The notes beneath the pieces were generated by a model. The model made no database searches. It had not been told where the DNA came from and worked only from the letters and a program-made list of their open reading frames with translations. A stretch of DNA of 64,000 nucleotides from Bacteriovoracaceae bacterium. Its GTDB lineage: Bacteria > Bdellovibrionota > Bacteriovoracia > Bacteriovoracales > Bacteriovoracaceae. A program made the position numbers and the translations under genes. The stretch lies in contig JANJTC010000002.1 in assembly GCA_024711325.1 (NCBI GenBank), positions 186,001 through 250,000 on the forward strand. Reading direction: 5' to 3'. This document shows positions 1 to 64,000 of the stretch, piece by piece. Position 1 is the first letter of the stretch. Each line of letters begins with the position of its first letter.

Positions 1-271
1 TCAATTGATTATCAGATTCAGTGGCTTCACCCGTCCATACTTCTTGGACGATTAAATTTTCGAACTGATAGTCTTTATATGTGAATACTTTGGTGGCAAG
101 AAGCTTTTTATTAACATTCCTTACTTCTAGTTCTCCTTGGTAATGCCCATATAAAGAGCTTTTGCCTTCTATCTTTAAAATTTTATTCTGGAATGATGTG
201 GCAGATGCCGCAAAATTAAGAAATAGGCTCGATACTAGCGTTAGGGCAAGAAGGGTTGTTTTATTTTTCAT
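1..271 (-). CDS. secreted protein of unknown family (3' end cut by window edge)
   Basis: I do not recognise the family. The gene starts at an ATG at 271 and reads off the left edge without a stop, giving about 90 visible residues, so it is absent from the ORF track. The first 25 residues are a clear Sec signal peptide: a KNKT basic start, a hydrophobic TLLALTLVSSLFLNF core and an ASA|T-type cleavage site. The mature part is short-stranded and polar, as in small periplasmic beta proteins. It is on the same strand as the metallophosphoesterase, with a 56-nt gap. Only the N-terminal part can be judged. Confidence 0.7.
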   Translation of the reverse strand, partial: MKNKTTLLALTLVSSLFLNFAASATSFQNKILKIEGKSSLYGHYQGELEVRNVNKKLLATKVFTYKDYQFENLIVQEVWTGEATESDNQL

Positions 272-327
272 GGCCCTTATTATCATTCACAAAAAAGGGA
301 TACTCATCATTTGTAATTTTTACCCTT

Positions 328-1446
328 CTAAAGTTTTATTAAGGTCAATTCAGTACGGGTTCCAAGTCGTATGGGTGGTCCCCAAGTACCAGTGCCTGCA
401 CTCACATAGACATGCATGTTTCCTTCCTTGGATAATCCCCAGTAATGAGGTCTATGAACATTCTTTACGATCAGAGTCCATGGAAAGAACTGGCCGGCGT
501 GAGTGTGACCAGAAAGCATAAGATTAAACCCAGCTTCTGATCCAAGTGCCGCCAGTTTAGGATTATGGGCCAGTAGAATTTTGAATCCGGCATCTCCACT
601 TTTCCCTTGATAGTGACTGACCATCGCTTCCTTGGGATTGGGCGCCGGATGTCTGGCAAGAGTGGCAGCTGGATCCGTAACCCCTGCCAAGAGTAGCTTC
701 ATTCCCTGAAAGGAAATCAGGTCATGGCTGTTTAGAAGAACCTTCATTCCCATCTTCTGAAAATAGGTGATCCACTCATCAGCTCCAGAATAATAGTCAT
801 GATTTCCCATGACAAAATAAGCTTTACCAGTACTGGCAAGTCTTCTAAGAGGTTCTACATCATTTTTCAAATGGGGTACTTTCCCATCTACAATATCACC
901 GGTCAAAACGATGAGGTCCGGATTGAGTTTCAAGGTCTTTTCAACAACTTTTTCAACATAGTTTCTTTTAAGCGTAGGTCCTACGTGTAGGTCTGTAATC
1001 TGAACTATTTTAAGACCACCCAGCGCTTGGGGTAATTCTTTCAAATCAAGCTCGATTTCCTTAACAGCTGGACCAAAGTGAGCACGGATCAAGCCTAACG
1101 CTAATGATAGAAAAGTGAGGCCCAAGACAATTGTTGTATGATATTTTTCTATGAAATTAAGCCTGGAAATAAATAAGGTAAGATCAGTTAATATTAGTGA
1201 CATGATTAAAAAATTCACCAGTCCCATGCTCACATATCCAGAGATGTGCAAAGCATGATCGAGCTTGCCGTATGAGCTACGGTCAGTGCTCCAGAACCGG
1301 ACGGGAATAAGCCAAACCAAAATAAAGGGGATGGCCAGAAGGAAACTGGAAAGGAAGTCTTGAGCTAATCTTGACCAGGCATAGAAGTAAGAGATGACCA
1401 TTAAAAAAGTAAAAGTTAAGATAAAGCCCGATAAATATTTCCTCAT
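328..1446 (-). CDS. membrane-anchored calcineurin-type metallophosphoesterase (YkuE/YaeI-like)
   Basis: The 372-residue protein has about four N-terminal membrane segments (residues 5-50, 70-95, 105-120) followed by a metallophosphoesterase domain from about 145. The metal-binding blocks are visible in order: TDLHVG near 151, TGDIVDG near 182, MGNHDYY near 213, and GHTHAGQ near 315. Family members of this layout (YkuE/YaeI type) hydrolyse phosphoesters such as UDP-sugar lipid intermediates at the membrane; the substrate here is not shown. The ATG overlaps the stop of the upstream coiled-coil gene as ATGA and is preceded by an AAGGAAGG ribosome site, so the two genes are translationally coupled. 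Confidence 0.85.
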   Translation of the reverse strand: MRKYLSGFILTFTFLMVISYFYAWSRLAQDFLSSFLLAIPFILVWLIPVRFWSTDRSSYGKLDHALHISGYVSMGLVNFLIMSLILTDLTLFISRLNFIEKYHTTIVLGLTFLSLALGLIRAHFGPAVKEIELDLKELPQALGGLKIVQITDLHVGPTLKRNYVEKVVEKTLKLNPDLIVLTGDIVDGKVPHLKNDVEPLRRLASTGKAYFVMGNHDYYSGADEWITYFQKMGMKVLLNSHDLISFQGMKLLLAGVTDPAATLARHPAPNPKEAMVSHYQGKSGDAGFKILLAHNPKLAALGSEAGFNLMLSGHTHAGQFFPWTLIVKNVHRPHYWGLSKEGNMHVYVSAGTGTWGPPIRLGTRTELTLIKL

Positions 1447-1793
1447 TCCTTCCTTTCGTTGCCTTCTTTTACTTTTGGACGTTTAACCTGTGTATTTTCT
1501 TTAAATTCATTTAATAATTCTTTTTGCTGTTCTTCAAATTTTTCCTGTCGAGCATTGAGTTCCTGAAGTTGCTCTTCCAGCATGAAATTTTGTTCTTGAA
1601 TCTCCTCTAATTGCAGACGTTGGAGTTGAAGTTGCTGATTTCGGTATTCTTCCAATGCTTCACGTTGTTTTTTACGATCCTGCTCGATCAAGCGGGCCTT
1701 TTGATTGTAGAAACAGGCATAATCCGTTCCACAATCTTTTATTTGCGCCAAGGCGGGTAGTGAAAAGCTTATCAAGATCACTAGTATTTTCAT
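1443..1793 (-). CDS. secreted coiled-coil protein, unknown function
   Basis: This 116-residue protein begins with a short signal peptide (MKILVILISFSLPALAQ). A C-x5-C pair follows around residues 21-27 (DCGTDYACF), then a long Glu/Gln/Arg-rich coiled coil from about residue 30 to 100 and a basic tail. No catalytic motif is visible. It is probably a periplasmic structural or adaptor protein. It overlaps the metallophosphoesterase by 4 nt and lies upstream of it, so the pair is likely one transcript. The function is unknown. Confidence 0.7.
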   Translation of the reverse strand: MKILVILISFSLPALAQIKDCGTDYACFYNQKARLIEQDRKKQREALEEYRNQQLQLQRLQLEEIQEQNFMLEEQLQELNARQEKFEEQQKELLNEFKENTQVKRPKVKEGNERKE

Positions 1794-1947
1794 GCCTGTT
1801 ATTTTATGCCTTAAGGAAAAGCTAATCAGCTGTCACGTGAATTTTTTGGCCGAAATAAAGTTAGATTTGAATACTCTGACTTTTTTTAAGTTAGACTTAA
1901 TGCATTCTGAAGATCGCTGTTGCAGGTAAATAATTTTAATTAAACAG

Positions 1948-1985
1948 TTGCATCTATACCACAGTATAGGTTGTATACTTTTTGC
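1948..1985 (+). promoter_or_regulatory. MerR-type promoter/operator with 20-bp spacer
   Basis: A -35-like TTGCAT (1948-1953) and a -10-like TATACT (1974-1979) are separated by 20 bp, longer than the sigma-70 optimum of 17. The spacer holds a perfect inverted repeat, CTATAC-CACA-GTATAG (1954-1969). An overlong spacer containing a dyad is the hallmark of promoters untwisted by MerR-family activators. Transcription would start at about 1986, which is the A of the merR ATG. Confidence 0.75.
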
Positions 1986-2408
1986 ATGAAAGAAGAATTG
2001 TATCAAATAGGGACGCTTGCGGAAAGAGCTCAGGTAAGCATACAGACGATTCGTTATTACGAAAGAATTAAGTTACTTTTACCTAAATCGCGCAAAGACT
2101 CCAACAAAACTCGCCTCTATGACGATGAATCTTTAAAGATTCTCCATTTTATAAAATACGCTCAGGAACTCAGCTTTCATCTGGAAGAAATTAAAGAATT
2201 GCTCATTTTAAGATGTGAAGCTACTGGCAATTGTGAAAAGGTTAAAATGAAGGCCGTGGAAAAATTAGATAGCGTTAAATCAAAGATTGAAAAGTTCAAA
2301 GGGATCGAAAAAAGCCTCAAGAAGTTCATCAATGAATGTGAAGATAATAAGGCGAAAAAGTGCCCTATCATAAAAAAATCCGAAAATAATCCAAATAAAT
2401 ATCTATGA
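1986..2408 (+). CDS. MerR-family metal-responsive transcriptional regulator
   Basis: From the ATG at 1986 the protein is 140 residues. The track start at 1971 is a TTG lying in the promoter, so I reject it. Residues 1-70 form the MerR winged helix (QIGTLAERAQVSIQTIRYYE). A dimerisation helix follows, then a metal-binding end. C83, C118 and C126 match Cys82, Cys117 and Cys126 of Tn501 MerR in spacing (35 residues, then 8 versus 9), including the CPI(I/L)-type ending. An extra Cys lies at 77. It is therefore a thiolate metal sensor for Hg, Cd, Pb, Zn or similar. No mer genes are adjacent. It overlaps the next gene by 4 nt and probably controls its own promoter. Confidence 0.88.
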   Translation: MKEELYQIGTLAERAQVSIQTIRYYERIKLLLPKSRKDSNKTRLYDDESLKILHFIKYAQELSFHLEEIKELLILRCEATGNCEKVKMKAVEKLDSVKSKIEKFKGIEKSLKKFINECEDNKAKKCPIIKKSENNPNKYL

Positions 2409-2770
2409 ATATACTTGTCTTAGATGACGACATGTGGATGTTAGAGCTGCTAGATACAGTCTTAACTGAAAATGGTTATCAAATGTCTAAGGCCCTCAAT
2501 AGCTATTCAGCTTTCAAAATGTTCCAAACTATAACTTTTGATCTTATCATCTCTGATATCCATATGCCTCACCCCAATGGTATTGAATTCGGAAAGATGA
2601 TTCGAAAAGAAAATTCTTTGATTCCCATTATCTACTTTTCAGCTGAACTCAATGGACCTGATACCTACGCCGCTGATATTCAAGCAATCACTAATGCTTT
2701 TTATGTTGAGGATAAGCAAATCGAGACGCTCTTAGAGATTATTAGACGATATAAGAATTGCATAAAATAG
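2405..2770 (+). CDS. single-domain response regulator (CheY-like)
   Basis: The 121-residue protein is a lone receiver domain. The acidic pocket (LVLDDD, D7/D8), the phosphoacceptor D51 in IISDIHMP, and the Ser of YFSAE at the Thr/Ser switch are present. The conserved Lys-Pro near the end is not clear: the region reads AFYVEDKQ, so phosphorylation chemistry may be altered. There is no output domain. The start codon overlaps the merR stop (ATGA), which places it in the MerR-controlled operon. No cognate kinase is adjacent. Pairing a MerR sensor with a lone receiver is unusual. Confidence 0.8.
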   Translation: MNILVLDDDMWMLELLDTVLTENGYQMSKALNSYSAFKMFQTITFDLIISDIHMPHPNGIEFGKMIRKENSLIPIIYFSAELNGPDTYAADIQAITNAFYVEDKQIETLLEIIRRYKNCIK

Positions 2771-2818
2771 CTTCAAAAGAACGTTTGGATCATTGAAGTT
2801 TTAATTTATACTAAAGAG

Positions 2819-3373
2819 ATGAGATTTTTAAATCATGGATTTTGGGCACACATATTAGTCAGCGGCATTTACCTTGCGATATCTTCCATCTTTGATTCAA
2901 ATTTTTTTTGGGTAATTGTCCTCAATGATTTCTATGCCGTATTTTTATTGTGCTATCTTCCTTTCTTAAAAGATAAGAAAAGGAAAGTGGTTGAAAATGA
3001 ATTAGATTCTTTTCTTTCAGACTCCTCGGTTGTGCTCAAAATCTATCTTCTGCCCTTATATGCGGTATCTCCTATCTTAGGGGAATTTGATGATTTACAT
3101 CCTTTGCAAACTTCTTACTTGAATGCTGCAATATTTATTCCCTTGTTCTATTCTTTATTTAAGTTAGTCGTAGTGAAAGCTTCAAAAGGAAACGGTCTTA
3201 AACTGGGATTTTTAGGATTGGTGTTTATTGTGGCCATCCACGTCATTGATTACAAATTTTCTCTTCCATTTATACTTATTACCATCGCCAGCACTCTAGT
3301 TTCCGTAACAGCCGTATTAGGTGGTTTATATTTTCAGAGACAAAGAGCATCAGACGCGCAGAATAACTCTTAA
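2819..3373 (+). CDS. polytopic membrane protein, unknown function
   Basis: I do not recognise this 184-residue protein. It has about six hydrophobic segments (for example LVSGIYLAISSIF, FYAVFLLCYLPFL, IYLLPLYAVSPIL, FIPLFYSLFKLVV, LVFIVAIHVIDY, LITIASTLVSV) and a short polar C-terminus. The loop after segment 2 is Lys/Glu rich. No transporter or enzyme motif is visible. The start lacks a strong ribosome site (CTAAAGAG just before the ATG). It lies 48 nt downstream of the response regulator and may share its transcript. Confidence 0.6.
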   Translation: MRFLNHGFWAHILVSGIYLAISSIFDSNFFWVIVLNDFYAVFLLCYLPFLKDKKRKVVENELDSFLSDSSVVLKIYLLPLYAVSPILGEFDDLHPLQTSYLNAAIFIPLFYSLFKLVVVKASKGNGLKLGFLGLVFIVAIHVIDYKFSLPFILITIASTLVSVTAVLGGLYFQRQRASDAQNNS

Positions 3374-3456
3374 AATTAATCCTTCCTTAATTATGTTCCT
3401 CCCCATACTCAATCAATGTATAGGGCCCTATGCTTCCTCCTGTAAGAGAGGATGAT

Positions 3457-4755
3457 ATGGATAATTCAAGCCTTAATAATGAAATTGTGAAACGAAGCGT
3501 TCCTTTTGTAGATATGGATGATTTTAGTCCACTTATCAAGTCACTTAAAGATAAACAGGTGGTGATGCTAGGTGAATCCACTCATGGAACCAGAGAGTTT
3601 TATGAATGGAGAAGTTTAATCACTGCTGAGCTTATTCAAAACCATGGCTTTAGTTTCGTTGCAGTCGAGGGAGATTGGCCCGCCTGTGAAGCCGTCAATA
3701 AACATATTCAGGATCCTTCTGCTAAAAGTTCTTTTGAAACTCTAGGTAACTTTTCCCGATGGCCGACTTGGATGTGGGGAAATCAAGAAATGGTTAAATT
3801 AATGGACTGGTTAGAAGAATGGAATGCCAGCTTATCCAGAAAAATTGGATTTCATGGTCTTGATGTTTATTCACTTTATGAATCGATTGATGAGATCATT
3901 CACTGTTTAAAAAAAGCTGATCCTGCAATTGCCCGTAAGGCACAAGAATATTACTCCTGTTTTGATCCGTTTCGGCATGATGAGAGGGCCTATGCAAGTT
4001 CCTTGTTAAAGTTCCCTCAGGGATGTGAAAGAGAAGTGAGGATGGCGCTAGAAGAAATACTAGTTAATGGTCTTGATTCTGCTGATGAATATTTTGATAT
4101 GGCCCAAAATGCACGCATCATACAAAATGCTGAAAGATACTACCGAGCAGTCGTTTTAAACGGCAATGAAAATTCCTGGAATATCCGGGATAAACATATG
4201 CTGGAAACTTTGGAGACCCTTTTGAAACATTACGGTCCTTCTTCAAAAGGTATCGTCTGGGCCCACAATACCCACATAGGAGATTACCGGGCAACTGACA
4301 TGGCCTTAAGGGGAGAAGTAAATCTTGGCGGACTTGCACGAGAAAAATTTGGAAGGGAAAAGGTGGGCCTCGTTGGATTCACGACCTATACCGGTTCAGT
4401 TATAGCTTCCCATGCCTGGGACGGAATAATTGAAGTCATGGAAGTTCCTGTGGGGAAACCTGGCAGTATTGAAGCTCACCTCCATAATTGTATTCCAATG
4501 GTGGGACACGAAAATTATTACATTACATTCAATAATGTTGAAAAAGGATCTGCCTTATTGGATTACCGCGGTCACCGTGCAATTGGAGTTGTGTACTATC
4601 CTGAGCATGAGCGTGGGAACTATGTTCCAAGTTCAATCGCAGAACGTTATGATGCTTTAGTCTTTCTGGATGAAACAAAGGCACTGTCGCCACTTGGTTA
4701 TAGTTTTGATCGTAAGAAAATTCCTGAGACTTATCCATTTGGTAGCCGATTGTAA
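3457..4755 (+). CDS. erythromycin esterase-family protein (COG2312)
   Basis: I start at ATG 3457 (432 residues) because AGAGGA lies directly upstream; the track start at 3430 has no ribosome site. The Ere fold motifs are visible: LGESTHGTREFYEWR (the GEXXHG catalytic His block), VAVEGDWPACEAVN, GFHGLDVYSL and WAHNTHIGDYRATDM. True EreA/EreB open macrolide lactones by hydrolysis, but many chromosomal COG2312 proteins have unknown substrates. In many bacteria this domain is fused to a COG1926 phosphoribosyltransferase; a separate gene for that domain lies at 28248. It is a stress-island type neighbour rather than a proven resistance gene. Confidence 0.85.
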   Translation: MDNSSLNNEIVKRSVPFVDMDDFSPLIKSLKDKQVVMLGESTHGTREFYEWRSLITAELIQNHGFSFVAVEGDWPACEAVNKHIQDPSAKSSFETLGNFSRWPTWMWGNQEMVKLMDWLEEWNASLSRKIGFHGLDVYSLYESIDEIIHCLKKADPAIARKAQEYYSCFDPFRHDERAYASSLLKFPQGCEREVRMALEEILVNGLDSADEYFDMAQNARIIQNAERYYRAVVLNGNENSWNIRDKHMLETLETLLKHYGPSSKGIVWAHNTHIGDYRATDMALRGEVNLGGLAREKFGREKVGLVGFTTYTGSVIASHAWDGIIEVMEVPVGKPGSIEAHLHNCIPMVGHENYYITFNNVEKGSALLDYRGHRAIGVVYYPEHERGNYVPSSIAERYDALVFLDETKALSPLGYSFDRKKIPETYPFGSRL

Positions 4756-4761
4756 AAAGGA

Positions 4762-5799
4762 ATGAAGAAACTACTCATTGGAATCTCACTACTGTTTTTA
4801 CTCCCGGCAGAATCTTCATCTTCTCTCATCCTAGGTTCTTTTGTTGATACAAACTATGCCTTGGATTCAAATAATCCCTCAAGTCGTGAGAGGGCGAACT
4901 TTCAAACTCAACCAGCAAAACACAATGAGTTTAATCTCAACCTCGCTTTCATTGAAGTCTCTTTGAAGGAACCGGAGAGACGAGGACGACTGGCCTTACA
5001 GTATGGTTCGTCCGTGGACAGAAACTATGCAGCAGAAAGCAATAAAAGCTTACAAACAATTCAAGAGGCCTACGCTGGAGTAAAGCTAAATGAAAAACTC
5101 TGGCTAGATGCCGGAATATTTTTTTCTCACATTGGAATTGAATCTTTTATTTCAAAGAAAAATATTAACTATACCAGGTCTCTGAACGCCGACAATGTTC
5201 CTTATTATGCTTCGGGTGTTCGTTTTGAATATCAAAAAAATGATCAAGAAGTTTTTCAACTTCATATCTTAAACGGATGGCAAACCATTCAGGAGAATAA
5301 TACCAGTAAGGCAATCGGTATGAAGTATCAGAACTCCTCTTTTACCTATAATAATTTTTTGGGAGATGAAAAAGTCACAACTCCAAAAAGCCGGTTTCGG
5401 ACATATCATAATTTTGTATACCAGAAAAAATTGAATAGCATCTGGACCCTGCAGAGCTCCTTTGATGTAGGAACCCAGTCTCAATTAGAAAATAATGGCA
5501 TCAATAGCTGGTATGCAACAAGTCTTATCATAGGCCAGAAGTTAAATGCACTTTCTGACATGGGGTATAGAATTGAATATTATCTTGACCGACATCAATC
5601 AAATATCCTTACTGACTCAAGCCATGGATTTCAAGTTGTAAGTGCTTCAGTAAATTATGACAGGAACTTGTCTAAAGACACTAGCTGGAGAAGTGAGGTA
5701 AGAGGCTTTTATTCTAAAGATGGAATCTTTCCGGAAGGTAGGGGATCTTTGAATCGTTGGGATGGTTTACTCGTTACTTCCTTGGGGATTTCTTTCTAG
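4762..5799 (+). CDS. outer-membrane beta-barrel, porin-2/OmpL-like
   Basis: The 345-residue protein has a signal peptide (MKKLLIGISLLFLLPAESSS). It is followed by alternating amphipathic strands with aromatic girdles ending in the typical C-terminal ...TSLGISF phenylalanine. The early FVDTNYALDSN segment and the RLALQYG...EAYAGVKLNEKLWLDAG block match the putative beta-barrel porin-2 (OmpL-like, PF07642) family as I know it. It follows the erythromycin-esterase-like gene by only 6 nt and is probably co-transcribed. The solute is unknown. Confidence 0.75.
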   Translation: MKKLLIGISLLFLLPAESSSSLILGSFVDTNYALDSNNPSSRERANFQTQPAKHNEFNLNLAFIEVSLKEPERRGRLALQYGSSVDRNYAAESNKSLQTIQEAYAGVKLNEKLWLDAGIFFSHIGIESFISKKNINYTRSLNADNVPYYASGVRFEYQKNDQEVFQLHILNGWQTIQENNTSKAIGMKYQNSSFTYNNFLGDEKVTTPKSRFRTYHNFVYQKKLNSIWTLQSSFDVGTQSQLENNGINSWYATSLIIGQKLNALSDMGYRIEYYLDRHQSNILTDSSHGFQVVSASVNYDRNLSKDTSWRSEVRGFYSKDGIFPEGRGSLNRWDGLLVTSLGISF

Positions 5800-5802
5800 T
5801 GG

Positions 5803-5831
5803 TTGATACTCTAATTTTATCTAAATATAAC
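5803..5831 (+). promoter_or_regulatory. candidate sigma-70 promoter of the cus operon
   Basis: TTGATA (5803-5808) and TATAAC (5826-5831) are separated by 17 bp, right after the porin stop codon and 58 nt before cusC. The predicted start site at about 5838 falls on the edge of an inverted repeat, which suggests repressor control. Confidence 0.45.
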
Positions 5832-5837
5832 AGCAAA

Positions 5838-5855
5838 ACATGACGTGCAGCATGT
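5838..5855 (+). promoter_or_regulatory. inverted repeat at predicted cus transcription start
   Basis: ACATG-N8-CATGT forms a 5-bp-arm dyad at the predicted +1 of the cus promoter. The position fits a metal-dependent repressor operator. It is not a CopY-type TACANNTGTA box and the arms are short, so this is tentative. Confidence 0.3.
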
Positions 5856-5888
5856 CTTTCTCTATGTGTTCTGGATATAAAGCTCAAC

Positions 5889-7310
5889 ATGTTAGGCCAA
5901 AACAATTACAAGAACATTCTTTTCTTTCTGATTCTTTTGATTTCTAAAAATCAATTTGCGGGCACTCTTGAACTTGCGGATTATCTTCATGAGGTCAAAG
6001 CTTCCAATCCCGTGATTCAGGCCTCAATATTAAGGGCCCTTGCTTTAAAGCATAGGATTTCACCAGCAAAGACACTGGATGATCCATTTATAGCTGCTGG
6101 TCTTGATGAAATACCTTTTGAGGGAGGTAAGGGTAAGATATGGCGTTATCAAGTAAGCCAGTCGTTTCCCTTTCCAGGAAAACTCAAGGCAAAAGGAAGT
6201 ATAGCTGAAGAGACTGCCCATATTGCCGAGGCAGATACTGAGACATTAAGTCGACAAATGCAAGTTATGGCCACGCAGTCTTTTCTTAAGGCCGTTTATA
6301 ACTTAAAGGCCATTGAACTCAATGAAAGAATTCGTAAAATTATTGAAGAGACCACAGCAAGCGCCAAGGCCCGTTATCGAACAGGTGATTCCAGCCATCA
6401 CGAATGGTTACTGGCAAAGCTTGAACTCTCAATTTTAAATATTGAAACACTACGCCTTAAGCGTACGCAAACTTCCCTCTATTCCCTGTTAAATGAATTA
6501 CGAAATCTACCACCTGATACAGAAATCAAGCTTAATCTAGATCAAGATAAGCTCGACCAATTCATTTCAAGCAGTATGAAGGAAGATATTGAAAACCAGC
6601 CAGAGGTTAAATCCTGGAAATTTCAAACTAAGGCTGCAGCTTCTGAGTTAAAGCTTGTTAAATTATCCTTCGCTCCGGACTTTGTTATTCAAGGCATGGC
6701 GATGGAACCCAGAACGAAAGAGGCCGGAATGATGGAACCATCCAATTGGGGAGTCATGGTTGGTATTACTGTTCCTATCTTTTTTTGGAGGAAACAGTCA
6801 GAGTTAGTTGCTGCTGCAGAGAATGAAAGACTTTCTAATCTGGCCGGACAAAGAAGCCTCATGAATAGGCTAAAAACCGAATTAACAGACGCTAAGCTTC
6901 AGCTGCAATCCTCCTTAGAAGTTGTAGCTCTCTATCAAAATGATGTTATTCCTTTAACTGAAATAGCTGTTAAGAACGCCCGAACTTCTTATACAGCAAA
7001 AACGATGGATCTCGGTCAGCTCCTTGTGGCCCTTCGTTCGCAGAGAAGTCAGGAGCTAGAATTATTAGGCGCTAGAATGGATGTGTTGATAGCTAAAACT
7101 CGATTGAACAATCTACTTTCAAATCCTCCTGTTCAAAAGTTTGCACCTGCGCGTCCCACTCTTTTTGGTTCAAGTATGGGACAGATGAGTGATTCCGGAA
7201 TGGATAGTCCGGCGACTATTAATATGGGTCAAGGAATGAGCGGTCCTGCTGGAAATAAAAACCCAATAGATGCATCTGGTCCTGCGCCTGATGGAATGAG
7301 AGGAATGTAA
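5889..7310 (+). CDS. cusC: outer-membrane factor of RND metal efflux (CusC/CzcC-like, TolC family)
   Basis: The 473-residue protein has an N-terminal signal peptide (NILFFLILLISKNQFAG), then the two long alpha-hairpin repeats of the outer-membrane efflux protein family. The QVSQSFPFPGKLKAKG and GITVPIFFWRK blocks mark the ends of the beta-barrel strands in CusC/CzcC-type proteins. The last 50 residues form a Met- and Gly-rich tail with seven Met residues (GSSMGQMSDSGM..., ending GMRGM). This is unusual and fits periplasmic Cu(I)/Ag(I) binding. The stop overlaps the cusB start, so it is the first gene of a cusCBA operon. The tail is the main oddity. Confidence 0.85.
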   Translation: MLGQNNYKNILFFLILLISKNQFAGTLELADYLHEVKASNPVIQASILRALALKHRISPAKTLDDPFIAAGLDEIPFEGGKGKIWRYQVSQSFPFPGKLKAKGSIAEETAHIAEADTETLSRQMQVMATQSFLKAVYNLKAIELNERIRKIIEETTASAKARYRTGDSSHHEWLLAKLELSILNIETLRLKRTQTSLYSLLNELRNLPPDTEIKLNLDQDKLDQFISSSMKEDIENQPEVKSWKFQTKAAASELKLVKLSFAPDFVIQGMAMEPRTKEAGMMEPSNWGVMVGITVPIFFWRKQSELVAAAENERLSNLAGQRSLMNRLKTELTDAKLQLQSSLEVVALYQNDVIPLTEIAVKNARTSYTAKTMDLGQLLVALRSQRSQELELLGARMDVLIAKTRLNNLLSNPPVQKFAPARPTLFGSSMGQMSDSGMDSPATINMGQGMSGPAGNKNPIDASGPAPDGMRGM

Positions 7311-8398
7311 TGCAAGGCCTGTTAATTTTTTTCTGTTTCTTTTTAATTGAGGCTGCCTTCGGTCAACATATTCACTCCGAGGTTGTCAAAAAAGAGGAAC
7401 CAAGAGTGGCAATTGATGTACCACCTCAGCAGCAATCGAGAATTGGTCTAAAGACTTCAAAGACCGTAAAGAAGACTGTCGCTCACACTATCAGGACAGT
7501 CGGATCCATCGTTGCTGATGAAAGAAAAGAGGCCCATATCCATACGAAAGTAAATGGCTGGATAGAAGACATCCATGCAGATTATGTGGGAAAAGAAGTT
7601 AAAAAAGGTGGGCCTCTTTTTGATCTTTACGCTCCAGAACTGGTTACAACTCAGGAGGAATACCTGGCGGCCAGAAAACAGAAAGGGGTTGGGCAGGAAC
7701 TTGCCCAGGCGGCACTTGATCGATTACGTCTGTGGGGAGTACCAATCAAAGAAATTGATAAGCTTAAAAAGAATGGCAAATCATCCCGAACAATCACGTT
7801 TGAATCACCGCTTACTGGTTTTGTAATCAGTAAAACGGCCATACAGGGTATGTACATCACCCCTGGAATGGAGCTCTACCAAATAGCTGACTTATCATCC
7901 GTATGGATTGTGATTACCCTTTATGAATTTGATGTGGCAATTATTAAGCTGGGAGATAATGTAGAAGTCAGTTTACCATATGACCCTACGGCAAAGCTTA
8001 ATGGTAAAATTAGTTACATCTCTCCAAATATCGAATTAGAAACCAGAACAGCCAAAGGAAGAATCGAAGTCGATAATAAGAATCAAAATCTAAAGCCTGG
8101 CATGTATGTCAATGTCAGTATAAAAAAAGAACTAGGTGAATCTATCGTTGTGGCCGATGATGCTGTTATTGATACGGGAACGAGGAAAATAGTTTTCGTA
8201 AAGTCTGGAGATGCCCGGTTTGAACCCCGGGAAGTAAAAATAGGTCCAAGAGTTGAAGAGGAATTTATTATCCTTTCAGGACTTAAAGCAGGGGAGGAAG
8301 TCGTCACTAGCGCCCATTTCTTCATTGATGCCGAAAGTAAAATCAGGGCCGCAACTCAAAAAGGTTCTTCTGTTTCTCCTGCTCATGGCGGTCATTGA
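7310..8398 (+). CDS. cusB: periplasmic adaptor (membrane fusion) subunit, CusB-like
   Basis: The 362-residue protein has a signal peptide (LLIFFCFFLIEAAFGQ) and a short HIHSE segment after cleavage. The adaptor fold follows: a barrel-sandwich half (VNGWIEDIHADYVGKEVKKG), an alpha-hairpin (residues about 115-150), the second lipoyl half (ITFESPLTGFVISK), a beta-barrel (LSSVWIVITLYEFD) and a membrane-proximal domain (KIGPRVEEEFIILSGL). The GLKAGEEVVTSAHFFIDAES stretch is characteristic of CusB. The C-terminus ends in AHGGH, another metal-binding touch. It links CusA to CusC and can hand over Cu/Ag. Both ends overlap neighbouring genes by 1-4 nt. Confidence 0.9.
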   Translation: MQGLLIFFCFFLIEAAFGQHIHSEVVKKEEPRVAIDVPPQQQSRIGLKTSKTVKKTVAHTIRTVGSIVADERKEAHIHTKVNGWIEDIHADYVGKEVKKGGPLFDLYAPELVTTQEEYLAARKQKGVGQELAQAALDRLRLWGVPIKEIDKLKKNGKSSRTITFESPLTGFVISKTAIQGMYITPGMELYQIADLSSVWIVITLYEFDVAIIKLGDNVEVSLPYDPTAKLNGKISYISPNIELETRTAKGRIEVDNKNQNLKPGMYVNVSIKKELGESIVVADDAVIDTGTRKIVFVKSGDARFEPREVKIGPRVEEEFIILSGLKAGEEVVTSAHFFIDAESKIRAATQKGSSVSPAHGGH

Positions 8399-11300
8399 TG
8401 ATAAGTAGAATCATTCAGTGGAGCGTCCACAATTCGAAGATTGTTTATATCTCTTTTTTGTTGCTTGGACTTTGGGGAGTTTACTGCTTAAAGAACATTA
8501 AAATTGATGCTATCCCAGATCTTTCAGAAACACAGGTTATTATCTTTACAGAATGGATGGGAAGAAGTCCTGACCTCATAGAGGATCAAATTACCTATCC
8601 TCTTGTTACTTCCATGTTATCGGCCCCCAAAGTAAAAGTTGTTCGTGGTCAATCCATGTTCGGAATGTCTTTTGTCTATGTCATCTTTGAAGATGGAACT
8701 GATTTATATTGGGCACGTTCGAGAGTTGTTGAATATCTTTCAAAACTTTCAGGTCAGTTTCCAGAGGGCGTAAACCCTAGCATCGGTCCTGACGCTTCAG
8801 GGGTTGGCTGGATTTTTCAGTATGCTTTGGTTGATCCTACCGGCCAGCACGATCTTTCACACATCAAGACCTTTCAAGACTGGTATCTTCGCTACTGGTT
8901 GACCTCTGTTCCAGGGGTGGCAGAAGTGGCGAGTGTTGGGGGGTATGAAAAACAATATCAAGTAGAAGTTGACCCTAATAAGATGACGTCACTTAAAGTT
9001 TCCCTACCTACAGTGATTAATGCCATTAAAATGAATAATAAAGATGTCGGTGGTAGAACGATAGAAGTATCAGAAAAGGAGCATTACATACGAGGGTTGG
9101 GATATGTTAAACATCCTGCTCAGATTGAAGAAATTTCTTTAGGTTTAGGCCCAAATGGAACTCCTATACGTATTGCAGATATTGCACGAGTCTCCTTGGG
9201 ACCGAATATTCGTCGGGGAGTATCTGACTTAGATGGTAAAGGTGATACGGTTGGCGGTGTCATCGTCATGAGGCAGGGCGAAGATGTTTCTACCGTTATT
9301 GCCGGAGTAAAGAAAAAAATTGAAGAAGTCAAAGGAGGATTTCCTCCTGGTCTTGAGTTGAAAATTGTTTATGACAGATCAAATCTAATTCAAGAAGCGA
9401 TAAGTACCTTGCGAAACAATCTAATCGAAGAGGTTATCCTTGTTTGCCTGGTGATGTATGTCTTTCTTCTTCATGTAAGAAGCACCTTCGTTGTCATCAT
9501 TTCCATGGTTGTTTCCATTCTGATTTCAATCATTCCTTTATACTATCTTGGTATAAGTCTTAACATCATGTCATTAGGAGGTTTCATTCTCGCTATTGGG
9601 GATATCGTTGATGGGGGGATCATACTTGTTGAAAATGCTCATAAGAAAATTTCCGAGAGTACAGGTAAAATAGACTATAAGGCAATTGCTGTTGAATCAT
9701 GTAAAGAATTGGGGCCTGGTCTTTTTAGTGCATTATTGGTTATTGCCGTTTCTTTTTTACCTATTTTTACGATGGAAGCACAGGAAGGTAAGTTATTTCA
9801 TCCTCTGGCATTTTCAAAAAACTTTGTCATGCTGGCCACAGCATTAACTACGATAACTTTAGTTCCGCCCCTTATTGCCAGTCTGGCACGTGGTAAAATT
9901 AGAAAAGAAGAAGAAAATCCTATCCACCAAAGGATAATGAATTGGTACCGGCCAATGATCAAGTGGGCACTTAAGCATGCCAGGAAAGTTCTCGCCATGG
10001 CCCTGGGATTGGTGTTTCTGGCAGGAATTGCCTTCACTCGTCTTGGCTCTGAGTTTATGCCTTCTTTATGGGAAGGGGATTTATTATATATGCCGATTAC
10101 TGTTCCTGGTATTTCTATTACTACCGCTTCCGACATCCTTACTCGACAGGGTGAAGCGATAAAAAAAATCCCTGAAGTTGAGACAGTTTTTGGCAAGGCC
10201 GGAAGATATGAGACTGCAACGGATCCTGCACCCTTATCAATGTTTGAATTTAATATTCGTTTAAAGCCTCGTCATCAATGGCGCGAAGGATTGGACCAAG
10301 AAAAATTAATCGCTCAATTGGATGAAGCTGTGGCCGTACCCGGCCTAAATCGGGCCTGGACCAAACCTATCAGAGGTAGAACGGACATGCTTTCAACTGG
10401 TATTAGGACCCCTATAGGAATAAAAATTTTTGGAAAAGATTTAGAAGTCATTGAGGAAATTGGAAAGCAGCTTGAAAAATCCCTTGCTAAAGTTGAGGGC
10501 ACTCGTAGTGTTTATGCTGAAAGAATTGGAGGAGGCCACTACGTTGATTTTGAACCTGATCATAAATCTCTTCAGAGATTTGGACTTAATGTGAGCGATA
10601 CTCAATTGATTCTAGAAACGGCTATTGGAGGAATGGATATTTCACAAACCGTTGAAGGCCGTGAACGATACACTATCAATGTTAGATATCCGCGAGAACT
10701 TAGGGATAATGTTGAAAATTTAGGTAGGGTACTCGTCACTTCACCCTTGGGAGTCCAGGTACCTTTGAGTCAATTAGGGAAAATCATCATCCGCATGGGA
10801 CCTCCCATGATCTTGGATGAAAATGGGTCAATTGCCGGATATGTCTATATTGATTTAGAGGGACGAGATCCTGGTGGATATGTAAAGGATGCTAAAAAAA
10901 TCGTTGAGAGAGACTTAAAACTACCGCCTGGATACTTCATTTCCTGGACCGGCCAATATGAATATCTGGAAAGAATGCAAGATAAGATGAAGTTGGTAAT
11001 GCCTCTAACCATTCTACTCATTTTTGGATTTCTCTATATGGCAATGCGATCCGTATCCCGGACGCTTATAACCATGCTCTCTTTGCCACTAGCTGCAGTG
11101 GGTAGTATCCTTTTCATTTGGGTGCTCGGATATAACATGAGTGTTGCTATTTGGGTGGGAATCATTGCGCTAATGGGAGTGGCCATACAGGATACTATGG
11201 TGATGGTTGTCTTTTTAGATGAAGCTTGGGCCTTGAGAAAATCAAAAGGTGAATTAAATAACCTCGATGATTGTTTTATGGCCACATCTGAAGGCGCCCT

Positions 11301-11514
11301 GAAAAGTTTGCGCTCCATTGTCATGGATCTTGTGACTGACTTTATAGGTTTACTTCCAGTAATGCTCGCAGTTGGATTGGGGGCAGATGTTATGAAACGA
11401 TTATCGGCCCCTATGTTTGGTGGGCTTATCCTTCTGATGTTTTTTATTCTGATCGTTATACCATGTGTATATTTAGTGAGAGAGCAAAGAGTCTTCATAA
11501 AACAAATAAAGTAA
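8395..11514 (+). CDS. cusA: heavy-metal RND efflux pump, CusA type (Cu/Ag)
   Basis: At 1039 residues this is full length for an HME-RND proton/metal antiporter with 12 membrane segments and two large periplasmic loops. TM4 carries AIGDIVDGGIILVENAHKK, the ENAHKK form I associate with CusA rather than CzcA. From memory of E. coli CusA, two of the three Met that hold copper have counterparts here (APLSM for Met573, DMLSTGI for Met623). The third (YGMTV, Met672) reads FGLNV, so Leu replaces Met. It overlaps cusB by 4 nt. Substrate is Cu(I)/Ag(I) by family and context, with the substitution as a caution. Confidence 0.9.
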   Translation: MMISRIIQWSVHNSKIVYISFLLLGLWGVYCLKNIKIDAIPDLSETQVIIFTEWMGRSPDLIEDQITYPLVTSMLSAPKVKVVRGQSMFGMSFVYVIFEDGTDLYWARSRVVEYLSKLSGQFPEGVNPSIGPDASGVGWIFQYALVDPTGQHDLSHIKTFQDWYLRYWLTSVPGVAEVASVGGYEKQYQVEVDPNKMTSLKVSLPTVINAIKMNNKDVGGRTIEVSEKEHYIRGLGYVKHPAQIEEISLGLGPNGTPIRIADIARVSLGPNIRRGVSDLDGKGDTVGGVIVMRQGEDVSTVIAGVKKKIEEVKGGFPPGLELKIVYDRSNLIQEAISTLRNNLIEEVILVCLVMYVFLLHVRSTFVVIISMVVSILISIIPLYYLGISLNIMSLGGFILAIGDIVDGGIILVENAHKKISESTGKIDYKAIAVESCKELGPGLFSALLVIAVSFLPIFTMEAQEGKLFHPLAFSKNFVMLATALTTITLVPPLIASLARGKIRKEEENPIHQRIMNWYRPMIKWALKHARKVLAMALGLVFLAGIAFTRLGSEFMPSLWEGDLLYMPITVPGISITTASDILTRQGEAIKKIPEVETVFGKAGRYETATDPAPLSMFEFNIRLKPRHQWREGLDQEKLIAQLDEAVAVPGLNRAWTKPIRGRTDMLSTGIRTPIGIKIFGKDLEVIEEIGKQLEKSLAKVEGTRSVYAERIGGGHYVDFEPDHKSLQRFGLNVSDTQLILETAIGGMDISQTVEGRERYTINVRYPRELRDNVENLGRVLVTSPLGVQVPLSQLGKIIIRMGPPMILDENGSIAGYVYIDLEGRDPGGYVKDAKKIVERDLKLPPGYFISWTGQYEYLERMQDKMKLVMPLTILLIFGFLYMAMRSVSRTLITMLSLPLAAVGSILFIWVLGYNMSVAIWVGIIALMGVAIQDTMVMVVFLDEAWALRKSKGELNNLDDCFMATSEGALKSLRSIVMDLVTDFIGLLPVMLAVGLGADVMKRLSAPMFGGLILLMFFILIVIPCVYLVREQRVFIKQIK

Positions 11515-11641
11515 TCCAATCAGTAATACCATCAATGCTAAAAGCCGTGACTCCATTCGAAGGACCCGTTTAAATCTTCCAAAGTCGACTTATTATCAGT
11601 GCCACCTATGGTCCAAGTCGCTTTATATCAAGGAGATTTGT

Positions 11642-12151
11642 ATGCCCAGAAGACATAGAGACAACTCAAACCGATTGAATCTTGAAAGGAATCTAGGAGT
11701 GAGCGGCCGTTACGCTCCTAACGATGATTACACTTTATGGAAAAGAGATATGGAACGCCAGGGACAAGGTCGGGGCAATAGACCTTTCGTTGATCGTGAA
11801 CTTGAGAAGGATGCAGATAAGGCCGCCAGGGCCCATGTAAGAGGAGTGCACTACGGCAAAGGCCCGAAAGGCTTTCGCCGCTCAGATGAAAGGATCAAGG
11901 AAGATGTCTGTCAGGCACTCTTTGATAGCTATGATGTCGATGCTTCAAATATAGAAGTGGAAGTTAAGGATGCCTGTGTTTATTTAAAGGGTGAAGTTGA
12001 CGACCGTATGACAAAACGTATGGCAGAAGACACAGTGGAAAATTTGAAAGGGGTAAAAGATGTTCAGAACATGCTTACTTTCAAGCGTGAACCAAAAATT
12101 GAAAGAAACATCTCCCGGCCTGAAGATGAATTAGGAACGAGATTGTCCTGA
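11642..12151 (+). CDS. BON-domain protein without signal peptide
   Basis: The 169-residue protein has a charged, disordered Arg/Asn-rich first half (RRHRDNSNRLNLERNLGVSG) and one BON domain from about residue 75 to 150 (SDERIKEDVCQALFD ... VYLKGEVDDRMTKRMAEDTV ... VKDVQNML). BON domains usually sit in the periplasm and bind phospholipid, as in OsmY, but no signal peptide is present, so this copy should be cytoplasmic. A paralogue lies at 53094. A good ribosome site (AAGGAG) precedes the ATG. It heads a run of stress genes (DUF2267, copper storage protein). Confidence 0.82.
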   Translation: MPRRHRDNSNRLNLERNLGVSGRYAPNDDYTLWKRDMERQGQGRGNRPFVDRELEKDADKAARAHVRGVHYGKGPKGFRRSDERIKEDVCQALFDSYDVDASNIEVEVKDACVYLKGEVDDRMTKRMAEDTVENLKGVKDVQNMLTFKREPKIERNISRPEDELGTRLS

Positions 12152-12184
12152 GTGATAACCAACGATTTAAATAGAAGGTGAATT

Positions 12185-12619
12185 ATGTTTGAAGATATTA
12201 AGGCCATTCAAAAATCGATGGCAAGTACAGCAGAGTTCTTAAAGCCATTAATGGCCTCTGGAGAATTTAATAATAACAATGATGCTTTTGTATTACTTAA
12301 GGCCACTTTAAAGGCCATTAGGGATAGAGTCACTCCTGGCGAATCGATGCATCTTGCCGGCCAATTACCTGCTCTTTTGCGGGGATTTTATTTTGAAGGC
12401 TACGATTTCTCTAAAATGCAGGCACCGGTTAGTCAGGCAAAAGACGTGTTTGACTTCCTCAGTGATGTCCGTTTCCACTTAGGAGGACATGATTATCTTA
12501 ATCTTGAGAAAACAGTCCCTCTGGCAATGAGGATAATTTTTGATTCAATCGATCAGGGAGAGGCCAGACAAGTTAAACAACAATTACCGAAAGAAATTCA
12601 AGACTTTTCCATGCAGTGA
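12185..12619 (+). CDS. DUF2267 protein
   Basis: The 144-residue all-helical protein matches DUF2267 by its characteristic second half: VLLKATLKAIRDRVTPGESMHLAGQLP followed by LLRGFYFEGYD. Its biochemical role is unknown. In many proteobacteria DUF2267 genes sit with BON, universal stress and hibernation genes, as here. AGAAGG precedes the ATG by 6 nt. It lies 33 nt after the BON gene and 16 nt before the copper-storage gene, so one transcript is likely. Confidence 0.78.
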   Translation: MFEDIKAIQKSMASTAEFLKPLMASGEFNNNNDAFVLLKATLKAIRDRVTPGESMHLAGQLPALLRGFYFEGYDFSKMQAPVSQAKDVFDFLSDVRFHLGGHDYLNLEKTVPLAMRIIFDSIDQGEARQVKQQLPKEIQDFSMQ

Positions 12620-12635
12620 CACCAAGGAGGTTCAA

Positions 12636-13004
12636 ATGGAAACTAGTACACAATCTGGCGGAAAATTACAAAGTGGCAATAGTATGGAGCAATGTATTCG
12701 TGATTGTATTGCTTGTTATCAAGAATGTATTTCCTGCATTCCTCATTGCCTCTCTCAAGGAGGAAAACATGTTGAACAAAAGCATATGACACTTATGATG
12801 GAGTGTGCGGAAATGTGTAATATGAGTGCAACGCTGATGCAGCTTAAAGGGGAATTTGCGTATGAGCATTGCCAACTCTGCGCTAAAGTTTGTGACGCCT
12901 GTGCAGAATCGTGCAGTGGGGTTGATCCAAATGATTCAATGATGCAGAAATGCGCTGATATGTGCCGGCGATGTGCGGATTCATGTCGAAACATGGGTCA
13001 CTAA
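12636..13004 (+). CDS. four-helix-bundle copper storage protein (Csp3/DUF326-like)
   Basis: I start at ATG 12636, preceded by a strong AAGGAGG, not at the track start 12540, which lies inside the DUF2267 gene. The 122-residue product contains 17 Cys in helical CxxC/CxxxC spacing (MEQCIRDCIACYQECISC, CADMCRRCADSC). This is the pattern of Csp copper-storage four-helix bundles, which hold many Cu(I) ions in their core. There is no signal peptide, so it matches the cytosolic Csp3 type. Proximity to cusCBA supports a copper role. MxxC and HM residues at the helix ends could be entry ligands. Confidence 0.85.
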   Translation: METSTQSGGKLQSGNSMEQCIRDCIACYQECISCIPHCLSQGGKHVEQKHMTLMMECAEMCNMSATLMQLKGEFAYEHCQLCAKVCDACAESCSGVDPNDSMMQKCADMCRRCADSCRNMGH

Positions 13005-13017
13005 GTTACTTATTGGT

Positions 13018-13054
13018 CTTGTCGGTTCCAAACGAGTATCCGGCAAGGCCTCTT
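13018..13054 (+). terminator. possible terminator after the copper-storage gene
   Basis: CTTGTCGG (13018-13025) can pair with CCGGCAAG (13040-13047) with one G-U pair and a 14-nt loop, followed by GCCTCTTTT. It is a loose hairpin with a short T run, just past the stop codon. Confidence 0.35.
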
Positions 13055-13194
13055 TTACCTTAATTTTCCTTCAGAGTTTTACGTAAGTCCTTGAATAGAT
13101 TGAGCTCTTGGCCAAGTCGCTTTGTCTAACTTTCTTCTGTTCTTCCTAAAAAACCCGTAAAATGTAAAATCACTGTTAACAATTAGGTTACTGT

Positions 13195-14340
13195 ATGAAA
13201 TCAATTATAACTGGATATGTCAGCGACAACGATGAAGTTAAGGCCTGCGAGGAACTCGCGATAAAAATTAATGCAAAAGAAGCCAAGCTGAACATGATTT
13301 TTTGTTCCCGCAACTACGACAAGAATAAACTTTCGGAAGCTTTTCACCATTACTTTGGTCCTCAAACAATTGGTTGTTCAACTGCTGGGGAAATCTCTGA
13401 AGTTGGTTTTACTGACCATGGACTCGTGGGTATGTCCCTTCAGGGAGATGAGTTTGAAGTGGATTTAATCACTATTACCAATCTTAAAGACCGAGACGAG
13501 AATATCATCCTTGATATAAAGCAGCAGTTTCAGAATATTCAATTAAAACATCGCACACTTTTAAAAGAGGGAAAAACTTTCGGTATTCTCTTAATTGATG
13601 GGCTTTCGGTTAAAGAAGAAGAGTTTGTTTCATTAATTGATGGCGCACTAAAAGGTTTGCCTGTAATTGGAGGATCGGCCAGTGATCAATTGAAGTTTGA
13701 ATCAACTCTGGTCTATGCTAATGGAGAGCTCCGTGAGAATGCGGCCACTCTTGCCATTGTGACCACAACATTACCTTTTGAAATATTTAAAGTTCAACAT
13801 TTTAGGGAAACAGAAGATAAATTCGTCATCACCTCCGCAACACCTCAGACAAGAACGGTTGAAGAGATTGAAGGTATCCCTGCTGCCAGGTTTTATGCAG
13901 AAAAATTAGGCCTCAAGGTTTCTGATCTTAACCCGCAAGTCTTTTCAAATTATCCAGTGATGTTGAAAATAGGGGAAGACTATTACGTCCGAAGCATTCA
14001 AAAGATGAATCCGGATTTAAGCCTGACTTTTTATTGTGCTATTGATAATGGTCTGGTCTTACGTTTAGGGTCACTTCGTTCAATTTATGAAAGTAGTACT
14101 GAGTTGTTTGACCAACTGGAAAAAGTTTTAAAAGGTGATAAGTTTTGTCTCGGATTTGAATGCGTTTTAAGACGTCTGGAAATTATGCAACTTCCTCCGG
14201 AAGATAAAGAAAGAATCATCAATTTATATAAAAAGAATCAGATGGTAGGTTTTCATACTTTTGGTGAGCAGCTCGGAGGAGTTCACATCAATCAAACACT
14301 AACGGGAGTGGCCTTTGGCACAAAAAGAAATCAAGACTAA
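13195..14340 (+). CDS. FIST-domain sensory protein
   Basis: The 381-residue cytoplasmic protein has a FIST_N domain (IGCSTAGEISEVGF, LVGMSLQG, LPVIGGSASD) up to about residue 200 and a FIST_C domain (GIPAARFYAEKLGL, MVGFHTFGEQLGG) after it. FIST domains are thought to bind small ligands such as amino acids and feed signal-transduction proteins. It overlaps the next gene, a histidine kinase, by 26 nt, so the two likely form a ligand sensor and kinase pair. A 190-nt gap upstream gives room for its own promoter. Confidence 0.88.
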   Translation: MKSIITGYVSDNDEVKACEELAIKINAKEAKLNMIFCSRNYDKNKLSEAFHHYFGPQTIGCSTAGEISEVGFTDHGLVGMSLQGDEFEVDLITITNLKDRDENIILDIKQQFQNIQLKHRTLLKEGKTFGILLIDGLSVKEEEFVSLIDGALKGLPVIGGSASDQLKFESTLVYANGELRENAATLAIVTTTLPFEIFKVQHFRETEDKFVITSATPQTRTVEEIEGIPAARFYAEKLGLKVSDLNPQVFSNYPVMLKIGEDYYVRSIQKMNPDLSLTFYCAIDNGLVLRLGSLRSIYESSTELFDQLEKVLKGDKFCLGFECVLRRLEIMQLPPEDKERIINLYKKNQMVGFHTFGEQLGGVHINQTLTGVAFGTKRNQD

Positions 14341-15589
14341 GGAACTCCTGGAAAAAGAAATTGAACGCCTGCTGAAGGTCAATAAGGCCCTCATGGACCG
14401 TGTGGAAAGAGATGTCGGTACCCGAAGTCCTTTTGCTTTATTTGAGAAGAATGTGCACCTGGCCTCATTGGTGAAAGAGCGAACTCTTGAATTAGAAAAA
14501 TTAACGACTGAGCTTGAAAATGAGAAAAATAAGCTTTCCAGTATTATTCAGGCACTACCTGGTGCGATTTTCTTTTTTAATCATAATTATAGAGTCGATC
14601 GGGCATTTACGACTTTTTTAGAAAAACGCTTCAATGCTCATGAAGGCTGCCACCTCGAAGAGATCATTGGAGAGGATTTTTTTAACATTGTAAAACAACA
14701 AGTAGAGCTGTTATCCCAGAATCTTGAAGTCGTTTTCTTTGATTTTTTAAATGCAAACGATGAAATGGAATATTATTATACCTGTTCTGTCTCCTGTCGA
14801 AATAAGGATCAATATGTGCTCTACATTCAAGACAATACTGAAAAGTACTTGCAAGAAAAATTGATTAAAGAGCAAGAGGCAAAGATTCTTCAATCCTCAA
14901 AATTGGCATCACTAGGTGAAATGGCCGCAGGTGTGGCCCATGAAATCAACAACCCACTGGCCATTATTAATGTCGCTGCCAATATGCTCAGTAAATTATT
15001 GAAACGAAATAATATCACCGTTCCGGCCATAGTCACATCTGTTGAAACCATTGAAGTAACTGTTGCCAGGATCTCAAAGATTATTACAGTGATGAGAACC
15101 ATTTCCAGAGAATCAATGGAGTTTCGTAAAGAAGAGGTTCCTTTTATTGAGCTGATTCAGGACGTTTTTGCTTTATGTAGTGAGAGGTTCAAGAATAATT
15201 ACGTTGATTTAAGATTAAAAATTAATAATCCCAATCAGAATATTACTATCTACTGTGACAGAATCCAACTTTCCCAGGTCTTGTTGAATCTCCTCAATAA
15301 CGCCTATGATGCCACAGAGGGAACAGAGGACCCTTGGATTGAAGTCAGGTTCTCAGGCGATGCTCAAAATGATTTTATTTGTATTGAGAATACTGGTAAA
15401 AAAATCGATAAAAGCATTATTACTAAAATTTTCAATCCATTTTTTACCACTAAAGAAGTAGGGAAAGGTACTGGTCTTGGTTTATCTATTTCTAAATCCA
15501 TCATGGATCGTCACCATGGCAGTATCGAACTTGTGCCAGAATCAGAAAATACCACTTTCATTTTAAAACTTCCGAAAAAAAGCCTGTGA
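14315..15589 (+). CDS. cytoplasmic sensor histidine kinase coupled to FIST sensor
   Basis: The 424-residue kinase starts at a TTG codon preceded by GGGAG within the end of the FIST gene. The domains are an N-terminal coiled coil (residues 1-75), a PAS-like domain (IIQALPGAIFFFNHNYRVDRA) to about 180, a HisKA dimerisation helix with the phosphoacceptor His (GVAHEINNPL), and HATPase_c with the N box (LNLLNNAYDA) and G2 box (GKGTGLGLSIS). No membrane segment or receiver is present. The cognate regulator is not in the immediate neighbourhood. The 26-nt overlap implies translational coupling and a fixed ratio with the FIST protein. Confidence 0.88.
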   Translation: MAQKEIKTKELLEKEIERLLKVNKALMDRVERDVGTRSPFALFEKNVHLASLVKERTLELEKLTTELENEKNKLSSIIQALPGAIFFFNHNYRVDRAFTTFLEKRFNAHEGCHLEEIIGEDFFNIVKQQVELLSQNLEVVFFDFLNANDEMEYYYTCSVSCRNKDQYVLYIQDNTEKYLQEKLIKEQEAKILQSSKLASLGEMAAGVAHEINNPLAIINVAANMLSKLLKRNNITVPAIVTSVETIEVTVARISKIITVMRTISRESMEFRKEEVPFIELIQDVFALCSERFKNNYVDLRLKINNPNQNITIYCDRIQLSQVLLNLLNNAYDATEGTEDPWIEVRFSGDAQNDFICIENTGKKIDKSIITKIFNPFFTTKEVGKGTGLGLSISKSIMDRHHGSIELVPESENTTFILKLPKKSL

Positions 15590-15629
15590 TTCCTTGTCAT
15601 AATCAGTTCAAACACCTTACTCTATTTAG

Positions 15630-16358
15630 ATGAGTACTGAATTATTGAATGACATTTTTCTTTTTAACCTTTTTGATTACATGCCTCCCATTTATTCTTA
15701 CTTCTTATGCTGTTTAGGAGCAATCTTTGCAGGAACTGTTGTAGGTAAGGAACGCGAAAAAGCCCAAAAGGCGGCAGGTCTTCGAACATTTGCCATGGTG
15801 GCATTAGGCTCCTGTGTTTTTACTCTTACGGCCCGATTGGTGATGAATCAGCATATATTTATTGATGGTGCCCGGATACCAGCACAAATTGTGAGCGGGG
15901 TAGGTTTTTTAGGAGCAGGGGCCGTTTTTCGTTCCGGCCGTATTATAAGTGGTTTAACTACTGCGGCAGGAATCTGGGCAACGGCCGCGGTCGGTTTGGT
16001 TTTTGGACTAGGTTTTTTTACGTTCGGTTTAAGTATAACCTTCATGATTTATGTACTTCTTTGGGTCCATTCTTTCATGGATAAGAGAAATCTCCATGCA
16101 AGTGTTTGGACTGATTATTTTATTCATGTGGATTCATTAGACGGTAAAGGCACTATCATCATTGGAGAGATTGTAAGAGATTGGGGACACAAAATAGATG
16201 TTATCAGCTCTCAAACAGAAGCTCAAAACGTAGAAGTATGGAAGATTAAATTGTCGTCTTTGCATAAGCCGCATCAAAGATTTTTAAGCGAGTTAGCGAT
16301 TCAATCTTACGTGATTAAACTGGAAAAAGCTGCTTTAGACAATTCAGTAAAGAATTGA
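15630..16358 (+). CDS. MgtC/SapB-family membrane protein
   Basis: The 242-residue protein carries the MgtC N-terminal membrane domain: AGTVVGKEREKAQKAAGLRT, SGVGFLGAGAVF and GLTTAAGIWATAAVG, spread over four to five membrane segments up to about residue 155. A soluble C-terminal ACT-like tail of about 80 residues follows. MgtC proteins affect Mg2+ adaptation and the F-type ATP synthase. This gene follows the kinase on the same strand. The start has no obvious ribosome site. Confidence 0.82.
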   Translation: MSTELLNDIFLFNLFDYMPPIYSYFLCCLGAIFAGTVVGKEREKAQKAAGLRTFAMVALGSCVFTLTARLVMNQHIFIDGARIPAQIVSGVGFLGAGAVFRSGRIISGLTTAAGIWATAAVGLVFGLGFFTFGLSITFMIYVLLWVHSFMDKRNLHASVWTDYFIHVDSLDGKGTIIIGEIVRDWGHKIDVISSQTEAQNVEVWKIKLSSLHKPHQRFLSELAIQSYVIKLEKAALDNSVKN

Positions 16359-16360
16359 AA

Positions 16361-16389
16361 TTGATTTTCGCTCTTTTTCCTCCTAGAAT
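16361..16389 (+). promoter_or_regulatory. candidate sigma-70 promoter for the second metal RND operon
   Basis: TTGATT (16361-16366), a 17-bp spacer and TAGAAT (16384-16389) lie immediately after mgtC. The predicted start falls at 16396, the G of the GTG start, which would give a leaderless message. A CGCTCT/AGAGCG dyad brackets the -10 region (16369-16374 and 16391-16396) and could be an operator. Confidence 0.4.
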
Positions 16390-16395
16390 GAGAGC

Positions 16396-16710
16396 GTGAA
16401 GTTACTTCTATTAATGATTCTTATGCTCACTTCTTTTATTTCTGCCTCAGTAGCTGAGACAGGTTGTTTTTGTGAAGACGACATGAGTAGTCATATCTCT
16501 GAAGAGCATACTTCAGGCCCTACTGAGAAGAATGATGATGCCCCTGCTAATCATTGTTCTCATACCTGTAGTCAGTGCCATTTTGCTGCTCTTTCAGTGC
16601 CCATTTTTAGTATGATGAACATTACTCCGTCGTTTGTTGTTCAATTCGTTTCTACGGTTCAATCTACGCGATCGGTCCCTCAAATTCTCTATCGCCCGCC
16701 CATAGCCTAA
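16396..16710 (+). CDS. small secreted Cys/His-rich protein, likely metal-binding
   Basis: The 104-residue product starts at GTG with a signal peptide (KLLLLMILMLTSFISASVA). The mature part has a metal-ligand cluster (CFCEDDMSSHISEEH, then HCSHTCSQCHF) and a second hydrophobic stretch, ending in YRPPIA. It is unlike any enzyme I know. Short Cys/His-rich secreted proteins with Pro-rich tails often precede heavy-metal RND genes, and this one lies 46 nt before such a pump, so it may be a periplasmic metal sensor or carrier. Confidence 0.65.
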   Translation: MKLLLLMILMLTSFISASVAETGCFCEDDMSSHISEEHTSGPTEKNDDAPANHCSHTCSQCHFAALSVPIFSMMNITPSFVVQFVSTVQSTRSVPQILYRPPIA

Positions 16711-16756
16711 AGACTTTCTTTTTCCGCATTTAATATAAATTGAAAGGACTAATAAA

Positions 16757-19700
16757 GTGCTGAATTCTATTATTAAGCTGGCCTTGCGCCAAAGGCTTGC
16801 TGTGCTTACGGCCGCCTTGATCTTACTGATTATTGGAACATGGCAAGCGATGCATCTTCCAGTTGATGTCTTTCCTGATCTTAACCGCCCGGTAGTTACC
16901 GTTATGACTGAGGCACGAGGATTCGCTCCGGAAGAAACTGAAGTTCAAGTAACATTACCCATCGAGTATGTATTAAACGGGCTGCCAGGTCTTTTGAGAC
17001 TTCGTTCATCCAGTGGCGCTGGGATTTCTATTGTGCACGCTGAGTTTGATTGGGGCACAGATGTTTTTAAAAATCGACAGATTGTTGCTGAGAGGCTTGA
17101 GCTAGCTAAAGAAAAACTACCTCCTAATATTTCGCCTATTATGACTCCTAGTTCATCCATAATGGGTGAAATCATGTTTGTGGCCTTAACTTCTCCATCT
17201 GGTGAAGTAAGTCCAATGGAGTTAAGAACATTGGCAGAATGGACGGTAAAACCCCGACTACTGGCCATACCGGGAGTCAGTCAAATTGTTACAATTGGAG
17301 GGGATCTTAAGCAATATCAGATCTTAGTTTCTGCAGAAAAGATGCAATCCAAGGGTTTGACGGTTGAGGATTTAAAACACTCTCTGTCCGAAATCGGTCT
17401 GAACACTTCAGGCGGTTTTATAGATATCGGAGAAAAAGAATACCTCATCCGAACTTTAGGGAGAATAGAGACTATCGAACATATTGAAGAATCATATGTT
17501 GGAACTCATTTGGGAAATCCCGTCAGTGTTAAGGAAATTGCTGAAGTTAAATTGGGTGCTTATTTTAAAAGAGGTAACGGTTCTATCAATGGCGAGCCAG
17601 CGGTGGTGATGACTATTCAAAAGCAACCGACTGCAGAGACCGTCTCTTTAACTGCAACAGTTGAAAGTGAGCTGAAAAAAGTTGCGCTCTCCCTGCCTGA
17701 AGGTGTGGAACTAAAATCTGATTTATTCAAACAATCGCATTTCATAGAAAATGCTGTCGGGAATGTGGGCGAAGCCTTGCGCGACGGTACAATCATGGTG
17801 GCGATTGTTCTTATGCTGTTTCTTCTTAACTGGAGGACTACTTTTATCACATTGACTGCCATTCCATTATCTTTGGTGATTACGGCAATTATCTTTAATT
17901 ATTTCGGCATTGGAGTTAACACCATGACCCTGGGAGGGTTAGCAGTTGCAATCGGTGAACTCGTGGATGATGCAATCGTGGATGTTGAAAATGTCTACCG
18001 GAGATTGAACGAGAACCGATTATTAGAAAGGCCAAGACCTGTTCTTAAAGTGATCTATGAAGCCTCAAAAGAGATAAGAAACTCAATTGTATTTTCAACT
18101 TTTATCATTGTCCTGGTTTTTATTCCTCTATTTGCCTTGAGTGGTTTGGAAGGAAAGCTCTTCTCCCCAATGGGAGAGGCCTATATCATCTCTATTCTGG
18201 CTTCACTTTTTGTCTCTCTCACTGTCACTCCAGTCCTTTGTTACTATCTTCTGGGAAGAAAGACCAACCTACTTAAATCTGAAAGCGATGGCTTTTTTGT
18301 CAAATTCCTGAAAAAAAATGCCAGTAAGATTATAGAAAAATCTTTGGCAAACTCAAAAGCTGTTCTCGTTATCGTTTCAATAGTATTTGCTTTAACTCTT
18401 TTCTCCATACCTTATATGGGACGTGACTTTTTACCTACCTTCAACGAAGGTTCTGTGACGCTTGGTCTTCAGGCAAATCCAGGGATATCACTAGAGACTT
18501 CCAATAAAAAAGGAATGGAAGTTGAAAAAGCATTACTCACTATTCCTGAAGTGAAATCAACTACTCGAAGAGTAGGGCGCGCAGAAATGGATGAACATGC
18601 CGAAGGTGTAAACTGGAATGAAATTGATGTTGACCTGAGAAAGAGTGAACGGAGTAAAGAGGAAATTTTCGCTCATATCAGGAATAAGATCAAAGAAACC
18701 TGGCCGGAAGTTTATGTTAATTTAGGTCAACCTATTTCTCATCGGCTGGATCATATGCTCTCTGGCGTAAGATCTCAAATCGCTTTAAAGGTATTTGGCC
18801 CTGATATCGTAGAATTACGAAGGATCGGTGGCGAGATTTTTCAGCGGATTAAAGACATCCCGGGACTTAAGGATTTACAAGTTGAACCATTAGTTCAAAT
18901 TCCTCAGCTTAAAATATTTATTGATAAAGAAGAAGTGAAGCGCGCTCGTATGAGTGCTGGTACCATGGCCCAGGATCTGGAAGCACTTCTCAATGGACAT
19001 GATGTTGGACAAATGGTGGAGGGCCAGCAGATTCATGGAGTGCTTTTAAGGCTGGATGAAGAATCCCGGTCTAATCCCGAAGCAATTGAAAATATCAGTT
19101 TAAAGCTTCTGCCTACCGGAGACCACGTCAAAGTGAAGGATTTGGCCAATGTCTATAAAGGCAATGGACCCAATATGATCAATCGGGAAGGACTTCAACG
19201 TCGACTAGTTGTTTCTGCCAACTCAGAGGGCGCTGACTTAAATGAACTGGTGGCAAGAATCAAAAACACGATTGATGAAATCGACTGGCCGGAAGGCTAC
19301 CATATGGAAGTGGGCGGTCAATTTGAAGGGCAACTCAGATCTTCTCAGCAAATGATCTGGTTAGGTCTGTTATCTTTTACCTTGGTCTTTCTGGTACTTT
19401 TTTTCCACTTTAACTCAACTGTCTTGGCAATTCAGATTATGCTGAATATTCCGCTGGCCCTGATTGGTAGTGTGGCCGCTATATATCTCACTTCAAGATC
19501 ATTCTCGCTGGCTTCCTTAATTGCGTTTGTCACCCTATGTGGAATTGCCTCTCGGAATGGGATTATGATGATTTCTCATTATCTTCATCTCATGATTGAG
19601 GAAAAAGAGAATTTTGGGAAGAGCATGATCATTAGAGGGACCCTGGAAAGACTTGTTCCTGTTTTGATGACGGCCTTAACAGCTGTCCTTGCACTTACTC

Positions 19701-19891
19701 CATTGTTATTTGCTAAAGGAGAACCAGGAAAAGAAATTCTTCATCCTGTTGCTGTAGTCATCGTAGGAGGACTTCTAACTTCTACCCTTCTTGATCTTAT
19801 TGTTACACCCGTTTTATTCTGGCTCTTTGGAGAAAAGGCTTCTCAAAAGGCCATTAAAAAATATCAACGACTTAAAACTGAGGAGTTTTAA
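16757..19891 (+). CDS. heavy-metal RND efflux pump, second paralogue (CzcA family)
   Basis: The 1044-residue HME-RND pump starts at GTG with AAAGGA upstream. It has the usual 12 membrane segments. TM4 reads AVAIGELVDDAIVDVENVYRR, different from the cusA copy and richer in Asp, which suggests a divalent metal rather than Cu/Ag; this is inferred. It retains HMLSGVRSQIALKVFG at the second Met position. No adaptor subunit lies next to it. The operon instead carries a 148-residue His-rich periplasmic protein and a TolC-type channel downstream. The 1-nt overlap (TAATG) with the next gene shows coupling. Confidence 0.88.
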   Translation: MLNSIIKLALRQRLAVLTAALILLIIGTWQAMHLPVDVFPDLNRPVVTVMTEARGFAPEETEVQVTLPIEYVLNGLPGLLRLRSSSGAGISIVHAEFDWGTDVFKNRQIVAERLELAKEKLPPNISPIMTPSSSIMGEIMFVALTSPSGEVSPMELRTLAEWTVKPRLLAIPGVSQIVTIGGDLKQYQILVSAEKMQSKGLTVEDLKHSLSEIGLNTSGGFIDIGEKEYLIRTLGRIETIEHIEESYVGTHLGNPVSVKEIAEVKLGAYFKRGNGSINGEPAVVMTIQKQPTAETVSLTATVESELKKVALSLPEGVELKSDLFKQSHFIENAVGNVGEALRDGTIMVAIVLMLFLLNWRTTFITLTAIPLSLVITAIIFNYFGIGVNTMTLGGLAVAIGELVDDAIVDVENVYRRLNENRLLERPRPVLKVIYEASKEIRNSIVFSTFIIVLVFIPLFALSGLEGKLFSPMGEAYIISILASLFVSLTVTPVLCYYLLGRKTNLLKSESDGFFVKFLKKNASKIIEKSLANSKAVLVIVSIVFALTLFSIPYMGRDFLPTFNEGSVTLGLQANPGISLETSNKKGMEVEKALLTIPEVKSTTRRVGRAEMDEHAEGVNWNEIDVDLRKSERSKEEIFAHIRNKIKETWPEVYVNLGQPISHRLDHMLSGVRSQIALKVFGPDIVELRRIGGEIFQRIKDIPGLKDLQVEPLVQIPQLKIFIDKEEVKRARMSAGTMAQDLEALLNGHDVGQMVEGQQIHGVLLRLDEESRSNPEAIENISLKLLPTGDHVKVKDLANVYKGNGPNMINREGLQRRLVVSANSEGADLNELVARIKNTIDEIDWPEGYHMEVGGQFEGQLRSSQQMIWLGLLSFTLVFLVLFFHFNSTVLAIQIMLNIPLALIGSVAAIYLTSRSFSLASLIAFVTLCGIASRNGIMMISHYLHLMIEEKENFGKSMIIRGTLERLVPVLMTALTAVLALTPLLFAKGEPGKEILHPVAVVIVGGLLTSTLLDLIVTPVLFWLFGEKASQKAIKKYQRLKTEEF

Positions 19892-20337
19892 TGAAAGTAT
19901 TAAGTTTATGTTTTCTCATGATTTTATCTTTTTCTTTATCGGCCCATGAAGGCGGGCATGGTGAGGTTGAAGAAGGCGGAAAGTTCGGTGGAATCATGTC
20001 ACCAATTGTGGAAAAAACGGAAGCCGGTAAGGGGAATAAGGCAAAGTTCCTCTATAAGGCCGAACTTGTCAGGGCAGCCTCCGGGAAATTAAGTATGTAC
20101 ATCTTTGATGAAAAGATGAATGTAATGGATTTGAAGGATTTCTCTCCTGAAGTGCTCGCTAAACTGGAAGTTAAAAAGAAGGGAAAATTTACTTACGTGG
20201 GTGAGTTTAAGCTCAAGAAAAATGGCAATCATTTTACCGGTGAACTACCTAAGATTGAGTATAAACCTTTTAACATTGATTTTTTTCTTAAGAAAGGCAA
20301 GCAAGACCTCTTTGTTGGCTTCTCAAATTTAGACTAG
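19891..20337 (+). CDS. small periplasmic protein of metal efflux operon, unknown family
   Basis: The 148-residue product has a signal peptide (VLSLCFLMILSFSLSA) followed directly by HEGGHGEVEEGGK, a likely metal-binding arm. The rest is a beta-rich, Lys-rich domain (AKFLYKAELVRAASGKLSMYIFD) that could resemble a single lipoyl or copper-chaperone-like fold. It sits exactly where an adaptor gene would be expected between the pump and the channel, but it is too short for a normal membrane fusion protein. It overlaps the pump gene by 1 nt. Confidence 0.7.
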   Translation: MKVLSLCFLMILSFSLSAHEGGHGEVEEGGKFGGIMSPIVEKTEAGKGNKAKFLYKAELVRAASGKLSMYIFDEKMNVMDLKDFSPEVLAKLEVKKKGKFTYVGEFKLKKNGNHFTGELPKIEYKPFNIDFFLKKGKQDLFVGFSNLD

Positions 20338-20345
20338 GTGGAACT

Positions 20346-21584
20346 ATGGGTCTCTTGATTTTAACGTTTATTTTTTCCTTTGTTGCTTCAGCGTCCATTC
20401 AGGTGGATGAGGATTATTTAAAGGCCCAGATTGAATCAACTCCTGAAATAAAGAGTTTGATGGATCGATTAACAAGCACTGAAAAATTGAAAGGTTCGCT
20501 TTCAAGATCCTTTCTTCCCAAGATAAATTTGTCCTATGGAAGAGAGAGATTCACGACCGGTCCTTACCATTCATTAAATCAGCCTTTTGGCGGTATTGAG
20601 GCGGAAGTAAATGTATTTAATTCCGGACGAGACGCCCTGGAAAATGAACGAAGAAATAAAGAGGCCCGTCTGTCACAAGTTGATGCAACTATTACTAAAG
20701 CAAAAGTATTATCTGAAGGAAGGCAGGCATTAGCTCAATATGCGTTTTTAAAGGAGATCCAGCTTATTCTGGAAGAAGCTTTAAGAATGAATGAGAAGAA
20801 CTTCTCGGGGGCCCGGAAAAGAATTAATGCAGGTCTTTCAACAAAAACTGATCTTATCGATTTTAAACAACAAAAACTTGCATTAGAGCAAGAATATGAA
20901 ACGCTAAAGTATGAACAGGGAGTTGTTTCAAGATTGCTCTCTGTCTTGCTTGGTCTTCATCCAGATGAAGCTATCCATGTTGTCTCCAAAAACATTCATC
21001 CTGAACATGGGCCACTTTTTGAATCTACAACAGATTTCTCAAATTCTAATCTTTTACAAAAAGCAGCTCTTCATTCTGAAATTGCTCGTATTGAAAATAA
21101 AACGGCTTCCAGATGGTGGGCACCCAAACTGGATATTTATGGTTACGCCCTTCGTTTTACCCAGAAAGAAAGGGAGTACAGTGATATTGGGCAACGAAAT
21201 GATGTGACATTTGGTTTTAAGTTTACTCTTCCTCTATTTGATGGAGGCGAAGGTATTGCTCAATCTGCGGCCAGTGCGGCCCAGGCAAGATCACGAGAGC
21301 ATCTCTTACGAAAACAATCTTTGATGCTAGAAAATGAGACAGGGAATGCCACCAGAAAATTAGAACTTGCCCATAAACTCATTCATGGCGCGGAGGAGAG
21401 TGTTAAGCTTATGTCAGAATACCGTGAGGGTATTATGAGCGAATATTCTAAAGGAATAAAAAACTCCCCGGATGTACTCCAGGCAAATCAACGTTGGATT
21501 GAAGCAAAGACTAAATTTGCTGAAGTAAAAAGAGATTATCAAATCGCCAAGACGGAAGCTCTCTATTTGATAGGACTTAAATAA
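20346..21584 (+). CDS. TolC-family outer-membrane channel of second metal RND operon
   Basis: The 412-residue protein has a signal peptide (LLILTFIFSFVASAS) and two outer-membrane efflux repeats. Typical blocks are SRSFLPKINLSYG, GGIEAEVNVFNSGRD, RWWAPKLDIYGYALRF and FGFKFTLPLFDGG, followed by long amphipathic helices. It is shorter than the CusC-like protein and lacks the Met-rich tail. GGTGGA precedes the ATG, 8 nt after the small periplasmic gene. It should supply the outer-membrane exit for the pump encoded at 16757. Confidence 0.82.
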   Translation: MGLLILTFIFSFVASASIQVDEDYLKAQIESTPEIKSLMDRLTSTEKLKGSLSRSFLPKINLSYGRERFTTGPYHSLNQPFGGIEAEVNVFNSGRDALENERRNKEARLSQVDATITKAKVLSEGRQALAQYAFLKEIQLILEEALRMNEKNFSGARKRINAGLSTKTDLIDFKQQKLALEQEYETLKYEQGVVSRLLSVLLGLHPDEAIHVVSKNIHPEHGPLFESTTDFSNSNLLQKAALHSEIARIENKTASRWWAPKLDIYGYALRFTQKEREYSDIGQRNDVTFGFKFTLPLFDGGEGIAQSAASAAQARSREHLLRKQSLMLENETGNATRKLELAHKLIHGAEESVKLMSEYREGIMSEYSKGIKNSPDVLQANQRWIEAKTKFAEVKRDYQIAKTEALYLIGLK

Positions 21585-21650
21585 TGCCAATAAAGATGAG
21601 ATGGTTTATTCTGTTTTAGCAATAGAAATATGCAAAATAAGGAGCTAGTG

Positions 21651-22937
21651 GTGATTTCCACCAAAGAGCAATGGAAGATTTGGTCTCATGTGGCCGCTCA
21701 TAGTTTTGGTGGTCCGGCAGGTCAAATAGCTGTTATTCACAAGTTGGTTGTTGAAGATAAGAAATTAATCTCAGAAGAGCGCTTTCTGCATGCCCTAAAT
21801 TTTTGCATGCTTCTTCCGGGTCCAGAAGCTCAGCAATTGGCCACTTATATGGGGTGGTTGATGAATAAGTGGAGAGGAGGCCTGATTGCTGGAGGGCTCT
21901 TTATCCTTCCGGGGTTTCTTTCTATCCTTGCCTTGTCTTATCTCTATGTCATTTATAATGATGTTCCTTTCATTCAGGGTTTGTTTTATGGAATGAAGCC
22001 AGCCATTATTGCGATTGTCACCTCGGCCTTATACCGAATTTCGAAAAAGTCTTTAAAAAATAGCTTCTATTGGGGCATGGCAATCTTTGCATTCATCTCA
22101 TTATTTTTCTTCAATATTTCTTTTCCCATTGTGGTTGTTTTATCCGGACTCCTGGGTGTGATCTATGGAAAAGTATTTGCTCATCATGAATTAATCAGTG
22201 ACCTGGGGTCTCTACCAAGACCGGCCTTCTCTCAGACTCTTAAAACTCTTTTTGTATGGATTCTCGTTTGGATTGCTCCCATTATCCTTACTCTCATGAT
22301 CTTTGGAGAGGATTCAACTTTTCATGCCCTGAACTTATTCTTCAGTAAAATGTCGATGGTCACTTTTGGTGGCGCTTATGCGGCCTTAAGTTATGTGGCC
22401 CAAAAGACAGTGGAAGTTTACAGCTGGCTACAAGGATCAGAAATGCTGGATGGTCTTGCCATGGCCGAAACCACACCCGGTCCACTGATTCAAACAGTAC
22501 AATTTGTCGGTTTTATGGGGGCCTACCGATTTCCCGACGTAAGTTCACCATTCTTGGCAGCATTTATTGGCTCAGTGCTGACGACCTGGATGACCTTTGC
22601 GCCTTGTTTCTTATGGATATTTACCTTCGCGCCTTATGTCGAATTTATTCGAGGGCAGAAAGTTTTTACGGATGCTCTCCAGGCAATTACAGCTTCTGTG
22701 GTAGGGGTGATTTTTAATTTATCTGTCTGGTTTGTGCTTAAAGCACTTTTTTTTAAATCACAAGAAGTGAACTTTGGTCCATTGGATTTTGAGTACCCGG
22801 TTTTAACTACCATTGATTTCTTTGCGACTGGGATTTGTTTGGTGGCCTTACTGCTTCAATTTAAATTTAAGCAAGGCCTGTTTACTGTATTAGGGACATG
22901 TACAGCTTTAGGCATTATTATTCGGTATATTTTTTAG
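21651..22937 (+). CDS. chrA: chromate transporter ChrA (long, two-domain form)
   Basis: I prefer a GTG start at 21651 because AAGGAG lies 6 nt upstream; the track start at 21630 has no ribosome site. The product is 428 residues with two homologous CHR halves. The first contains SFGGPAGQIAVIH and NFCMLLPGPEAQQLATYMGW, the second MVTFGGAYAALSYVAQ and GLAMAETTPGPLIQTVQFVGF. ChrA exports chromate from the cytoplasm. No ChrB regulator is adjacent. It is the last plus-strand gene before the convergent CBS-domain gene, overlapping it by 4 nt. Confidence 0.92.
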   Translation: MISTKEQWKIWSHVAAHSFGGPAGQIAVIHKLVVEDKKLISEERFLHALNFCMLLPGPEAQQLATYMGWLMNKWRGGLIAGGLFILPGFLSILALSYLYVIYNDVPFIQGLFYGMKPAIIAIVTSALYRISKKSLKNSFYWGMAIFAFISLFFFNISFPIVVVLSGLLGVIYGKVFAHHELISDLGSLPRPAFSQTLKTLFVWILVWIAPIILTLMIFGEDSTFHALNLFFSKMSMVTFGGAYAALSYVAQKTVEVYSWLQGSEMLDGLAMAETTPGPLIQTVQFVGFMGAYRFPDVSSPFLAAFIGSVLTTWMTFAPCFLWIFTFAPYVEFIRGQKVFTDALQAITASVVGVIFNLSVWFVLKALFFKSQEVNFGPLDFEYPVLTTIDFFATGICLVALLLQFKFKQGLFTVLGTCTALGIIIRYIF

Positions 22938-23545
22938 GCCTTCCCCAGGAAGGCCGTTGATGCGATCACATATTGTAAGATATTACTCAGGGTAATAATC
23001 CCGGTCAGTTCCCGTTTATGGTTAATAATGGGAAGAGCGTTTATTCTTTCTTTTAGAAGAATAATAGCTATTTCATTCACGGTTGCGTGCTCTTCACACA
23101 CAATAATTTTATTGGTCATAATGTCATTACAGGATTTGTTTTCAACTTTTCCGGCCAGTTCTCGATCTGATATCATCCCAACAATCATTCCCTTATCATC
23201 AATCACTGGCAAATGACGAAACCTATACTTATTGAGTAGTGCCTGTGCTTCAAAAACCGAAGAATTATGGGAGATGACTATAACTGGATAGGTCATGATA
23301 TCTTTGGCGTGGTGGCGTTTACGTTGCTCTTCAAAAGTCTTGGTGGCCTGTTTGTAGACCTCCAGTTTTTGATAAGATTTCTTTAATCCCTCATCTTGTT
23401 TGACTTCCTCCAGCACTTCTTTAAATTCATCGACTTCATTAAGTTTACTGAGCGAATTAACTGGAGGGATTCCGGTCCTGGCAGCGGAGGATGTAGGGTG
23501 AACCAGGGGAGAGAATTGACCATTAAAAACCACTAAAAAACTCAT
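22934..23545 (-). CDS. tandem CBS-domain protein
   Basis: The 203-residue cytoplasmic protein has an N-terminal helical, charged region (residues 1-75, EFKEVLEEVKQDEGLKK) and two CBS motifs. These begin DIMTYPVIVISHNSSVFEAQ and DIMTNKIIVCEEHATVNEIA, with RFRHLPVID and RINALPIINH as the typical strand-helix turns. CBS pairs bind adenine nucleotides and act as energy sensors. The Pro/Ser-rich first 30 residues look disordered. It is transcribed away from the hibernation factor gene, with a 136-nt divergent gap between them. Confidence 0.82.
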   Translation of the reverse strand: MSFLVVFNGQFSPLVHPTSSAARTGIPPVNSLSKLNEVDEFKEVLEEVKQDEGLKKSYQKLEVYKQATKTFEEQRKRHHAKDIMTYPVIVISHNSSVFEAQALLNKYRFRHLPVIDDKGMIVGMISDRELAGKVENKSCNDIMTNKIIVCEEHATVNEIAIILLKERINALPIINHKRELTGIITLSNILQYVIASTAFLGKA

Positions 23546-23617
23546 AAATCCATTGTAAGTTAAAAAAGATACGGAAACATGATAAATATTAGAGTTTTTT
23601 TTTATTAAAGGAGCAAA

Positions 23618-23650
23618 ATGGCAGGTAAATCGGTTAGGATATTATCGTAG
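23618..23650 (+). CDS. possible 10-residue leader ORF ahead of hpf
   Basis: AAAGGAG lies 3 nt before an ATG that opens a 10-codon reading frame (MAGKSVRILS, then TAG), 31 nt upstream of hpf. The ribosome site is much better than that of hpf itself. Whether it is translated or regulatory cannot be told from sequence. Confidence 0.25.
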   Translation: MAGKSVRILS

Positions 23651-23681
23651 ATTCTATAAATACATATTTTAGGGGATTGAA

Positions 23682-24047
23682 ATGAACATTCAGGTAAATA
23701 CGGACCACAATATTGAAGGAAGCTCAGAACTAAATAGCTACATTGATAGCAGCTTATCCGAGCACTTTGAAAGATTTAAAAATGCTATTACTCGTATTGA
23801 AGTTCACTTATCAGATGAAAACGGCGGCAAGACATCTTCCAATGATAAGCGTTGCTTATTAGAAGCTCGCATTGCTAACCACCAGCCAGTTGTTGTCAGT
23901 CATAACGCTGATACCATTCATCAAGCAATTGAAGGTGCTTCTGACAAACTTTTGCGCTCCCTCGATACAATGGTCGGAAGATTAACTGATCGTACTAGCG
24001 CCAAAGATCTTCTCGTTGAAGAAGTTATTGTTGATGATGAGGAATAA
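23682..24047 (+). CDS. hpf: ribosome hibernation promoting factor, short HPF/RaiA type
   Basis: The 121-residue product matches the HPF/YfiA (RaiA) S30AE family: a beta strand with NIQVNTDHNIEGSSELNSYI, RIEVHLSDENGG, LEARIANHQPVVVSHNADTIHQAIEGASDKLLRSLD, and a short acidic tail. It lacks the C-terminal dimerisation domain of long HPF. It binds the decoding centre of the 30S subunit to idle ribosomes in starvation. AGGGGA precedes the ATG. A terminator follows, so it forms a single-gene transcript. Confidence 0.85.
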   Translation: MNIQVNTDHNIEGSSELNSYIDSSLSEHFERFKNAITRIEVHLSDENGGKTSSNDKRCLLEARIANHQPVVVSHNADTIHQAIEGASDKLLRSLDTMVGRLTDRTSAKDLLVEEVIVDDEE

Positions 24048-24053
24048 ATAGTC

Positions 24054-24082
24054 GGCAGGATTTAATCGTCCTGCCAGATTTT
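24054..24082 (+). terminator. terminator of hpf
   Basis: A perfect 7-bp stem, GGCAGGA (24054-24060) and TCCTGCC (24069-24075), with an 8-nt loop is followed by AGATTTT. It lies 7 nt after the hpf stop. Its T tract runs into the -10 box of the next transcript. Confidence 0.75.
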
Positions 24083-24159
24083 ATAATAGAAACAGGTGAT
24101 GGATTCCCACCTTATAACCGCCGTAAGTGTCGCTAAAACGACCGCTGATGATTCCTACT
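24082..24159 (+). promoter_or_regulatory. fluoride riboswitch (crcB motif) with its promoter -10
   Basis: The aptamer (about 24094-24159) reads AGGTGATGGATTCCCACC, then ATAACCGCC, a variable arm, then GCTGATGATTCCTACT. These are the conserved blocks of the crcB/fluoride riboswitch as I know it (GGNGAUGG-, -CC, AACCGC, GCUGAUGRCUCCUAC). A TATAAT at 24082-24087 would start transcription at about 24094, the first aptamer base, and overlaps the hpf terminator. The aptamer lies directly before a CLC-type antiporter and a soluble pyrophosphatase, the classic fluoride-resistance targets. Confidence 0.93.
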
Positions 24160-24170
24160 ATTCGTAGGAG
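24153..24170 (+). promoter_or_regulatory. Shine-Dalgarno-sequestering hairpin of the fluoride riboswitch
   Basis: TCCTAC (24153-24158) pairs with GTAGGA (24164-24169) around a 5-nt loop. The 3' arm contains the AGGAG ribosome site (24166-24170) 4 nt before the ATG at 24175. The 5' arm is also the 3' strand of the aptamer. Fluoride binding should therefore hold the 5' arm in the aptamer and free the ribosome site, giving translational activation. Confidence 0.8.
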
Positions 24171-24174
24171 ACCT

Positions 24175-25338
24175 ATGCCTAAAATTTTCAAAATATCCGC
24201 AATGGCCATGTTTATAGGTTTGGTCTCTGCTATTTTTTCATCTCTGTTCCTTCACCTTTTAGCTTATGCAAGCACTTTTAGATCAGAGCATCCTTATCTG
24301 ATCTGGGGATTGCCGGTCTTTGGTTTAATATTCGCTTTAATCTTAAAAAAAATACCTCATCACATTAACCAGGGTGTTCCTTACATCCTGGAGGAAATAG
24401 AAAACGATCAAGCGAAGGTCTCTACATGGATGGCCCCCTTTATTTTATTGTCCTCTCTCGGAACCCATCTTTTTGGAGGTTCGGCAGGGCGAGAAGGGGT
24501 GGGAGTAATTATGGGGGCGAGTGCTGCTCATTATCTCCCTAAATTTAATAAATCATTTTCACGGATGCGCCCTTTTCTCATTTATGGCGGAATCGCTGCT
24601 GGTTTTTCTTCCATCTTTGGAACACCCTTGACGGCCATTATTTTCGCTTTTGAGCTTAATGCTTTTAAACATTGGAAGAAACTGGAATTAATTTTTTGTG
24701 CTGTCATCTCGGCTTTTAGCGCACTGATTATTCAGAATATTCTAGGACCATCTCATCAGCACTTTCAGGTTTCTTTTGATTTCAATAAAGAGCTACTGTT
24801 TTATGGAGTCATCGTTATTTTTTCTTCTGGAATCGGGGCCAATATCTTTTATTGGGGGCTTAAAGGTTATACAAAACTCATTTCCACACTGTTTCCCGAG
24901 CTTGTGCAAAAGCTGTTTATGGGTGGTCTATTGATTAGTAGTTTAGTTTTTTTTACAGATAGCTACCAATATATCGGTATTGGCACTGACACCATCGCCA
25001 GGTCTTTTCTTTCTGAGATGAGTCACTTTGATTTTATCATGAAGTGTTTACTTACTGTCATGACTCTATCGGTTGGTTTTAAAGGTGGGGAAGTCACACC
25101 GCTACTATTTATGGGCGCGACACTTTCTAATGGAATGGCGGGCCTTTTTGGTTTAAGAAACTTTGGTCTAAGTTCTTCTCTTGGTATGGTAAGTTTATTT
25201 GGGGCCGTCACCGGGACGCCTTTTGCGTCTGCCATGATGGGAGCGGAATTATTTGGATGGCAGGTTGGCGTAGTGGCATTTTTGACTTGCTTTGGGGCAA
25301 GGCTGTTTATGGCCAAAAGATCAGTTTATAGACACTAA
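24175..25338 (+). CDS. CLC-family antiporter, probable fluoride/proton exchanger (CLC-F)
   Basis: The start at 24175 is set by the riboswitch ribosome site; the track start at 24127 lies inside the aptamer. The 387-residue protein has about ten membrane segments. CLC signatures are QGVPYILEE (in place of GSGIP), GGSAGREGVG with the gating Glu, FGTPLTAIIFAFE, and FKGGEVTPLLFMGATL. GREG-V rather than GREGP and GGEVTP rather than GIFAP are the forms I associate with CLC-F exchangers. Fluoride-riboswitch control strongly supports fluoride export. It is followed by ppa after 16 nt. Confidence 0.88.
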   Translation: MPKIFKISAMAMFIGLVSAIFSSLFLHLLAYASTFRSEHPYLIWGLPVFGLIFALILKKIPHHINQGVPYILEEIENDQAKVSTWMAPFILLSSLGTHLFGGSAGREGVGVIMGASAAHYLPKFNKSFSRMRPFLIYGGIAAGFSSIFGTPLTAIIFAFELNAFKHWKKLELIFCAVISAFSALIIQNILGPSHQHFQVSFDFNKELLFYGVIVIFSSGIGANIFYWGLKGYTKLISTLFPELVQKLFMGGLLISSLVFFTDSYQYIGIGTDTIARSFLSEMSHFDFIMKCLLTVMTLSVGFKGGEVTPLLFMGATLSNGMAGLFGLRNFGLSSSLGMVSLFGAVTGTPFASAMMGAELFGWQVGVVAFLTCFGARLFMAKRSVYRH

Positions 25339-25354
25339 CTTTTGAGAGGTTATT

Positions 25355-25885
25355 ATGAATCCCTGGCACGATGTGGATCTGGAATTTAATGGAAAGAATG
25401 AACTCAATTGTATTATAGAAATTCCTGCAGGATCAAAAATCAAATACGAGATTGATAAAAAAAGTGGTCTACTTAAAGTTGACCGTATCCTCTATAGTTC
25501 AGTCCATTATCCCTGTAATTATGGGCTATTCTCCCAAACATATTGTGATGATGGGGATCCATTGGATGTTCTGGTTATTGGGCAATTACCTGTGGCACCG
25601 CTTTCTATAATGCGAGTTCGTCCCATTGGGGTGATGCGGATGCTTGACCAGGGCAAAGGTGATGACAAGGTCATTTCCGTTCACATCGATGATCCTGAGT
25701 ATCATCATATCAATTCAATTAAAGAAATTGCGGCTCATAAAATAAATGAAATCCGACGTTTTTTTGAAAGTTACAAAGAACTTGAAAAAAAGAGTGTTGA
25801 AATCCTATCAATTGATGGCGAGCTCGAAGCGATTAAAGTCATTCAAGAATCAATTGCCTTTTATAAGTCCAGTTTTAATCTCTAA
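25355..25885 (+). CDS. ppa: inorganic pyrophosphatase, soluble family I
   Basis: The 176-residue enzyme is full length for bacterial family I PPase, which hydrolyses PPi to two phosphates with Mg2+. The family signature DGDPLDVLV is intact. Other catalytic blocks are IIEIPAGSKIKYEIDKKSG, YPCNYGLF and the late EIRRFFESYKELE. It follows the CLC antiporter by 16 nt with GAGAGG before the ATG, so it is in the riboswitch transcript. Fluoride is a tight inhibitor of this enzyme, so extra production during fluoride exposure makes sense. Confidence 0.95.
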   Translation: MNPWHDVDLEFNGKNELNCIIEIPAGSKIKYEIDKKSGLLKVDRILYSSVHYPCNYGLFSQTYCDDGDPLDVLVIGQLPVAPLSIMRVRPIGVMRMLDQGKGDDKVISVHIDDPEYHHINSIKEIAAHKINEIRRFFESYKELEKKSVEILSIDGELEAIKVIQESIAFYKSSFNL

Positions 25886-25892
25886 TAAAGAA

Positions 25893-25924
25893 GGGGCCCT
25901 TACGGGCCCCGAGGATTCGTTTTT
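25893..25924. terminator. bidirectional terminator between ppa and the lipoprotein gene
   Basis: GGGGCCC (25893-25899) and GGGCCCC (25904-25910) form a 7-bp GC stem with a TTAC loop. A TTTTT run occurs 9 nt further on the plus strand and TTCTTTATT follows on the minus strand. The hairpin sits between convergent genes. Confidence 0.7.
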
Positions 25925-26528
25925 AAAGTGAACAAGCGCCTAAGTAGTCATCATGATTAATGTGTGCTTTTAGAGCGGGGCAAGCAACCACAATGGTATG
26001 TGAAGAGGCATTGGCCATATGGCAGATCTTCACTTTTGATACCTTGTTAATTACTTTTCCTTTTTTCACAAATTTTTTAGTCCACAAGTACTGCGCGTCC
26101 AGGTTGCTGCACTTAGCGGCGTAAGCTTCTTCAAGCGTAGGCGCTGGAACTGATTCATCAACAGGAACGGTTGGGTCACCTGTTTCATCCACCGGATCAG
26201 TTGAACCACCTGATCCATCAGTCCCGTCATCAACAATCACTTCTCCGTTATCAGCTGGTGGATTGACCCAAAGGTCCGGATTGGCCACACACTGAGAAAA
26301 GACAGGTTCTTCTCCTTCCAGAGCTTCGGGTTCATAAGCTGGCTGACAAATATCCACCAGCTGCTGACACGAATTTAGATCCTTGGCCTCAGCACAATAA
26401 GCATCGGCCCCCTCAATCATCTCCTCCGTTGGGAAGAACTCATCTTGATTACAAGACGAGACCAGAACGGAAAAGGATAGAGCGAGAATAAGACCCACTT
26501 GTCCGTTGTTTAAACTACTGAATTTCAT
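25923..26528 (-). CDS. lipoprotein with acidic linker and KVxICH-type C-terminal domain
   Basis: The 201-residue product has a lipoprotein signal (ILALSFSVLVSSC, Cys at about 26). The N-terminal half contains four more Cys (YCAEAKDLNSCQQLVDIC and FSQC). A Gly/Asp/Thr/Pro linker (VDDGTDGSGGSTDPVDETG) spans roughly 97-125. The last 40 residues, KVKICHMANASSHTIVVAC...AHINHDDYLGAC, match a small Cys/His domain seen at the C-terminus of many secreted bacterial proteins (KVxICHxPPG...AHLxHGDxxGxC). Its role is unknown. The ribosome site is GGAG. Confidence 0.75.
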   Translation of the reverse strand: MKFSSLNNGQVGLILALSFSVLVSSCNQDEFFPTEEMIEGADAYCAEAKDLNSCQQLVDICQPAYEPEALEGEEPVFSQCVANPDLWVNPPADNGEVIVDDGTDGSGGSTDPVDETGDPTVPVDESVPAPTLEEAYAAKCSNLDAQYLWTKKFVKKGKVINKVSKVKICHMANASSHTIVVACPALKAHINHDDYLGACSL

Positions 26529-26815
26529 AAATGCTCCGTAGAGCGTAAGGTGCTGTTAAAAGTTAGTCCTTAACTTTAGGTCCAGACCTTGCGGCTTCTC
26601 TCGATTTCGTTCTTCCATAAACGTGCTGCATGAATAAACGTCCAACAACAAAATCGAGAAAAAATGTTCGTAAGAGGAGTGTATGCTTAATTTTTAAGCT
26701 TTTGAGGTATCTTTATTTTTTGTTTTAAATCACAGGTTTAGGAACATCACAATTTTTATACGACTTGGAATTGAGGTTTTATTGCCTCAATTCCTTGGCG
26801 ACTTCCCATTAAATT
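26529..26815. other. gene-free stretch with a 10-bp inverted repeat
   Basis: No reading frame with a plausible start and codon use lies in these 287 nt. The right part (26767-26794) is a perfect 10-bp dyad described separately. The left part should hold the lipoprotein promoter, but I cannot name a clear -35/-10 pair. Confidence 0.5.
26767..26794. repeat. perfect inverted repeat, likely transcript-end hairpin of parB-like gene
   Basis: GGAATTGAGG (26767-26776) and CCTCAATTCC (26785-26794) are perfect 10-bp arms around TTTTATTG. It lies 22 nt past the stop of the minus-strand ParB-like gene. No T run follows on either strand, so it may be a stabilising 3' hairpin rather than an intrinsic terminator. 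Confidence 0.5.
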
Positions 26816-27697
26816 TTATTGTAAGGAATCCATTTCAAGCTCTTGGTCTCTGTGATGTGAAGGGAAATTATCTTCATCAGAAAATTTCACCAGTTCACCA
26901 AAAAGTTCCTGGGTCTCCTCTGGAAAACTCGAAATTTCGATTCCTTCAATTTGCAGTTGTTTAAATTTTTTAATGAGTTTTTTTAAACCCATATCAATTT
27001 CCTGAAACTCTTTTTGATGAGGAAGATTAGGAGTGGCAGTGATGGCCTCATCCACCCCTTGAGTTTTCGCAATCTTTACAAATTTTTTAATTTCCCGAAC
27101 CGGTAGATCTTTCAAGTGGGAGATGACTTTTTTCTGGTCTTCCTTATTCAGTTTGACGATTTCATTGGTTTGACTAAGCGAGAGCTCGCCTTTTAAGCGG
27201 GCCTCTTTCACTACCCCTGATGCCATTTCATCCCGATTAATGGCCTCATGGATTTGTTTAGGAGAAAGACCGGTTTTTTCAGAAACCATATTGAGGAATT
27301 TTTCAGCAGGTAAAACAACTTTTTTAACTTCACTCTCTGGAGCTTCTTTTACTATATCTGACTCTGGATTTAGTTTCTGATAAATCTCTTTTGCCCGTCG
27401 AAGGTGGGATTCAATTTCTAATTTTGACAGATCTTTACGGACCAGATTCTCATCAATGGATACTAATTCTTTTTCCAAAGGATTCCGGTCGATCACCATT
27501 ACCGGGGCTTCTGTGTAACCAAGATTTAAAAGTGCTTGGTAGCGGCGAGCACCGGCCAGAATGACGTTATCAGGGGATATTACCAAAGGAGCAATGAGCC
27601 CTAAGGTTTGAATGGATTTTTCAAGTTCAGTGACATCAGTTCCTAAACGTAAATAGGGATTAGTTGCTTTAAGCTCTGAGAGCTTTCTCATTTCCAC
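26816..27697 (-). CDS. orphan ParB/Spo0J-like nuclease-fold DNA-binding protein
   Basis: I use the GTG at 27697 (293 residues): GAGGAG lies 5 nt upstream, whereas the track start at 27787 has no ribosome site. The ParB N-terminal domain is present: LGTDVTELEKSIQTLGLIAPLVI and box II as LAGARRYQALLNLGY, where CTPases of this class have GxRRxxA. It is followed by ENLVRKDLSKLEIESHL and a KorB/HTH-like segment (VSEKTGLSPKQIHEAINR). No ParA partner is adjacent. It is not the chromosomal oriC ParB by context. A plasmid-derived or regulatory ParB-like role is possible. Confidence 0.75.
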   Translation of the reverse strand: MEMRKLSELKATNPYLRLGTDVTELEKSIQTLGLIAPLVISPDNVILAGARRYQALLNLGYTEAPVMVIDRNPLEKELVSIDENLVRKDLSKLEIESHLRRAKEIYQKLNPESDIVKEAPESEVKKVVLPAEKFLNMVSEKTGLSPKQIHEAINRDEMASGVVKEARLKGELSLSQTNEIVKLNKEDQKKVISHLKDLPVREIKKFVKIAKTQGVDEAITATPNLPHQKEFQEIDMGLKKLIKKFKQLQIEGIEISSFPEETQELFGELVKFSDEDNFPSHHRDQELEMDSLQ

Positions 27698-27946
27698 TTG
27701 GACTCCTCGAATAAATGATTGTTCTGTTATGTTGCTCTGGTGAAGCCTTTTTGTCAGGTAAAAGAACTTCACAAAACCTGACATCAAGTGAATAAAGTTA
27801 ATTTACCAGTATGATCTCAGGGGTATGGAGCGATACCTTCTCAATTTGTCAGCTAAAGTTGAAATTATTTATTTACTTATTTTTTGATTCTTTCTCCTTG
27901 TTTATGATTGTTAGTTGATTCCGATCTTCTTTCTAAAGGAGTTTTT

Positions 27947-28246
27947 ATGGATTCTTTAAATATTGAAATGCCTCTGGTTTCTCAATGTGCCGTTCATGAA
28001 TGTACTTACAACTTAAATAGTAGTTGCCACGCAAAGGCGATCACCATTGGGGATGGTAGTCATCCGGGTTGTGATACTTTTTTTAGTCTGGATGAACATT
28101 GTAAAGAGCAAAACCGACAGGCAGGAGTAGGGGCCTGTAAAGTGAACGATTGCATTCACAATGAGGACTTTGAATGCATGGCCAGGAATATTAATGTTGG
28201 TTTTTCAGGAGATGATATAAATTGTTTAACTTTTAAGGCCAGTTAA
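27947..28246 (+). CDS. DUF1540 protein, two Cys motifs
   Basis: ATG 27947 follows AAAGGAG; the track start at 27908 is upstream of it. The 99-residue product contains two copies of the DUF1540 pattern: CAVHECTYNLNSSCHAKAITIG...GCDTF and CKVNDCIHNEDFECMARNINVG...NCLTF. Nine Cys in all suggest metal binding. The function of the family is unknown. The stop is 1 nt before the phosphoribosyltransferase start, so the two are co-expressed. Confidence 0.82.
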   Translation: MDSLNIEMPLVSQCAVHECTYNLNSSCHAKAITIGDGSHPGCDTFFSLDEHCKEQNRQAGVGACKVNDCIHNEDFECMARNINVGFSGDDINCLTFKAS

Positions 28247-28247
28247 G

Positions 28248-28865
28248 ATGAATTTTAAAAATCGAGAGACTGCCGCCGAGGAATTATTAGATAAGTTGAT
28301 GACCTATAAAGGGACAAATCCGTTGGTAGCGGGCATACCCAGAGGGGCCATGCCAATGGCCAAAATAATTGCGGACGGCCTTAGAGGAGAACTTTCAACA
28401 GTATTGGTTCACAAAATCCCAGCACCTGGCAATCCAGAATTTGCCATTGGTTGTGTTGGACTATCGGGAAAAATTCAGTCACTTTCACATGCGAAGACTT
28501 ATGGCACTGAAGCTTACATCGAAGCAGCTGCTCAAAAACAACTTAAAGTACTGAAGGCCCGACAAGAATTATATGGTCTGGATGATCTAAATTATAAAGA
28601 TCGCGTCGTCATTATTGTGGATGACGGCATCGCTACCGGGGCAACTACCATCTGTGCTATTCAGGAGGTCCGCTCCCAATCACCCGAGAAGATAATTCTG
28701 GCCACCCCTGTTTCCTCAATTGATGCTGCTGAACAAATAAGACCTCTGGTGGAAGAGTTAGTGGTTTTAAATCTTCCGGAAATGATGTTCAGTATTGGAG
28801 AGTTTTATCAATCATTTCCTCAGGTGAGCGATCATGAAGTCATTGCAATGCTCAAGGGAGACTGA
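28248..28865 (+). CDS. phosphoribosyltransferase-fold protein (COG1926-like)
   Basis: The 205-residue protein has a type I PRTase fold: VAGIPRGAMPMAKIIADGL, VHKIPAPGNPEFAIGCV and the PRPP-binding loop VVIIVDDGIATGATT. The GNPEFAIG segment is typical of COG1926 predicted phosphoribosyltransferases, often fused to erythromycin-esterase or dienelactone-hydrolase domains. The acceptor base is unknown. It is the middle gene of a compact group with the DUF1540 gene and a COG2187 kinase, overlapping the kinase by 32 nt. A PRPP synthase lies on the other strand next door. Confidence 0.85.
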   Translation: MNFKNRETAAEELLDKLMTYKGTNPLVAGIPRGAMPMAKIIADGLRGELSTVLVHKIPAPGNPEFAIGCVGLSGKIQSLSHAKTYGTEAYIEAAAQKQLKVLKARQELYGLDDLNYKDRVVIIVDDGIATGATTICAIQEVRSQSPEKIILATPVSSIDAAEQIRPLVEELVVLNLPEMMFSIGEFYQSFPQVSDHEVIAMLKGD

Positions 28866-29874
28866 TCAATGGCAGGAATTAAACCGGAAAGTAGCTTTCC
28901 TTCAAAGGGCCGATTCCTATCCCGAAAAAACTTCTGAAATTAAGTCAATTCAAACGCACATGTCCTGGGTCTTTTTGACTGACGAGCATGCATACAAGCT
29001 TAAAAAACCAGTCGACCTCCACTATTTGAAATTATGTAGTCTCGAGGCAAGACGTCTCAATGCTGAAAAAGAAATTAGCTTAAACCAGGATCTTGCCCCT
29101 GGGATTTATCTTAAAACGATTCCTCTTATATTAACTAAAGAGCAAAAGCTGCAAGTTGGAGGTCCTGTAGGGGATGGCCGGATTGTGGATTGGTTGGTTC
29201 TGATGAAGCGCTTTCCACAAGATCAAACTCTGGAACAAAAGATGCTTCGGAATGACTTGAATTGGTCCCAGATCCGGGAAGCGGCCCAATTTATTAGTCA
29301 ATTTTATTTAAAAGCAGAATCGGTAAACATTTCTGGTGAAGCATATTGTTCAAGATTAGAACGATACGTTAGGGAAAATTATCAGGCCTTGTCACAGAAG
29401 CGTTATGGTTTAGATCTAGATGAAATAGATAAAATCCATAAGGCCCAGCTGGAATGCCTTTTATATGGGTCTGAAGCGTTCTACAAGAGGGTTTTAGAAG
29501 GAAGGATCATAGAGGGACATGGTGACTTAAGACCAGAACATATTTGTCTAAATTCACCGCCCATCATTGTGGACCGACTGGAGTTTAATCAAGAGTTAAG
29601 GACTTTAGATCCTGTGGATGAGCTATCTTATCTTACAATTGAATGCAGTTTTCTAGGATATCCTGAAATAGGGGAATGTTTCATGCATATTTATCGGGAA
29701 ACAACTCATGATCAAATAGATGAAAGGGTCATTGGGTTTTATCGAAGTTTTCGTTCCTCTCTCAGGGCCAAGATATCATTGTGGCATTTAGATGACGAGC
29801 GCGTACTCAATAAGGATAAGTTTAAGAAAAAAGCTGCCCTCTATCTTAACTTTGCAAAAAAGATTCTTGAGTGA
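28834..29874 (+). CDS. COG2187 kinase-like protein (aminoglycoside phosphotransferase fold)
   Basis: The 346-residue protein starts inside the PRTase gene (32-nt overlap). It has the COG2187 N-terminal block HMSWVFLTDEHAYKLKKPVD, where the Lys pair would be the ATP-binding lysines. The phosphotransferase catalytic loop reads GHGDLRPEHICL, with IIVDRLEF in the place of the DFD metal-binding motif. Other members are fused to a P-loop kinase domain, which is missing here. The substrate is unknown. Neighbours suggest ribose-phosphate or nucleoside chemistry. Its end overlaps the PRPP synthase gene tail by 29 nt. Confidence 0.78.
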   Translation: MKSLQCSRETDQWQELNRKVAFLQRADSYPEKTSEIKSIQTHMSWVFLTDEHAYKLKKPVDLHYLKLCSLEARRLNAEKEISLNQDLAPGIYLKTIPLILTKEQKLQVGGPVGDGRIVDWLVLMKRFPQDQTLEQKMLRNDLNWSQIREAAQFISQFYLKAESVNISGEAYCSRLERYVRENYQALSQKRYGLDLDEIDKIHKAQLECLLYGSEAFYKRVLEGRIIEGHGDLRPEHICLNSPPIIVDRLEFNQELRTLDPVDELSYLTIECSFLGYPEIGECFMHIYRETTHDQIDERVIGFYRSFRSSLRAKISLWHLDDERVLNKDKFKKKAALYLNFAKKILE

Positions 29875-30862
29875 TGTAGGGATAGGTCTTAATTAAATCA
29901 ACCAGAGAGTCACCCGCCTGCGCCCTTTTGATAGCTTTGGCAAAAAGAACAGACGTATCAAAAAGCAAAACCTTCTCTTTGGGTAATTCATTCTTCAAGC
30001 GAAATGGAGGAATGCTGTCTGTGATAAGGATTTTTTCAAGTTTAGGGTGACTAAGAATCTCGGAAGCCGAACCCACAAAAAGACCATGTGTGGCGCAGGC
30101 AAAAATCTTTTCGGCCCCGGCCCGGTCCAGCGCCTCTACGGCCAGCTTTATGGTCTTCCCGGAACTGATAATATCATCAAAAATAATGGCCACTTTACCT
30201 TTCACTTCTCCGATTATAACTTCATTTCCTTCAACGACTCCTTCACTTCGCCGTTTCTCCAGAAAAGCAATTCCAATTGGTCTTTTACAAAGTTCACTTA
30301 GTGTTTCGCGAAAACTTTCCGCTCTCTTCATACCTCCTGCATCAGGAGAAATAACAATGATTTCCTGAGCATTGGCCATTTGAGTAAAATAAGGCGCAAA
30401 CAAAACCTTCGCTTCCATATGTTCGGTTGGAATCCGAAATGCATTCTGGAAAGCCGAAAGGTTATGTATATCCAGTGCAATTATTTGATCGGCACCTGCA
30501 CACTCTAGAAGCCTTGCCATATATTTCATCGTTACCGGATCCCTGGGTTTGGTCTTCCTGTCTTTACGAGCATAGGCAAAGTAAGGAGTCACTACACTCA
30601 CTTTTGCTGCAGAGGCATCCTTTAAAGCACTTATAAAAAATAGTAAGCGGCATAATTTATCATTAACACTCATGGAAGAGTCGCTATAAAGAGAATTCAA
30701 AACAAAGACGTCCCGACCTCTTACATTTTCCAAGGGTCTTATTTTATGCTCGCCATCTTCAAACTCCCGCTCTTCATGAAGAGATAAGGGAATATGTAAA
30801 TGTTCTGCAACGTTCTTCCCCCAGTGCTTGGAACTACCAAGGGCAAATAATTGTGGTTCCAT
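29846..30862 (-). CDS. prs: ribose-phosphate pyrophosphokinase (PRPP synthase)
   Basis: The start is the second Met (30862), preceded by GGGAGG. The 338-residue enzyme makes PRPP from ribose 5-phosphate and ATP. Motifs: REFEDGEHKIRP, VTPYFAYARKDRKTKPRDPVT (ATP-binding loop), DIHNLSAFQNAF, VISPDAGGMKRAE and the ribose-phosphate loop FDDIISSGKTI. It diverges from housekeeping Prs at several positions: ARKDRK for ARQDRK and DDIISSGKT for DDMIDTGGT. I think it is a second, accessory copy. It is convergent with the PRTase and kinase genes, completing a PRPP-centred neighbourhood. Confidence 0.88.
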   Translation of the reverse strand: MEPQLFALGSSKHWGKNVAEHLHIPLSLHEEREFEDGEHKIRPLENVRGRDVFVLNSLYSDSSMSVNDKLCRLLFFISALKDASAAKVSVVTPYFAYARKDRKTKPRDPVTMKYMARLLECAGADQIIALDIHNLSAFQNAFRIPTEHMEAKVLFAPYFTQMANAQEIIVISPDAGGMKRAESFRETLSELCKRPIGIAFLEKRRSEGVVEGNEVIIGEVKGKVAIIFDDIISSGKTIKLAVEALDRAGAEKIFACATHGLFVGSASEILSHPKLEKILITDSIPPFRLKNELPKEKVLLFDTSVLFAKAIKRAQAGDSLVDLIKTYPYITQESFLQS

Positions 30863-31038
30863 GAAACCTCCCATGACTCAATTAACTACCCTAGGTATCA
30901 AGATAAAGGACAGGCACAGTGTGTATTCATCTGGGGCATGGTTGATGAGAAATGTTAAAATATATGACGCAAGTCATGTTGAACTGGACTTTTGGGCCCC
31001 ATAATAATGCAATTATTTTCTTGGCCGGAAGAGTTTAT

Positions 31039-32637
31039 TTGAAAATTCAAACAAAAATTTTACTCCCTTTAATCCTTATTTTTGGGCTGATGTCTGGACT
31101 GGTTATTTTACTTAACTATTCTAATCAACAAACTTTTGTAGAGCGCTTCATCGAAGAGCAAGCATTCCAAACAGCTTCACAGTATTTTGACAGTGTGAAC
31201 GCCATGATGATTACCGGCACGATGGAGAATCGTGAAATTTTACGAAATAAGCTTTTGGAAAATAAAGACATTGAAGACATTAAAATAGTACGTGGCGATA
31301 AAGTTAAGGATATGTATGGAGATGGCTTTAGTTATGAAAGCACCAGGGATGAGCTCGATGAAAGAGGACTCAAAGGAGAAGAGATAAAGATCATTCAGAG
31401 CTTCAAAGGAAAAAGAACTTTGACAGTTTTACTGCCAGTGCTTGCAAGTTCAAATTATCGAGGCACCAATTGTTTAGAGTGCCATGAAGTGCCGGAAGGA
31501 ACAGTCCTGGGAGCAACCAGAATTACATATTCATTAAATCGACTTGATCAGGAAGTGAAAGAAAATAGCATATACGTGGGCAAAATAATGATAGCTTTAT
31601 TCATTGTGGCCCTCTTAATTGTCCTGGGTGTTTTAAGGATAATTGCAGTGAGAAGAGTGAAGCTTATTCAGCAGGATATTGAGCTCATTTCCCAGAATAT
31701 GGATCTAACAAAAACCCTTCGTCGAAATAATTCTAAGGATGAAATTGCCAAAATGGCCAATGCGTTCGATGAGATGTTAAAGACGATCAGGGAGAGCCTA
31801 TTTCAAGTAAAGAATTCTACTTCAGAAATTGTCATGGGAACTGAAGAGATTTCCAACATCACCTCATTAACCGTTTCAGATATTATTCAACAAAAAGAAG
31901 AGATAAATAGTGTTGGTCAGACCATTCGCAAGATGAGCGCATCTTCTCAGAACGTGGCCGATAGTACTCATAAGTCGCAAAGCTTTACTAATAACGTAGA
32001 AGGAGAGGTCGCAGATGGTGCTAATAAGGCCTTCTCCGCTCAACAAAAGATCAATAACCTTTACCTCCAGATTGAACAAGTCTCGGCGATTGCAGAGAAA
32101 CTGGAAATTGAAACCCAGAGAATCGCTGAGTCAGTAAAAGTCGTGGATGATATCACAATGAAAACCCGCTTACTTTCATTCAATGCCTCAGTTGAGGCAG
32201 GAAGAGCAGGTCAGGCAGGACTTGGCTTCTCAGTGGTTGCCAATGAAATAGGCGAACTTGCCCAGCAGACTAAAGAATCCAATCTTGAAATTGGAGAATG
32301 TACCGACCAATTAAAAAAACTCATGCACGAAGCTGTCATCGTTATAAGAGAAACCAAGACGCTTGCCACCGAAGGTCGAAATGAAGTCAACACTTCTTAT
32401 GAAGCATTTAAGAATGTTGCCTTTGAGATGTCTAAGCTAAAAGATGTCATGATCAACATCGCCGGTAGTACCAAAGAACAAAGTGAAGCAACCCGTGAGG
32501 TCGAAGATAATATTCAGTCCATCATGAATCTATCAAATAAAACGACTGTTGCAGCACACAGAATAGGTGAGGTTAGTTCTGATTTTAGTCGCCTGGCCAA
32601 TGAGTTGGATAAGCTCATTAATCAGTTTAAAATTTGA
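31039..32637 (+). CDS. methyl-accepting chemoreceptor with periplasmic c-heme site
   Basis: A TTG at 31039 with GGAAGAG upstream gives MKIQTKILLPLILIFGL, a classic N-terminal anchor; the track start at 30952 adds an implausible 29-residue extension. The 532-residue receptor has TM1, a periplasmic domain (about 25-180) with the heme-binding GTNCLECHEV at 145-149, TM2 (IALFIVALLIVLGVL), a HAMP domain, and a signalling domain whose tip reads RLLSFNASVEAGRAGQAGLGFSVVANEIGELA. Comparable Geobacter receptors bind heme c to sense redox state or small ligands. The C-terminal CheB/CheR pentapeptide is absent. Confidence 0.85.
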   Translation: MKIQTKILLPLILIFGLMSGLVILLNYSNQQTFVERFIEEQAFQTASQYFDSVNAMMITGTMENREILRNKLLENKDIEDIKIVRGDKVKDMYGDGFSYESTRDELDERGLKGEEIKIIQSFKGKRTLTVLLPVLASSNYRGTNCLECHEVPEGTVLGATRITYSLNRLDQEVKENSIYVGKIMIALFIVALLIVLGVLRIIAVRRVKLIQQDIELISQNMDLTKTLRRNNSKDEIAKMANAFDEMLKTIRESLFQVKNSTSEIVMGTEEISNITSLTVSDIIQQKEEINSVGQTIRKMSASSQNVADSTHKSQSFTNNVEGEVADGANKAFSAQQKINNLYLQIEQVSAIAEKLEIETQRIAESVKVVDDITMKTRLLSFNASVEAGRAGQAGLGFSVVANEIGELAQQTKESNLEIGECTDQLKKLMHEAVIVIRETKTLATEGRNEVNTSYEAFKNVAFEMSKLKDVMINIAGSTKEQSEATREVEDNIQSIMNLSNKTTVAAHRIGEVSSDFSRLANELDKLINQFKI

Positions 32638-32643
32638 ACTGAA

Positions 32644-33747
32644 TCAGCTGACCTTACGATTGAATGTTTTCAACAATTCATCAGTGGTCAGGAAGAAATC
32701 TCTCGCCTGACCTACAATATCGGCCGATTCTTTTTGTGACTTTTCGATGGAATTTATATCCAATTGACTCTCACTTCTAAGCTCTGTCATATTCTGACCA
32801 ATCTCTAGGATCTTTTTTTCCTGTTCAAGATTAGAGTTCATAATTTCATTAATCCAATGAGTTGCTTTGGAAATATTTCTTACGACTTCATCCAAAACAA
32901 TATCTGATTCTGTCGCCGTGATTTTACCAATTTCGACCTTTTCCTTTCCTGCGCTAACCAGCTCTTTAATACTTTCATTCGTTTCTTTAACGATCATGTT
33001 AACTTTCTCTATATTTTCTGCCAGCATGACTGAAATTTCCAAGGCCGAGCTTCCGCTCATGGCCGCTAGTTTCCCAATTTCCTCAGCAACAACGGAAAAA
33101 CCTTTGCCATGCTCTCCTGCGCGGGCCGCCTCAACGGACGCATTAAAAGATAATAACTTAGTTTGAAAAACAATATCGTTAATGACTTTTGTTTTGGTAT
33201 CAATTTCCGAGATGACTTGAACCACTTCAGATATGCGATGATTACTGTTCTCAATGGCGTGGACCATCTTCTCATTACTCATGTAAATCTGATTAACTGC
33301 CTCTAACATATCCAGGACGACTTCTTTTCCTTTATTGGCGGTGTAGTGACTCACTTCTACCGCCTCTGTCATTCTTTCCGATGTCTCAGAATTTTTATCA
33401 ATGGAAGTCTTCATTTGCTCAATAGTCGTTATGGTCGTATCCATCAAGTTGAATTTGCTCATCTTGGTTTCATAGACAGAATCGTTAGAGCAGTTTTTAA
33501 AATGCGAGGCATTTTTTTTAATATTATTCTCTATTTCTTCCAGATGATTAAGTACCTTCAAGACAGTTTTAAAGGTGACCACACCAATCAGGCAATAACT
33601 CCCAAGTCCCAGAGCAAGGTAGGCATAGATATAAGGATTGCCCGTCGGATAATTATAATAGTACAAAGCTCCTAAAAAACTAAGAGTAAGAAGGAACATT
33701 GAAAGGAATAAAATGGTGAATTTATTTTTTAAGCTAATGTTTTTCAT
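32644..33747 (-). CDS. short methyl-accepting chemoreceptor without large sensory domain
   Basis: The 367-residue receptor has two membrane segments (residues 9-28 and 38-60) joined by only about 10 residues, so it has no ligand-binding periplasmic domain. A signalling coiled coil follows, with the tip KLLSFNASVEAARAGEHGKGFSVVAEEIGKLA. Such receptors may sense within the membrane or cytoplasm or act through partner proteins. It is convergent with the heme receptor (6 nt between stops) and the pair may work with the hemerythrin gene next door. Confidence 0.88.
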   Translation of the reverse strand: MKNISLKNKFTILFLSMFLLTLSFLGALYYYNYPTGNPYIYAYLALGLGSYCLIGVVTFKTVLKVLNHLEEIENNIKKNASHFKNCSNDSVYETKMSKFNLMDTTITTIEQMKTSIDKNSETSERMTEAVEVSHYTANKGKEVVLDMLEAVNQIYMSNEKMVHAIENSNHRISEVVQVISEIDTKTKVINDIVFQTKLLSFNASVEAARAGEHGKGFSVVAEEIGKLAAMSGSSALEISVMLAENIEKVNMIVKETNESIKELVSAGKEKVEIGKITATESDIVLDEVVRNISKATHWINEIMNSNLEQEKKILEIGQNMTELRSESQLDINSIEKSQKESADIVGQARDFFLTTDELLKTFNRKVS

Positions 33748-33855
33748 GTTTTTCTCTTCGGCCAGTTTGTGGTTTCAATAAATAGTGATTTTAATATAAT
33801 TGCTATATTTAAGATATATCAATAGCTTCCGATAAGAAATATACAAGGAGTTTTT

Positions 33856-34275
33856 ATGAAAACAGATCGATATCGTAAACACCATGATGAATTATTAAAC
33901 GTTGTGGGTAACATTCAAAAGTATCTCTCAGTCGGAGAAGTGCAGTCAAACCCAGCAGCTATTCGAAAGCTTTTAACAATACTTGCCGGTGCCGTCAGAA
34001 TTCATCTGGCCTTTGAGGATAGGGCCCTTTATCCTTCGCTTCTTGCCAGCACTAACTCAACAATTAGTACAACTGCAAGAAAATTTATGGATGAGATGAG
34101 TGGGATTCAAGGTGTCCTCGAAAGATATTTAGATAAGTACCATTCAGTTAAAATCATTAAAAACAATCCGGATGAATTTATTCATGAAACCAAAGAATTA
34201 TTTAAAGTATTGGGAGAAAGAATTGGCAGAGAGAATAGGGACTTTTACCCTTTGGTGGATGCAATGAATGATTAG
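33856..34275 (+). CDS. hemerythrin-like oxygen-binding domain protein
   Basis: The 139-residue protein has the diiron ligand pattern of the hemerythrin HHE family: RKHHDELL (helix A), [15 protein letters not shown] (helix B HxxxE) and ENRDFYPLV with the ExxxYP form. It should be a four-helix cytoplasmic protein that binds O2 or NO, or stores iron. AAGGAG precedes the ATG. It lies between a chemoreceptor and an ABC transporter and its stop overlaps the permease stop (convergent, 4 nt). An aerotaxis role with the receptors is inference. Confidence 0.85.
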
Positions 34276-35033
34276 GCCTTAATTTTATGGCCTGTCTTAA
34301 AAATCATCCAGACTACAATCAGGCAAATAAAGAGGAAAAGTGCGGTCATGGCCAGACTTTGCTCCACTCCCACATCTGAGACGCCGTAAAAACTCCAGCG
34401 AAATCCACTGACTAAATAAACAACTGGATTGAAAAGAGTCACTTTCCTCCAGAAAGGGGGAAGCATGTGAATAGAATAAAAACTTCCACCAAGAAAAGTC
34501 AGCGGTGTAATGATTAATAGTGGAACCACCTGAAGTTTTTCAAAACCATCGGCCCAAACGCCGATGATGAAACCCAGTAGTGAGAAAGTCACCGAAGTCA
34601 GGACGAGAAAGGATATCATCCAAATGGGGTGCTCAATGTGATAGTCTACAAAAAGTCTTGCCGTTAAAAGGATGACTGCTCCCAAAAGAACAGACTTGGT
34701 AGCGGCAGCACCAACATAACCCAGCACGGTTTCAAAGGCCGATATGGGAGCGGAAAGTATTTCATAAATAGTCCCGGAAAAACGTGGCATATAAATGCCA
34801 AATGATGCATTTGAAATACTTTCAGTCAAAATGGAGAGCATGACCAGACCGGGAACAATGAAGGCGCCGTAAGAGATGCCCTCAATTTCACCCATCCGTG
34901 AAGCCACTGCCGAGCCAAATACAATAAAATACAGAGAGGTTGAAATAACCGGAGAGGCAATACTTTGAAAAAGTGTTCTGAAAAACCGGGCCATTTCATA
35001 AAAATAAAGTGCACGAACGCTATAGATATTCAT
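34272..35033 (-). CDS. ABC-2 type permease
   Basis: The 253-residue protein has six membrane segments and the ABC-2 signature region [52 protein letters not shown]. The [27 protein letters not shown] block is the conserved cytoplasmic coupling helix. It pairs with the ATPase gene upstream, overlapping it by 4 nt (ATGA). Close relatives (NodJ/DrrB/YadH type) export polysaccharide, drugs or lipids; the substrate is not visible here. Confidence 0.88.
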
Positions 35034-35950
35034 GAGTTTCTTCCCACAAGCTTAACGAAAATTTCTTCCAGAGAACTTTCTTTGGTCCTGAGATCCTTCA
35101 ATTCAATTCCTTGATCATTTAATCTTTTTAATAAAGGAGCAATCCCAGTTTCCTCGGCATTGGAATCAAAGGAATAAGTTAATTCCAGACGGTCAGCAGA
35201 GATGTTTAAGGGTGTGTCTTCCAAATCAACATGTAGGGGTTTTTTCAGAGTCAGTATGAGCTGGCGTTTTCCAAGCTTTTTCATGAGTTCGTTTTTTTCT
35301 TCTACTAAAATGAGTTTCCCTTTATTGATTACACCGATTCGATCTGCCATTTCCTGGGCTTCTTCTATGTAATGGGTGGTAAGGATAATAGTCACTCCGG
35401 TTTTCCGTAAATGCCGTACCATATTCCACATATCTCTTCTAAGCTCTACGTCCACTCCGGCAGAGGGTTCATCCAGAAAAAGAATATCTGGTTGATGAGA
35501 GAGGGCCTTGGCCATCATTACTCTGCGTTTCATGCCACCAGAGAGAGTCATGATTCGACTGTTCCGTTTATCCCAGAGTGAGAGATCTTTGAGAATTTTT
35601 TCAATCAGTGCATCATCATTTGGTTTTCCAAAAAGATTGCGACTGAACTTAACGGTATCCCAGACTTTTTCAAACATATCTGTTGTAAGTTCCTGGGGAA
35701 CTAAGCCAATTAAAGAGCGGGCAGAACGGTATTCTTTTTTTATATCATAACCGAAGGCCTTCACACTGCCTGATGTCGCATTAACGATTCCACAGATGAT
35801 ATTGATTAAGGTGGTTTTTCCCGCCCCATTTGGACCCAATAGCGCGAAGATCTCGCCCCTGTAGATATTAAGATGGATATTATCGAGTGCCCTAAACCCT
35901 GAAGCATAAGTTTTATTCAGGGACTGGGTAGAAATGACGTCTTTTTCCAT
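35030..35950 (-). CDS. ABC-2 transporter ATP-binding protein
   Basis: The 306-residue ATPase has Walker [14 protein letters not shown]-loop LVPQELTTD, signature [15 protein letters not shown], Walker [13 protein letters not shown] and switch His [10 protein letters not shown]-terminal regulatory domain of about 85 residues follows, as in NodI/CcmA-type exporters. The start ATG at 35950 has no visible ribosome site and lies only 10 nt after a terminator hairpin, so translation is probably from a short or leaderless message. It drives the permease encoded by the overlapping gene. Confidence 0.9.
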
Positions 35951-35956
35951 GTCATT

Positions 35957-35986
35957 TAAAAGGCCACCCTGAGGTGGCCTGTTTTT
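35957..35986. terminator. bidirectional terminator hairpin
   Basis: AGGCCACC (35961-35968) pairs with GGTGGCCT (35973-35980) around CTGA, with TTTTAAATG beyond it on the minus strand and GTTTTT on the plus strand. It ends the 156-residue secreted protein gene (minus strand) and lies just upstream of the ABC ATPase start. Confidence 0.75.
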
Positions 35987-36457
35987 CTATTTGGTTTTAA
36001 GAGTAACAATGACTTTCTTCTGGTGTGACCGACCAGAAAGACGTCCGGTAAGCTTACAGTTTCCATTTAAGTAGATAGTAGGTCTTTTGAAAATACGGCT
36101 TAAACCCATTTTCCCGCAAACCACATCACCCTCAGCTCCATGATAAATGACTTCATCATTCATGAGCATGAGACCATCAACTTTTACAGTGTCCTGAAAA
36201 ACGACCACAGGCATTTCCGTCCGATGAGGAAAATGACGACCCCACTGATCGTAGTGACCTCCACCCCAATGTGGACGATTTTCAGTGACAGTGACTCGGA
36301 CAAATCCTTCACCTGTGCTTTGATTCATTTGAAACCGGGAGTCCACCATCGTATTGAAAGACTGAAGTCTGGGAACCTCGGCTTCCAGAATAGTCACTTC
36401 TGCCGCGTGAACGATAGATACACTTAGGACCAAAAAGGCGAGAATCAGTTTTTTCAT
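35987..36457 (-). CDS. small secreted protein, unknown family
   Basis: I start at ATG 36457, preceded by GAGGAG; the track start (36490) gives an unlikely N-terminus. The 156-residue product has a signal peptide (KKLILAFLVLSVSIVHA) and a beta-rich mature domain. A His/Trp-rich loop (HWGGGHYDQWGRHFPHR) stands out and may bind metal. A single Cys pair (VVCGKM...NGNCKL) may form a disulfide. I do not recognise the family. A terminator directly follows, so it is a single-gene transcript. Confidence 0.7.
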   Translation of the reverse strand: MKKLILAFLVLSVSIVHAAEVTILEAEVPRLQSFNTMVDSRFQMNQSTGEGFVRVTVTENRPHWGGGHYDQWGRHFPHRTEMPVVVFQDTVKVDGLMLMNDEVIYHGAEGDVVCGKMGLSRIFKRPTIYLNGNCKLTGRLSGRSHQKKVIVTLKTK

Positions 36458-36551
36458 AAAATACTCCTCAAGTTGATCTTCAAAGAGCATTGTCTATATC
36501 ACTGATGAATTTAGAAAGTTAAGTCCGGCTTTTTAAGGATTGAGTCGAAGA

Positions 36552-36576
36552 CCAGTTAACGATTACCGTTAACTGG
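36552..36576. repeat. perfect 10-bp inverted repeat spanning a stop codon
   Basis: CCAGTTAACG (36552-36561) and CGTTAACTGG (36567-36576) flank ATTAC. The minus-strand gene ends inside the hairpin. No T run follows on the minus strand, so this may be a 3'-end stabiliser or weak terminator. Confidence 0.55.
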
Positions 36577-36954
36577 ACCACGAGGTTTATCACTCTTTTG
36601 AACTTTAATATCGGAAGGACTTCTGGTTGCACCATGCTCTCTGCGAAACATCTTTTTGATAGATGTGTCACTTTGGGCAGTCTGGCGACAACTGTCGGCA
36701 ATTTTCAGCTGATCTGCGCACTTAACGCAAATCCATTCTGCTTCAGTGGTTGGATTATGATGATAATAGAGCTCAACGTCAGGGCGCACCTGCTGGCATT
36801 CTTCGCAGAAGTTACGTTGTTCCTGATGAATAATTGCTTCAGTTACTTGTTTCTTTTTAATCTGCTCTCTTTCATTTGGGGCCTTGGGCGTTTGAGTAGG
36901 TTTAAGGCCGGCCTGAAGCAGTTGTTCTTTTAAGCTTTTCACTGGTTTCTCCAT
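36556..36954 (-). CDS. zinc-ribbon protein with DUF2058-like N-terminus
   Basis: The 132-residue cytoplasmic protein begins SLKEQLLQAGLKP, reminiscent of DUF2058 (E. coli YaiL), followed by a charged helix. A four-Cys zinc ribbon is visible in the middle (NFCEECQQVRP ... WICVKCADQ). A basic, disordered C-terminal tail (KKMFRREHGATRSPSD) could contact RNA. The family link is tentative. It is located 53 nt downstream of ahpF on the same strand and could share its transcript. Confidence 0.68.
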   Translation of the reverse strand: MEKPVKSLKEQLLQAGLKPTQTPKAPNEREQIKKKQVTEAIIHQEQRNFCEECQQVRPDVELYYHHNPTTEAEWICVKCADQLKIADSCRQTAQSDTSIKKMFRREHGATRSPSDIKVQKSDKPRGPVNGNR

Positions 36955-37007
36955 TCCATTTTTTCACAGTCTAGCAAAATTAGACCATTTTCACCACCAG
37001 GGAACTT

Positions 37008-38561
37008 TTACTTAAGCATAATATCTTCAAAGGCGGCCAGCCCGGCCTTGGCACCTTCTCCCATTGCTATGATTATTTGCTTATAAGGAACGGTTGTAAC
37101 ATCACCCGCAGCATAAATTCCGGCCACATTGGTTCGGCATTTTCCATCGATGACGATTTCTCCCAACTTATTGGTTTCTACCACGTCTTTAATGAAGGCC
37201 GAATTAGGTACCAGACCGATTTGGACGAAAATTCCTTCTAGGTCCAGGTTCCTTAGTTCACCGGTGGTTCGGTCTTCGTATTCCAATGCCACTACTTTGC
37301 CATTATCCCCGATGACCCGGTTAGTGCGGGCATTTTTTACAACGGTAACATTGGGTAGGGATTCTAATTTATCAACCAGAACTTTATCGGCCTTAAGAGT
37401 TGGCATGAATTCAAATACTGTTACTGATTTAACTATTCCGGCCAGGTCAATGGCAGCTTCTACACCTGAATTTCCTCCTCCAATTACAGCGATATCTTTC
37501 CCTTTAAAATAAGGACCGTCACAATGGGGACAAAAGGCAACTCCGCGACCGAGATATTCTTTTTCTCCTGGAATTCCCATTTCTCTCCATTTGGCACCGG
37601 TTGCAACAATCAAGGATTTAGTTTCGAGGTATTCTCCACTTTCAAGCTCAATCTTTTTAAGCTCACCACTTCCGACCGACTTAACCCGGCGGTGCTCTAA
37701 AAACTTAATGGGATAATCACTTAAATGCGCAGCCAATTGGGCGGCCAGTTGGGGACCCTCGGTATATTTAACTGAAATGAGGTTTTCGATACCTTTGGTA
37801 TCCTGAACCTGACCACCAATTTTTTCTGCAATGATGGCCGTCTTTAAACCTTTCCTGGCAGAGTAGATGGCGGCCGAAGCGCCTCCGGGGCCAGCTCCAA
37901 CCACCACCACATCAAACTGTCCAAGATCAAGGTTTGTGGGTTGGGATTGGGTCGTTTCATCTATTCCGAATTCTTTTTCAAGTTTTGAAATAAGATCAAC
38001 GAGTCCGATCTTTCCTGAACTGATAAGCTTAGCTCCACTTACCACACTAGGAACCCCCTGGATGCCTAGTTCCTGGACTTCATCCTGAACTAGTCCACCG
38101 TCAATCATTGTGTGTTTGAAGTCAGGATGATGAAGGGCCATGATGTTTAGGGCCTGAACGACTTCAGGACAATTTTCACAGCTCAAAGAAATATAAGTTT
38201 TAAGTTCAATCGAACCCTTGAGTCGTTTAATACGACCCAGGATTGATTCATCTGGCAGTTTGCCTTTTCCGTCTGCATTCAAGATAGCAAGAATAAGTGA
38301 GGTAAATTCATGTCCGCCAGGAACTCCCGAAAAAGTGATACCTGTGGCCTTCCCTTTATATTCAAGAGAAAGATTCGGAATCGGTGAATGAATATCCGAC
38401 TCATAAAGCTTGATCTTTTCCGAAGTGGAAGCAATACCCCTTACCAGTTCCACGAGTTCACCTTGTTTCTCGTGATTGGACTTGGTAAGTACCAAAGTGA
38501 CTTCATTCTCAAGAGCTTTATAAACACTTTTAAGTTGTTCTAAAATATTATTGTCTAACAT
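37008..38561 (-). CDS. ahpF: alkyl hydroperoxide reductase subunit F
   Basis: The 517-residue flavoenzyme transfers electrons from NADH to AhpC. It has two N-terminal thioredoxin-like folds with the redox-active SCENCPEVV pair (about 130), then a thioredoxin-reductase-like part with the FAD motif VVVGAGPGGASAAIYSARKG, the active-site CPHCDGP and the NAD motif VIGGGNSGVEAA, ending with AGDVTTVPYKQIIIAMGEGA. Length is typical. It is 22 nt downstream of ahpC and expressed with it. GAGG precedes the ATG. Confidence 0.96.
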   Translation of the reverse strand: MLDNNILEQLKSVYKALENEVTLVLTKSNHEKQGELVELVRGIASTSEKIKLYESDIHSPIPNLSLEYKGKATGITFSGVPGGHEFTSLILAILNADGKGKLPDESILGRIKRLKGSIELKTYISLSCENCPEVVQALNIMALHHPDFKHTMIDGGLVQDEVQELGIQGVPSVVSGAKLISSGKIGLVDLISKLEKEFGIDETTQSQPTNLDLGQFDVVVVGAGPGGASAAIYSARKGLKTAIIAEKIGGQVQDTKGIENLISVKYTEGPQLAAQLAAHLSDYPIKFLEHRRVKSVGSGELKKIELESGEYLETKSLIVATGAKWREMGIPGEKEYLGRGVAFCPHCDGPYFKGKDIAVIGGGNSGVEAAIDLAGIVKSVTVFEFMPTLKADKVLVDKLESLPNVTVVKNARTNRVIGDNGKVVALEYEDRTTGELRNLDLEGIFVQIGLVPNSAFIKDVVETNKLGEIVIDGKCRTNVAGIYAAGDVTTVPYKQIIIAMGEGAKAGLAAFEDIMLK

Positions 38562-38583
38562 AATTACCTCACTAGAAAGCTAC

Positions 38584-39150
38584 TTAGATTTTACCTACGA
38601 GATCCAAGCCAGGTTTAAGAGTTTCTGCTCCCGGTTTCCATTTGGCAGGACAAACTTCATTTGGGTGATTACGGATAAACTGTGCTGCCTTAACTTTTCT
38701 CATCAGTTCTTCAGCATTACGACCTATTCCATTATCCTGCACTTCTGAAAGTTTGATTAAACCATCCGGATCTACCAGGAATGTTCCGCGATAAGCTAAA
38801 CCTTCTTCTTCAATGTAAACACCCAGGGCGCGTGAAAGAGCACCTGTTGGATCTGCCAGCATTGGGTAGTTAATCTTTTTGATTGACTCAGAAGTGTCAT
38901 GCCAGGCCTTGTGGGAAAAGTGAGTATCAGTACTGACTGAATAAATTTCAACTCCCATCTTTTTAAACTCTTCGTATTTCTCTGCCATGTCTACCAATTC
39001 AGTAGGACAGACGAATGTAAAGTCGGCAGGATAAAAAAAGAAAATGGCCCATTTCCCTTCCAGATCTTTGTTGGTAACTGTTTTGAAATCGGAGTTGTGA
39101 TAAGCTTGGGCCTTAAAAGCGGGAACTTTAGTATTGATCAATGTGTTCAT
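38584..39150 (-). CDS. ahpC: alkyl hydroperoxide reductase subunit C (peroxiredoxin)
   Basis: The start is ATG 39150 with AAGGAGGA upstream, not the track start 39189. The 188-residue 2-Cys peroxiredoxin has the peroxidatic Cys in PADFTFVCPTEL and the resolving Cys in NEVCPAKWKPG, as in enteric AhpC. It reduces H2O2 and organic peroxides using AhpF. An OxyR-like dyad lies 90 nt upstream. Confidence 0.97.
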   Translation of the reverse strand: MNTLINTKVPAFKAQAYHNSDFKTVTNKDLEGKWAIFFFYPADFTFVCPTELVDMAEKYEEFKKMGVEIYSVSTDTHFSHKAWHDTSESIKKINYPMLADPTGALSRALGVYIEEEGLAYRGTFLVDPDGLIKLSEVQDNGIGRNAEELMRKVKAAQFIRNHPNEVCPAKWKPGAETLKPGLDLVGKI

Positions 39151-39239
39151 TCGATCCTCCTTAAGATTTATTGGAAAATGTTCACTCATGCATCTTCGTG
39201 CATCTGGCGTTTTTCATCCAATATTTGATTTCGATGATC

Positions 39240-39258
39240 CGATAGAGATTATCTATCG
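39240..39258 (-). promoter_or_regulatory. OxyR-like operator upstream of ahpC
   Basis: The minus strand reads CGATAGATAATCTCTATCG, a 7-bp-arm inverted repeat that contains ATAG-N7-CTAT, the half-element of the OxyR consensus. The second half-element downstream is degraded (TCGA-N7-TATT). It is about 90 nt before the ahpC ATG, at a suitable place for activation, and abuts the end of the GH15 gene. Confidence 0.6.
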
Positions 39259-39259
39259 T

Positions 39260-41047
39260 TTAGAAAAACTCAGGGTAATCAAAGGTTTGAGACAGTTTAA
39301 AAGCAGCATTGATCAGACCCACATGCGTATAAGTCTGTGGAAAGTTACCCCAGGGACTTTTGGTGGCCTCATGAATATCTTCACTAAATAGACCTAAATG
39401 GTTTGAGTAATCCAGCATCTTTTCAAAAATTCTAAAAGCTTCATCAATGTATCCTGCACAGGCCAGCGCCTCCACATACCAAAAAGTACAAACGGCAAAA
39501 GTCACTTCAGGACGTCCAAAATCATCAGGACGATCATACCGGTACATGCTACCTCCTGGAGTCAGGAGGGCCTTTTCAATAAACTCAAGATGTTTTTTTG
39601 CTCGCTGGCTCCTAGGGGCCAGGAAACCCAAGGTAATCAAATGAAGCATGCTAGCATCGGCATAATGATTTCCCTGGGAGGGAAGATAGGTTCCTAATTT
39701 AGGATCATAACAGCTCTCAATATAATTACGTGAACGCGAGGACAGCGCCATGGCCGTGTAGTAGAGATCCTTATCACCTAATTTTTCTGCTATCTTGGCG
39801 GCCGCCTTACTTCCCGCCCAGTGAAAGAGATAGGTGTAACAATGTTTTTCCTGCATGTTCCGGTATTCCCAGAGAGTTGCATCAGGTTCATTCATTCTCT
39901 TATCTATATATCCTAAAGTTTTACGGACAAGATTATAAGAAGAAGGTGCCAGATGACCGGGGAATCTCTCATCAACATACAGAGGAAATTGCGCCAATAA
40001 AACTTGTCCATAAATATCGTTTTGAATTTGTCGGGAAGCCAGATTGCCGATTCTCACCGGTCCGTTGCCTCTGTAACCTTTAAGGTCCACGATGATTTCA
40101 GGTGGGACCGGGTCGCCAGAGATTGTATAGACAGGAGAGAACCGACCGACTTCCTCTTCTGCAATATTGATAATATATTGAGCAAATTTTTTCATTTCAT
40201 CAAAACGGCTCATGCGATTGAGGGCATTGAGAGTGTAGTAGGTATCTCTTAGCCAACAGTAGCGGTAATCCCATGTTCGACCGGAACCTGGTGATTCTGG
40301 TAAACTAGCGGTGGTTGATGCAATGATGGCGCCGGTGTCTTCATATTGATGGAGCTTCAGCGCCAGGGCAGACCGCAGTACAGGTTTTTGATAAAGCCGA
40401 CTGATGGAACATTGACTGGCCCATCGTTGCCAGTAAGTAATGGTCCGATAGAGGTAGGATTCTACAGTGGTTTTAATTGGATCATCAAAGGACATACCCC
40501 AGGTTAGTACCAAGTACTTTACTTCATCGAGTACGAAGAATTTTTCTTTTTCAATATAGGTGAGTGGAATATTACTGGTTAATCTTATGGGCTCACCGAT
40601 ACCGCTGTAATGAACATGATTACTTCCGAAGTGCACGGTTGGTTTGCGTTTACCATAATCTCCTCTCGGAGAGCAAATTACTTTAATTTGAGGAGTCCCT
40701 CTCAGTGGTTCAATCTTTCTCATTAGCATGAGAGGCTTATTAAAACGATCATGCTGCTCAAATCTTGGTGCAAAATCCGTGATACGAAACATGCAGTCAC
40801 CGCAGGTGACATCTGTCTGCAGGACATTTGTATTCTCTATATAGGTTTGTTCAAAATGGTTAGATTCACCTTTAGGAATGATGGAAAATTCTCCTCCTTC
40901 ATTCTCATCCAATAATGCACCAAAGATGGAATTATCATCAAAGTGAGGCCAGCACATCCAAACGATACTTGCTTCGCTGTTGATTAAGGCAGAATAGTTA
41001 CAATTACCGATAAGGCCCATATTGTAATCATTCTTTAATTTATCCAT
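39260..41047 (-). CDS. glycoside hydrolase family 15 (glucoamylase/trehalase type)
   Basis: The 595-residue cytoplasmic protein has the N-terminal beta-sandwich (MGLIGNCNYSALINSEASIVWMCWPHFD) and the (alpha/alpha)6 barrel of GH15. Catalytic-region motifs are GSGRTWDYRYCWLRDTYYTLNAL and LFSEDIHEATKSPWGNFPQTYTHVGLINAA. No signal peptide is present. Bacterial cytoplasmic GH15 proteins of this layout are glucoamylases or trehalases (glycogen, trehalose or dextrin breakdown). It follows the response regulator by 9 nt, in one operon. GAGGT precedes the ATG. Confidence 0.9.
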   Translation of the reverse strand: MDKLKNDYNMGLIGNCNYSALINSEASIVWMCWPHFDDNSIFGALLDENEGGEFSIIPKGESNHFEQTYIENTNVLQTDVTCGDCMFRITDFAPRFEQHDRFNKPLMLMRKIEPLRGTPQIKVICSPRGDYGKRKPTVHFGSNHVHYSGIGEPIRLTSNIPLTYIEKEKFFVLDEVKYLVLTWGMSFDDPIKTTVESYLYRTITYWQRWASQCSISRLYQKPVLRSALALKLHQYEDTGAIIASTTASLPESPGSGRTWDYRYCWLRDTYYTLNALNRMSRFDEMKKFAQYIINIAEEEVGRFSPVYTISGDPVPPEIIVDLKGYRGNGPVRIGNLASRQIQNDIYGQVLLAQFPLYVDERFPGHLAPSSYNLVRKTLGYIDKRMNEPDATLWEYRNMQEKHCYTYLFHWAGSKAAAKIAEKLGDKDLYYTAMALSSRSRNYIESCYDPKLGTYLPSQGNHYADASMLHLITLGFLAPRSQRAKKHLEFIEKALLTPGGSMYRYDRPDDFGRPEVTFAVCTFWYVEALACAGYIDEAFRIFEKMLDYSNHLGLFSEDIHEATKSPWGNFPQTYTHVGLINAAFKLSQTFDYPEFF

Positions 41048-41056
41048 TGAGTACCT

Positions 41057-41431
41057 CTAATCGGGTAGCATGCTTTCTACGGTTTTATTCAATGTTTCGA
41101 ATTCAAAAGGTTTTCCTAAATATGAATCTGCTCCAATTTCCATCGCTCTGGTTGGAGAATCATCTGCTGCCGTCATGATCACAATAGGGCACGCCCGGCC
41201 ATAAATGTCAGTGAACTTTTGGGAGAAGGCCCAACCATTCATAATAGGCATATTCATATCCAGTAGAATGAGTTGGGGAATACCTTCACGGGCGATGATA
41301 TCCAGAGCTTCCTGTCCATTGGTAGCGGTGACGACTTGATAATTTTTCTCTTCAAGTTCTTCTTTAATTAACATCGTTAGATCTATTTGATCATCAACAA
41401 TAAGGATTTTGGCTTTAGGTTGATCCATCAT
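41057..41431 (-). CDS. single-domain response regulator (CheY-like)
   Basis: The start is ATG 41431 with GAGGA upstream; the track start at 41536 adds a non-conserved extension. The 124-residue receiver has ILIVDDQ, the phosphoacceptor in LILLDMNMP, IMTAADD and the conserved Lys in YLGKPF, so it looks fully functional. There is no output domain. It is the first gene of an operon with GH15, which is an unusual partnership. The kinase is not adjacent. Confidence 0.88.
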   Translation of the reverse strand: MMDQPKAKILIVDDQIDLTMLIKEELEEKNYQVVTATNGQEALDIIAREGIPQLILLDMNMPIMNGWAFSQKFTDIYGRACPIVIMTAADDSPTRAMEIGADSYLGKPFEFETLNKTVESMLPD

Positions 41432-41711
41432 TTCTTTCCTCGCTACTAATAGTATTAAAGGAAGGAGAGACTTAACGCTTAAAGCTTTCTTAAGATTAAG
41501 TACTTGATTGAGAACATTCATCATAGTAGATCTCAAGTTAAGGGGCGAAGTTCAGGACTTACACTTAACTGGGGAGCACTAAACCTTTGTTAAGAACTCT
41601 GCTAATAAAGCGCGTCTTTTACAATTCGTATTCCCAAGGCGAACTTTATAAGATGAAGCTTTTTTAATTTAAGAAATCTTATAATTACTGATGAAAATCA
41701 ATGAAAGTTTG
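41432..41711. other. divergent intergenic region, no gene seen
   Basis: Together with the leader to 41798 this is a gene-free stretch of about 370 nt between the minus-strand response regulator and the plus-strand bicarbonate operon. It must hold both promoters. Apart from the CRP/FNR-like site at 41712 I see no clear promoter pair, hairpin or conserved RNA motif. Confidence 0.5.
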
Positions 41712-41729
41712 TTATGATGTGTTCCATAA
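41712..41729 (+). promoter_or_regulatory. CRP/FNR-like operator, site 1 (dab operon)
   Basis: TTATGA-TGTGTT-CCATAA, one mismatch from a perfect 6-bp-arm dyad with a 6-nt centre. It ends 69 nt before my preferred start (41799) of the first gene of the SulP/Dab operon. This is the same spacing as sites 3 and 4. Confidence 0.55.
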
Positions 41730-41798
41730 CATTGGAATACGGCCATGTCTTTTGCCATTAGGAAGAATCCATTCTGTAAGGAGATAACGGGGACTGTT

Positions 41799-42101
41799 AT
41801 GTCCTTTGTCGCTTTATTATGCATTCTGACTAGTTTCAATCTCTCTTATCAGAAAAATAGTTTTTCTCTTTCGGAGAGTGGCGTATACACGCTGGAAGAG
41901 ACTCCTGAAACAGATACTGTATATTCCATTGATGATTCTCTTGACGAGAGTTTTTTTACTGCTTTTTTTCTTTCATCAATACTCATTCATGCCAATAAAT
42001 CTGCATTAATTCTTCTTAGCTATAATTCTTTTTATATCCAAAGAATAATGCCACTTCACCTGTTAGATATACCGCCTCCCACATCTTCACGAACTGTGTA
42101 A
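41799..42101 (+). CDS. small membrane/secreted protein ahead of the bicarbonate operon
   Basis: I prefer ATG 41799 (100 residues) because GGGGA lies 5 nt upstream and the result, MSFVALLCILTSFNLSYQ, is a signal-like start; the track start at 41745 gives a less likely basic extension. A second hydrophobic segment (ESFFTAFFLSSILIHA) and a Pro-rich end (LLDIPPPTSSRTV) follow. The layout resembles the small protein before the second RND pump at 16396, without its Cys/His cluster. It may be a leader or accessory subunit of the transporter. The family is unknown. Confidence 0.5.
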   Translation: MSFVALLCILTSFNLSYQKNSFSLSESGVYTLEETPETDTVYSIDDSLDESFFTAFFLSSILIHANKSALILLSYNSFYIQRIMPLHLLDIPPPTSSRTV

Positions 42102-42157
42102 TTCATTCTTTATTCTAAGCACACTTTATTAGTGGAAACATTTCCATAGGAGTACCT

Positions 42158-43567
42158 ATGACGAAACCCGATTTACAATATGATCTAAAATCTTCAATAG
42201 TTGTTTTCTTAGTGGCCCTGCCTTTATGTCTAGGCATTGCGCTTGCTTCCGGCGCTCCAATGGCCTCTGGTCTTGTGGCCGGAATTTTGGGCGGTGTTGT
42301 TGTTGGTCTTTTTAGTAATTCCCAAATAAGTGTTTCAGGCCCGGCCGCTGGTCTGACGGTTATAGTCGCAAATGGTATAACCCAACTAGGTGGATTTGAG
42401 CACTTTGGGATTGCTGTTCTTCTAGCAGGAGTTTTTCAAATCCTTTTTGGATTGATGAGGGGTGGAACTATTGGCGATTATTTTCCAACGGCCGTAATAA
42501 AAGGAATGCTTGCTGCCATCGGGCTCATACTGATTATAAAACAATTACCCAATGCTTTAGGACTTGCTCCAGGTTCTTATTCCTTCAGTGGTATCCAAAA
42601 GGAAATTGTTCTCATTTCGGTTATATCATTAGGGATAATGTTAAGTTGGGATAAGCTGGCAGAATCAGGGAATAAACTTGTCAAACTAGTGCCAGGTCCC
42701 TTAGTTGCAGTTTTGATCTCAATTTTTGTAAACTCTTTCTTTCAACTAGTCGGACCAAAAGGTTTAGTCCAATTACCAGATCAAATTTTTGACAAACTGC
42801 TGGTGCCTAATTTTTCCAGCTTTAATGGAAATGTTCTGGAGATTGCTTTAACCATCGCGATTGTTGCTTCTTTAGAAACTCTTTTATGTATCGATGCAGC
42901 GGATAGAATTGATTCACTTAAACGAAAGACTAATAAAAATACTGAGTTGTTAGCCCAGGGAATAGGTAATACTCTTTCAGGAATCCTTGGAGGGTTACCA
43001 TTAACGGCGGTCATCGTAAGAACTTCCGCAAACGTGGCATCCGGTGCCAAGACAAAGTATTCAGCTATTTTTCATGGTTGTTGGATTCTACTCTGTGTTC
43101 TTTTCATTCCCAACTTTTTAAATCTTATCCCGCTGGCCACTTTGGCCTGTGTACTATTATTGGTTGGTTATAAATTAACTAAACCTGTCTTTTATATTGA
43201 GATGTTGAAAAGAGGTTGGCCACAACTTCTCATCTTCTGTGTCACCATAGGTGCAATCCTTGCTACGGATCTTTTAAAAGGTATTTTCGCCGGACTGGCT
43301 CTGGCCATCTTTTTTGAATTAAGAAAACCTGCCATTAATTGTTTGGAAGTGGATCATGAGGAAGACAAAGTGCATTTTAAATTTTTGAAGAATGTCTCTT
43401 TCCTACATAAAGCGAAAATAGCTAAAATTTTAAACGAACTGGAAGAAGGAAAAGCGATCTATTTTCATGGTATGAATCTGGTAAGGATCCATGTAGATGT
43501 CCGCGAGCTGCTTCTTGATTATCAAGAAGAGGCCAAGAAAAAGAATCTGATTGTCGTGTTTATTTAG
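42158..43567 (+). CDS. SulP-family anion permease, probable bicarbonate transporter
   Basis: The 469-residue protein has the SulP transmembrane core: VFLVALPLCLGIALASGAP, the NSQISVSGPAAGLT block and the helix-breaking SLETLLCIDAADRIDSLKR. The C-terminal STAS domain is short and degenerate (about 75 residues after residue 395). It is the first transporter gene of an operon with dabA and dabB (9 nt before dabA), as in other bacteria where SulP adds to bicarbonate uptake. AGGAG precedes the ATG. Sulfate transport is possible in principle, but the neighbours argue for inorganic carbon. Confidence 0.87.
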   Translation: MTKPDLQYDLKSSIVVFLVALPLCLGIALASGAPMASGLVAGILGGVVVGLFSNSQISVSGPAAGLTVIVANGITQLGGFEHFGIAVLLAGVFQILFGLMRGGTIGDYFPTAVIKGMLAAIGLILIIKQLPNALGLAPGSYSFSGIQKEIVLISVISLGIMLSWDKLAESGNKLVKLVPGPLVAVLISIFVNSFFQLVGPKGLVQLPDQIFDKLLVPNFSSFNGNVLEIALTIAIVASLETLLCIDAADRIDSLKRKTNKNTELLAQGIGNTLSGILGGLPLTAVIVRTSANVASGAKTKYSAIFHGCWILLCVLFIPNFLNLIPLATLACVLLLVGYKLTKPVFYIEMLKRGWPQLLIFCVTIGAILATDLLKGIFAGLALAIFFELRKPAINCLEVDHEEDKVHFKFLKNVSFLHKAKIAKILNELEEGKAIYFHGMNLVRIHVDVRELLLDYQEEAKKKNLIVVFI

Positions 43568-43576
43568 GAGATTGCA

Positions 43577-46000
43577 ATGTTAATAGATATGGACTTTTTA
43601 AGTGAAGTCGCCCGGGATCTACCTATTATTAGACCAATTAAAGAGTTTATCCATCTTAATTTGCTGCTTCCTTATCAGCATCTACCTTTTTGGAATGCAT
43701 TAACGGAAGTAAGCGCAAAATTTGAAGCACACCCTTTTCCAGAGCTTGAACATTATAGGAGAAAGATTAAATCCGGTGAACTTCCCCTGGTACTTTTGCG
43801 GGATAAGTTAGAAAGGGTTCTGAAGGAAGATTCAGAACAGGCAATGAAACTTATCCTAGAGGGAAAATTTGAGTTTATTCATCATGATTCCAGGACTGGA
43901 AAACTGCATGACTGCTGGAACGAGTATTTAGGGATCAATATTATTCAATTAGCAGATGGCATGTTAATTAAATGGCTTTCAATGTTTTTGGATCAGGGAA
44001 TAGGCCATTGGCAAATGCCTGAATCTAGTGAAAGAAGCTTTTACGATTGCCTGAAAAATCTCATTTTTTCCAGCTACATCGTACCTGCTCCTTTCAGAAA
44101 ACTTGTTCTGAGTGACTTCTTTTTATCGACGCCGGAAGAAACGATTGAAGCCCATCTGAAATTCCTTTGCCCTGATGAAGATCTTCAAAAAACATATATT
44201 CGTGAATCCATCATGACTTTACGAGGATGGGCCGGATTGATTTATAACATCCAACAGTCTCCTCAGCTGTTACCTTTTCCCAGAAAAATAAATCTGTTGG
44301 ATTTTCTTGCCATTAAGCTGATTCTTGAACGGGCCTGGATTGAACAAGAATCCCCAATCACTGGATATCCTGTTTTTCCGAAAACACTGGAGACTCTATC
44401 GTTAACACCCGAGGCAGAGAAAAACTTTCTGGCTTTTCAGGCCTGTCAGGAATCCTTAGAAGAAGCCATTTATGATAAGTATTTGAAGACTATCATAGAG
44501 AAGCAAGATGAAAATGAAGCATCCTTAGACTATCAAGCAGTATTCTGCATGGACGACAGGGAAAGCTCGTTACGACGGTTTTTAGAAGAGACTTCAGACC
44601 GAATTGAAACTTTTGGTACTGCCGGACACTATGGCATTAATTGTCTATATCAACAACCGGAAGATGCTTTCCCCAAAAAACAGTGTCCAGCACCGGCCAC
44701 TGTCGAGGTTTATTTGAGAGATGTTCCTATAGAAAAGGTGAATAAAAAACTGCCCCGCCTATTGAAATTCAAGAGCACTCAACCATCTGGCAATTTTTTC
44801 AAAGAATGGGTCTTTTCGCACCTGAATGCTCTTTCTTCCACTATAAAGCTAACTGCTAACCTCTTTTTCCCCTTGGGATTCAAATCGTTGGATAATGTCA
44901 TTGAGATCAAAAGTCAGAATAAGCTAAAACTATTTAATGATGAATCAATGATGATAGGAGATTCTAAACTTCCTGAAGGGTATACAATTAATCAGATGGT
45001 AGATTTAGTTTATCAGCAACTTGTCTTAATAGGATTTGTTCATCATTTTTCCCCTTTGATCTTTATTATTGGCCATGGATCTAATAGTGTTAATAATCCC
45101 TATTTTGCGACTTATGGTTGTGGGGCCTGCTCCGGTCGCTCTGGTGCCGCCAATGCCAGGGCCTTTGTCGAAATGGCAAACAATGTTGAAGTCAGAGAAT
45201 TGCTCAAAGCGAACTATGGACTTTCCATCCCGACAATTACTTACTTCATAGCAGGTTTTCACGATACAACCCGTGAAGTGGTTGAACTCTATGAGTCTCA
45301 TACCATACCTCCTGTACTAAAATCTTCCTATGAAAGATTCAAAAAATATCTTTCAGTAGCCCTTTATAAAAATGCGAGGGAAAGAAGTAAGTCCTTCAAA
45401 CTTGTCACTTATCGACCGGTAAGTAAGCAAGCTCAGAAAGAAGTTCTTAGGCGTTCTTATTCATTATTTGAAACTAGACCTGAGCTAGGACATACAGGAG
45501 TTGCCTTTGCCATTGTTGGACGTAGGGATATAACAAAGGGTTTAATTCCGGATCAACCTGCATTCCTTCAATCCTATGACCCTTCAGTGGATCCGGATGG
45601 GAAATTGTTAGCAACAACCTTAGGTGCCGTCATCCCGGTTTGTTCAGGAATTAATCTAGACTACTATTTTTCACGAGTCGATAATTTGCGATTTGGTGCT
45701 GGGTCAAAATTACCGCAAAATATTGTGGGAAATTTTGGAGTCAGTCATGGAACTGAGAGCGATCTACTTTTTGGTTTACCTTTTCAAATGATTGATCAAC
45801 ATCAGCCTCTTCGATTATTCTTATTGATTGAACAAAAACCTGAGATTGCCTTGGCGGCCATTCAGAATAATCCACTGGTAAGGCAAATTGTCTATAATAG
45901 TTGGGTTCACTACGCTTGTTATGATCCATTCAGTAAAAAGATGTTTCTTTTTGAGAATGGACAGATGTTGATCAAAGAAAATTTCCAGGAGCTTGTATGA
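43577..46000 (+). CDS. dabA: inorganic carbon accumulation protein DabA (DUF2309)
   Basis: The 807-residue protein is the beta-carbonic-anhydrase-like subunit of the DAB complex. The zinc/catalytic residues are in the expected order and spacing: C324 and D326 in FCMDDRES, H500 in GHGSNSVNN and C515 in YGCGACSGRSGA. In Halothiobacillus DabA, C351/D353/H524/C539 have the same 2- and 15-residue gaps. DabA is thought to convert CO2 to bicarbonate in one direction, using the membrane partner DabB. It overlaps dabB by 4 nt and follows sulP. GGAG precedes the ATG. Confidence 0.95.
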   Translation: MLIDMDFLSEVARDLPIIRPIKEFIHLNLLLPYQHLPFWNALTEVSAKFEAHPFPELEHYRRKIKSGELPLVLLRDKLERVLKEDSEQAMKLILEGKFEFIHHDSRTGKLHDCWNEYLGINIIQLADGMLIKWLSMFLDQGIGHWQMPESSERSFYDCLKNLIFSSYIVPAPFRKLVLSDFFLSTPEETIEAHLKFLCPDEDLQKTYIRESIMTLRGWAGLIYNIQQSPQLLPFPRKINLLDFLAIKLILERAWIEQESPITGYPVFPKTLETLSLTPEAEKNFLAFQACQESLEEAIYDKYLKTIIEKQDENEASLDYQAVFCMDDRESSLRRFLEETSDRIETFGTAGHYGINCLYQQPEDAFPKKQCPAPATVEVYLRDVPIEKVNKKLPRLLKFKSTQPSGNFFKEWVFSHLNALSSTIKLTANLFFPLGFKSLDNVIEIKSQNKLKLFNDESMMIGDSKLPEGYTINQMVDLVYQQLVLIGFVHHFSPLIFIIGHGSNSVNNPYFATYGCGACSGRSGAANARAFVEMANNVEVRELLKANYGLSIPTITYFIAGFHDTTREVVELYESHTIPPVLKSSYERFKKYLSVALYKNARERSKSFKLVTYRPVSKQAQKEVLRRSYSLFETRPELGHTGVAFAIVGRRDITKGLIPDQPAFLQSYDPSVDPDGKLLATTLGAVIPVCSGINLDYYFSRVDNLRFGAGSKLPQNIVGNFGVSHGTESDLLFGLPFQMIDQHQPLRLFLLIEQKPEIALAAIQNNPLVRQIVYNSWVHYACYDPFSKKMFLFENGQMLIKENFQELV

Positions 46001-47808
46001 AAGCGCTGTTTCTCTTCTATCTTTTACCTTTGCTTTCCTCCATGTTGCTTGCAATCCCGATTAAGCATTCTGAAAAAATTATTACGAGATTAACGACACT
46101 TAGTCTTGTGATTCCTTCATTCGTAAGTATTTATCTCTTTTTGAATTCATTCCATGGTCCATTTCCATTGGAACTTAATTTGGCAGTGATCAAAGTTTCC
46201 GGGCACAATTTCCCTTTTACTGCTTGGTTGGACATAGGGACTTTCGTCATGTTGGGATTGACCCATATTCTGGGATTATTAGTTGTGAAGTATTCTCATG
46301 GTTACCTCCATTTAGAAAAAGGTTATCAGCGTTTTTTTAGTACCATCCTCTTTTTTATCTTTGGTATGGAAGTGCTTTCGCTGGCAGGGCATATGGATTT
46401 GTTTTTTGCGGGATGGGAGATTGTGGGCTTTAGCTCTTTTCTTCTCATTGCTTTTTACAGATCGCAAACCCGTTCAGTTTCCAATGCCTGGAGAATTTAT
46501 AATATCTACCGAGTTTGTGATCTGGGGCTTTTAATGGGGGCCGTAATGGGCCATATCCTTTGGCATGAGGCCACCCGTTTCTCTGCTCTTCAGGAGATGT
46601 CAGGGCAGATTTTATCAGCGACAAATCAAACTTCTTTGACTCTTTTAACTTTTTTTATCATCTTTGCTTCTTTAGGGAAATCAGCCCAATTTCCTTTTCA
46701 CAACTGGCCTTCCCGGGCGATGGAAGGACCGACTCCCTCAAGTGCCATCTTTTACGGCGCACTTTCTATTCACGCTGGTGTCTTTTTACTCATCCGTATG
46801 CAACCGCTATGGTCTCATAGTCAGATGGGTACTGTTTTAATCGGAGTGATAGGTTTACTTACCTTGTTTTTTTCCTCAGTCCAAGGCCGAATTCAAACCA
46901 ACATTAAAGGGCAAATAGCATTTGCCAGCACCTCACAGATAGGGTTGATGTTTATCGAATTAAGTCTGGGATTCACCAATTTAGTTCTGATTCATCTTTT
47001 TTGTCATGCTCTATACCGATGCTTCCAATTACTGGTTTCTCCCTCTGTGGTTGCCAGTTCCTCCAGTCTGAATAATAAGGTGGTTTTTCAGCGGATTAAA
47101 ACCCGTAAAATCTTATTGGATAAACTTCCCACAAGATTGAAGAACACCTTTTACGTCCTGGGAATGACAGATTTCTCCATGGATATATCCTGGCGTGGTT
47201 TTAGCTTTATTCCCTGGAAAACAATTTACTGGAAATTAAGGCGTGTCATTTCTCATCCAGCAATTATGACTTTTTTGGCAGCGCTGTCAGTTCTCTCCAT
47301 GTCACGGGTTGAAGGAGTGGATGGTGATCAAGTCTTTTCAGTATTATTTGCTTTAATGTCAGTATATTTCGCTTTGAAGTCTATTTTCTTTCATCATAAG
47401 CCATTTAGTGCCATGAGGGACTTCAGTCTTTCACTTATTGGCTGCATGGTCTCAGTTTATCTTTTGAATAAACAACTATTACATTCGATTGAAGCTTATT
47501 TCTTACCTGTGACTCCATTTCTGATTTTGGCACTTATAATTTGTAGGCAGTTCAGAAATCATGACTTGAGAAACTTTCATGCCCTGGGAACGAAGCATGC
47601 ATTGGCCGCCAATGTGTTCATGATCTGTTTTATGGTTCTCTCCGGTATGCCGGTAACGACGGCCTTTATTGGAGAAGATATGCTGTTAGAAGAACTTCTT
47701 AAGCATTCTTCTCTCATCACAGCTTTGATTGCCCTGTGTTTAATGATCAACGGGTTATTATTCGCTAAAATTTACAGTCGACTTTTTATGGGAAGAGAAG
47801 CTCTTTGA
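45997..47808 (+). CDS. dabB: DabB, NuoL/MrpA-like membrane subunit of DAB complex
   Basis: The 603-residue polytopic protein (about 14 membrane segments) is a proton-pumping-type antiporter subunit. Conserved blocks are HMDLFFAGWEIVGFSSFLLI, ASLGKSAQFPFHNWPSRAMEGPTPSSA and HLFCHALYRCFQLLV. It is shorter than NuoL and lacks its lateral helix, as DabB does. It couples the proton gradient to DabA-driven CO2 hydration. The start overlaps the dabA stop (ATGA), and a strong convergent hairpin follows the gene. Confidence 0.92.
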   Translation: MKALFLFYLLPLLSSMLLAIPIKHSEKIITRLTTLSLVIPSFVSIYLFLNSFHGPFPLELNLAVIKVSGHNFPFTAWLDIGTFVMLGLTHILGLLVVKYSHGYLHLEKGYQRFFSTILFFIFGMEVLSLAGHMDLFFAGWEIVGFSSFLLIAFYRSQTRSVSNAWRIYNIYRVCDLGLLMGAVMGHILWHEATRFSALQEMSGQILSATNQTSLTLLTFFIIFASLGKSAQFPFHNWPSRAMEGPTPSSAIFYGALSIHAGVFLLIRMQPLWSHSQMGTVLIGVIGLLTLFFSSVQGRIQTNIKGQIAFASTSQIGLMFIELSLGFTNLVLIHLFCHALYRCFQLLVSPSVVASSSSLNNKVVFQRIKTRKILLDKLPTRLKNTFYVLGMTDFSMDISWRGFSFIPWKTIYWKLRRVISHPAIMTFLAALSVLSMSRVEGVDGDQVFSVLFALMSVYFALKSIFFHHKPFSAMRDFSLSLIGCMVSVYLLNKQLLHSIEAYFLPVTPFLILALIICRQFRNHDLRNFHALGTKHALAANVFMICFMVLSGMPVTTAFIGEDMLLEELLKHSSLITALIALCLMINGLLFAKIYSRLFMGREAL

Positions 47809-47817
47809 TTTGTTTAA

Positions 47818-47844
47818 TTAAGTGGGGATATGTTCCCCACTTAA
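47818..47844. terminator. bidirectional hairpin between dabB and ompW
   Basis: Perfect 11-bp arms TTAAGTGGGGA (47818-47828) and TCCCCACTTAA (47834-47844) with a TATGT loop. It starts 9 nt after the dabB stop and 12 nt before the ompW stop. T runs are weak on both sides. Confidence 0.7.
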
Positions 47845-47856
47845 CAAAATTTAGCA

Positions 47857-48477
47857 TTAGAATTTAAAGCCGATGCCAAGACCAACGATGAGCGGATCAA
47901 TATCAACTTCTGCGTCAACGCTTCCATTGGCGTAAGTTGAGACATGAACATCAGTTGATAAGTATAGTTTCTTTATGTCCAGATTAAGAAAAAGATTGTC
48001 ACCAATTTGATAATCTCCGCCCGCCTGAAAGGCATAACCCAGATTGTTTTCATAAGTCACGCTTTTTGCAACTCCTGAATCCGCTCCATAAAAGATTGTA
48101 TAATTAAGACCTGCTCCAACATATGGCCTGAATTTCCCGAATTGATGATGGTACTGAGCTGTTAAAGTAGGAGGCAGCAAGGATACATCACCCAGGTCAA
48201 GATTATTGAGCAAAGTATTGTTCGCTGATGCTTTGTGAGTCGTTGTAGCGAGAATAAGCTCTAAAGCAAAATTATCATTGAAGAAGTAAGAGAAATCAAT
48301 TTCAGGAACTGAAGCATTGTTAAGATTTACATCACCTCCAATAATTGTCGGAGTTCCTGATTCGTCCGGCATCACATTAATTGCTCTCATTCGAACCATC
48401 ATATCTGAACTCATGGCAGATACAGATGATACGAGAAGAGAACTCCCTACAACCAATACAGCAATCTTTGTTTTCAT
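47857..48477 (-). CDS. ompW: OmpW-family outer-membrane protein
   Basis: The start is ATG 48477 with AAGGGGAA upstream. The 206-residue product has a signal peptide (KTKIAVLVVGSSLLVSSVSA), then VRMRAINVMPDESG, the EIDFSYFFNDNFALELI block, LPPTLTAQYHHQFGKFRPYVGAGLNYTIF and a C-terminal Phe. These are standard OmpW features: an eight-stranded barrel for small hydrophobic molecules. OmpW is often oxygen- or FNR-controlled, and a CRP/FNR-like dyad is 100 nt upstream. Confidence 0.9.
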   Translation of the reverse strand: MKTKIAVLVVGSSLLVSSVSAMSSDMMVRMRAINVMPDESGTPTIIGGDVNLNNASVPEIDFSYFFNDNFALELILATTTHKASANNTLLNNLDLGDVSLLPPTLTAQYHHQFGKFRPYVGAGLNYTIFYGADSGVAKSVTYENNLGYAFQAGGDYQIGDNLFLNLDIKKLYLSTDVHVSTYANGSVDAEVDIDPLIVGLGIGFKF

Positions 48478-48576
48478 AAATTCCCCTTTTATCAATTGAT
48501 AAATTATTTTATGAACTTGATTGGATTCATTTTACTCAAAGAGAAATAATAAAAATCTGATTGGAGAAAGGATGTT

Positions 48577-48594
48577 TTATGATTGTAGTCATAA
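48577..48594 (-). promoter_or_regulatory. CRP/FNR-like operator, site 2 (ompW)
   Basis: TTATGA-TTGTAG-TCATAA, a perfect 6-bp-arm dyad. With a minus-strand -10 TAAAAT at 48534-48529 and start near 48522, the centre is at about -63.5, a position used by class I CRP-type activators. Confidence 0.6.
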
Positions 48595-48606
48595 GGATTT
48601 AAAATG

Positions 48607-48629
48607 GACTGGCCGGAACTAGTCCGGCC
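48607..48629 (-). terminator. terminator of the 238-residue secreted protein gene
   Basis: GGCCGGA (48611-48617) and TCCGGCC (48623-48629) pair around ACTAG. The minus strand continues AGTCCATTTTAAAT, giving a short T run. It sits 7 nt past the stop codon. Confidence 0.65.
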
Positions 48630-48636
48630 GGATGAA

Positions 48637-49353
48637 TTACTGATTGATGATGGTATTAGCAGATTTGCCTTCAATAGATCTTACATATATCAATACATTT
48701 TTATTTGATAGAGAACGTAGTTTAAATTTTACTGGGATTTGAATTTTTTCATTTCCTTCATTACAAACGGATGAAACTTTTTTCATGATAGGTAATATAG
48801 AGATAGTGTCTTTTTTGTTCGAGAGATAGTCGACTCGATCAAAAACCAGACAGTCACTGGGAACTTTAGCGTGCAATACAGCATCCCCACTTAGTCCACC
48901 AGTAAAGCCAAGTTCTATGTATTCAACGATAGGGTAAAGATGATCGTCTACGCTGGTTGAACTTGAAACTGCCACATTAAGTTTTTCTTTTTGTTCATAC
49001 GGGGATTTCTCGTTAACGATTATTTCATAATCTCCCCCCTGCAAGTTACCTACAGTAATTTCTTCTTTAAATGGAATGATCATCGGCTCACATAGATCCG
49101 ACTTTGCATCTTCTCTTTGGAGAGCTGTTACAGTAATGAGAATTTTGTCATTTTTATGGACAACATCGACCTTATTAGTGATGTAACAAGGACTCGGGAA
49201 CTGGCCGGTTACAATTACTTCCACGTTATCATTATTATCAAAGCCACTAGGTACAAACAGGTGATTGACCGGTGAAATGATCACTTTTGGTTCACTGGCG
49301 TGAACTAAAGTAGAAAAAGCAAGCACTGCGAAAACCATTGTTAAATGTTTCAT
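48637..49353 (-). CDS. secreted protein of unknown family, paralogue A
   Basis: The 238-residue product has a signal peptide (HLTMVFAVLAFSTLVHASE) and a clear paralogue at 59076 (230 residues). Shared stretches include NHLFVPSGFDNNDNVEVIVTG versus KHLYVPQGFDSNDTVEVVVTG, TVGNLQGGDYEI versus SVGNLQGGDYQI, TSVDDHLYP versus NSVDDHLYA, and KDTISILPIMKKVS versus KDTLSVLPVMKQVS. Four Cys are conserved in position. Folding looks like two beta domains. The family is unknown to me. GGGAGG precedes the ATG. Confidence 0.8.
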   Translation of the reverse strand: MKHLTMVFAVLAFSTLVHASEPKVIISPVNHLFVPSGFDNNDNVEVIVTGQFPSPCYITNKVDVVHKNDKILITVTALQREDAKSDLCEPMIIPFKEEITVGNLQGGDYEIIVNEKSPYEQKEKLNVAVSSSTSVDDHLYPIVEYIELGFTGGLSGDAVLHAKVPSDCLVFDRVDYLSNKKDTISILPIMKKVSSVCNEGNEKIQIPVKFKLRSLSNKNVLIYVRSIEGKSANTIINQ

Positions 49354-49429
49354 TTAATCCTCCCTGGATTTAAGTGAGTTGAATATATCCACTGGAATAT
49401 GCTAAATATCTGATTGAAGCTCTCTTAAA

Positions 49430-49447
49430 GCATGATATTTGTCATAA
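49430..49447 (-). promoter_or_regulatory. CRP/FNR-like operator, site 3 (paralogue A)
   Basis: GCATGA-TATTTG-TCATAA on the plus strand. A minus-strand -10 TATATT (49387-49382) places the start near 49375 and the dyad centre at about -63.5. It is 77 nt from the start codon. Confidence 0.55.
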
Positions 49448-49592
49448 AGCATATATGATGTATTTCTGGCTGGAGTAGGAGTCGAAACAATCACTTTTAT
49501 TAAGTGTCTCCTGTGTATGCGAAGCTAGCGGATCAATGAGTTAAGCTTCCCAATAAACGGAATTACTGAGATAGTAGGCCAAAAGGATAAGT

Positions 49593-49820
49593 ATGGAAGA
49601 CGGTCAGTTTCTAGGCCCTGAAGATAAAAAGAAAATGGAAGCTCTTAAAAAAGAACTTTCGGATTTGAAGAAAGAGCATAAGGCCTTCGCTGCCCGTAAA
49701 AAAGGGCTCACACCCGAAGATAGAGAGAGTTGGCGCATCAATTCTCAAAGAACAAATCAAATCTATATTGAGATTAAAGATTTAAGATTTAAAAACGTAC
49801 TTGAGGCCGGGAAAGGATAA
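49593..49820 (+). CDS. small Lys/Glu-rich helical protein, unknown
   Basis: The 75-residue product has no signal peptide or membrane segment. It is almost entirely a charged helix (KKKMEALKKELSDLKKEHKAF) followed by a second helix (RINSQRTNQIYIEIKDLR), so it could be a short helical hairpin. The ATG has AAGGA 5 nt upstream. It is 6 nt before the next secreted protein gene. The family is unknown. Confidence 0.6.
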   Translation: MEDGQFLGPEDKKKMEALKKELSDLKKEHKAFAARKKGLTPEDRESWRINSQRTNQIYIEIKDLRFKNVLEAGKG

Positions 49821-49826
49821 TATTCT

Positions 49827-50228
49827 ATGAGTAAGATCCCATTCGTCCTTTTGTCCCTGTTAATTTCTTCATTTGCACAGGCCAATGCAGTTAGTGCTCT
49901 TAAAAGCTATATCCCTCTTTATGATCACACAGGAATTAATGACATTGGCCAGGAATGCTCCATAGATTTCTATCACCGACCAGGTGGCAAGGTATTAGTA
50001 GAACTTTTGATGCCTAAGCTCATTACGTTTTTGATTGATCCGTCCATGAGTTTTATCGCAAGAGATAGCTACTTTTCTGCTTCCCAACCGGCCTTTACAG
50101 AGAATAATGGTATGGTGACTTTGAGTCTAATCTTCGAAGGGGCAAGTGTTAAAGTTGAAAGACAATTTTGCCTTGAAGAGCGTTGCTGGTCTTCTGGAAA
50201 AGTTTGCCAGTTGGAAGACTGGAGATAA
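49827..50228 (+). CDS. secreted protein, unknown family
   Basis: The 133-residue protein has a signal peptide (IPFVLLSLLISSFAQANA) and a beta-rich mature part with four Cys (ECSIDF, FCLEERCWSSGKVC). The C-terminal three-Cys cluster suggests disulfides. I do not recognise it. It lies in a likely transcript with the small helical protein and the zinc exporter (12-nt gap). Confidence 0.6.
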   Translation: MSKIPFVLLSLLISSFAQANAVSALKSYIPLYDHTGINDIGQECSIDFYHRPGGKVLVELLMPKLITFLIDPSMSFIARDSYFSASQPAFTENNGMVTLSLIFEGASVKVERQFCLEERCWSSGKVCQLEDWR

Positions 50229-50240
50229 GTAGAATCATTT

Positions 50241-51134
50241 ATGGGTGCTCATCATCATCACCATGCTCACGAAGTTAAATCACAAAGTGATTCTGCCATC
50301 CTATCTGCTTTCTTTTTAAATGCAGGATTTGCTGTTATTGAGTTTATTGGTGGTCATTACACAAATAGTACGGCCATTAAGTCTGATGCCATCCATGATC
50401 TAGGGGATAGCCTGACACTTCTTTTTTCATATTTCGCTGAAAAAATGAGTCATAAGGAAGAAGACGAAATTTTTACCTTTGGTTATCGAAGATTCTCAGT
50501 CTTGGCCGCCTTGATCAATGGCCTGGTTTTATTGGGTGGAACGACTTACGTCATCTATGAAGCCGTTCAGCGGATGTATAAACCAGAGCCGATTATGGCC
50601 TCAGGAATGATATTTTTTGCTTTATTGGGTATAGGAGTTAATGGACTTGCCGCATTTAAATTAAAGAAAAGTGGTAGTCTCAATAGCAAGATGATCACGC
50701 TCCATCTCCTGGAAGATATTTTAGGCTGGGTCGCAGTGTTAGTTGTAAGTATCGTACTGATGTTTAAACCTTGGTATATTCTTGACTCAATTCTTTCAAT
50801 TTTAATTTCGTTGATAGTTATAAGAGGCGTTTACAAGAACTTCATTAGTATCGGGTCCATTCTGCTTCAGAAGTTTCCGCTCGGGCTCGAAAAGAATCGA
50901 ATTAAAGAAAAAATACTAAGCTATGATTGCGTTCAGGACGTTCATCTGGTTCGTGGATGGTCCATTGATGAATCGAAATTTTATTTGACTCTTCATGTAC
51001 GAGTCTCGCTGGAGACTACCATGGGGCAGCTTGATTCTATCCGAAAGGAGATCGAAAAGTTTCTCAGGCAAGAGAACGTTCTTTATTCTACGATTCAATT
51101 TGAGGGGGAGGAGTGTAAGGAAGAAATACACTAA
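50241..51134 (+). CDS. cation diffusion facilitator (CzcD/ZitB-like zinc exporter)
   Basis: The 297-residue protein has a His-rich N-terminus (MGAHHHHHAHE), six membrane segments and a cytoplasmic dimerisation domain (VQDVHLVRGWSIDE...FYLTLHVRVS). The transport-site ligands are visible as SDAIHDLGD in TM2 and HLLEDILGW in TM5, the HxxxD type typical of Zn2+/Cd2+ exporters. It is a proton antiporter of the inner membrane. Its last 47 nt overlap the end of the convergent sensor-kinase gene. Confidence 0.9.
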   Translation: MGAHHHHHAHEVKSQSDSAILSAFFLNAGFAVIEFIGGHYTNSTAIKSDAIHDLGDSLTLLFSYFAEKMSHKEEDEIFTFGYRRFSVLAALINGLVLLGGTTYVIYEAVQRMYKPEPIMASGMIFFALLGIGVNGLAAFKLKKSGSLNSKMITLHLLEDILGWVAVLVVSIVLMFKPWYILDSILSILISLIVIRGVYKNFISIGSILLQKFPLGLEKNRIKEKILSYDCVQDVHLVRGWSIDESKFYLTLHVRVSLETTMGQLDSIRKEIEKFLRQENVLYSTIQFEGEECKEEIH

Positions 51135-52959
51135 AGACCGAACCCCGCCCAGGTTCACTTTCAACTTTGATACTTCCGTGATGAGCTTCTACAATGAGTT
51201 GGGAAATATACAGGCCAAGACCAAAGCCGCCGAAGTTGTATTCTGAAACGGCCCTTCCGAATTTCTCAAATATACGTTCCTGATCTTTACTAAAAATACC
51301 AATCCCTTGATCTTTTATTATCAAGTTCGCTCCATTCTCCACACAGCTCACTGATAGCTCAATCGGCCGGTGTGCACCGAACTTAAGGGCATTTGTTAAG
51401 AGATTAGTGATAAGCTTTTCCAGTTTCTTGCTGTCCCAAAGACCTTGACACTTGTCTTCCAGATGCAGCTCTAATTTTGAACCACTACTTTGAATCATGC
51501 TGCCCAGGCCTTGACTTACATTTTTTACGATTTCGATTAGATCCGTGTTTTGTAACTCTAATTGAACACTCACTTTATTCTCATGGGCAATATAGAGTAA
51601 ATCTTCAATTAAAGACTGTAGTCTTTTGGCCTGGGAATCAGCGCTAAGGAAGGATTTAATTGTCTCTTCTTGGGTAGATGGTTTTTTTGTCTGACCTCGA
51701 GCCGCGCGGAGCATAATTTGAAGTTGCAATATTAAAACCGTCAGGGGGGTTCTTAATTCATGAGCCGCAAGTGCAATAAAGGTTTCACGTGCCCTTACCG
51801 CTTCTTCGGCCGCTTGGCGTGCTTTTTTCTCTTCGATTAATAGATTGTCTCTTTCGATCTCAGCTCGGTGTCTTTTCCGAATATTAATAATCAAAGCAAT
51901 ATTCAAAACAATCAGAACTAAGACAATAATCAGTGTAGATATAATTTCCGAACGATATTTGGTAAAGATGCTTTCTGGATAGTTGATCAGCTCAGCCTGA
52001 TGAGGGATCCTCTCTGTTGGGATATTAAAGCGACTTAACTGATTGTAGTCCAAAACAAAGCGTGATGGACTGACCTTAACGATTGGGGGATTTTCCCCAT
52101 TTAATGCCCTGATAGCGAGCTCTGCGGCCACTTGCCCTTGTATGCGCCCATCCAGAAGCCATCCTCCCACAATACCAAATCCAAGTTGAATTTCCCACAG
52201 GCCATAGGCCGGAACTCTTGAGTATTTGTTGATGAACCTAATGGCTTGCCGTTGACTAAATTTTTTGCCTTCACCATCAATAATGAAATTCGTATTAAGT
52301 AGGAGGTCTCCCTCTCCCAAGAGAGAAACTTCTTTTTGGACCTCTTCTATTGGAAGATTATGCAAAACTTTAAATTGCACTTTTTCTTTCCAGCGTGGGA
52401 ATAAAGCTTGGAGTTCTTTTAGAAGCTCCATACTTATTTCTGTTGAATCAAGAACCACAGCGATCCGTTTGGTTTCTGGATGCAGCTCTAACATGGAATC
52501 AATTGTGCGAACATAATCGACTGCTTCCACTACACCTGAAATTCGTGCTTGGTCGTCCACCATTGAATCTTGAAAGTTATTAACTCCGGCAAAAACCAGG
52601 TAGGATTTTGGAAAAAGTTCTTCCCGATAATTTCGGGCAAAATCGAAGGCCACGTTATCGGTTGTAATGACAATATCAAATGATCTCTTTTGATACTTAT
52701 AGCGCAGAAGAGTGAGGAAAACTTGAAGGTTTTCAGCTTCTGGATAATTTTTCCAATCCATGTACTCAACAGCTACTTCAAGGTCAGGATATTTTCTCTC
52801 AAATGTTTCCTGAATGCCTTTCATCTCTGAGGCCGTCCAGGCATATCCGTGCGAATAAGAATGCAGAACAAGGATTTCTGGTCTGATGGTTGTTTGTGCC
52901 CAGGCCCCGGAGAGCAAGCAGAATAAGAGGCCAGCAGTTACAACAAACAGTACTTTCAT
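51088..52959 (-). CDS. sensor histidine kinase with periplasmic ABC-substrate-binding domain
   Basis: The 623-residue protein has a signal peptide (FVVTAGLLFCLLSGAWAQ), a periplasmic ABC_sub_bind-like domain (about 25-320; ILVLHSYSHGYAWTASEMKGI...DIVITTDNVAFDFA), one membrane helix (IISTLIIVLVLIVLNIALII), a coiled coil, HisKA with LAAHELRTPLTVLI and HATPase_c with LLTNALKFG and GGFGLGLYI. It senses a periplasmic solute and phosphorylates an unknown regulator; none is adjacent. It shares 47 nt with the zinc exporter tail. Confidence 0.9.
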   Translation of the reverse strand: MKVLFVVTAGLLFCLLSGAWAQTTIRPEILVLHSYSHGYAWTASEMKGIQETFERKYPDLEVAVEYMDWKNYPEAENLQVFLTLLRYKYQKRSFDIVITTDNVAFDFARNYREELFPKSYLVFAGVNNFQDSMVDDQARISGVVEAVDYVRTIDSMLELHPETKRIAVVLDSTEISMELLKELQALFPRWKEKVQFKVLHNLPIEEVQKEVSLLGEGDLLLNTNFIIDGEGKKFSQRQAIRFINKYSRVPAYGLWEIQLGFGIVGGWLLDGRIQGQVAAELAIRALNGENPPIVKVSPSRFVLDYNQLSRFNIPTERIPHQAELINYPESIFTKYRSEIISTLIIVLVLIVLNIALIINIRKRHRAEIERDNLLIEEKKARQAAEEAVRARETFIALAAHELRTPLTVLILQLQIMLRAARGQTKKPSTQEETIKSFLSADSQAKRLQSLIEDLLYIAHENKVSVQLELQNTDLIEIVKNVSQGLGSMIQSSGSKLELHLEDKCQGLWDSKKLEKLITNLLTNALKFGAHRPIELSVSCVENGANLIIKDQGIGIFSKDQERIFEKFGRAVSEYNFGGFGLGLYISQLIVEAHHGSIKVESEPGRGSVFSVFLPYTPPPQIES

Positions 52960-53052
52960 GAACTTGTTTCTTTACATTACAATTAGTGAACCGATTTATT
53001 CTTCTATAGTTCAGTTTGATTTGTCACGGCATATGCCCTTAATTTTTTAATT

Positions 53053-53067
53053 TGGCACTGTTCCTGC
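53053..53067 (+). promoter_or_regulatory. candidate sigma-54 promoter of BON gene
   Basis: TGGCAC-TGTTC-CTGC keeps both invariant pairs, GG of the -24 element and GC of the -12 element, with the required 10-nt gap. The start site would be near 53079, just before the AGGAGG ribosome site. Confidence 0.55.
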
Positions 53068-53093
53068 TGAAAATGAACTAACAGGAGGTGGAT

Positions 53094-53411
53094 ATGAGTC
53101 CTGGTTATCAAGGGCCTTTAGATGATTCTCTTAATCAAAAACACAGTCGTCAGTATGACGCACCTGCAGGGAATAGCTCGGTTTCTGACCGGAACTTAAA
53201 GCGTTATATTCTGGAGCAATTAGATAAACACGTTGAGATCGATTCATCTGACCTGGAAATCAAAGTGAAAGATTGTTTTGTTTTTTTAACTGGCTCAGTG
53301 GAGAGTGAACAAACACGCGCCACCATTAAGTCCCTGGTTGAAGGAATAGACGGTGTTGAAGATGTTGTGAGCTACATTGAAATAAAAGATCGCTTAGATA
53401 ATTCTTTTTGA
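53094..53411 (+). CDS. small BON-domain protein
   Basis: The start is ATG 53094, 5 nt after AGGAGG. The 105-residue protein has a disordered first third and one BON domain (SVSDRNLKRYILEQLDKH ... LEIKVKDCFVFLTGSVESEQTR ... VEGIDGVEDVVSYIE). It is a shorter paralogue of the protein at 11642 and also lacks a signal peptide. A sigma-54-type promoter is predicted upstream. Confidence 0.85.
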   Translation: MSPGYQGPLDDSLNQKHSRQYDAPAGNSSVSDRNLKRYILEQLDKHVEIDSSDLEIKVKDCFVFLTGSVESEQTRATIKSLVEGIDGVEDVVSYIEIKDRLDNSF

Positions 53412-53493
53412 GCACCTCGGAATAAAAATTGAGAAAGAATAGAGGACCCAAAACCATCCACTCGTAATAGAACTTTTGCGGGTGGATAAAATA

Positions 53494-54462
53494 ATGAAGC
53501 AACTTAAAGCGGAATTTCTGTTTTTGTTTCTGCTTATTTCCTGCCAGGGACCCTATTCAGCTCTTGGGCCGGCGGGGAGTGCTGCCCGAACAATCTCGGG
53601 TATGTTTTGGTGGTTATGTGGAGCAGGCTTAGCGATATGGTTGCTATTTGTGGCCTTAGAGCTTTATGCCATTTTAGTTAAACCTGGGCCTCATGATTTA
53701 AAAAAAACGAGGCTGTTTGTCATTGGTGGTGGGGTGATCTTTCCTGTAATCATCATAACCATTTCGATCTATTTTAGCCTTGCTCCCTTGCCTGATCTTG
53801 TAAAGATGGCCCCCAAAGGAAGCGTTGTAGTAAAAGTCAGCGGACTGCAATGGTGGTGGAGGGTCAAATATCCACTTGCTAATGATCAAGAAATTGAAGT
53901 CGCCAATGAAATCTGGTTGCCGGTGAATGAGCCAGTGCAGTTTCTTCTATCGAGTGAAGATGTCATTCATTCATTCTGGGTTCCGTCCTTGGCCGGCAAG
54001 ATTGACATGATTCCCGGCCAGACGAATCATCTAAGTTTCACTCCAACTAAAACCGGACATTATCTGGGATCTTGTGCAGAATTTTGCGGCACTTCACATG
54101 CCCTGATGCGACTGGATGTGAAAGTTGTCGAAAGAAACGTTTTTGATGAATGGTTAAAAAAGCAAGAACGTTCCGTGAAGAAAACTGGTTCTCCTGGTGA
54201 AACGGCCTTTGTTTCAAATGGTTGTATTTCCTGTCATACCGTAAGAGGAATTAGTTCTCTGGGCAAAATTGGACCTGATCTTACTCATGTTGGAAGCCGT
54301 AGAAGAATCGGTTCTGGCATTCTAAATAACGATGCAAATCAAATTCATCGCTGGATTGATGAGGTTGATCTGATTAAACCCGAAGCCAAAATGCCTTCCT
54401 TTAAAAGCCTTCCCATAGAAGAGCGAAAGGCCTTAGCAAAATGGCTTGAAGGATTGAAATGA
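53494..54462 (+). CDS. ctaC: cytochrome c oxidase subunit II with C-terminal heme c domain
   Basis: From ATG 53494 (322 residues) the protein has a lipoprotein-type signal (FLFLFLLISC), two membrane segments and the CuA domain. The CuA ligands are in GSCAEFCGTSHALM. A fused cytochrome c domain follows with NGCISCHTVRG and PSFKSLP as the Met-ligand region (KMPSF). This is the caa3-type layout. It accepts electrons from soluble cytochrome c and passes them to subunit I. It overlaps the next gene by 4 nt. Confidence 0.92.
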   Translation: MKQLKAEFLFLFLLISCQGPYSALGPAGSAARTISGMFWWLCGAGLAIWLLFVALELYAILVKPGPHDLKKTRLFVIGGGVIFPVIIITISIYFSLAPLPDLVKMAPKGSVVVKVSGLQWWWRVKYPLANDQEIEVANEIWLPVNEPVQFLLSSEDVIHSFWVPSLAGKIDMIPGQTNHLSFTPTKTGHYLGSCAEFCGTSHALMRLDVKVVERNVFDEWLKKQERSVKKTGSPGETAFVSNGCISCHTVRGISSLGKIGPDLTHVGSRRRIGSGILNNDANQIHRWIDEVDLIKPEAKMPSFKSLPIEERKALAKWLEGLK

Positions 54463-56972
54463 AAGAAGATGAGATCGATGAAATTCGAGAAGGACAGGAG
54501 AGAAGGCTTCTTAAGGCCTGGAAAGTACCAGAAGGTTGGAGGTATTGGTCTGAGGTCAACAATTCAGAAGTAGGTATGTGGTATACACTTACGTCTCTTG
54601 GATTTTTTTTCTTTGCAGGTGTTTTAGCGCTATTAATACGAATTCAATTAGCAGTTCCTGATAATGATTTTTTGACGGCCGATCAGTATAATCAAATCTT
54701 CACCATGCATGGAACCGTGATGATGTTCCTTTTTGCTATTCCCATTTTTGAGGCCATTTCCATCCTCTTATTACCTCAGATGCTGGGGGCAAGGGATCTT
54801 CCGTTTCCTCGCTTGTCTGCCTATGGCTATTGGTGTTTTCTTCTGGGTGGGATTTTTGTCTGTGGTTCACTTTTTTTTGGGGCAGCACCTAAAGGAGGAT
54901 GGTTTATGTATCCTCCACTCACGTCAAATTATCAACCTGGCGTGGGAGCGGATATCTGGCTTTTAGGTTTAACTTTCATTGAAATTGCATCAATTGCCGC
55001 GGCCGTTGAACTTATAGTCGGCATTTTAAAATGCCGACCACCTGGTATGAGAATTAACCTTATGCCTATTTATGCCTGGTATATTTTGGTTGTTGCCATC
55101 ATGATCTTATTTGCTTTCCCCCCCCTTATTGCAGGTGATATTTTACTTGAGATGGAGCGTGCTTTTGACTGGCCTTTTTTTGATGAAAGGCGAGGAGGCA
55201 ATCCACTCTTATGGCAGCATTTGTTCTGGATCTTCGGTCACCCGGAAGTCTACATCATCTTCCTACCATCCATCGCCCTTCTGGCCACGATTATTCCTAC
55301 TTTTTCACGGGTCCATCTAGTGGGCCATAGTTGGGTCGTTTTGTCTGCTGTAGGGACAGGCTTTTTAAGCTTTGGATTATGGGTTCACCATATGTTTACG
55401 ACAGGACTTCCTGGTGTTTCACTCGGTATTTTTTCTGCTGCCTCTCAAGCGGTTGCCATTCCAACAGGTGTCCAACTTTTTTGTTTTCTCGCGACACTTC
55501 TGACTGGGCATTTTATAAAATCAGTTCCTATGTTATTTGCACTGGGTGGCATGGCGACTTTTGTCATTGGCGGATTAACGGGAGTGATGGTGGCGATAGC
55601 TCCTTTTGATTTTCAGGCGCATGACACTTTCTTTGTAGTAGGACACCTTCATTATGTATTGATTGGTGGAAGTGTCTTTCCGATTCTGGCCGGCATTTAT
55701 TATTATGCTCCAATTGTTAGTGGCAAAAAACTTTCAGAACGTCTTGGTAGGCTTTGTTTTTGGCTCGTGATTATTGGTTTTAATGTCACCTTTTTTCCAA
55801 TGCACGCCAGTGGCCTCTTAGGAATGCCCCGGCGTGTGTATACCTATCCAGCGGAAATGGGAATAGGGGGATTAAATCTCATCTCAACTATCGGGGCCTT
55901 TATTTTGGGAGCAGGTTTTCTGGTTTTACTTTGGGATATTTTAAGGCCCAAGTCCAAGCAGCCCTATTCAGAAAGAAATCCTTGGGGAGCTGGCACGATG
56001 GAATGGGCGATGAAGATTCCTGACCGTATGTGGGGTGTTCGTTCTATCCCTCTTATTAAGACTCGTTATCCACTTTGGGACCAGCCAAATTTTATAAAAG
56101 ATATTGATCACGGAAATTTCTATCTGCCTGATGCAGAGGAAGAGATGCGGGAAACATTGATCACCAGCACACTTGATGCTCATCCCATCCAGTGCATGAG
56201 AGTTCCCGGTCCGACTTTTGTTACCCATCTGGCAGCATTATTCTCCGGAGGGTTTTTTATTTTTGCCACTTATCACTGGTGGATTCCCACTATTATCTCC
56301 GGGATTCTCGCGGTTATATTTATTGTTTACTGGTTGTGGACTGGAACGGCCTGGATCCCTGAAAAAAATGAGAAAAACGTAGGCATGGGAGTGAGCCTTC
56401 CTATTTATAAATCCGGACCGCTGGCCGCTGGATGGTGGGCCATGTTTATAACCATGCTGGCAGACATGACCGCCTTCATTTCATTAATATTTGGATATTT
56501 CTTCTATTGGACTGTTCAAGAAAACTTTCCTCCCCAAAAAATTGCCGGGCCGGAGTTTCTCTGGCCAGTGACAGGAGCTGGCCTGCTCTTATTCTCATGG
56601 ATACTGACTAAGTTATCCTGGAAGTGGAACCGGGAAAATAAAACCAAACGCTTTTATTCATCTTTACTGACTGCAAGCTTAATGTCGTTAGCGGGAGGGA
56701 TCGCTTTTCTGGCAGGACCATGGGTTCATAAGATGGATCCAACCGTACATGTTTATCAGGCCATTGTCTGGGTACTCGTTATTTGGACGGCATTACATGC
56801 TGTCCTTGGATCGCTAATGCAAGTGTATTGTCTTGCAAGGAGAATGGCAGGAAGAATGACAGCGCTCTATGATGCTGACATAACGAACGTTTCTCTCTAT
56901 GCATGCTTCATGGCCGTAACGGGAATAATCACTGCACTGGTTATTTCCGGTTTTCCGGCAATAGGAAGGTGA
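54459..56972 (+). CDS. ctaD: cytochrome c oxidase subunit I + III fusion
   Basis: The 837-residue protein combines COX1 (residues 1-580) and COX3-like (about 645-837). Heme-copper ligands and channel residues: MHGTVMMF, HLFWIFGHPEVYIIFLP with the His-Tyr crosslink region, WVHHMFTTG and HDTFFVVGHLHYVLIGG. GHPEVY marks an A1-type proton pathway. The COX3 part has WAMFITMLADMTAFISLIFGYFF and HAVLGSLM. CtaDE fusions of this kind occur in caa3 oxidases. Confidence 0.95.
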   Translation: MKEDEIDEIREGQERRLLKAWKVPEGWRYWSEVNNSEVGMWYTLTSLGFFFFAGVLALLIRIQLAVPDNDFLTADQYNQIFTMHGTVMMFLFAIPIFEAISILLLPQMLGARDLPFPRLSAYGYWCFLLGGIFVCGSLFFGAAPKGGWFMYPPLTSNYQPGVGADIWLLGLTFIEIASIAAAVELIVGILKCRPPGMRINLMPIYAWYILVVAIMILFAFPPLIAGDILLEMERAFDWPFFDERRGGNPLLWQHLFWIFGHPEVYIIFLPSIALLATIIPTFSRVHLVGHSWVVLSAVGTGFLSFGLWVHHMFTTGLPGVSLGIFSAASQAVAIPTGVQLFCFLATLLTGHFIKSVPMLFALGGMATFVIGGLTGVMVAIAPFDFQAHDTFFVVGHLHYVLIGGSVFPILAGIYYYAPIVSGKKLSERLGRLCFWLVIIGFNVTFFPMHASGLLGMPRRVYTYPAEMGIGGLNLISTIGAFILGAGFLVLLWDILRPKSKQPYSERNPWGAGTMEWAMKIPDRMWGVRSIPLIKTRYPLWDQPNFIKDIDHGNFYLPDAEEEMRETLITSTLDAHPIQCMRVPGPTFVTHLAALFSGGFFIFATYHWWIPTIISGILAVIFIVYWLWTGTAWIPEKNEKNVGMGVSLPIYKSGPLAAGWWAMFITMLADMTAFISLIFGYFFYWTVQENFPPQKIAGPEFLWPVTGAGLLLFSWILTKLSWKWNRENKTKRFYSSLLTASLMSLAGGIAFLAGPWVHKMDPTVHVYQAIVWVLVIWTALHAVLGSLMQVYCLARRMAGRMTALYDADITNVSLYACFMAVTGIITALVISGFPAIGR

Positions 56973-56973
56973 G

Positions 56974-57330
56974 ATGATAACAAGACATTCATTATGGTTA
57001 TTGGCCCTCTCGCCAGTGGTATGGTCATTGCATTTTACAGCTGTTTATATTACGGCGGCAATTTGGTGTGCTAAATTTCCGGGCACAGACCTTCTCAAGG
57101 TAAGACATTTAACGGCCATTTATACTGTCATCGCTTTAGCTGTCGTTTCAATGCAAGTTTTTTATGGTTATCGCAAGCATAGAAGTAGCGATACTCACGC
57201 TCATCATAAAGATTCCCTGGAAGGAAGAGAACGTTTCTTAGGACTGACTCAGCTATTAATTTCCGGCCTCAGTTTTCTTGCCATTACTTACAATGCTTAT
57301 GCGGTTTATGTTTTCAGGAGCTGTGAATGA
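56974..57330 (+). CDS. small membrane protein of the oxidase operon
   Basis: The 118-residue protein has three membrane segments (LWLLALSPVVWSLHFTAVYI, IYTVIALAVVSMQVFYGY, LLISGLSFLAITYNAYAVYV) and a His-rich loop (HRSSDTHAHHKDS). It is located between the oxidase and CtaG genes with 1-nt and 4-nt junctions. It may be a subunit IV or assembly factor. The sequence family is not recognised with certainty. Confidence 0.72.
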   Translation: MITRHSLWLLALSPVVWSLHFTAVYITAAIWCAKFPGTDLLKVRHLTAIYTVIALAVVSMQVFYGYRKHRSSDTHAHHKDSLEGRERFLGLTQLLISGLSFLAITYNAYAVYVFRSCE

Positions 57331-57911
57331 CACGGAACTTCAGTCTGGGCTTCGGATTTTTCTTTTTACTATTAGCATGGGCAGGCCCATTGGCCCAACT
57401 AGCGAAGTCCGCTTTTTATGGCCATATGATCATGCATATGTTGGTTGTGGCCGTGGCCGCCCCTTTACTGGCCTTCGGTATAGTTGATAGTAAGTATGAT
57501 CCTACCGGAAATTTTCCTCTTCTGTTTGCACCTATTCCTGCGGCAGTAGGGGAACTCATTATTGTTTGGGCCTGGCATGCGCCAAAACTTCATCTTTTTG
57601 CTCGTCATACTTTCTGGGGACTTTTACTGGAGCAAGGGATGTTTTTATTGGCAGGAGTTTGGGTCTGGCTTTCTTCATTTGGAAACAAGGCCGCAGGTGT
57701 GATCGGGCTACTGTTGACCTCAATGCATATGACGTTTCTAGGGGCGTTACTGAGTCTTTCATCCCGACCACTCTATATTCACCATGACCTCAATGATCAG
57801 CATATTGGTGGAGTGATCATGCTGATTGTGGGAGGCATATCATATTTAACCGGCGGACTTTGGCTCACACTGAAACTACTTAAGGAAAAAAAATATGAAG
57901 AATTGGCTTAG
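57327..57911 (+). CDS. ctaG: CtaG-type cytochrome oxidase assembly protein (caa3_CtaG family)
   Basis: The 194-residue polytopic protein has about six membrane segments and conserved His positions: YGHMIMHMLVVAVAAPL, IVWAWHAPKLH, LTSMHMTFLGALLSLS and IHHDLNDQHIGGVIM. This is the Bacillus-type CtaG (not the Cox11 type), needed for assembly of caa3 oxidase, probably copper delivery. It overlaps both neighbours. Confidence 0.88.
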   Translation: MTRNFSLGFGFFFLLLAWAGPLAQLAKSAFYGHMIMHMLVVAVAAPLLAFGIVDSKYDPTGNFPLLFAPIPAAVGELIIVWAWHAPKLHLFARHTFWGLLLEQGMFLLAGVWVWLSSFGNKAAGVIGLLLTSMHMTFLGALLSLSSRPLYIHHDLNDQHIGGVIMLIVGGISYLTGGLWLTLKLLKEKKYEELA

Positions 57912-58962
57912 GCCTATTATCTTATTTCTTATAAGTTTGGGAACTCTCGGTGCGGTGGTAATGATTTCCGGTTTGATTCCTATAAGTGCCAGTTCTGGCC
58001 ATTGGCCTATCACCGCCTGGATTCTGGAATTTTCTATGAAGCGTTCGGTTTCTACTTATACTTTGACTAAAGAATCGCCTCATCTTGAAGATCAAAGGAT
58101 GATTCAAAGGGGAGCAGGACATTATGAAATAGGCTGTAAGCAATGTCATGGAGGCGTGGAAAAAACAAACATCATCGGTCTCCATACCACGCCTAAAATT
58201 CCTCATTTGCCACCGGTTATCAAAGAATGGAAGCCGGAAGAATTATTTCGTATAGTAAAACATGGAGTTAAATTTACTGGGATGCCGGCATGGCCATCTC
58301 TGCAAAGGGACGATGAAGTCTGGTCAATGGTAGCTTTTCTTTTGCAATTTCCTAAGCTCGATTGGAAAAGTTATCAGAAACTTGTACATGCTCCTGGTTC
58401 AGAAAAAATTGAACATGATGTTCTAAGAAGTTGTAGTCATTGCCATGGTCTTGATGGAAATGGCCGGCAAACCGGTGCATTTCCTCTTCTGTCAGGGCAG
58501 AATGCTGAATATCTGGAGAACTCTCTTAAGGCCTATGCTAAAGGTGAACGTCATAGCGGGACGATGAAAATTGTTACTTATAATTTGGAATCTGAGATGC
58601 TTAAAGAGCTGGCCTTGCATTACAGTAAGCAAAAAAGACGACCGCTCGTTAAGCAAAGCGTAGATCAGTCCGCAATAGAAGAAGGATCACGGCTGGCAAA
58701 AATGGGTATTCCTGAGCAGCATGTGGCCTCATGTATAGGGTGTCATGGACCAGATGAAAGTGGCTTAACTCGTAAACCATACTTCCCCGATCTTAGAGGG
58801 CAGCCAGCTGATTACATCACAACTCAGTTAGATCTATTTTTGAAGGGAAAAAGAGGGGGGTCAGAGCACGTTCAACTTATGCACAAAGCAGTTCATACAC
58901 TCACTGAGCTTCAAATAAAAAACCTGGCCCTGTATTTTGAATCCTTGGAATTTAAAAATTAG
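57895..58962 (+). CDS. triheme c-type cytochrome of oxidase operon
   Basis: The 355-residue protein has an N-terminal anchor (IILFLISLGTLGAVVMISG) and three class I cytochrome c domains with CKQCH (81-85), CSHCH (180-184) and CIGCH (280-284). Domains 2 and 3 resemble cytochrome c4/cytochrome c553 pairs (GLDGNGRQTGAFPLLSGQ, LTRKPYFPDLRGQPADYI). It overlaps ctaG by 17 nt. It is likely the membrane-bound electron donor to the oxidase. Three hemes in one chain plus the subunit II heme would form a short electron wire. Confidence 0.9.
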   Translation: MKNWLRPIILFLISLGTLGAVVMISGLIPISASSGHWPITAWILEFSMKRSVSTYTLTKESPHLEDQRMIQRGAGHYEIGCKQCHGGVEKTNIIGLHTTPKIPHLPPVIKEWKPEELFRIVKHGVKFTGMPAWPSLQRDDEVWSMVAFLLQFPKLDWKSYQKLVHAPGSEKIEHDVLRSCSHCHGLDGNGRQTGAFPLLSGQNAEYLENSLKAYAKGERHSGTMKIVTYNLESEMLKELALHYSKQKRRPLVKQSVDQSAIEEGSRLAKMGIPEQHVASCIGCHGPDESGLTRKPYFPDLRGQPADYITTQLDLFLKGKRGGSEHVQLMHKAVHTLTELQIKNLALYFESLEFKN

Positions 58963-58984
58963 TGAATTATCCCGCCTTGCGACA

Positions 58985-59002
58985 ATATGACAATGATCAT
59001 AC
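58985..59002 (+). promoter_or_regulatory. CRP/FNR-like operator, site 4 (paralogue B)
   Basis: ATATGA-CAATGA-TCATAC, with TATGA-N6-TCATA perfect. A TATAAA at 59043-59048 gives a start near 59055 and a dyad centre at -61.5, the textbook class I distance. It is 74 nt from the ATG. Confidence 0.6.
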
Positions 59003-59075
59003 TCTTAACTAAGAAGCCTCAGTTCCAGCTCTAACTGCTTATTATAAATTCTGGGCATTAACCTGGAGGTTATTT

Positions 59076-59768
59076 ATGAATAAGTACACTGTCCTGTTTT
59101 CAATGCTTCTTTCTCAAATTGCATTTGCGGCCCCAAGCATAGGTCCTGCACCAGTGAAACACTTATATGTGCCACAAGGCTTCGATAGCAATGACACTGT
59201 TGAAGTTGTCGTTACCGGGAATTTTCCTAATCCTTGTTATTCTAGAAATACAGTTGTGGTTGATGTCATTGATGATCAGATTAATGTAGAAGTCAGTGCT
59301 CTTAATTCAGAGAAGATGATTTCTTGCCCTGATATTATCGTTCCATTTAAAGAAGTTGTTTCTGTTGGGAATCTTCAGGGCGGAGATTATCAGATTACTG
59401 TGAATGGAGTGTTGAAAGATAAGTTGGTTGTAACTGAAGCCGATTCTAATTCAGTCGATGATCATCTCTATGCTGCCATTGATAATATTGAAAAGAAAGG
59501 CCCCAGCGACTATGTTCTCCATGGCTGGCGCTATAGCCCGTGTATCGAATTGGATCGAATTGATGTCCTCAGTAACGGTAAGGATACTCTTTCGGTTCTT
59601 CCTGTCATGAAACAAGTCTCTAACTTTTGTCCAATGAAAATGATTCCGGTCTCGTATCCTGTAAAATTGAATTTTGGAGATTTAAAGTCTCAAGATCCTT
59701 TGATTTATATCAGAACTATGGATGGGAAATCGTTTAACAGTATTATCCATTTGGGTGATCGTAGATGA
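59076..59768 (+). CDS. secreted protein of unknown family, paralogue B
   Basis: The 230-residue product has a signal peptide (VLFSMLLSQIAFAAPS) and is a paralogue of the protein at 48637 along its whole length (shared blocks listed there). Its Cys pattern (NPCYSRN, ISCPDI, SPCIELD, SNFCPMK) matches position for position. The family is unknown. It overlaps a predicted secreted metalloprotease by 4 nt, so it may be its partner, inhibitor or substrate. GGAGG precedes the ATG. Confidence 0.8.
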   Translation: MNKYTVLFSMLLSQIAFAAPSIGPAPVKHLYVPQGFDSNDTVEVVVTGNFPNPCYSRNTVVVDVIDDQINVEVSALNSEKMISCPDIIVPFKEVVSVGNLQGGDYQITVNGVLKDKLVVTEADSNSVDDHLYAAIDNIEKKGPSDYVLHGWRYSPCIELDRIDVLSNGKDTLSVLPVMKQVSNFCPMKMIPVSYPVKLNFGDLKSQDPLIYIRTMDGKSFNSIIHLGDRR

Positions 59769-60415
59769 ATGTCATTTTTTTAATCTTGTTGTTTATGTCA
59801 TACGGAGTTCAGGGAGCATGTCTTCCTGACTCCGATCTTACGAATAAAAAGTCATTTGCAGCAAACCTCAATATTAATATGAAGGGGATTGAGGAGGCAG
59901 CTTCTAAATTTGAATCTATCATCGTAAGAGAACTGCCAAAGGAGCAGGATTTTATTATAAAACTTGAGCCCCATAATCCTCGGGTGAATGCTGAGATAAT
60001 TAAAAATGAAAGAGATATTGTTGTTTCAGTCTGGGGAGGAATGCTTGGGCATCCTTTCATGACTTCAGATACTTTTACTCTATTGCTTTGTCATGAGATA
60101 GGACATCTGTTGGGTGGACCTCCTCTTAAATCACGCAATGGTTGGTCGTCCACAGAGGGACAGGCCGATTATTATTCAACAGGAAATTGTGCCAGATCAT
60201 TTGATCTGGATGAAGCCAGTTTTTTGGAAGCTGCTCTTAACTTAACCCGGATTTATGCAGAAGTGACCAGACAGCCTATGCCGAAACTCGAGAGCTGCGA
60301 TTCTTCTCAGGTGAATCGGACTAATTATGGCTATCCACAGGCCCAATGTCGTCTGGATACGTTACTTGCTGGCTGGCGTGGTGCTGCTAGGCCTCGTTGT
60401 TGGTTTTTTCAGTAA
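59765..60415 (+). CDS. predicted secreted zinc metalloprotease (HEXXH)
   Basis: The 216-residue protein has a signal peptide (VIFLILLFMSYGVQGAC) and a HEXXH motif in LCHEIGHLLGG. A downstream EGQADYYSTGNC supplies a candidate third zinc ligand (gluzincin-like Glu). Several Cys suggest disulfides. The C-terminus CRLDTLLAGWRGAARPRCWFF resembles tails I associate with Bdellovibrio secreted proteins. It is coupled to paralogue B by an ATGA overlap. Proteolytic activity and its target are inferred only. Confidence 0.72.
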   Translation: MNVIFLILLFMSYGVQGACLPDSDLTNKKSFAANLNINMKGIEEAASKFESIIVRELPKEQDFIIKLEPHNPRVNAEIIKNERDIVVSVWGGMLGHPFMTSDTFTLLLCHEIGHLLGGPPLKSRNGWSSTEGQADYYSTGNCARSFDLDEASFLEAALNLTRIYAEVTRQPMPKLESCDSSQVNRTNYGYPQAQCRLDTLLAGWRGAARPRCWFFQ

Positions 60416-61808
60416 TTTTCCCCAGGAAAAAACCGAATAAAGATGCACTTAATCCCCATATGATAGGTACTTCCAGAGTGCCGCTGATTTCACCATAAAG
60501 AGTAACGCCCCCACCGAGAATAATGCTGATGAAACCCTGAGCAGGGGAGAGTTTTTTAAAAACCAAGGCGCCTATTACAGGAATAAATAGACCTGAGACC
60601 ATGACTCCGTAAGAGAGCAGCATAAGATTCAGGACATTGGTGAAGCGAGTGGCGAGTACCAGCGAAAATAGACCAATAACAAATGTCGCTATTTGAGAAA
60701 CTCGCACCAAATTAGGTTTTTGTTTTTTTGTGAATCTCAAATATAGATCAGACATGATACTGCCGGAAGCGGCCATGAGACAGCTATCTGCAGTTGAGAG
60801 GATGGCCGAGAAATAAGCAGCAAGAACCAGTCCCAGAAAACCGGGAAGTAAACTCTGTTTCAAGAGAAGTGGTAAGGCCATTTCTACATCGAGCCCACTC
60901 CCTGCCGGATGACCAATTGAAGTGAAAAGACCTGTATCATAGGCCACACGGGCAAGAAGACCTAAAACGGTGCCCATAAGTGCCATAATCGGCCACTCTA
61001 AAAGTCCGGCCATAAACCAGGCCTTCTTAGCAGCTTTTTCATCAGCACAAGCGTAGATCCTTTGATATAAGGTCAATCCAATGAACCAAACCGGAATAAT
61101 GGTAAAAGTCCATTGAATGAATTGATTAAATGTAATCTCACTCAGGCTAAAAAAACTTGCCGGTAGCGTTGTACTGATAACTTCCCAACCCCCAACATAG
61201 AAATATCCCAAAGGAATTCCTACAAAAATCAACCCGCACATAAGAACGATCCATTGGATAGTGTCGGTATATATGACTGCTTTTAAACCTCCAAAGGCGG
61301 TATAAATGATAGCGATAGTACCCATCAGCCATAGTGCCTGATAGAAACTAATTTCAGGGAAAGCGGCCGATGTGAGTTTTGCACCGGCCAGAAACTGAGA
61401 GGAAGTAAATCCAACATAACCTATGATTGAGATGAAGGTGGCGAGCAAGGCAACTTTTCCGCCATAAAAATGAGAAATAATATCATTGAAAGTAGAAAAC
61501 CTTTTCATCTCTTCGAGTTTTTTAATCTTAGGGATGAGAAAAACAGCAGAGAGCCAGGCACCGCAAAGTCCGGTAAATAGCATCCACGAACCTGAGAGTC
61601 CCATTGAAAAACCTAACCCTCCCAGTCCAATTGAGAAACCTCCACCAACATCTGTCGCAACTACCGATAGTCCCACGTGCCAGGGTTTGATGTTCCTTCC
61701 ACCTAAGAAATAATCATCATGATCTGTATGACGGCCGGAAAAATAAAAACCAACACAGAGAAGAATAATAAAATAAATAGCAAGTATGACGATGTCGATT
61801 AATCCCAC
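60387..61808 (-). CDS. sodium:solute symporter (SSS family)
   Basis: The 473-residue protein has about 13 membrane segments with SSS signatures: DDYFLGGRNIKPWHVGLSVVATDVGGG, YTAFGGLKAVIYTDTIQWIV and LAAYFSAILSTADSCLMAASGSIMSDLY. The last includes the Na+-site Ser/Thr residues of SSS. It starts at GTG overlapping the racemase stop by 1 nt (TAGTG). Neighbours suggest an amino acid substrate. Its end overlaps the metalloprotease gene by 29 nt (convergent). Confidence 0.9.
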   Translation of the reverse strand: MGLIDIVILAIYFIILLCVGFYFSGRHTDHDDYFLGGRNIKPWHVGLSVVATDVGGGFSIGLGGLGFSMGLSGSWMLFTGLCGAWLSAVFLIPKIKKLEEMKRFSTFNDIISHFYGGKVALLATFISIIGYVGFTSSQFLAGAKLTSAAFPEISFYQALWLMGTIAIIYTAFGGLKAVIYTDTIQWIVLMCGLIFVGIPLGYFYVGGWEVISTTLPASFFSLSEITFNQFIQWTFTIIPVWFIGLTLYQRIYACADEKAAKKAWFMAGLLEWPIMALMGTVLGLLARVAYDTGLFTSIGHPAGSGLDVEMALPLLLKQSLLPGFLGLVLAAYFSAILSTADSCLMAASGSIMSDLYLRFTKKQKPNLVRVSQIATFVIGLFSLVLATRFTNVLNLMLLSYGVMVSGLFIPVIGALVFKKLSPAQGFISIILGGGVTLYGEISGTLEVPIIWGLSASLFGFFLGKITEKTNNEA

Positions 61809-62881
61809 TAGAGAACCTCTTTATCAATATAGCGCGAATTGAGTAGACTTAAGGCGCCCATGTATTTTAATTGAAACTTCATAGTCGAGCCGATGGGATA
61901 TTTATGTTTTGAATCGGTAATATCCACCACAATCATGTCCGAACTGGCGCCGATAAATTTAATTTTTTTGTTTTTTGGGATCAGGAATTGAGTTTGAACA
62001 TCAAGGATACCTATATCCAGTATCGCCCTATGGCATATCTTTTTCCTGGTATTCGATTGTTTTTTGTATTTGATCCCCATAGGGTTGGCCTTCATTTCAC
62101 CGAAAGGCTCGGCGGGCTTCTCAGAAACTTCTATCACCTGTGCTTCTAGTTCAAAGGTAAATGGGTACATTCCCTTTATCGTTTTTTCCGTGAATAGGTC
62201 GGCCCCGAAGAAAAGGGCTTCTCCAACTCTGAAATGATTGACCTCCAGGGGAAAATCTTTAGACGTAAGGAGGAGAGGCAAGGTAACTGTAGTTCCCCCT
62301 GAAACATAGGTCAGTTTTTTCTTGAATTTTAGTTCAAGAATTGTTTTATACATGCAGAGTTGGAGAAGCTTATCTACTGATGGCATTACACCATGAAGAC
62401 AATTGAGATTGGCCCCAAGACCAATAACTTCAATCCCGTTGAGATTGAAGATCTTAGAGTAAAATTCGACCAAATCATCTCCGAGAATACCTTCTCTTAG
62501 ATCACCTAGTTCAATCATGACAATGATTTTGTGAATTTTGTTCTGAGATAAAGCTTCTTCGGAAATCCTTTTTATCGTCTCGTATTCTGTATTGAAGCTG
62601 ATATCTGCATACTTAACGAGATTCTTAATTACAGATTGTGCTGGCGGCTTAATATAAACCGTTTCAATATCTGGATTGATATCCTTGATGACTTTGAGGT
62701 TATGAATACGAGAATCACAAACCTGTTTAGGATGCAAGTCTAATACTTCTTTAAGATATTCCTTATTACCGCATAAAAGTTTAGTCACTACGGCCCACTC
62801 AATATTATGGGCCTTGAATTTTTTTTGTAGAAACTGAAAGTTATGGCGTAGCTTATCTCGATAGAGGTAGAGCTTTGCCAT
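61808..62881 (-). CDS. PLP-dependent amino acid racemase, alanine racemase-like fold
   Basis: The 357-residue protein belongs to the fold-III alanine racemase/ornithine racemase-like group: LRHNFQFLQKKFKAHNIEWAVVTKLLCGN, with the PLP Lys in VVTKLLCGN, MIELGDLREGI, VIGLGANLNCLHG and VNHFRVGEALFFG. It lacks the longer alanine racemase C-domain. In Clostridium and other bacteria, related enzymes racemise ornithine, lysine or glutamate. The start overlaps the GNAT stop by 1 nt (TAATG), giving a tight operon with the Na+ symporter. Confidence 0.85.
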   Translation of the reverse strand: MAKLYLYRDKLRHNFQFLQKKFKAHNIEWAVVTKLLCGNKEYLKEVLDLHPKQVCDSRIHNLKVIKDINPDIETVYIKPPAQSVIKNLVKYADISFNTEYETIKRISEEALSQNKIHKIIVMIELGDLREGILGDDLVEFYSKIFNLNGIEVIGLGANLNCLHGVMPSVDKLLQLCMYKTILELKFKKKLTYVSGGTTVTLPLLLTSKDFPLEVNHFRVGEALFFGADLFTEKTIKGMYPFTFELEAQVIEVSEKPAEPFGEMKANPMGIKYKKQSNTRKKICHRAILDIGILDVQTQFLIPKNKKIKFIGASSDMIVVDITDSKHKYPIGSTMKFQLKYMGALSLLNSRYIDKEVL

Positions 62882-63330
62882 TACGGATACCAGCGCATTT
62901 CTGCATATTTACTCGAGAACCCGATCCGTTCATAGAGCTTTTTTGCGGGGTTATCATATTCTACATGGAGTGCAATGGGGGCCTTGACCGAGTCTTTCAC
63001 CAACGTAATAAGTTGAAGACCAATGCCTTTGCCCCGTTCATTCTTGTCCGTGGCTATGTAAACCAGCAGATAATCAGGAACAAACGATTGCATATTCGTT
63101 CGAGTGAGGAATACTACGCCTTTTATGACTTGTTTTTCATCTAATGCTACAAAGACATATCCTCCTTTATCGGGATGGATAATATAGTCAAGGCAAGCGC
63201 GAATGTCTTCTTCTGGGTCTCTGTACTGTTCAAGAGAGTGGTAGAGAAATTTGACGAGTTGATCTTGATAAGCGGGATTGCAAAGTTCGGAACGGGATAA
63301 TTTTTTATACGTAATGTTTGTTGCCAGCAA
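62881..63330 (-). CDS. GNAT-family N-acetyltransferase
   Basis: I start at TTG 63330, with GGAGG 8 nt upstream; the track start at 63345 lies before the ribosome site. The 149-residue protein has the GNAT fold: VFVALDEKQVIKGVVFL, LLVYIATDKNERGKGIGLQLI (acetyl-CoA loop, RGKGIG) and HVEYDNPAKKLYERIGF. It is the first gene of the racemase-symporter operon and may acetylate the same amino acid. Confidence 0.88.
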   Translation of the reverse strand: MLATNITYKKLSRSELCNPAYQDQLVKFLYHSLEQYRDPEEDIRACLDYIIHPDKGGYVFVALDEKQVIKGVVFLTRTNMQSFVPDYLLVYIATDKNERGKGIGLQLITLVKDSVKAPIALHVEYDNPAKKLYERIGFSSKYAEMRWYP

Positions 63331-63418
63331 AACATTCACCTCCAATTAATTAATAGTTATAGTTACTTTTAGCGACCTTGATAGAAAATATCAAGGCCTT
63401 GTGCAAAAGAGTCTGTCA

Positions 63419-63997
63419 TCAGGCTTTTTTTAGGAAAGCTGAGACCAGAACAATTTGTATTCCATTCACGCGACCTTCAACGTGCTTTGGATTATTTGTT
63501 AAGCTAATGTTTTTAACGAGAGTGCCTCTTTTGGCAGTGAATCCTCCGCCTTTAACTTCAAGGTCTTTAATTAAGGTTACTGAATCACCTTCCTGAAGTT
63601 TCGTTCCATTGCTATCAAGAGTAGGGGCATCAGTATTCAATTCTTCTTCTGCCGGTAACCCCTCATTGGCCCAGCCTAAAATTGATTCATCAAGATAGAG
63701 CTGTTCTAACAATTCCTGTGCCCAGATTTCTCCCTTTAGTTGATGAAGCATTCGATAGGCCATTATTTGCACTGGTTGAAATTCACTCCACATACTTTCA
63801 TTAAGACAGCGCCAGTGATTTGTATCGATGTTTTCCGGATGTTCAATTTGATTTAAACAAGTTTCACACACAATAAGCGCTGTATTCTCATCGAGTTTCT
63901 TAACGGGTGGAATTTCGTACAATGATAAGTTATTTGTCTTTGAGCAAAGCTCGCATTTAGAATGGGCACGACTTAAAAGGGTGTCAGAAAGACTCAT
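63419..63997 (-). CDS. yjdM: YjdM/PhnA zinc-ribbon protein
   Basis: The 192-residue protein starts 3 nt before the window edge. The N-terminal zinc ribbon is CELCSKTNNLSLYEI...IVCETCLNQIEH. The C-terminal YjdM domain is TLDSNGTKLQEGDSVTLIKDLEVKGGGFTAKRGTLVKNI, with NPKHVEGRVNGIQIVL. PhnA was misnamed for phosphonate use; E. coli YjdM has no confirmed role there. The alpha-helical middle (LHQLKGEIWAQELLEQLYLDE) is as in longer members. Confidence 0.9.
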   Translation of the reverse strand: MSLSDTLLSRAHSKCELCSKTNNLSLYEIPPVKKLDENTALIVCETCLNQIEHPENIDTNHWRCLNESMWSEFQPVQIMAYRMLHQLKGEIWAQELLEQLYLDESILGWANEGLPAEEELNTDAPTLDSNGTKLQEGDSVTLIKDLEVKGGGFTAKRGTLVKNISLTNNPKHVEGRVNGIQIVLVSAFLKKA

Positions 63998-64000
63998 AAT

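Follow-up and report, generated by a model that had tools for sequence, protein, structure and literature searches.

A chemoreceptor with a predicted periplasmic c-type heme in a Bacteriovoracaceae bacterium, and nitric oxide or redox state as its possible signals

The stretch of Bacteriovoracaceae DNA analysed here (the window; 64,000 nucleotides) encodes a chemoreceptor ordered as a first transmembrane helix (TM1), a periplasmic Cache domain with a CxxCH motif, a second transmembrane helix (TM2), a weak HAMP region and a full MCP signalling domain. From its sequence, a structural model and analogy with studied proteins, we give an even chance to the reading that it is a c-heme Cache chemoreceptor which signals nitric oxide (NO), or a denitrification-linked redox state, to CheA, with NO or redox more likely than oxygen as the signal. 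Few periplasmic NO sensors are known, to our knowledge. The biochemical case for heme-Cache domains as NO sensors comes from one recent study of a single signalling protein (PMC12889525), and a receptor that is co-inherited with the copper nitrite reductase NirK and with NO reductase, and has the same predicted cofactor, offers a natural test case for NO sensing. The receptor adds to the c-heme MCPs already described, and the NO hypothesis is testable.

The receptor frame and its features are listed in Table 1. An upstream ATG at 30952 is a possible alternative start, and the stretch between this ATG and the TTG was poorly conserved even against the relative that shares 98% receptor identity. 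The initial annotation, made from the sequence, had described a heme motif lying between two membrane helices and a complete MCP signalling tip, and this layout was confirmed by hydropathy and by Pfam, with MCPsignal (PF00015) scoring 104.9 bits against a cut-off of 34.6 (E 5.7e-30). The HAMP match, at 21.3 bits, fell short of its cut-off (25), and the full-length model of the receptor was of low confidence over residues 221-235, within the HAMP region.

Table 1. Features of the predicted c-heme receptor gene, in window positions.
Feature	Position	Strand	Extent or detail	Basis
Shine-Dalgarno-like GGAAG	31027..31031	+	7 bases 5' of the TTG	sequence reading
Predicted c-heme chemoreceptor gene	31039..32637	+	532 aa; TTG start at 31039, stop ending at 32637	ORF list, MCPsignal match, 11 intact orthologues
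TM1	31051..31119	+	residues ~5-27	hydropathy
Predicted periplasmic single-Cache sensor domain	31120..31572	+	residues ~28-178	AlphaFold2 model, Foldseek
Hinge of the two N-terminal helices	31207..31224	+	residues 57-62 (M-I-T-G-x-M)	invariant Met57, Met62
CLECH, putative heme c attachment motif	31471..31485	+	C145, C148, H149	invariant in intact orthologues, present in Aeromonas
TM2	31579..31653	+	residues ~181-205	hydropathy
Degenerate HAMP linker	31651..31794	+	residues 205-252	Pfam HAMP, sub-threshold
Cytoplasmic MCP signalling domain, including the hairpin tip	32020..32529	+	residues 328-497	Pfam PF00015

The sequence GTNCLECHE occupies residues 142-150 of the receptor and is flanked by TM1 and TM2. 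The whole protein contains 3 Cys and 4 His, two of the three Cys being those of C145-L-E-C148-H149, and the number of CxxCH motifs expected from this composition is 0.0001; the motif is not there by chance. Twelve orthologues were found in 129 genomes of the order, all within a single family, and the 11 intact copies were spread over four genera with sensor-region identities of 43-98%. C145, C148 and H149 were invariant in every intact copy (11/11), within a constant G-T-N-C-x-E-C-H, and the twelfth copy (G012, a fragmented assembly) was broken off just 5' of the motif. Loss of the CxxCH in orthologues, the outcome that had been named beforehand as speaking against a heme receptor, was accordingly not seen. 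A profile search across the phylum found orthologues confined to one family, its extra match (E 9e-4) covering the TM1 region alone. The close relatives of the window genome are Bacteriovoracaceae MAGs, in keeping, as regards taxonomic placement, with the earlier description of the host as a predatory-type bacterium.

The sensor domain was modelled by AlphaFold2 with ten orthologues (mean pLDDT 89.1, pTM 0.83) and began with one long and one short helix; strands accompanied by two small helices came next, with a helix bearing the CxxCH directly before the last strand. When this model was compared with the PDB by Foldseek, the first and second ranks were taken by chains A and B of 3b42 (E 2.7e-5 and 5.4e-5; probability 1.00), followed by the Cache-type sensors TlpA, CitA, DcuS and KinD. 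TM-scores between the sensor model and 3b42 were low (0.38-0.48), perhaps owing to the helix-swapped dimer of the crystal form (PMC3460858). The full-length receptor model matched only coiled coils and cytoplasmic MCP domains in Foldseek. The protein of 3b42, GSU0935, was not found by PDB sequence searches with the receptor protein, its ortholog profile, a Bdellovibrionota PF11845 receptor or an ad hoc composite consensus; its aligned identity to the receptor sensor is only 18-20%, and no PDB chain was detectable by sequence. GSU0935 and GSU0582, MCPs of Geobacter sulfurreducens (PDB 3B42 and 3B47), have the TM-domain-TM-(HAMP)-MCP order in common with the receptor, as well as a single Cache/PAS-like fold with one CxxCH near the domain end. 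That the receptor is built like GSU0935, as a predicted c-heme MCP with a single-Cache sensor, is well supported.

Genes of the CcsA type (PF01578) and the ResB type (PF05140), which together form the core of the system II cytochrome c maturation pathway, stand side by side in the window genome, so covalent attachment of heme in the periplasm is feasible. The proposal of a Geobacter-type c-heme receptor in the initial annotation thus gains from a best PDB match to GSU0935, an invariant motif and the presence of maturation genes, and the structure prediction that it had suggested as a check returned a Cache fold with GSU0935 as the nearest solved structure. DcrA of Desulfovibrio vulgaris, as it is cited in PMC8396549, is also an MCP with a periplasmic c-heme domain; DcrA has a cytoplasmic PAS domain, whereas Pfam gives none in the window receptor, and the two are likened by description and not by sequence. 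The window genome also encodes a stand-alone Tll0287-type heme-Cache protein (L026, G000:C7:364832-365251; PF11845 at 60.7 bits) with an axial-Cys-like motif, and both kinds of c-heme Cache proteins, receptor and stand-alone, are present in it.

Judged by its modelled fold and its motif, the receptor is a member of the heme-Cache group, divergent, shorter and outside the present Pfam model. In sCache_heme proteins the CxxCH lies in an insertion ahead of the last strand (PMC12889525), and this family (Tll0287-like; PF11845, the former DUF3365) shares both the Cache fold and the insertion before the last strand with the receptor, the strand-CxxCH-strand regions being colinear. Against PF11845 the receptor scored 12.1 bits, under the gathering cut-off of 24.1, and at most two of ten orthologues matched at E<1 (best 0.074); Pfam and NCBIfam gave the sensor domain only sub-threshold matches. 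Alignment of the receptor subfamily with Bdellovibrionota PF11845 receptors by hhalign gave a local probability of 79.5% over the strand-CxxCH-strand region, and 4.6% once nine residues around the CxxCH were masked (reversed controls <=0.3%). As the similarity to PF11845 was nearly gone with the motif masked, a separate acquisition of heme is conceivable, and by this sequence comparison the receptor lineage may descend from one independent of the Tll0287 family. C-terminal to the CxxCH, the Bdellovibrionota PF11845 receptors have a loop of ~25 residues (DPATSPWKNGKDILGYPMENWKDGKLHG) where the receptor subfamily has a short EVPEGTVLGA turn, and stand-alone PF11845 members have an axial-Cys VCxPxG motif that the receptor lacks. 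GSU0935 is likewise remote from the PF11845 profile, since the profile detected Tll0287 in the PDB (5b82, E 8e-33) and did not match GSU0935. A further family, PF21563 (the Mcp40H-20 sensor family), matched some orthologues weakly (best E 0.001) and had no member above cut-off in the window genome.

In plasmid records, tblastn revealed a protein of Aeromonas caviae (L041, 273 aa) with 36% identity to the receptor over 176 residues. This protein has the motifs YFDxxNxxMxTGxM and RGTxCxxCHxVPExTVLGA in common with the receptor subfamily, reading RGTDCTSCH at the heme site, and is likewise not recognised by PF11845. It is arranged as TM-Cache-TM-HAMP, and its chain stops after the HAMP, without an MCP domain. 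It was the sole relative of the receptor in the plasmid collection, and its record (NZ_AP026896.1), labelled plasmid pKAM479_3, is 4.9 Mb long and chromosome-like. The receptor subfamily of Bacteriovoracaceae and Aeromonas would represent c-heme chemoreceptors overlooked by the current family model.

The window genome encodes a respiratory nitrate reductase (narG above cut-off, NnrS beside it), a copper nitrite reductase above its curated cut-off with copper-ligand residues readable, and two quinol-type NO reductases, together with cbb3 and other oxidases. Across the 129 genomes of the order, NirK was detected in 6 of the 12 receptor carriers and 4 of the 117 other genomes (Fisher p 3e-5); for NO reductase the figures were 7/12 and 16/117 (Fisher p 0.001), both p values being uncorrected for kinship. 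Within the window genus, all five carriers had NO reductase, as did one of the 21 non-carriers (p 9e-5), and NirK was present in 4/5 carriers and 0/21 non-carriers (p 3e-4), again uncorrected for kinship. The receptor's own clade (two genera, 7 genomes including G081) had NO reductase in 7/7 and NirK in 6/7, and in a receptor tree with a midpoint root only, in which the near-identical pair G000/G081 was represented by one sequence, the NO-reductase carriers formed one well-supported group (100/100). NO cannot be a family-wide rule, because neither NO reductase nor NirK was detected in the five genomes with more distant receptor copies (G002, G003, G012, G049 and G050). The co-occurrence counts are not independent events, and shared descent may be a partial source of them. 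The link between the receptor and NO-handling genes is thus suggestive, and it would be expected equally of a receptor that senses NO directly and of one that reads a redox state set by denitrification.

An rpoB control tree for the co-occurrence was precluded, as E. coli RpoB, used as the query at E <= 1e-50, had no match in the window genome (G000) or in several of its closest relatives (G080, G081, G082 and G086). A full-length rpoB match was obtained in most other genomes of the family, and the absence could mean that contigs are missing, that the gene is altered or that the search itself is at fault. Separately, a cytochrome oxidase subunit I-type gene lies in the window at 54459-56972 (+) (PF00115, 467 bits), and PF00115-type loci number five in the window genome, two of them being the NO reductases.

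The sensor domains of GSU0582 and GSU0935 bind NO and CO (PMC3460858) and, with midpoint potentials of -156 and -251 mV, have been interpreted mainly as redox-switched sensors (PMC8396549). In a 2026 preprint (PMC12889525), the heme-Cache proteins tested formed no stable oxy-complex, and the one NO-binding signalling protein tested bound NO tightly and stably, with the properties of an NO sensor and not of an O2 sensor. Where the two N-terminal helices meet in a hinge, two methionines, Met57 and Met62, are invariant in the orthologues and also kept in the Aeromonas relative, and they stand 92 and 87 residues N-terminal to the heme His, compared with 84 for Met60 in GSU0935. By analogy with Met60 (PMC8396549), both are candidate distal heme ligands. 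The single-Cache domain of the receptor would hold one covalent c-type heme in the periplasm, with His149 as the probable proximal ligand and Met57 or Met62 as a switchable distal ligand, which would be displaced by NO binding or by oxidation of the heme. Such displacement would alter the pairing of the N-terminal helices in the dimer and shift TM2, and the TM2 shift would change CheA activity, so that cells would be steered along gradients of denitrification or NO and not of oxygen itself.

A narrower form of this proposal, a dedicated NO-taxis receptor belonging to a heme-Cache lineage that Pfam does not recognise and co-inherited with nitrite and NO reductases in Bacteriovorax-like hosts, appears possible and yet rather unlikely. 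Less probable than the preferred reading, and tentative, is a redox or energy sensor, in which periplasmic carriers or the environment would reduce and oxidise the c-heme, oxidation would free the distal Met, and the ligand-free ferric state would signal, as proposed for GSU0582 and GSU0935, with gases being incidental. The signalling of GSU0935, the closest solved relative, is explained by a redox-linked change of ligation (PMC8396549), for which the invariant Met57 or Met62 could serve as the switched ligand; the genomes of the distant orthologues are without NO genes, and that of the window has cbb3 and other oxidases and a nitrate reductase. Redox sensing alone, however, leaves the constant NO reductase and the frequent NirK of the receptor's own clade unexplained, although denitrification also sets the periplasmic redox state. 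If the CxxCH bore no heme and were a metal or structural site, the domain would sense an ordinary small ligand as Cache domains do. Heme cannot be demonstrated from sequence, and some orthologues weakly match PF21563, which, to go by its name, would be a ligand-binding domain of MCPs; we nevertheless regard this as very improbable, given that the CxxCH is exactly invariant, lies on the periplasmic side at a position matching GSU0935 and is accompanied by maturation genes in the genome.

The initial annotation had proposed that the receptor may guide aerotaxis or redox taxis to prey, and had taken an adjacent hemerythrin gene as support for oxygen sensing. Redox taxis may still apply, and aerotaxis has become the weaker part, because the c-heme Cache sensors tested bind NO and the gene co-occurs with enzymes that produce and consume NO. 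An aerotaxis receptor, in which the heme would bind O2 or be autoxidised by it and would guide cells to oxygen or prey with the hemerythrin as an accessory, is in our view improbable. DcrA, a c-heme MCP, has been reported as a sensor of oxygen or of redox potential, as cited in PMC8396549, and a hemerythrin-domain gene does lie 1.2 kb downstream of the receptor (33856-34275). It is nearby and not an immediate neighbour, being separated from the receptor by a second MCP gene on the other strand (32644-33747). The second MCP, hemerythrin and ABC genes beside the receptor were kept only in L021, the locus with the 98% identical receptor, and no hemerythrin gene was seen in the flanks examined around the orthologues L022-L025 (64-78% identical). 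As the linkage is not conserved past this near-identical species, hemerythrin was rejected as support for oxygen sensing, and the absence of a stable oxy-complex in tested heme-Cache proteins (PMC12889525) also counts against aerotaxis. NO or denitrification-linked redox state thus stands as the preferred reading of the signal.

A parB-like gene was found close to the receptor in four of the five loci compared (L021-L025), and in L022 cheA and cheW lie directly 3' of the receptor gene. The second MCP-domain protein of the window (32644-33747, minus strand; 367 aa) has two membrane helices with few residues between them, and its gene is arranged tail to tail with that of the heme receptor, a comparable neighbour being seen only in L021. 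The block that separates the receptor from the parB-like gene is kept in L021 and not in L022-L025, and includes a gene (27908-28246, plus strand) for a cysteine-rich protein of 112 aa that matches DUF1540 (PF07561). In L023, the heme receptor has a NirK-like copper nitrite reductase gene (2047-3087, minus strand; TIGR02376 at 202.9 bits, below the cut-off of 296.3) ~1.9 kb upstream and the gene of a Crp/FNR-like regulator (6610-7300, minus strand) directly downstream.
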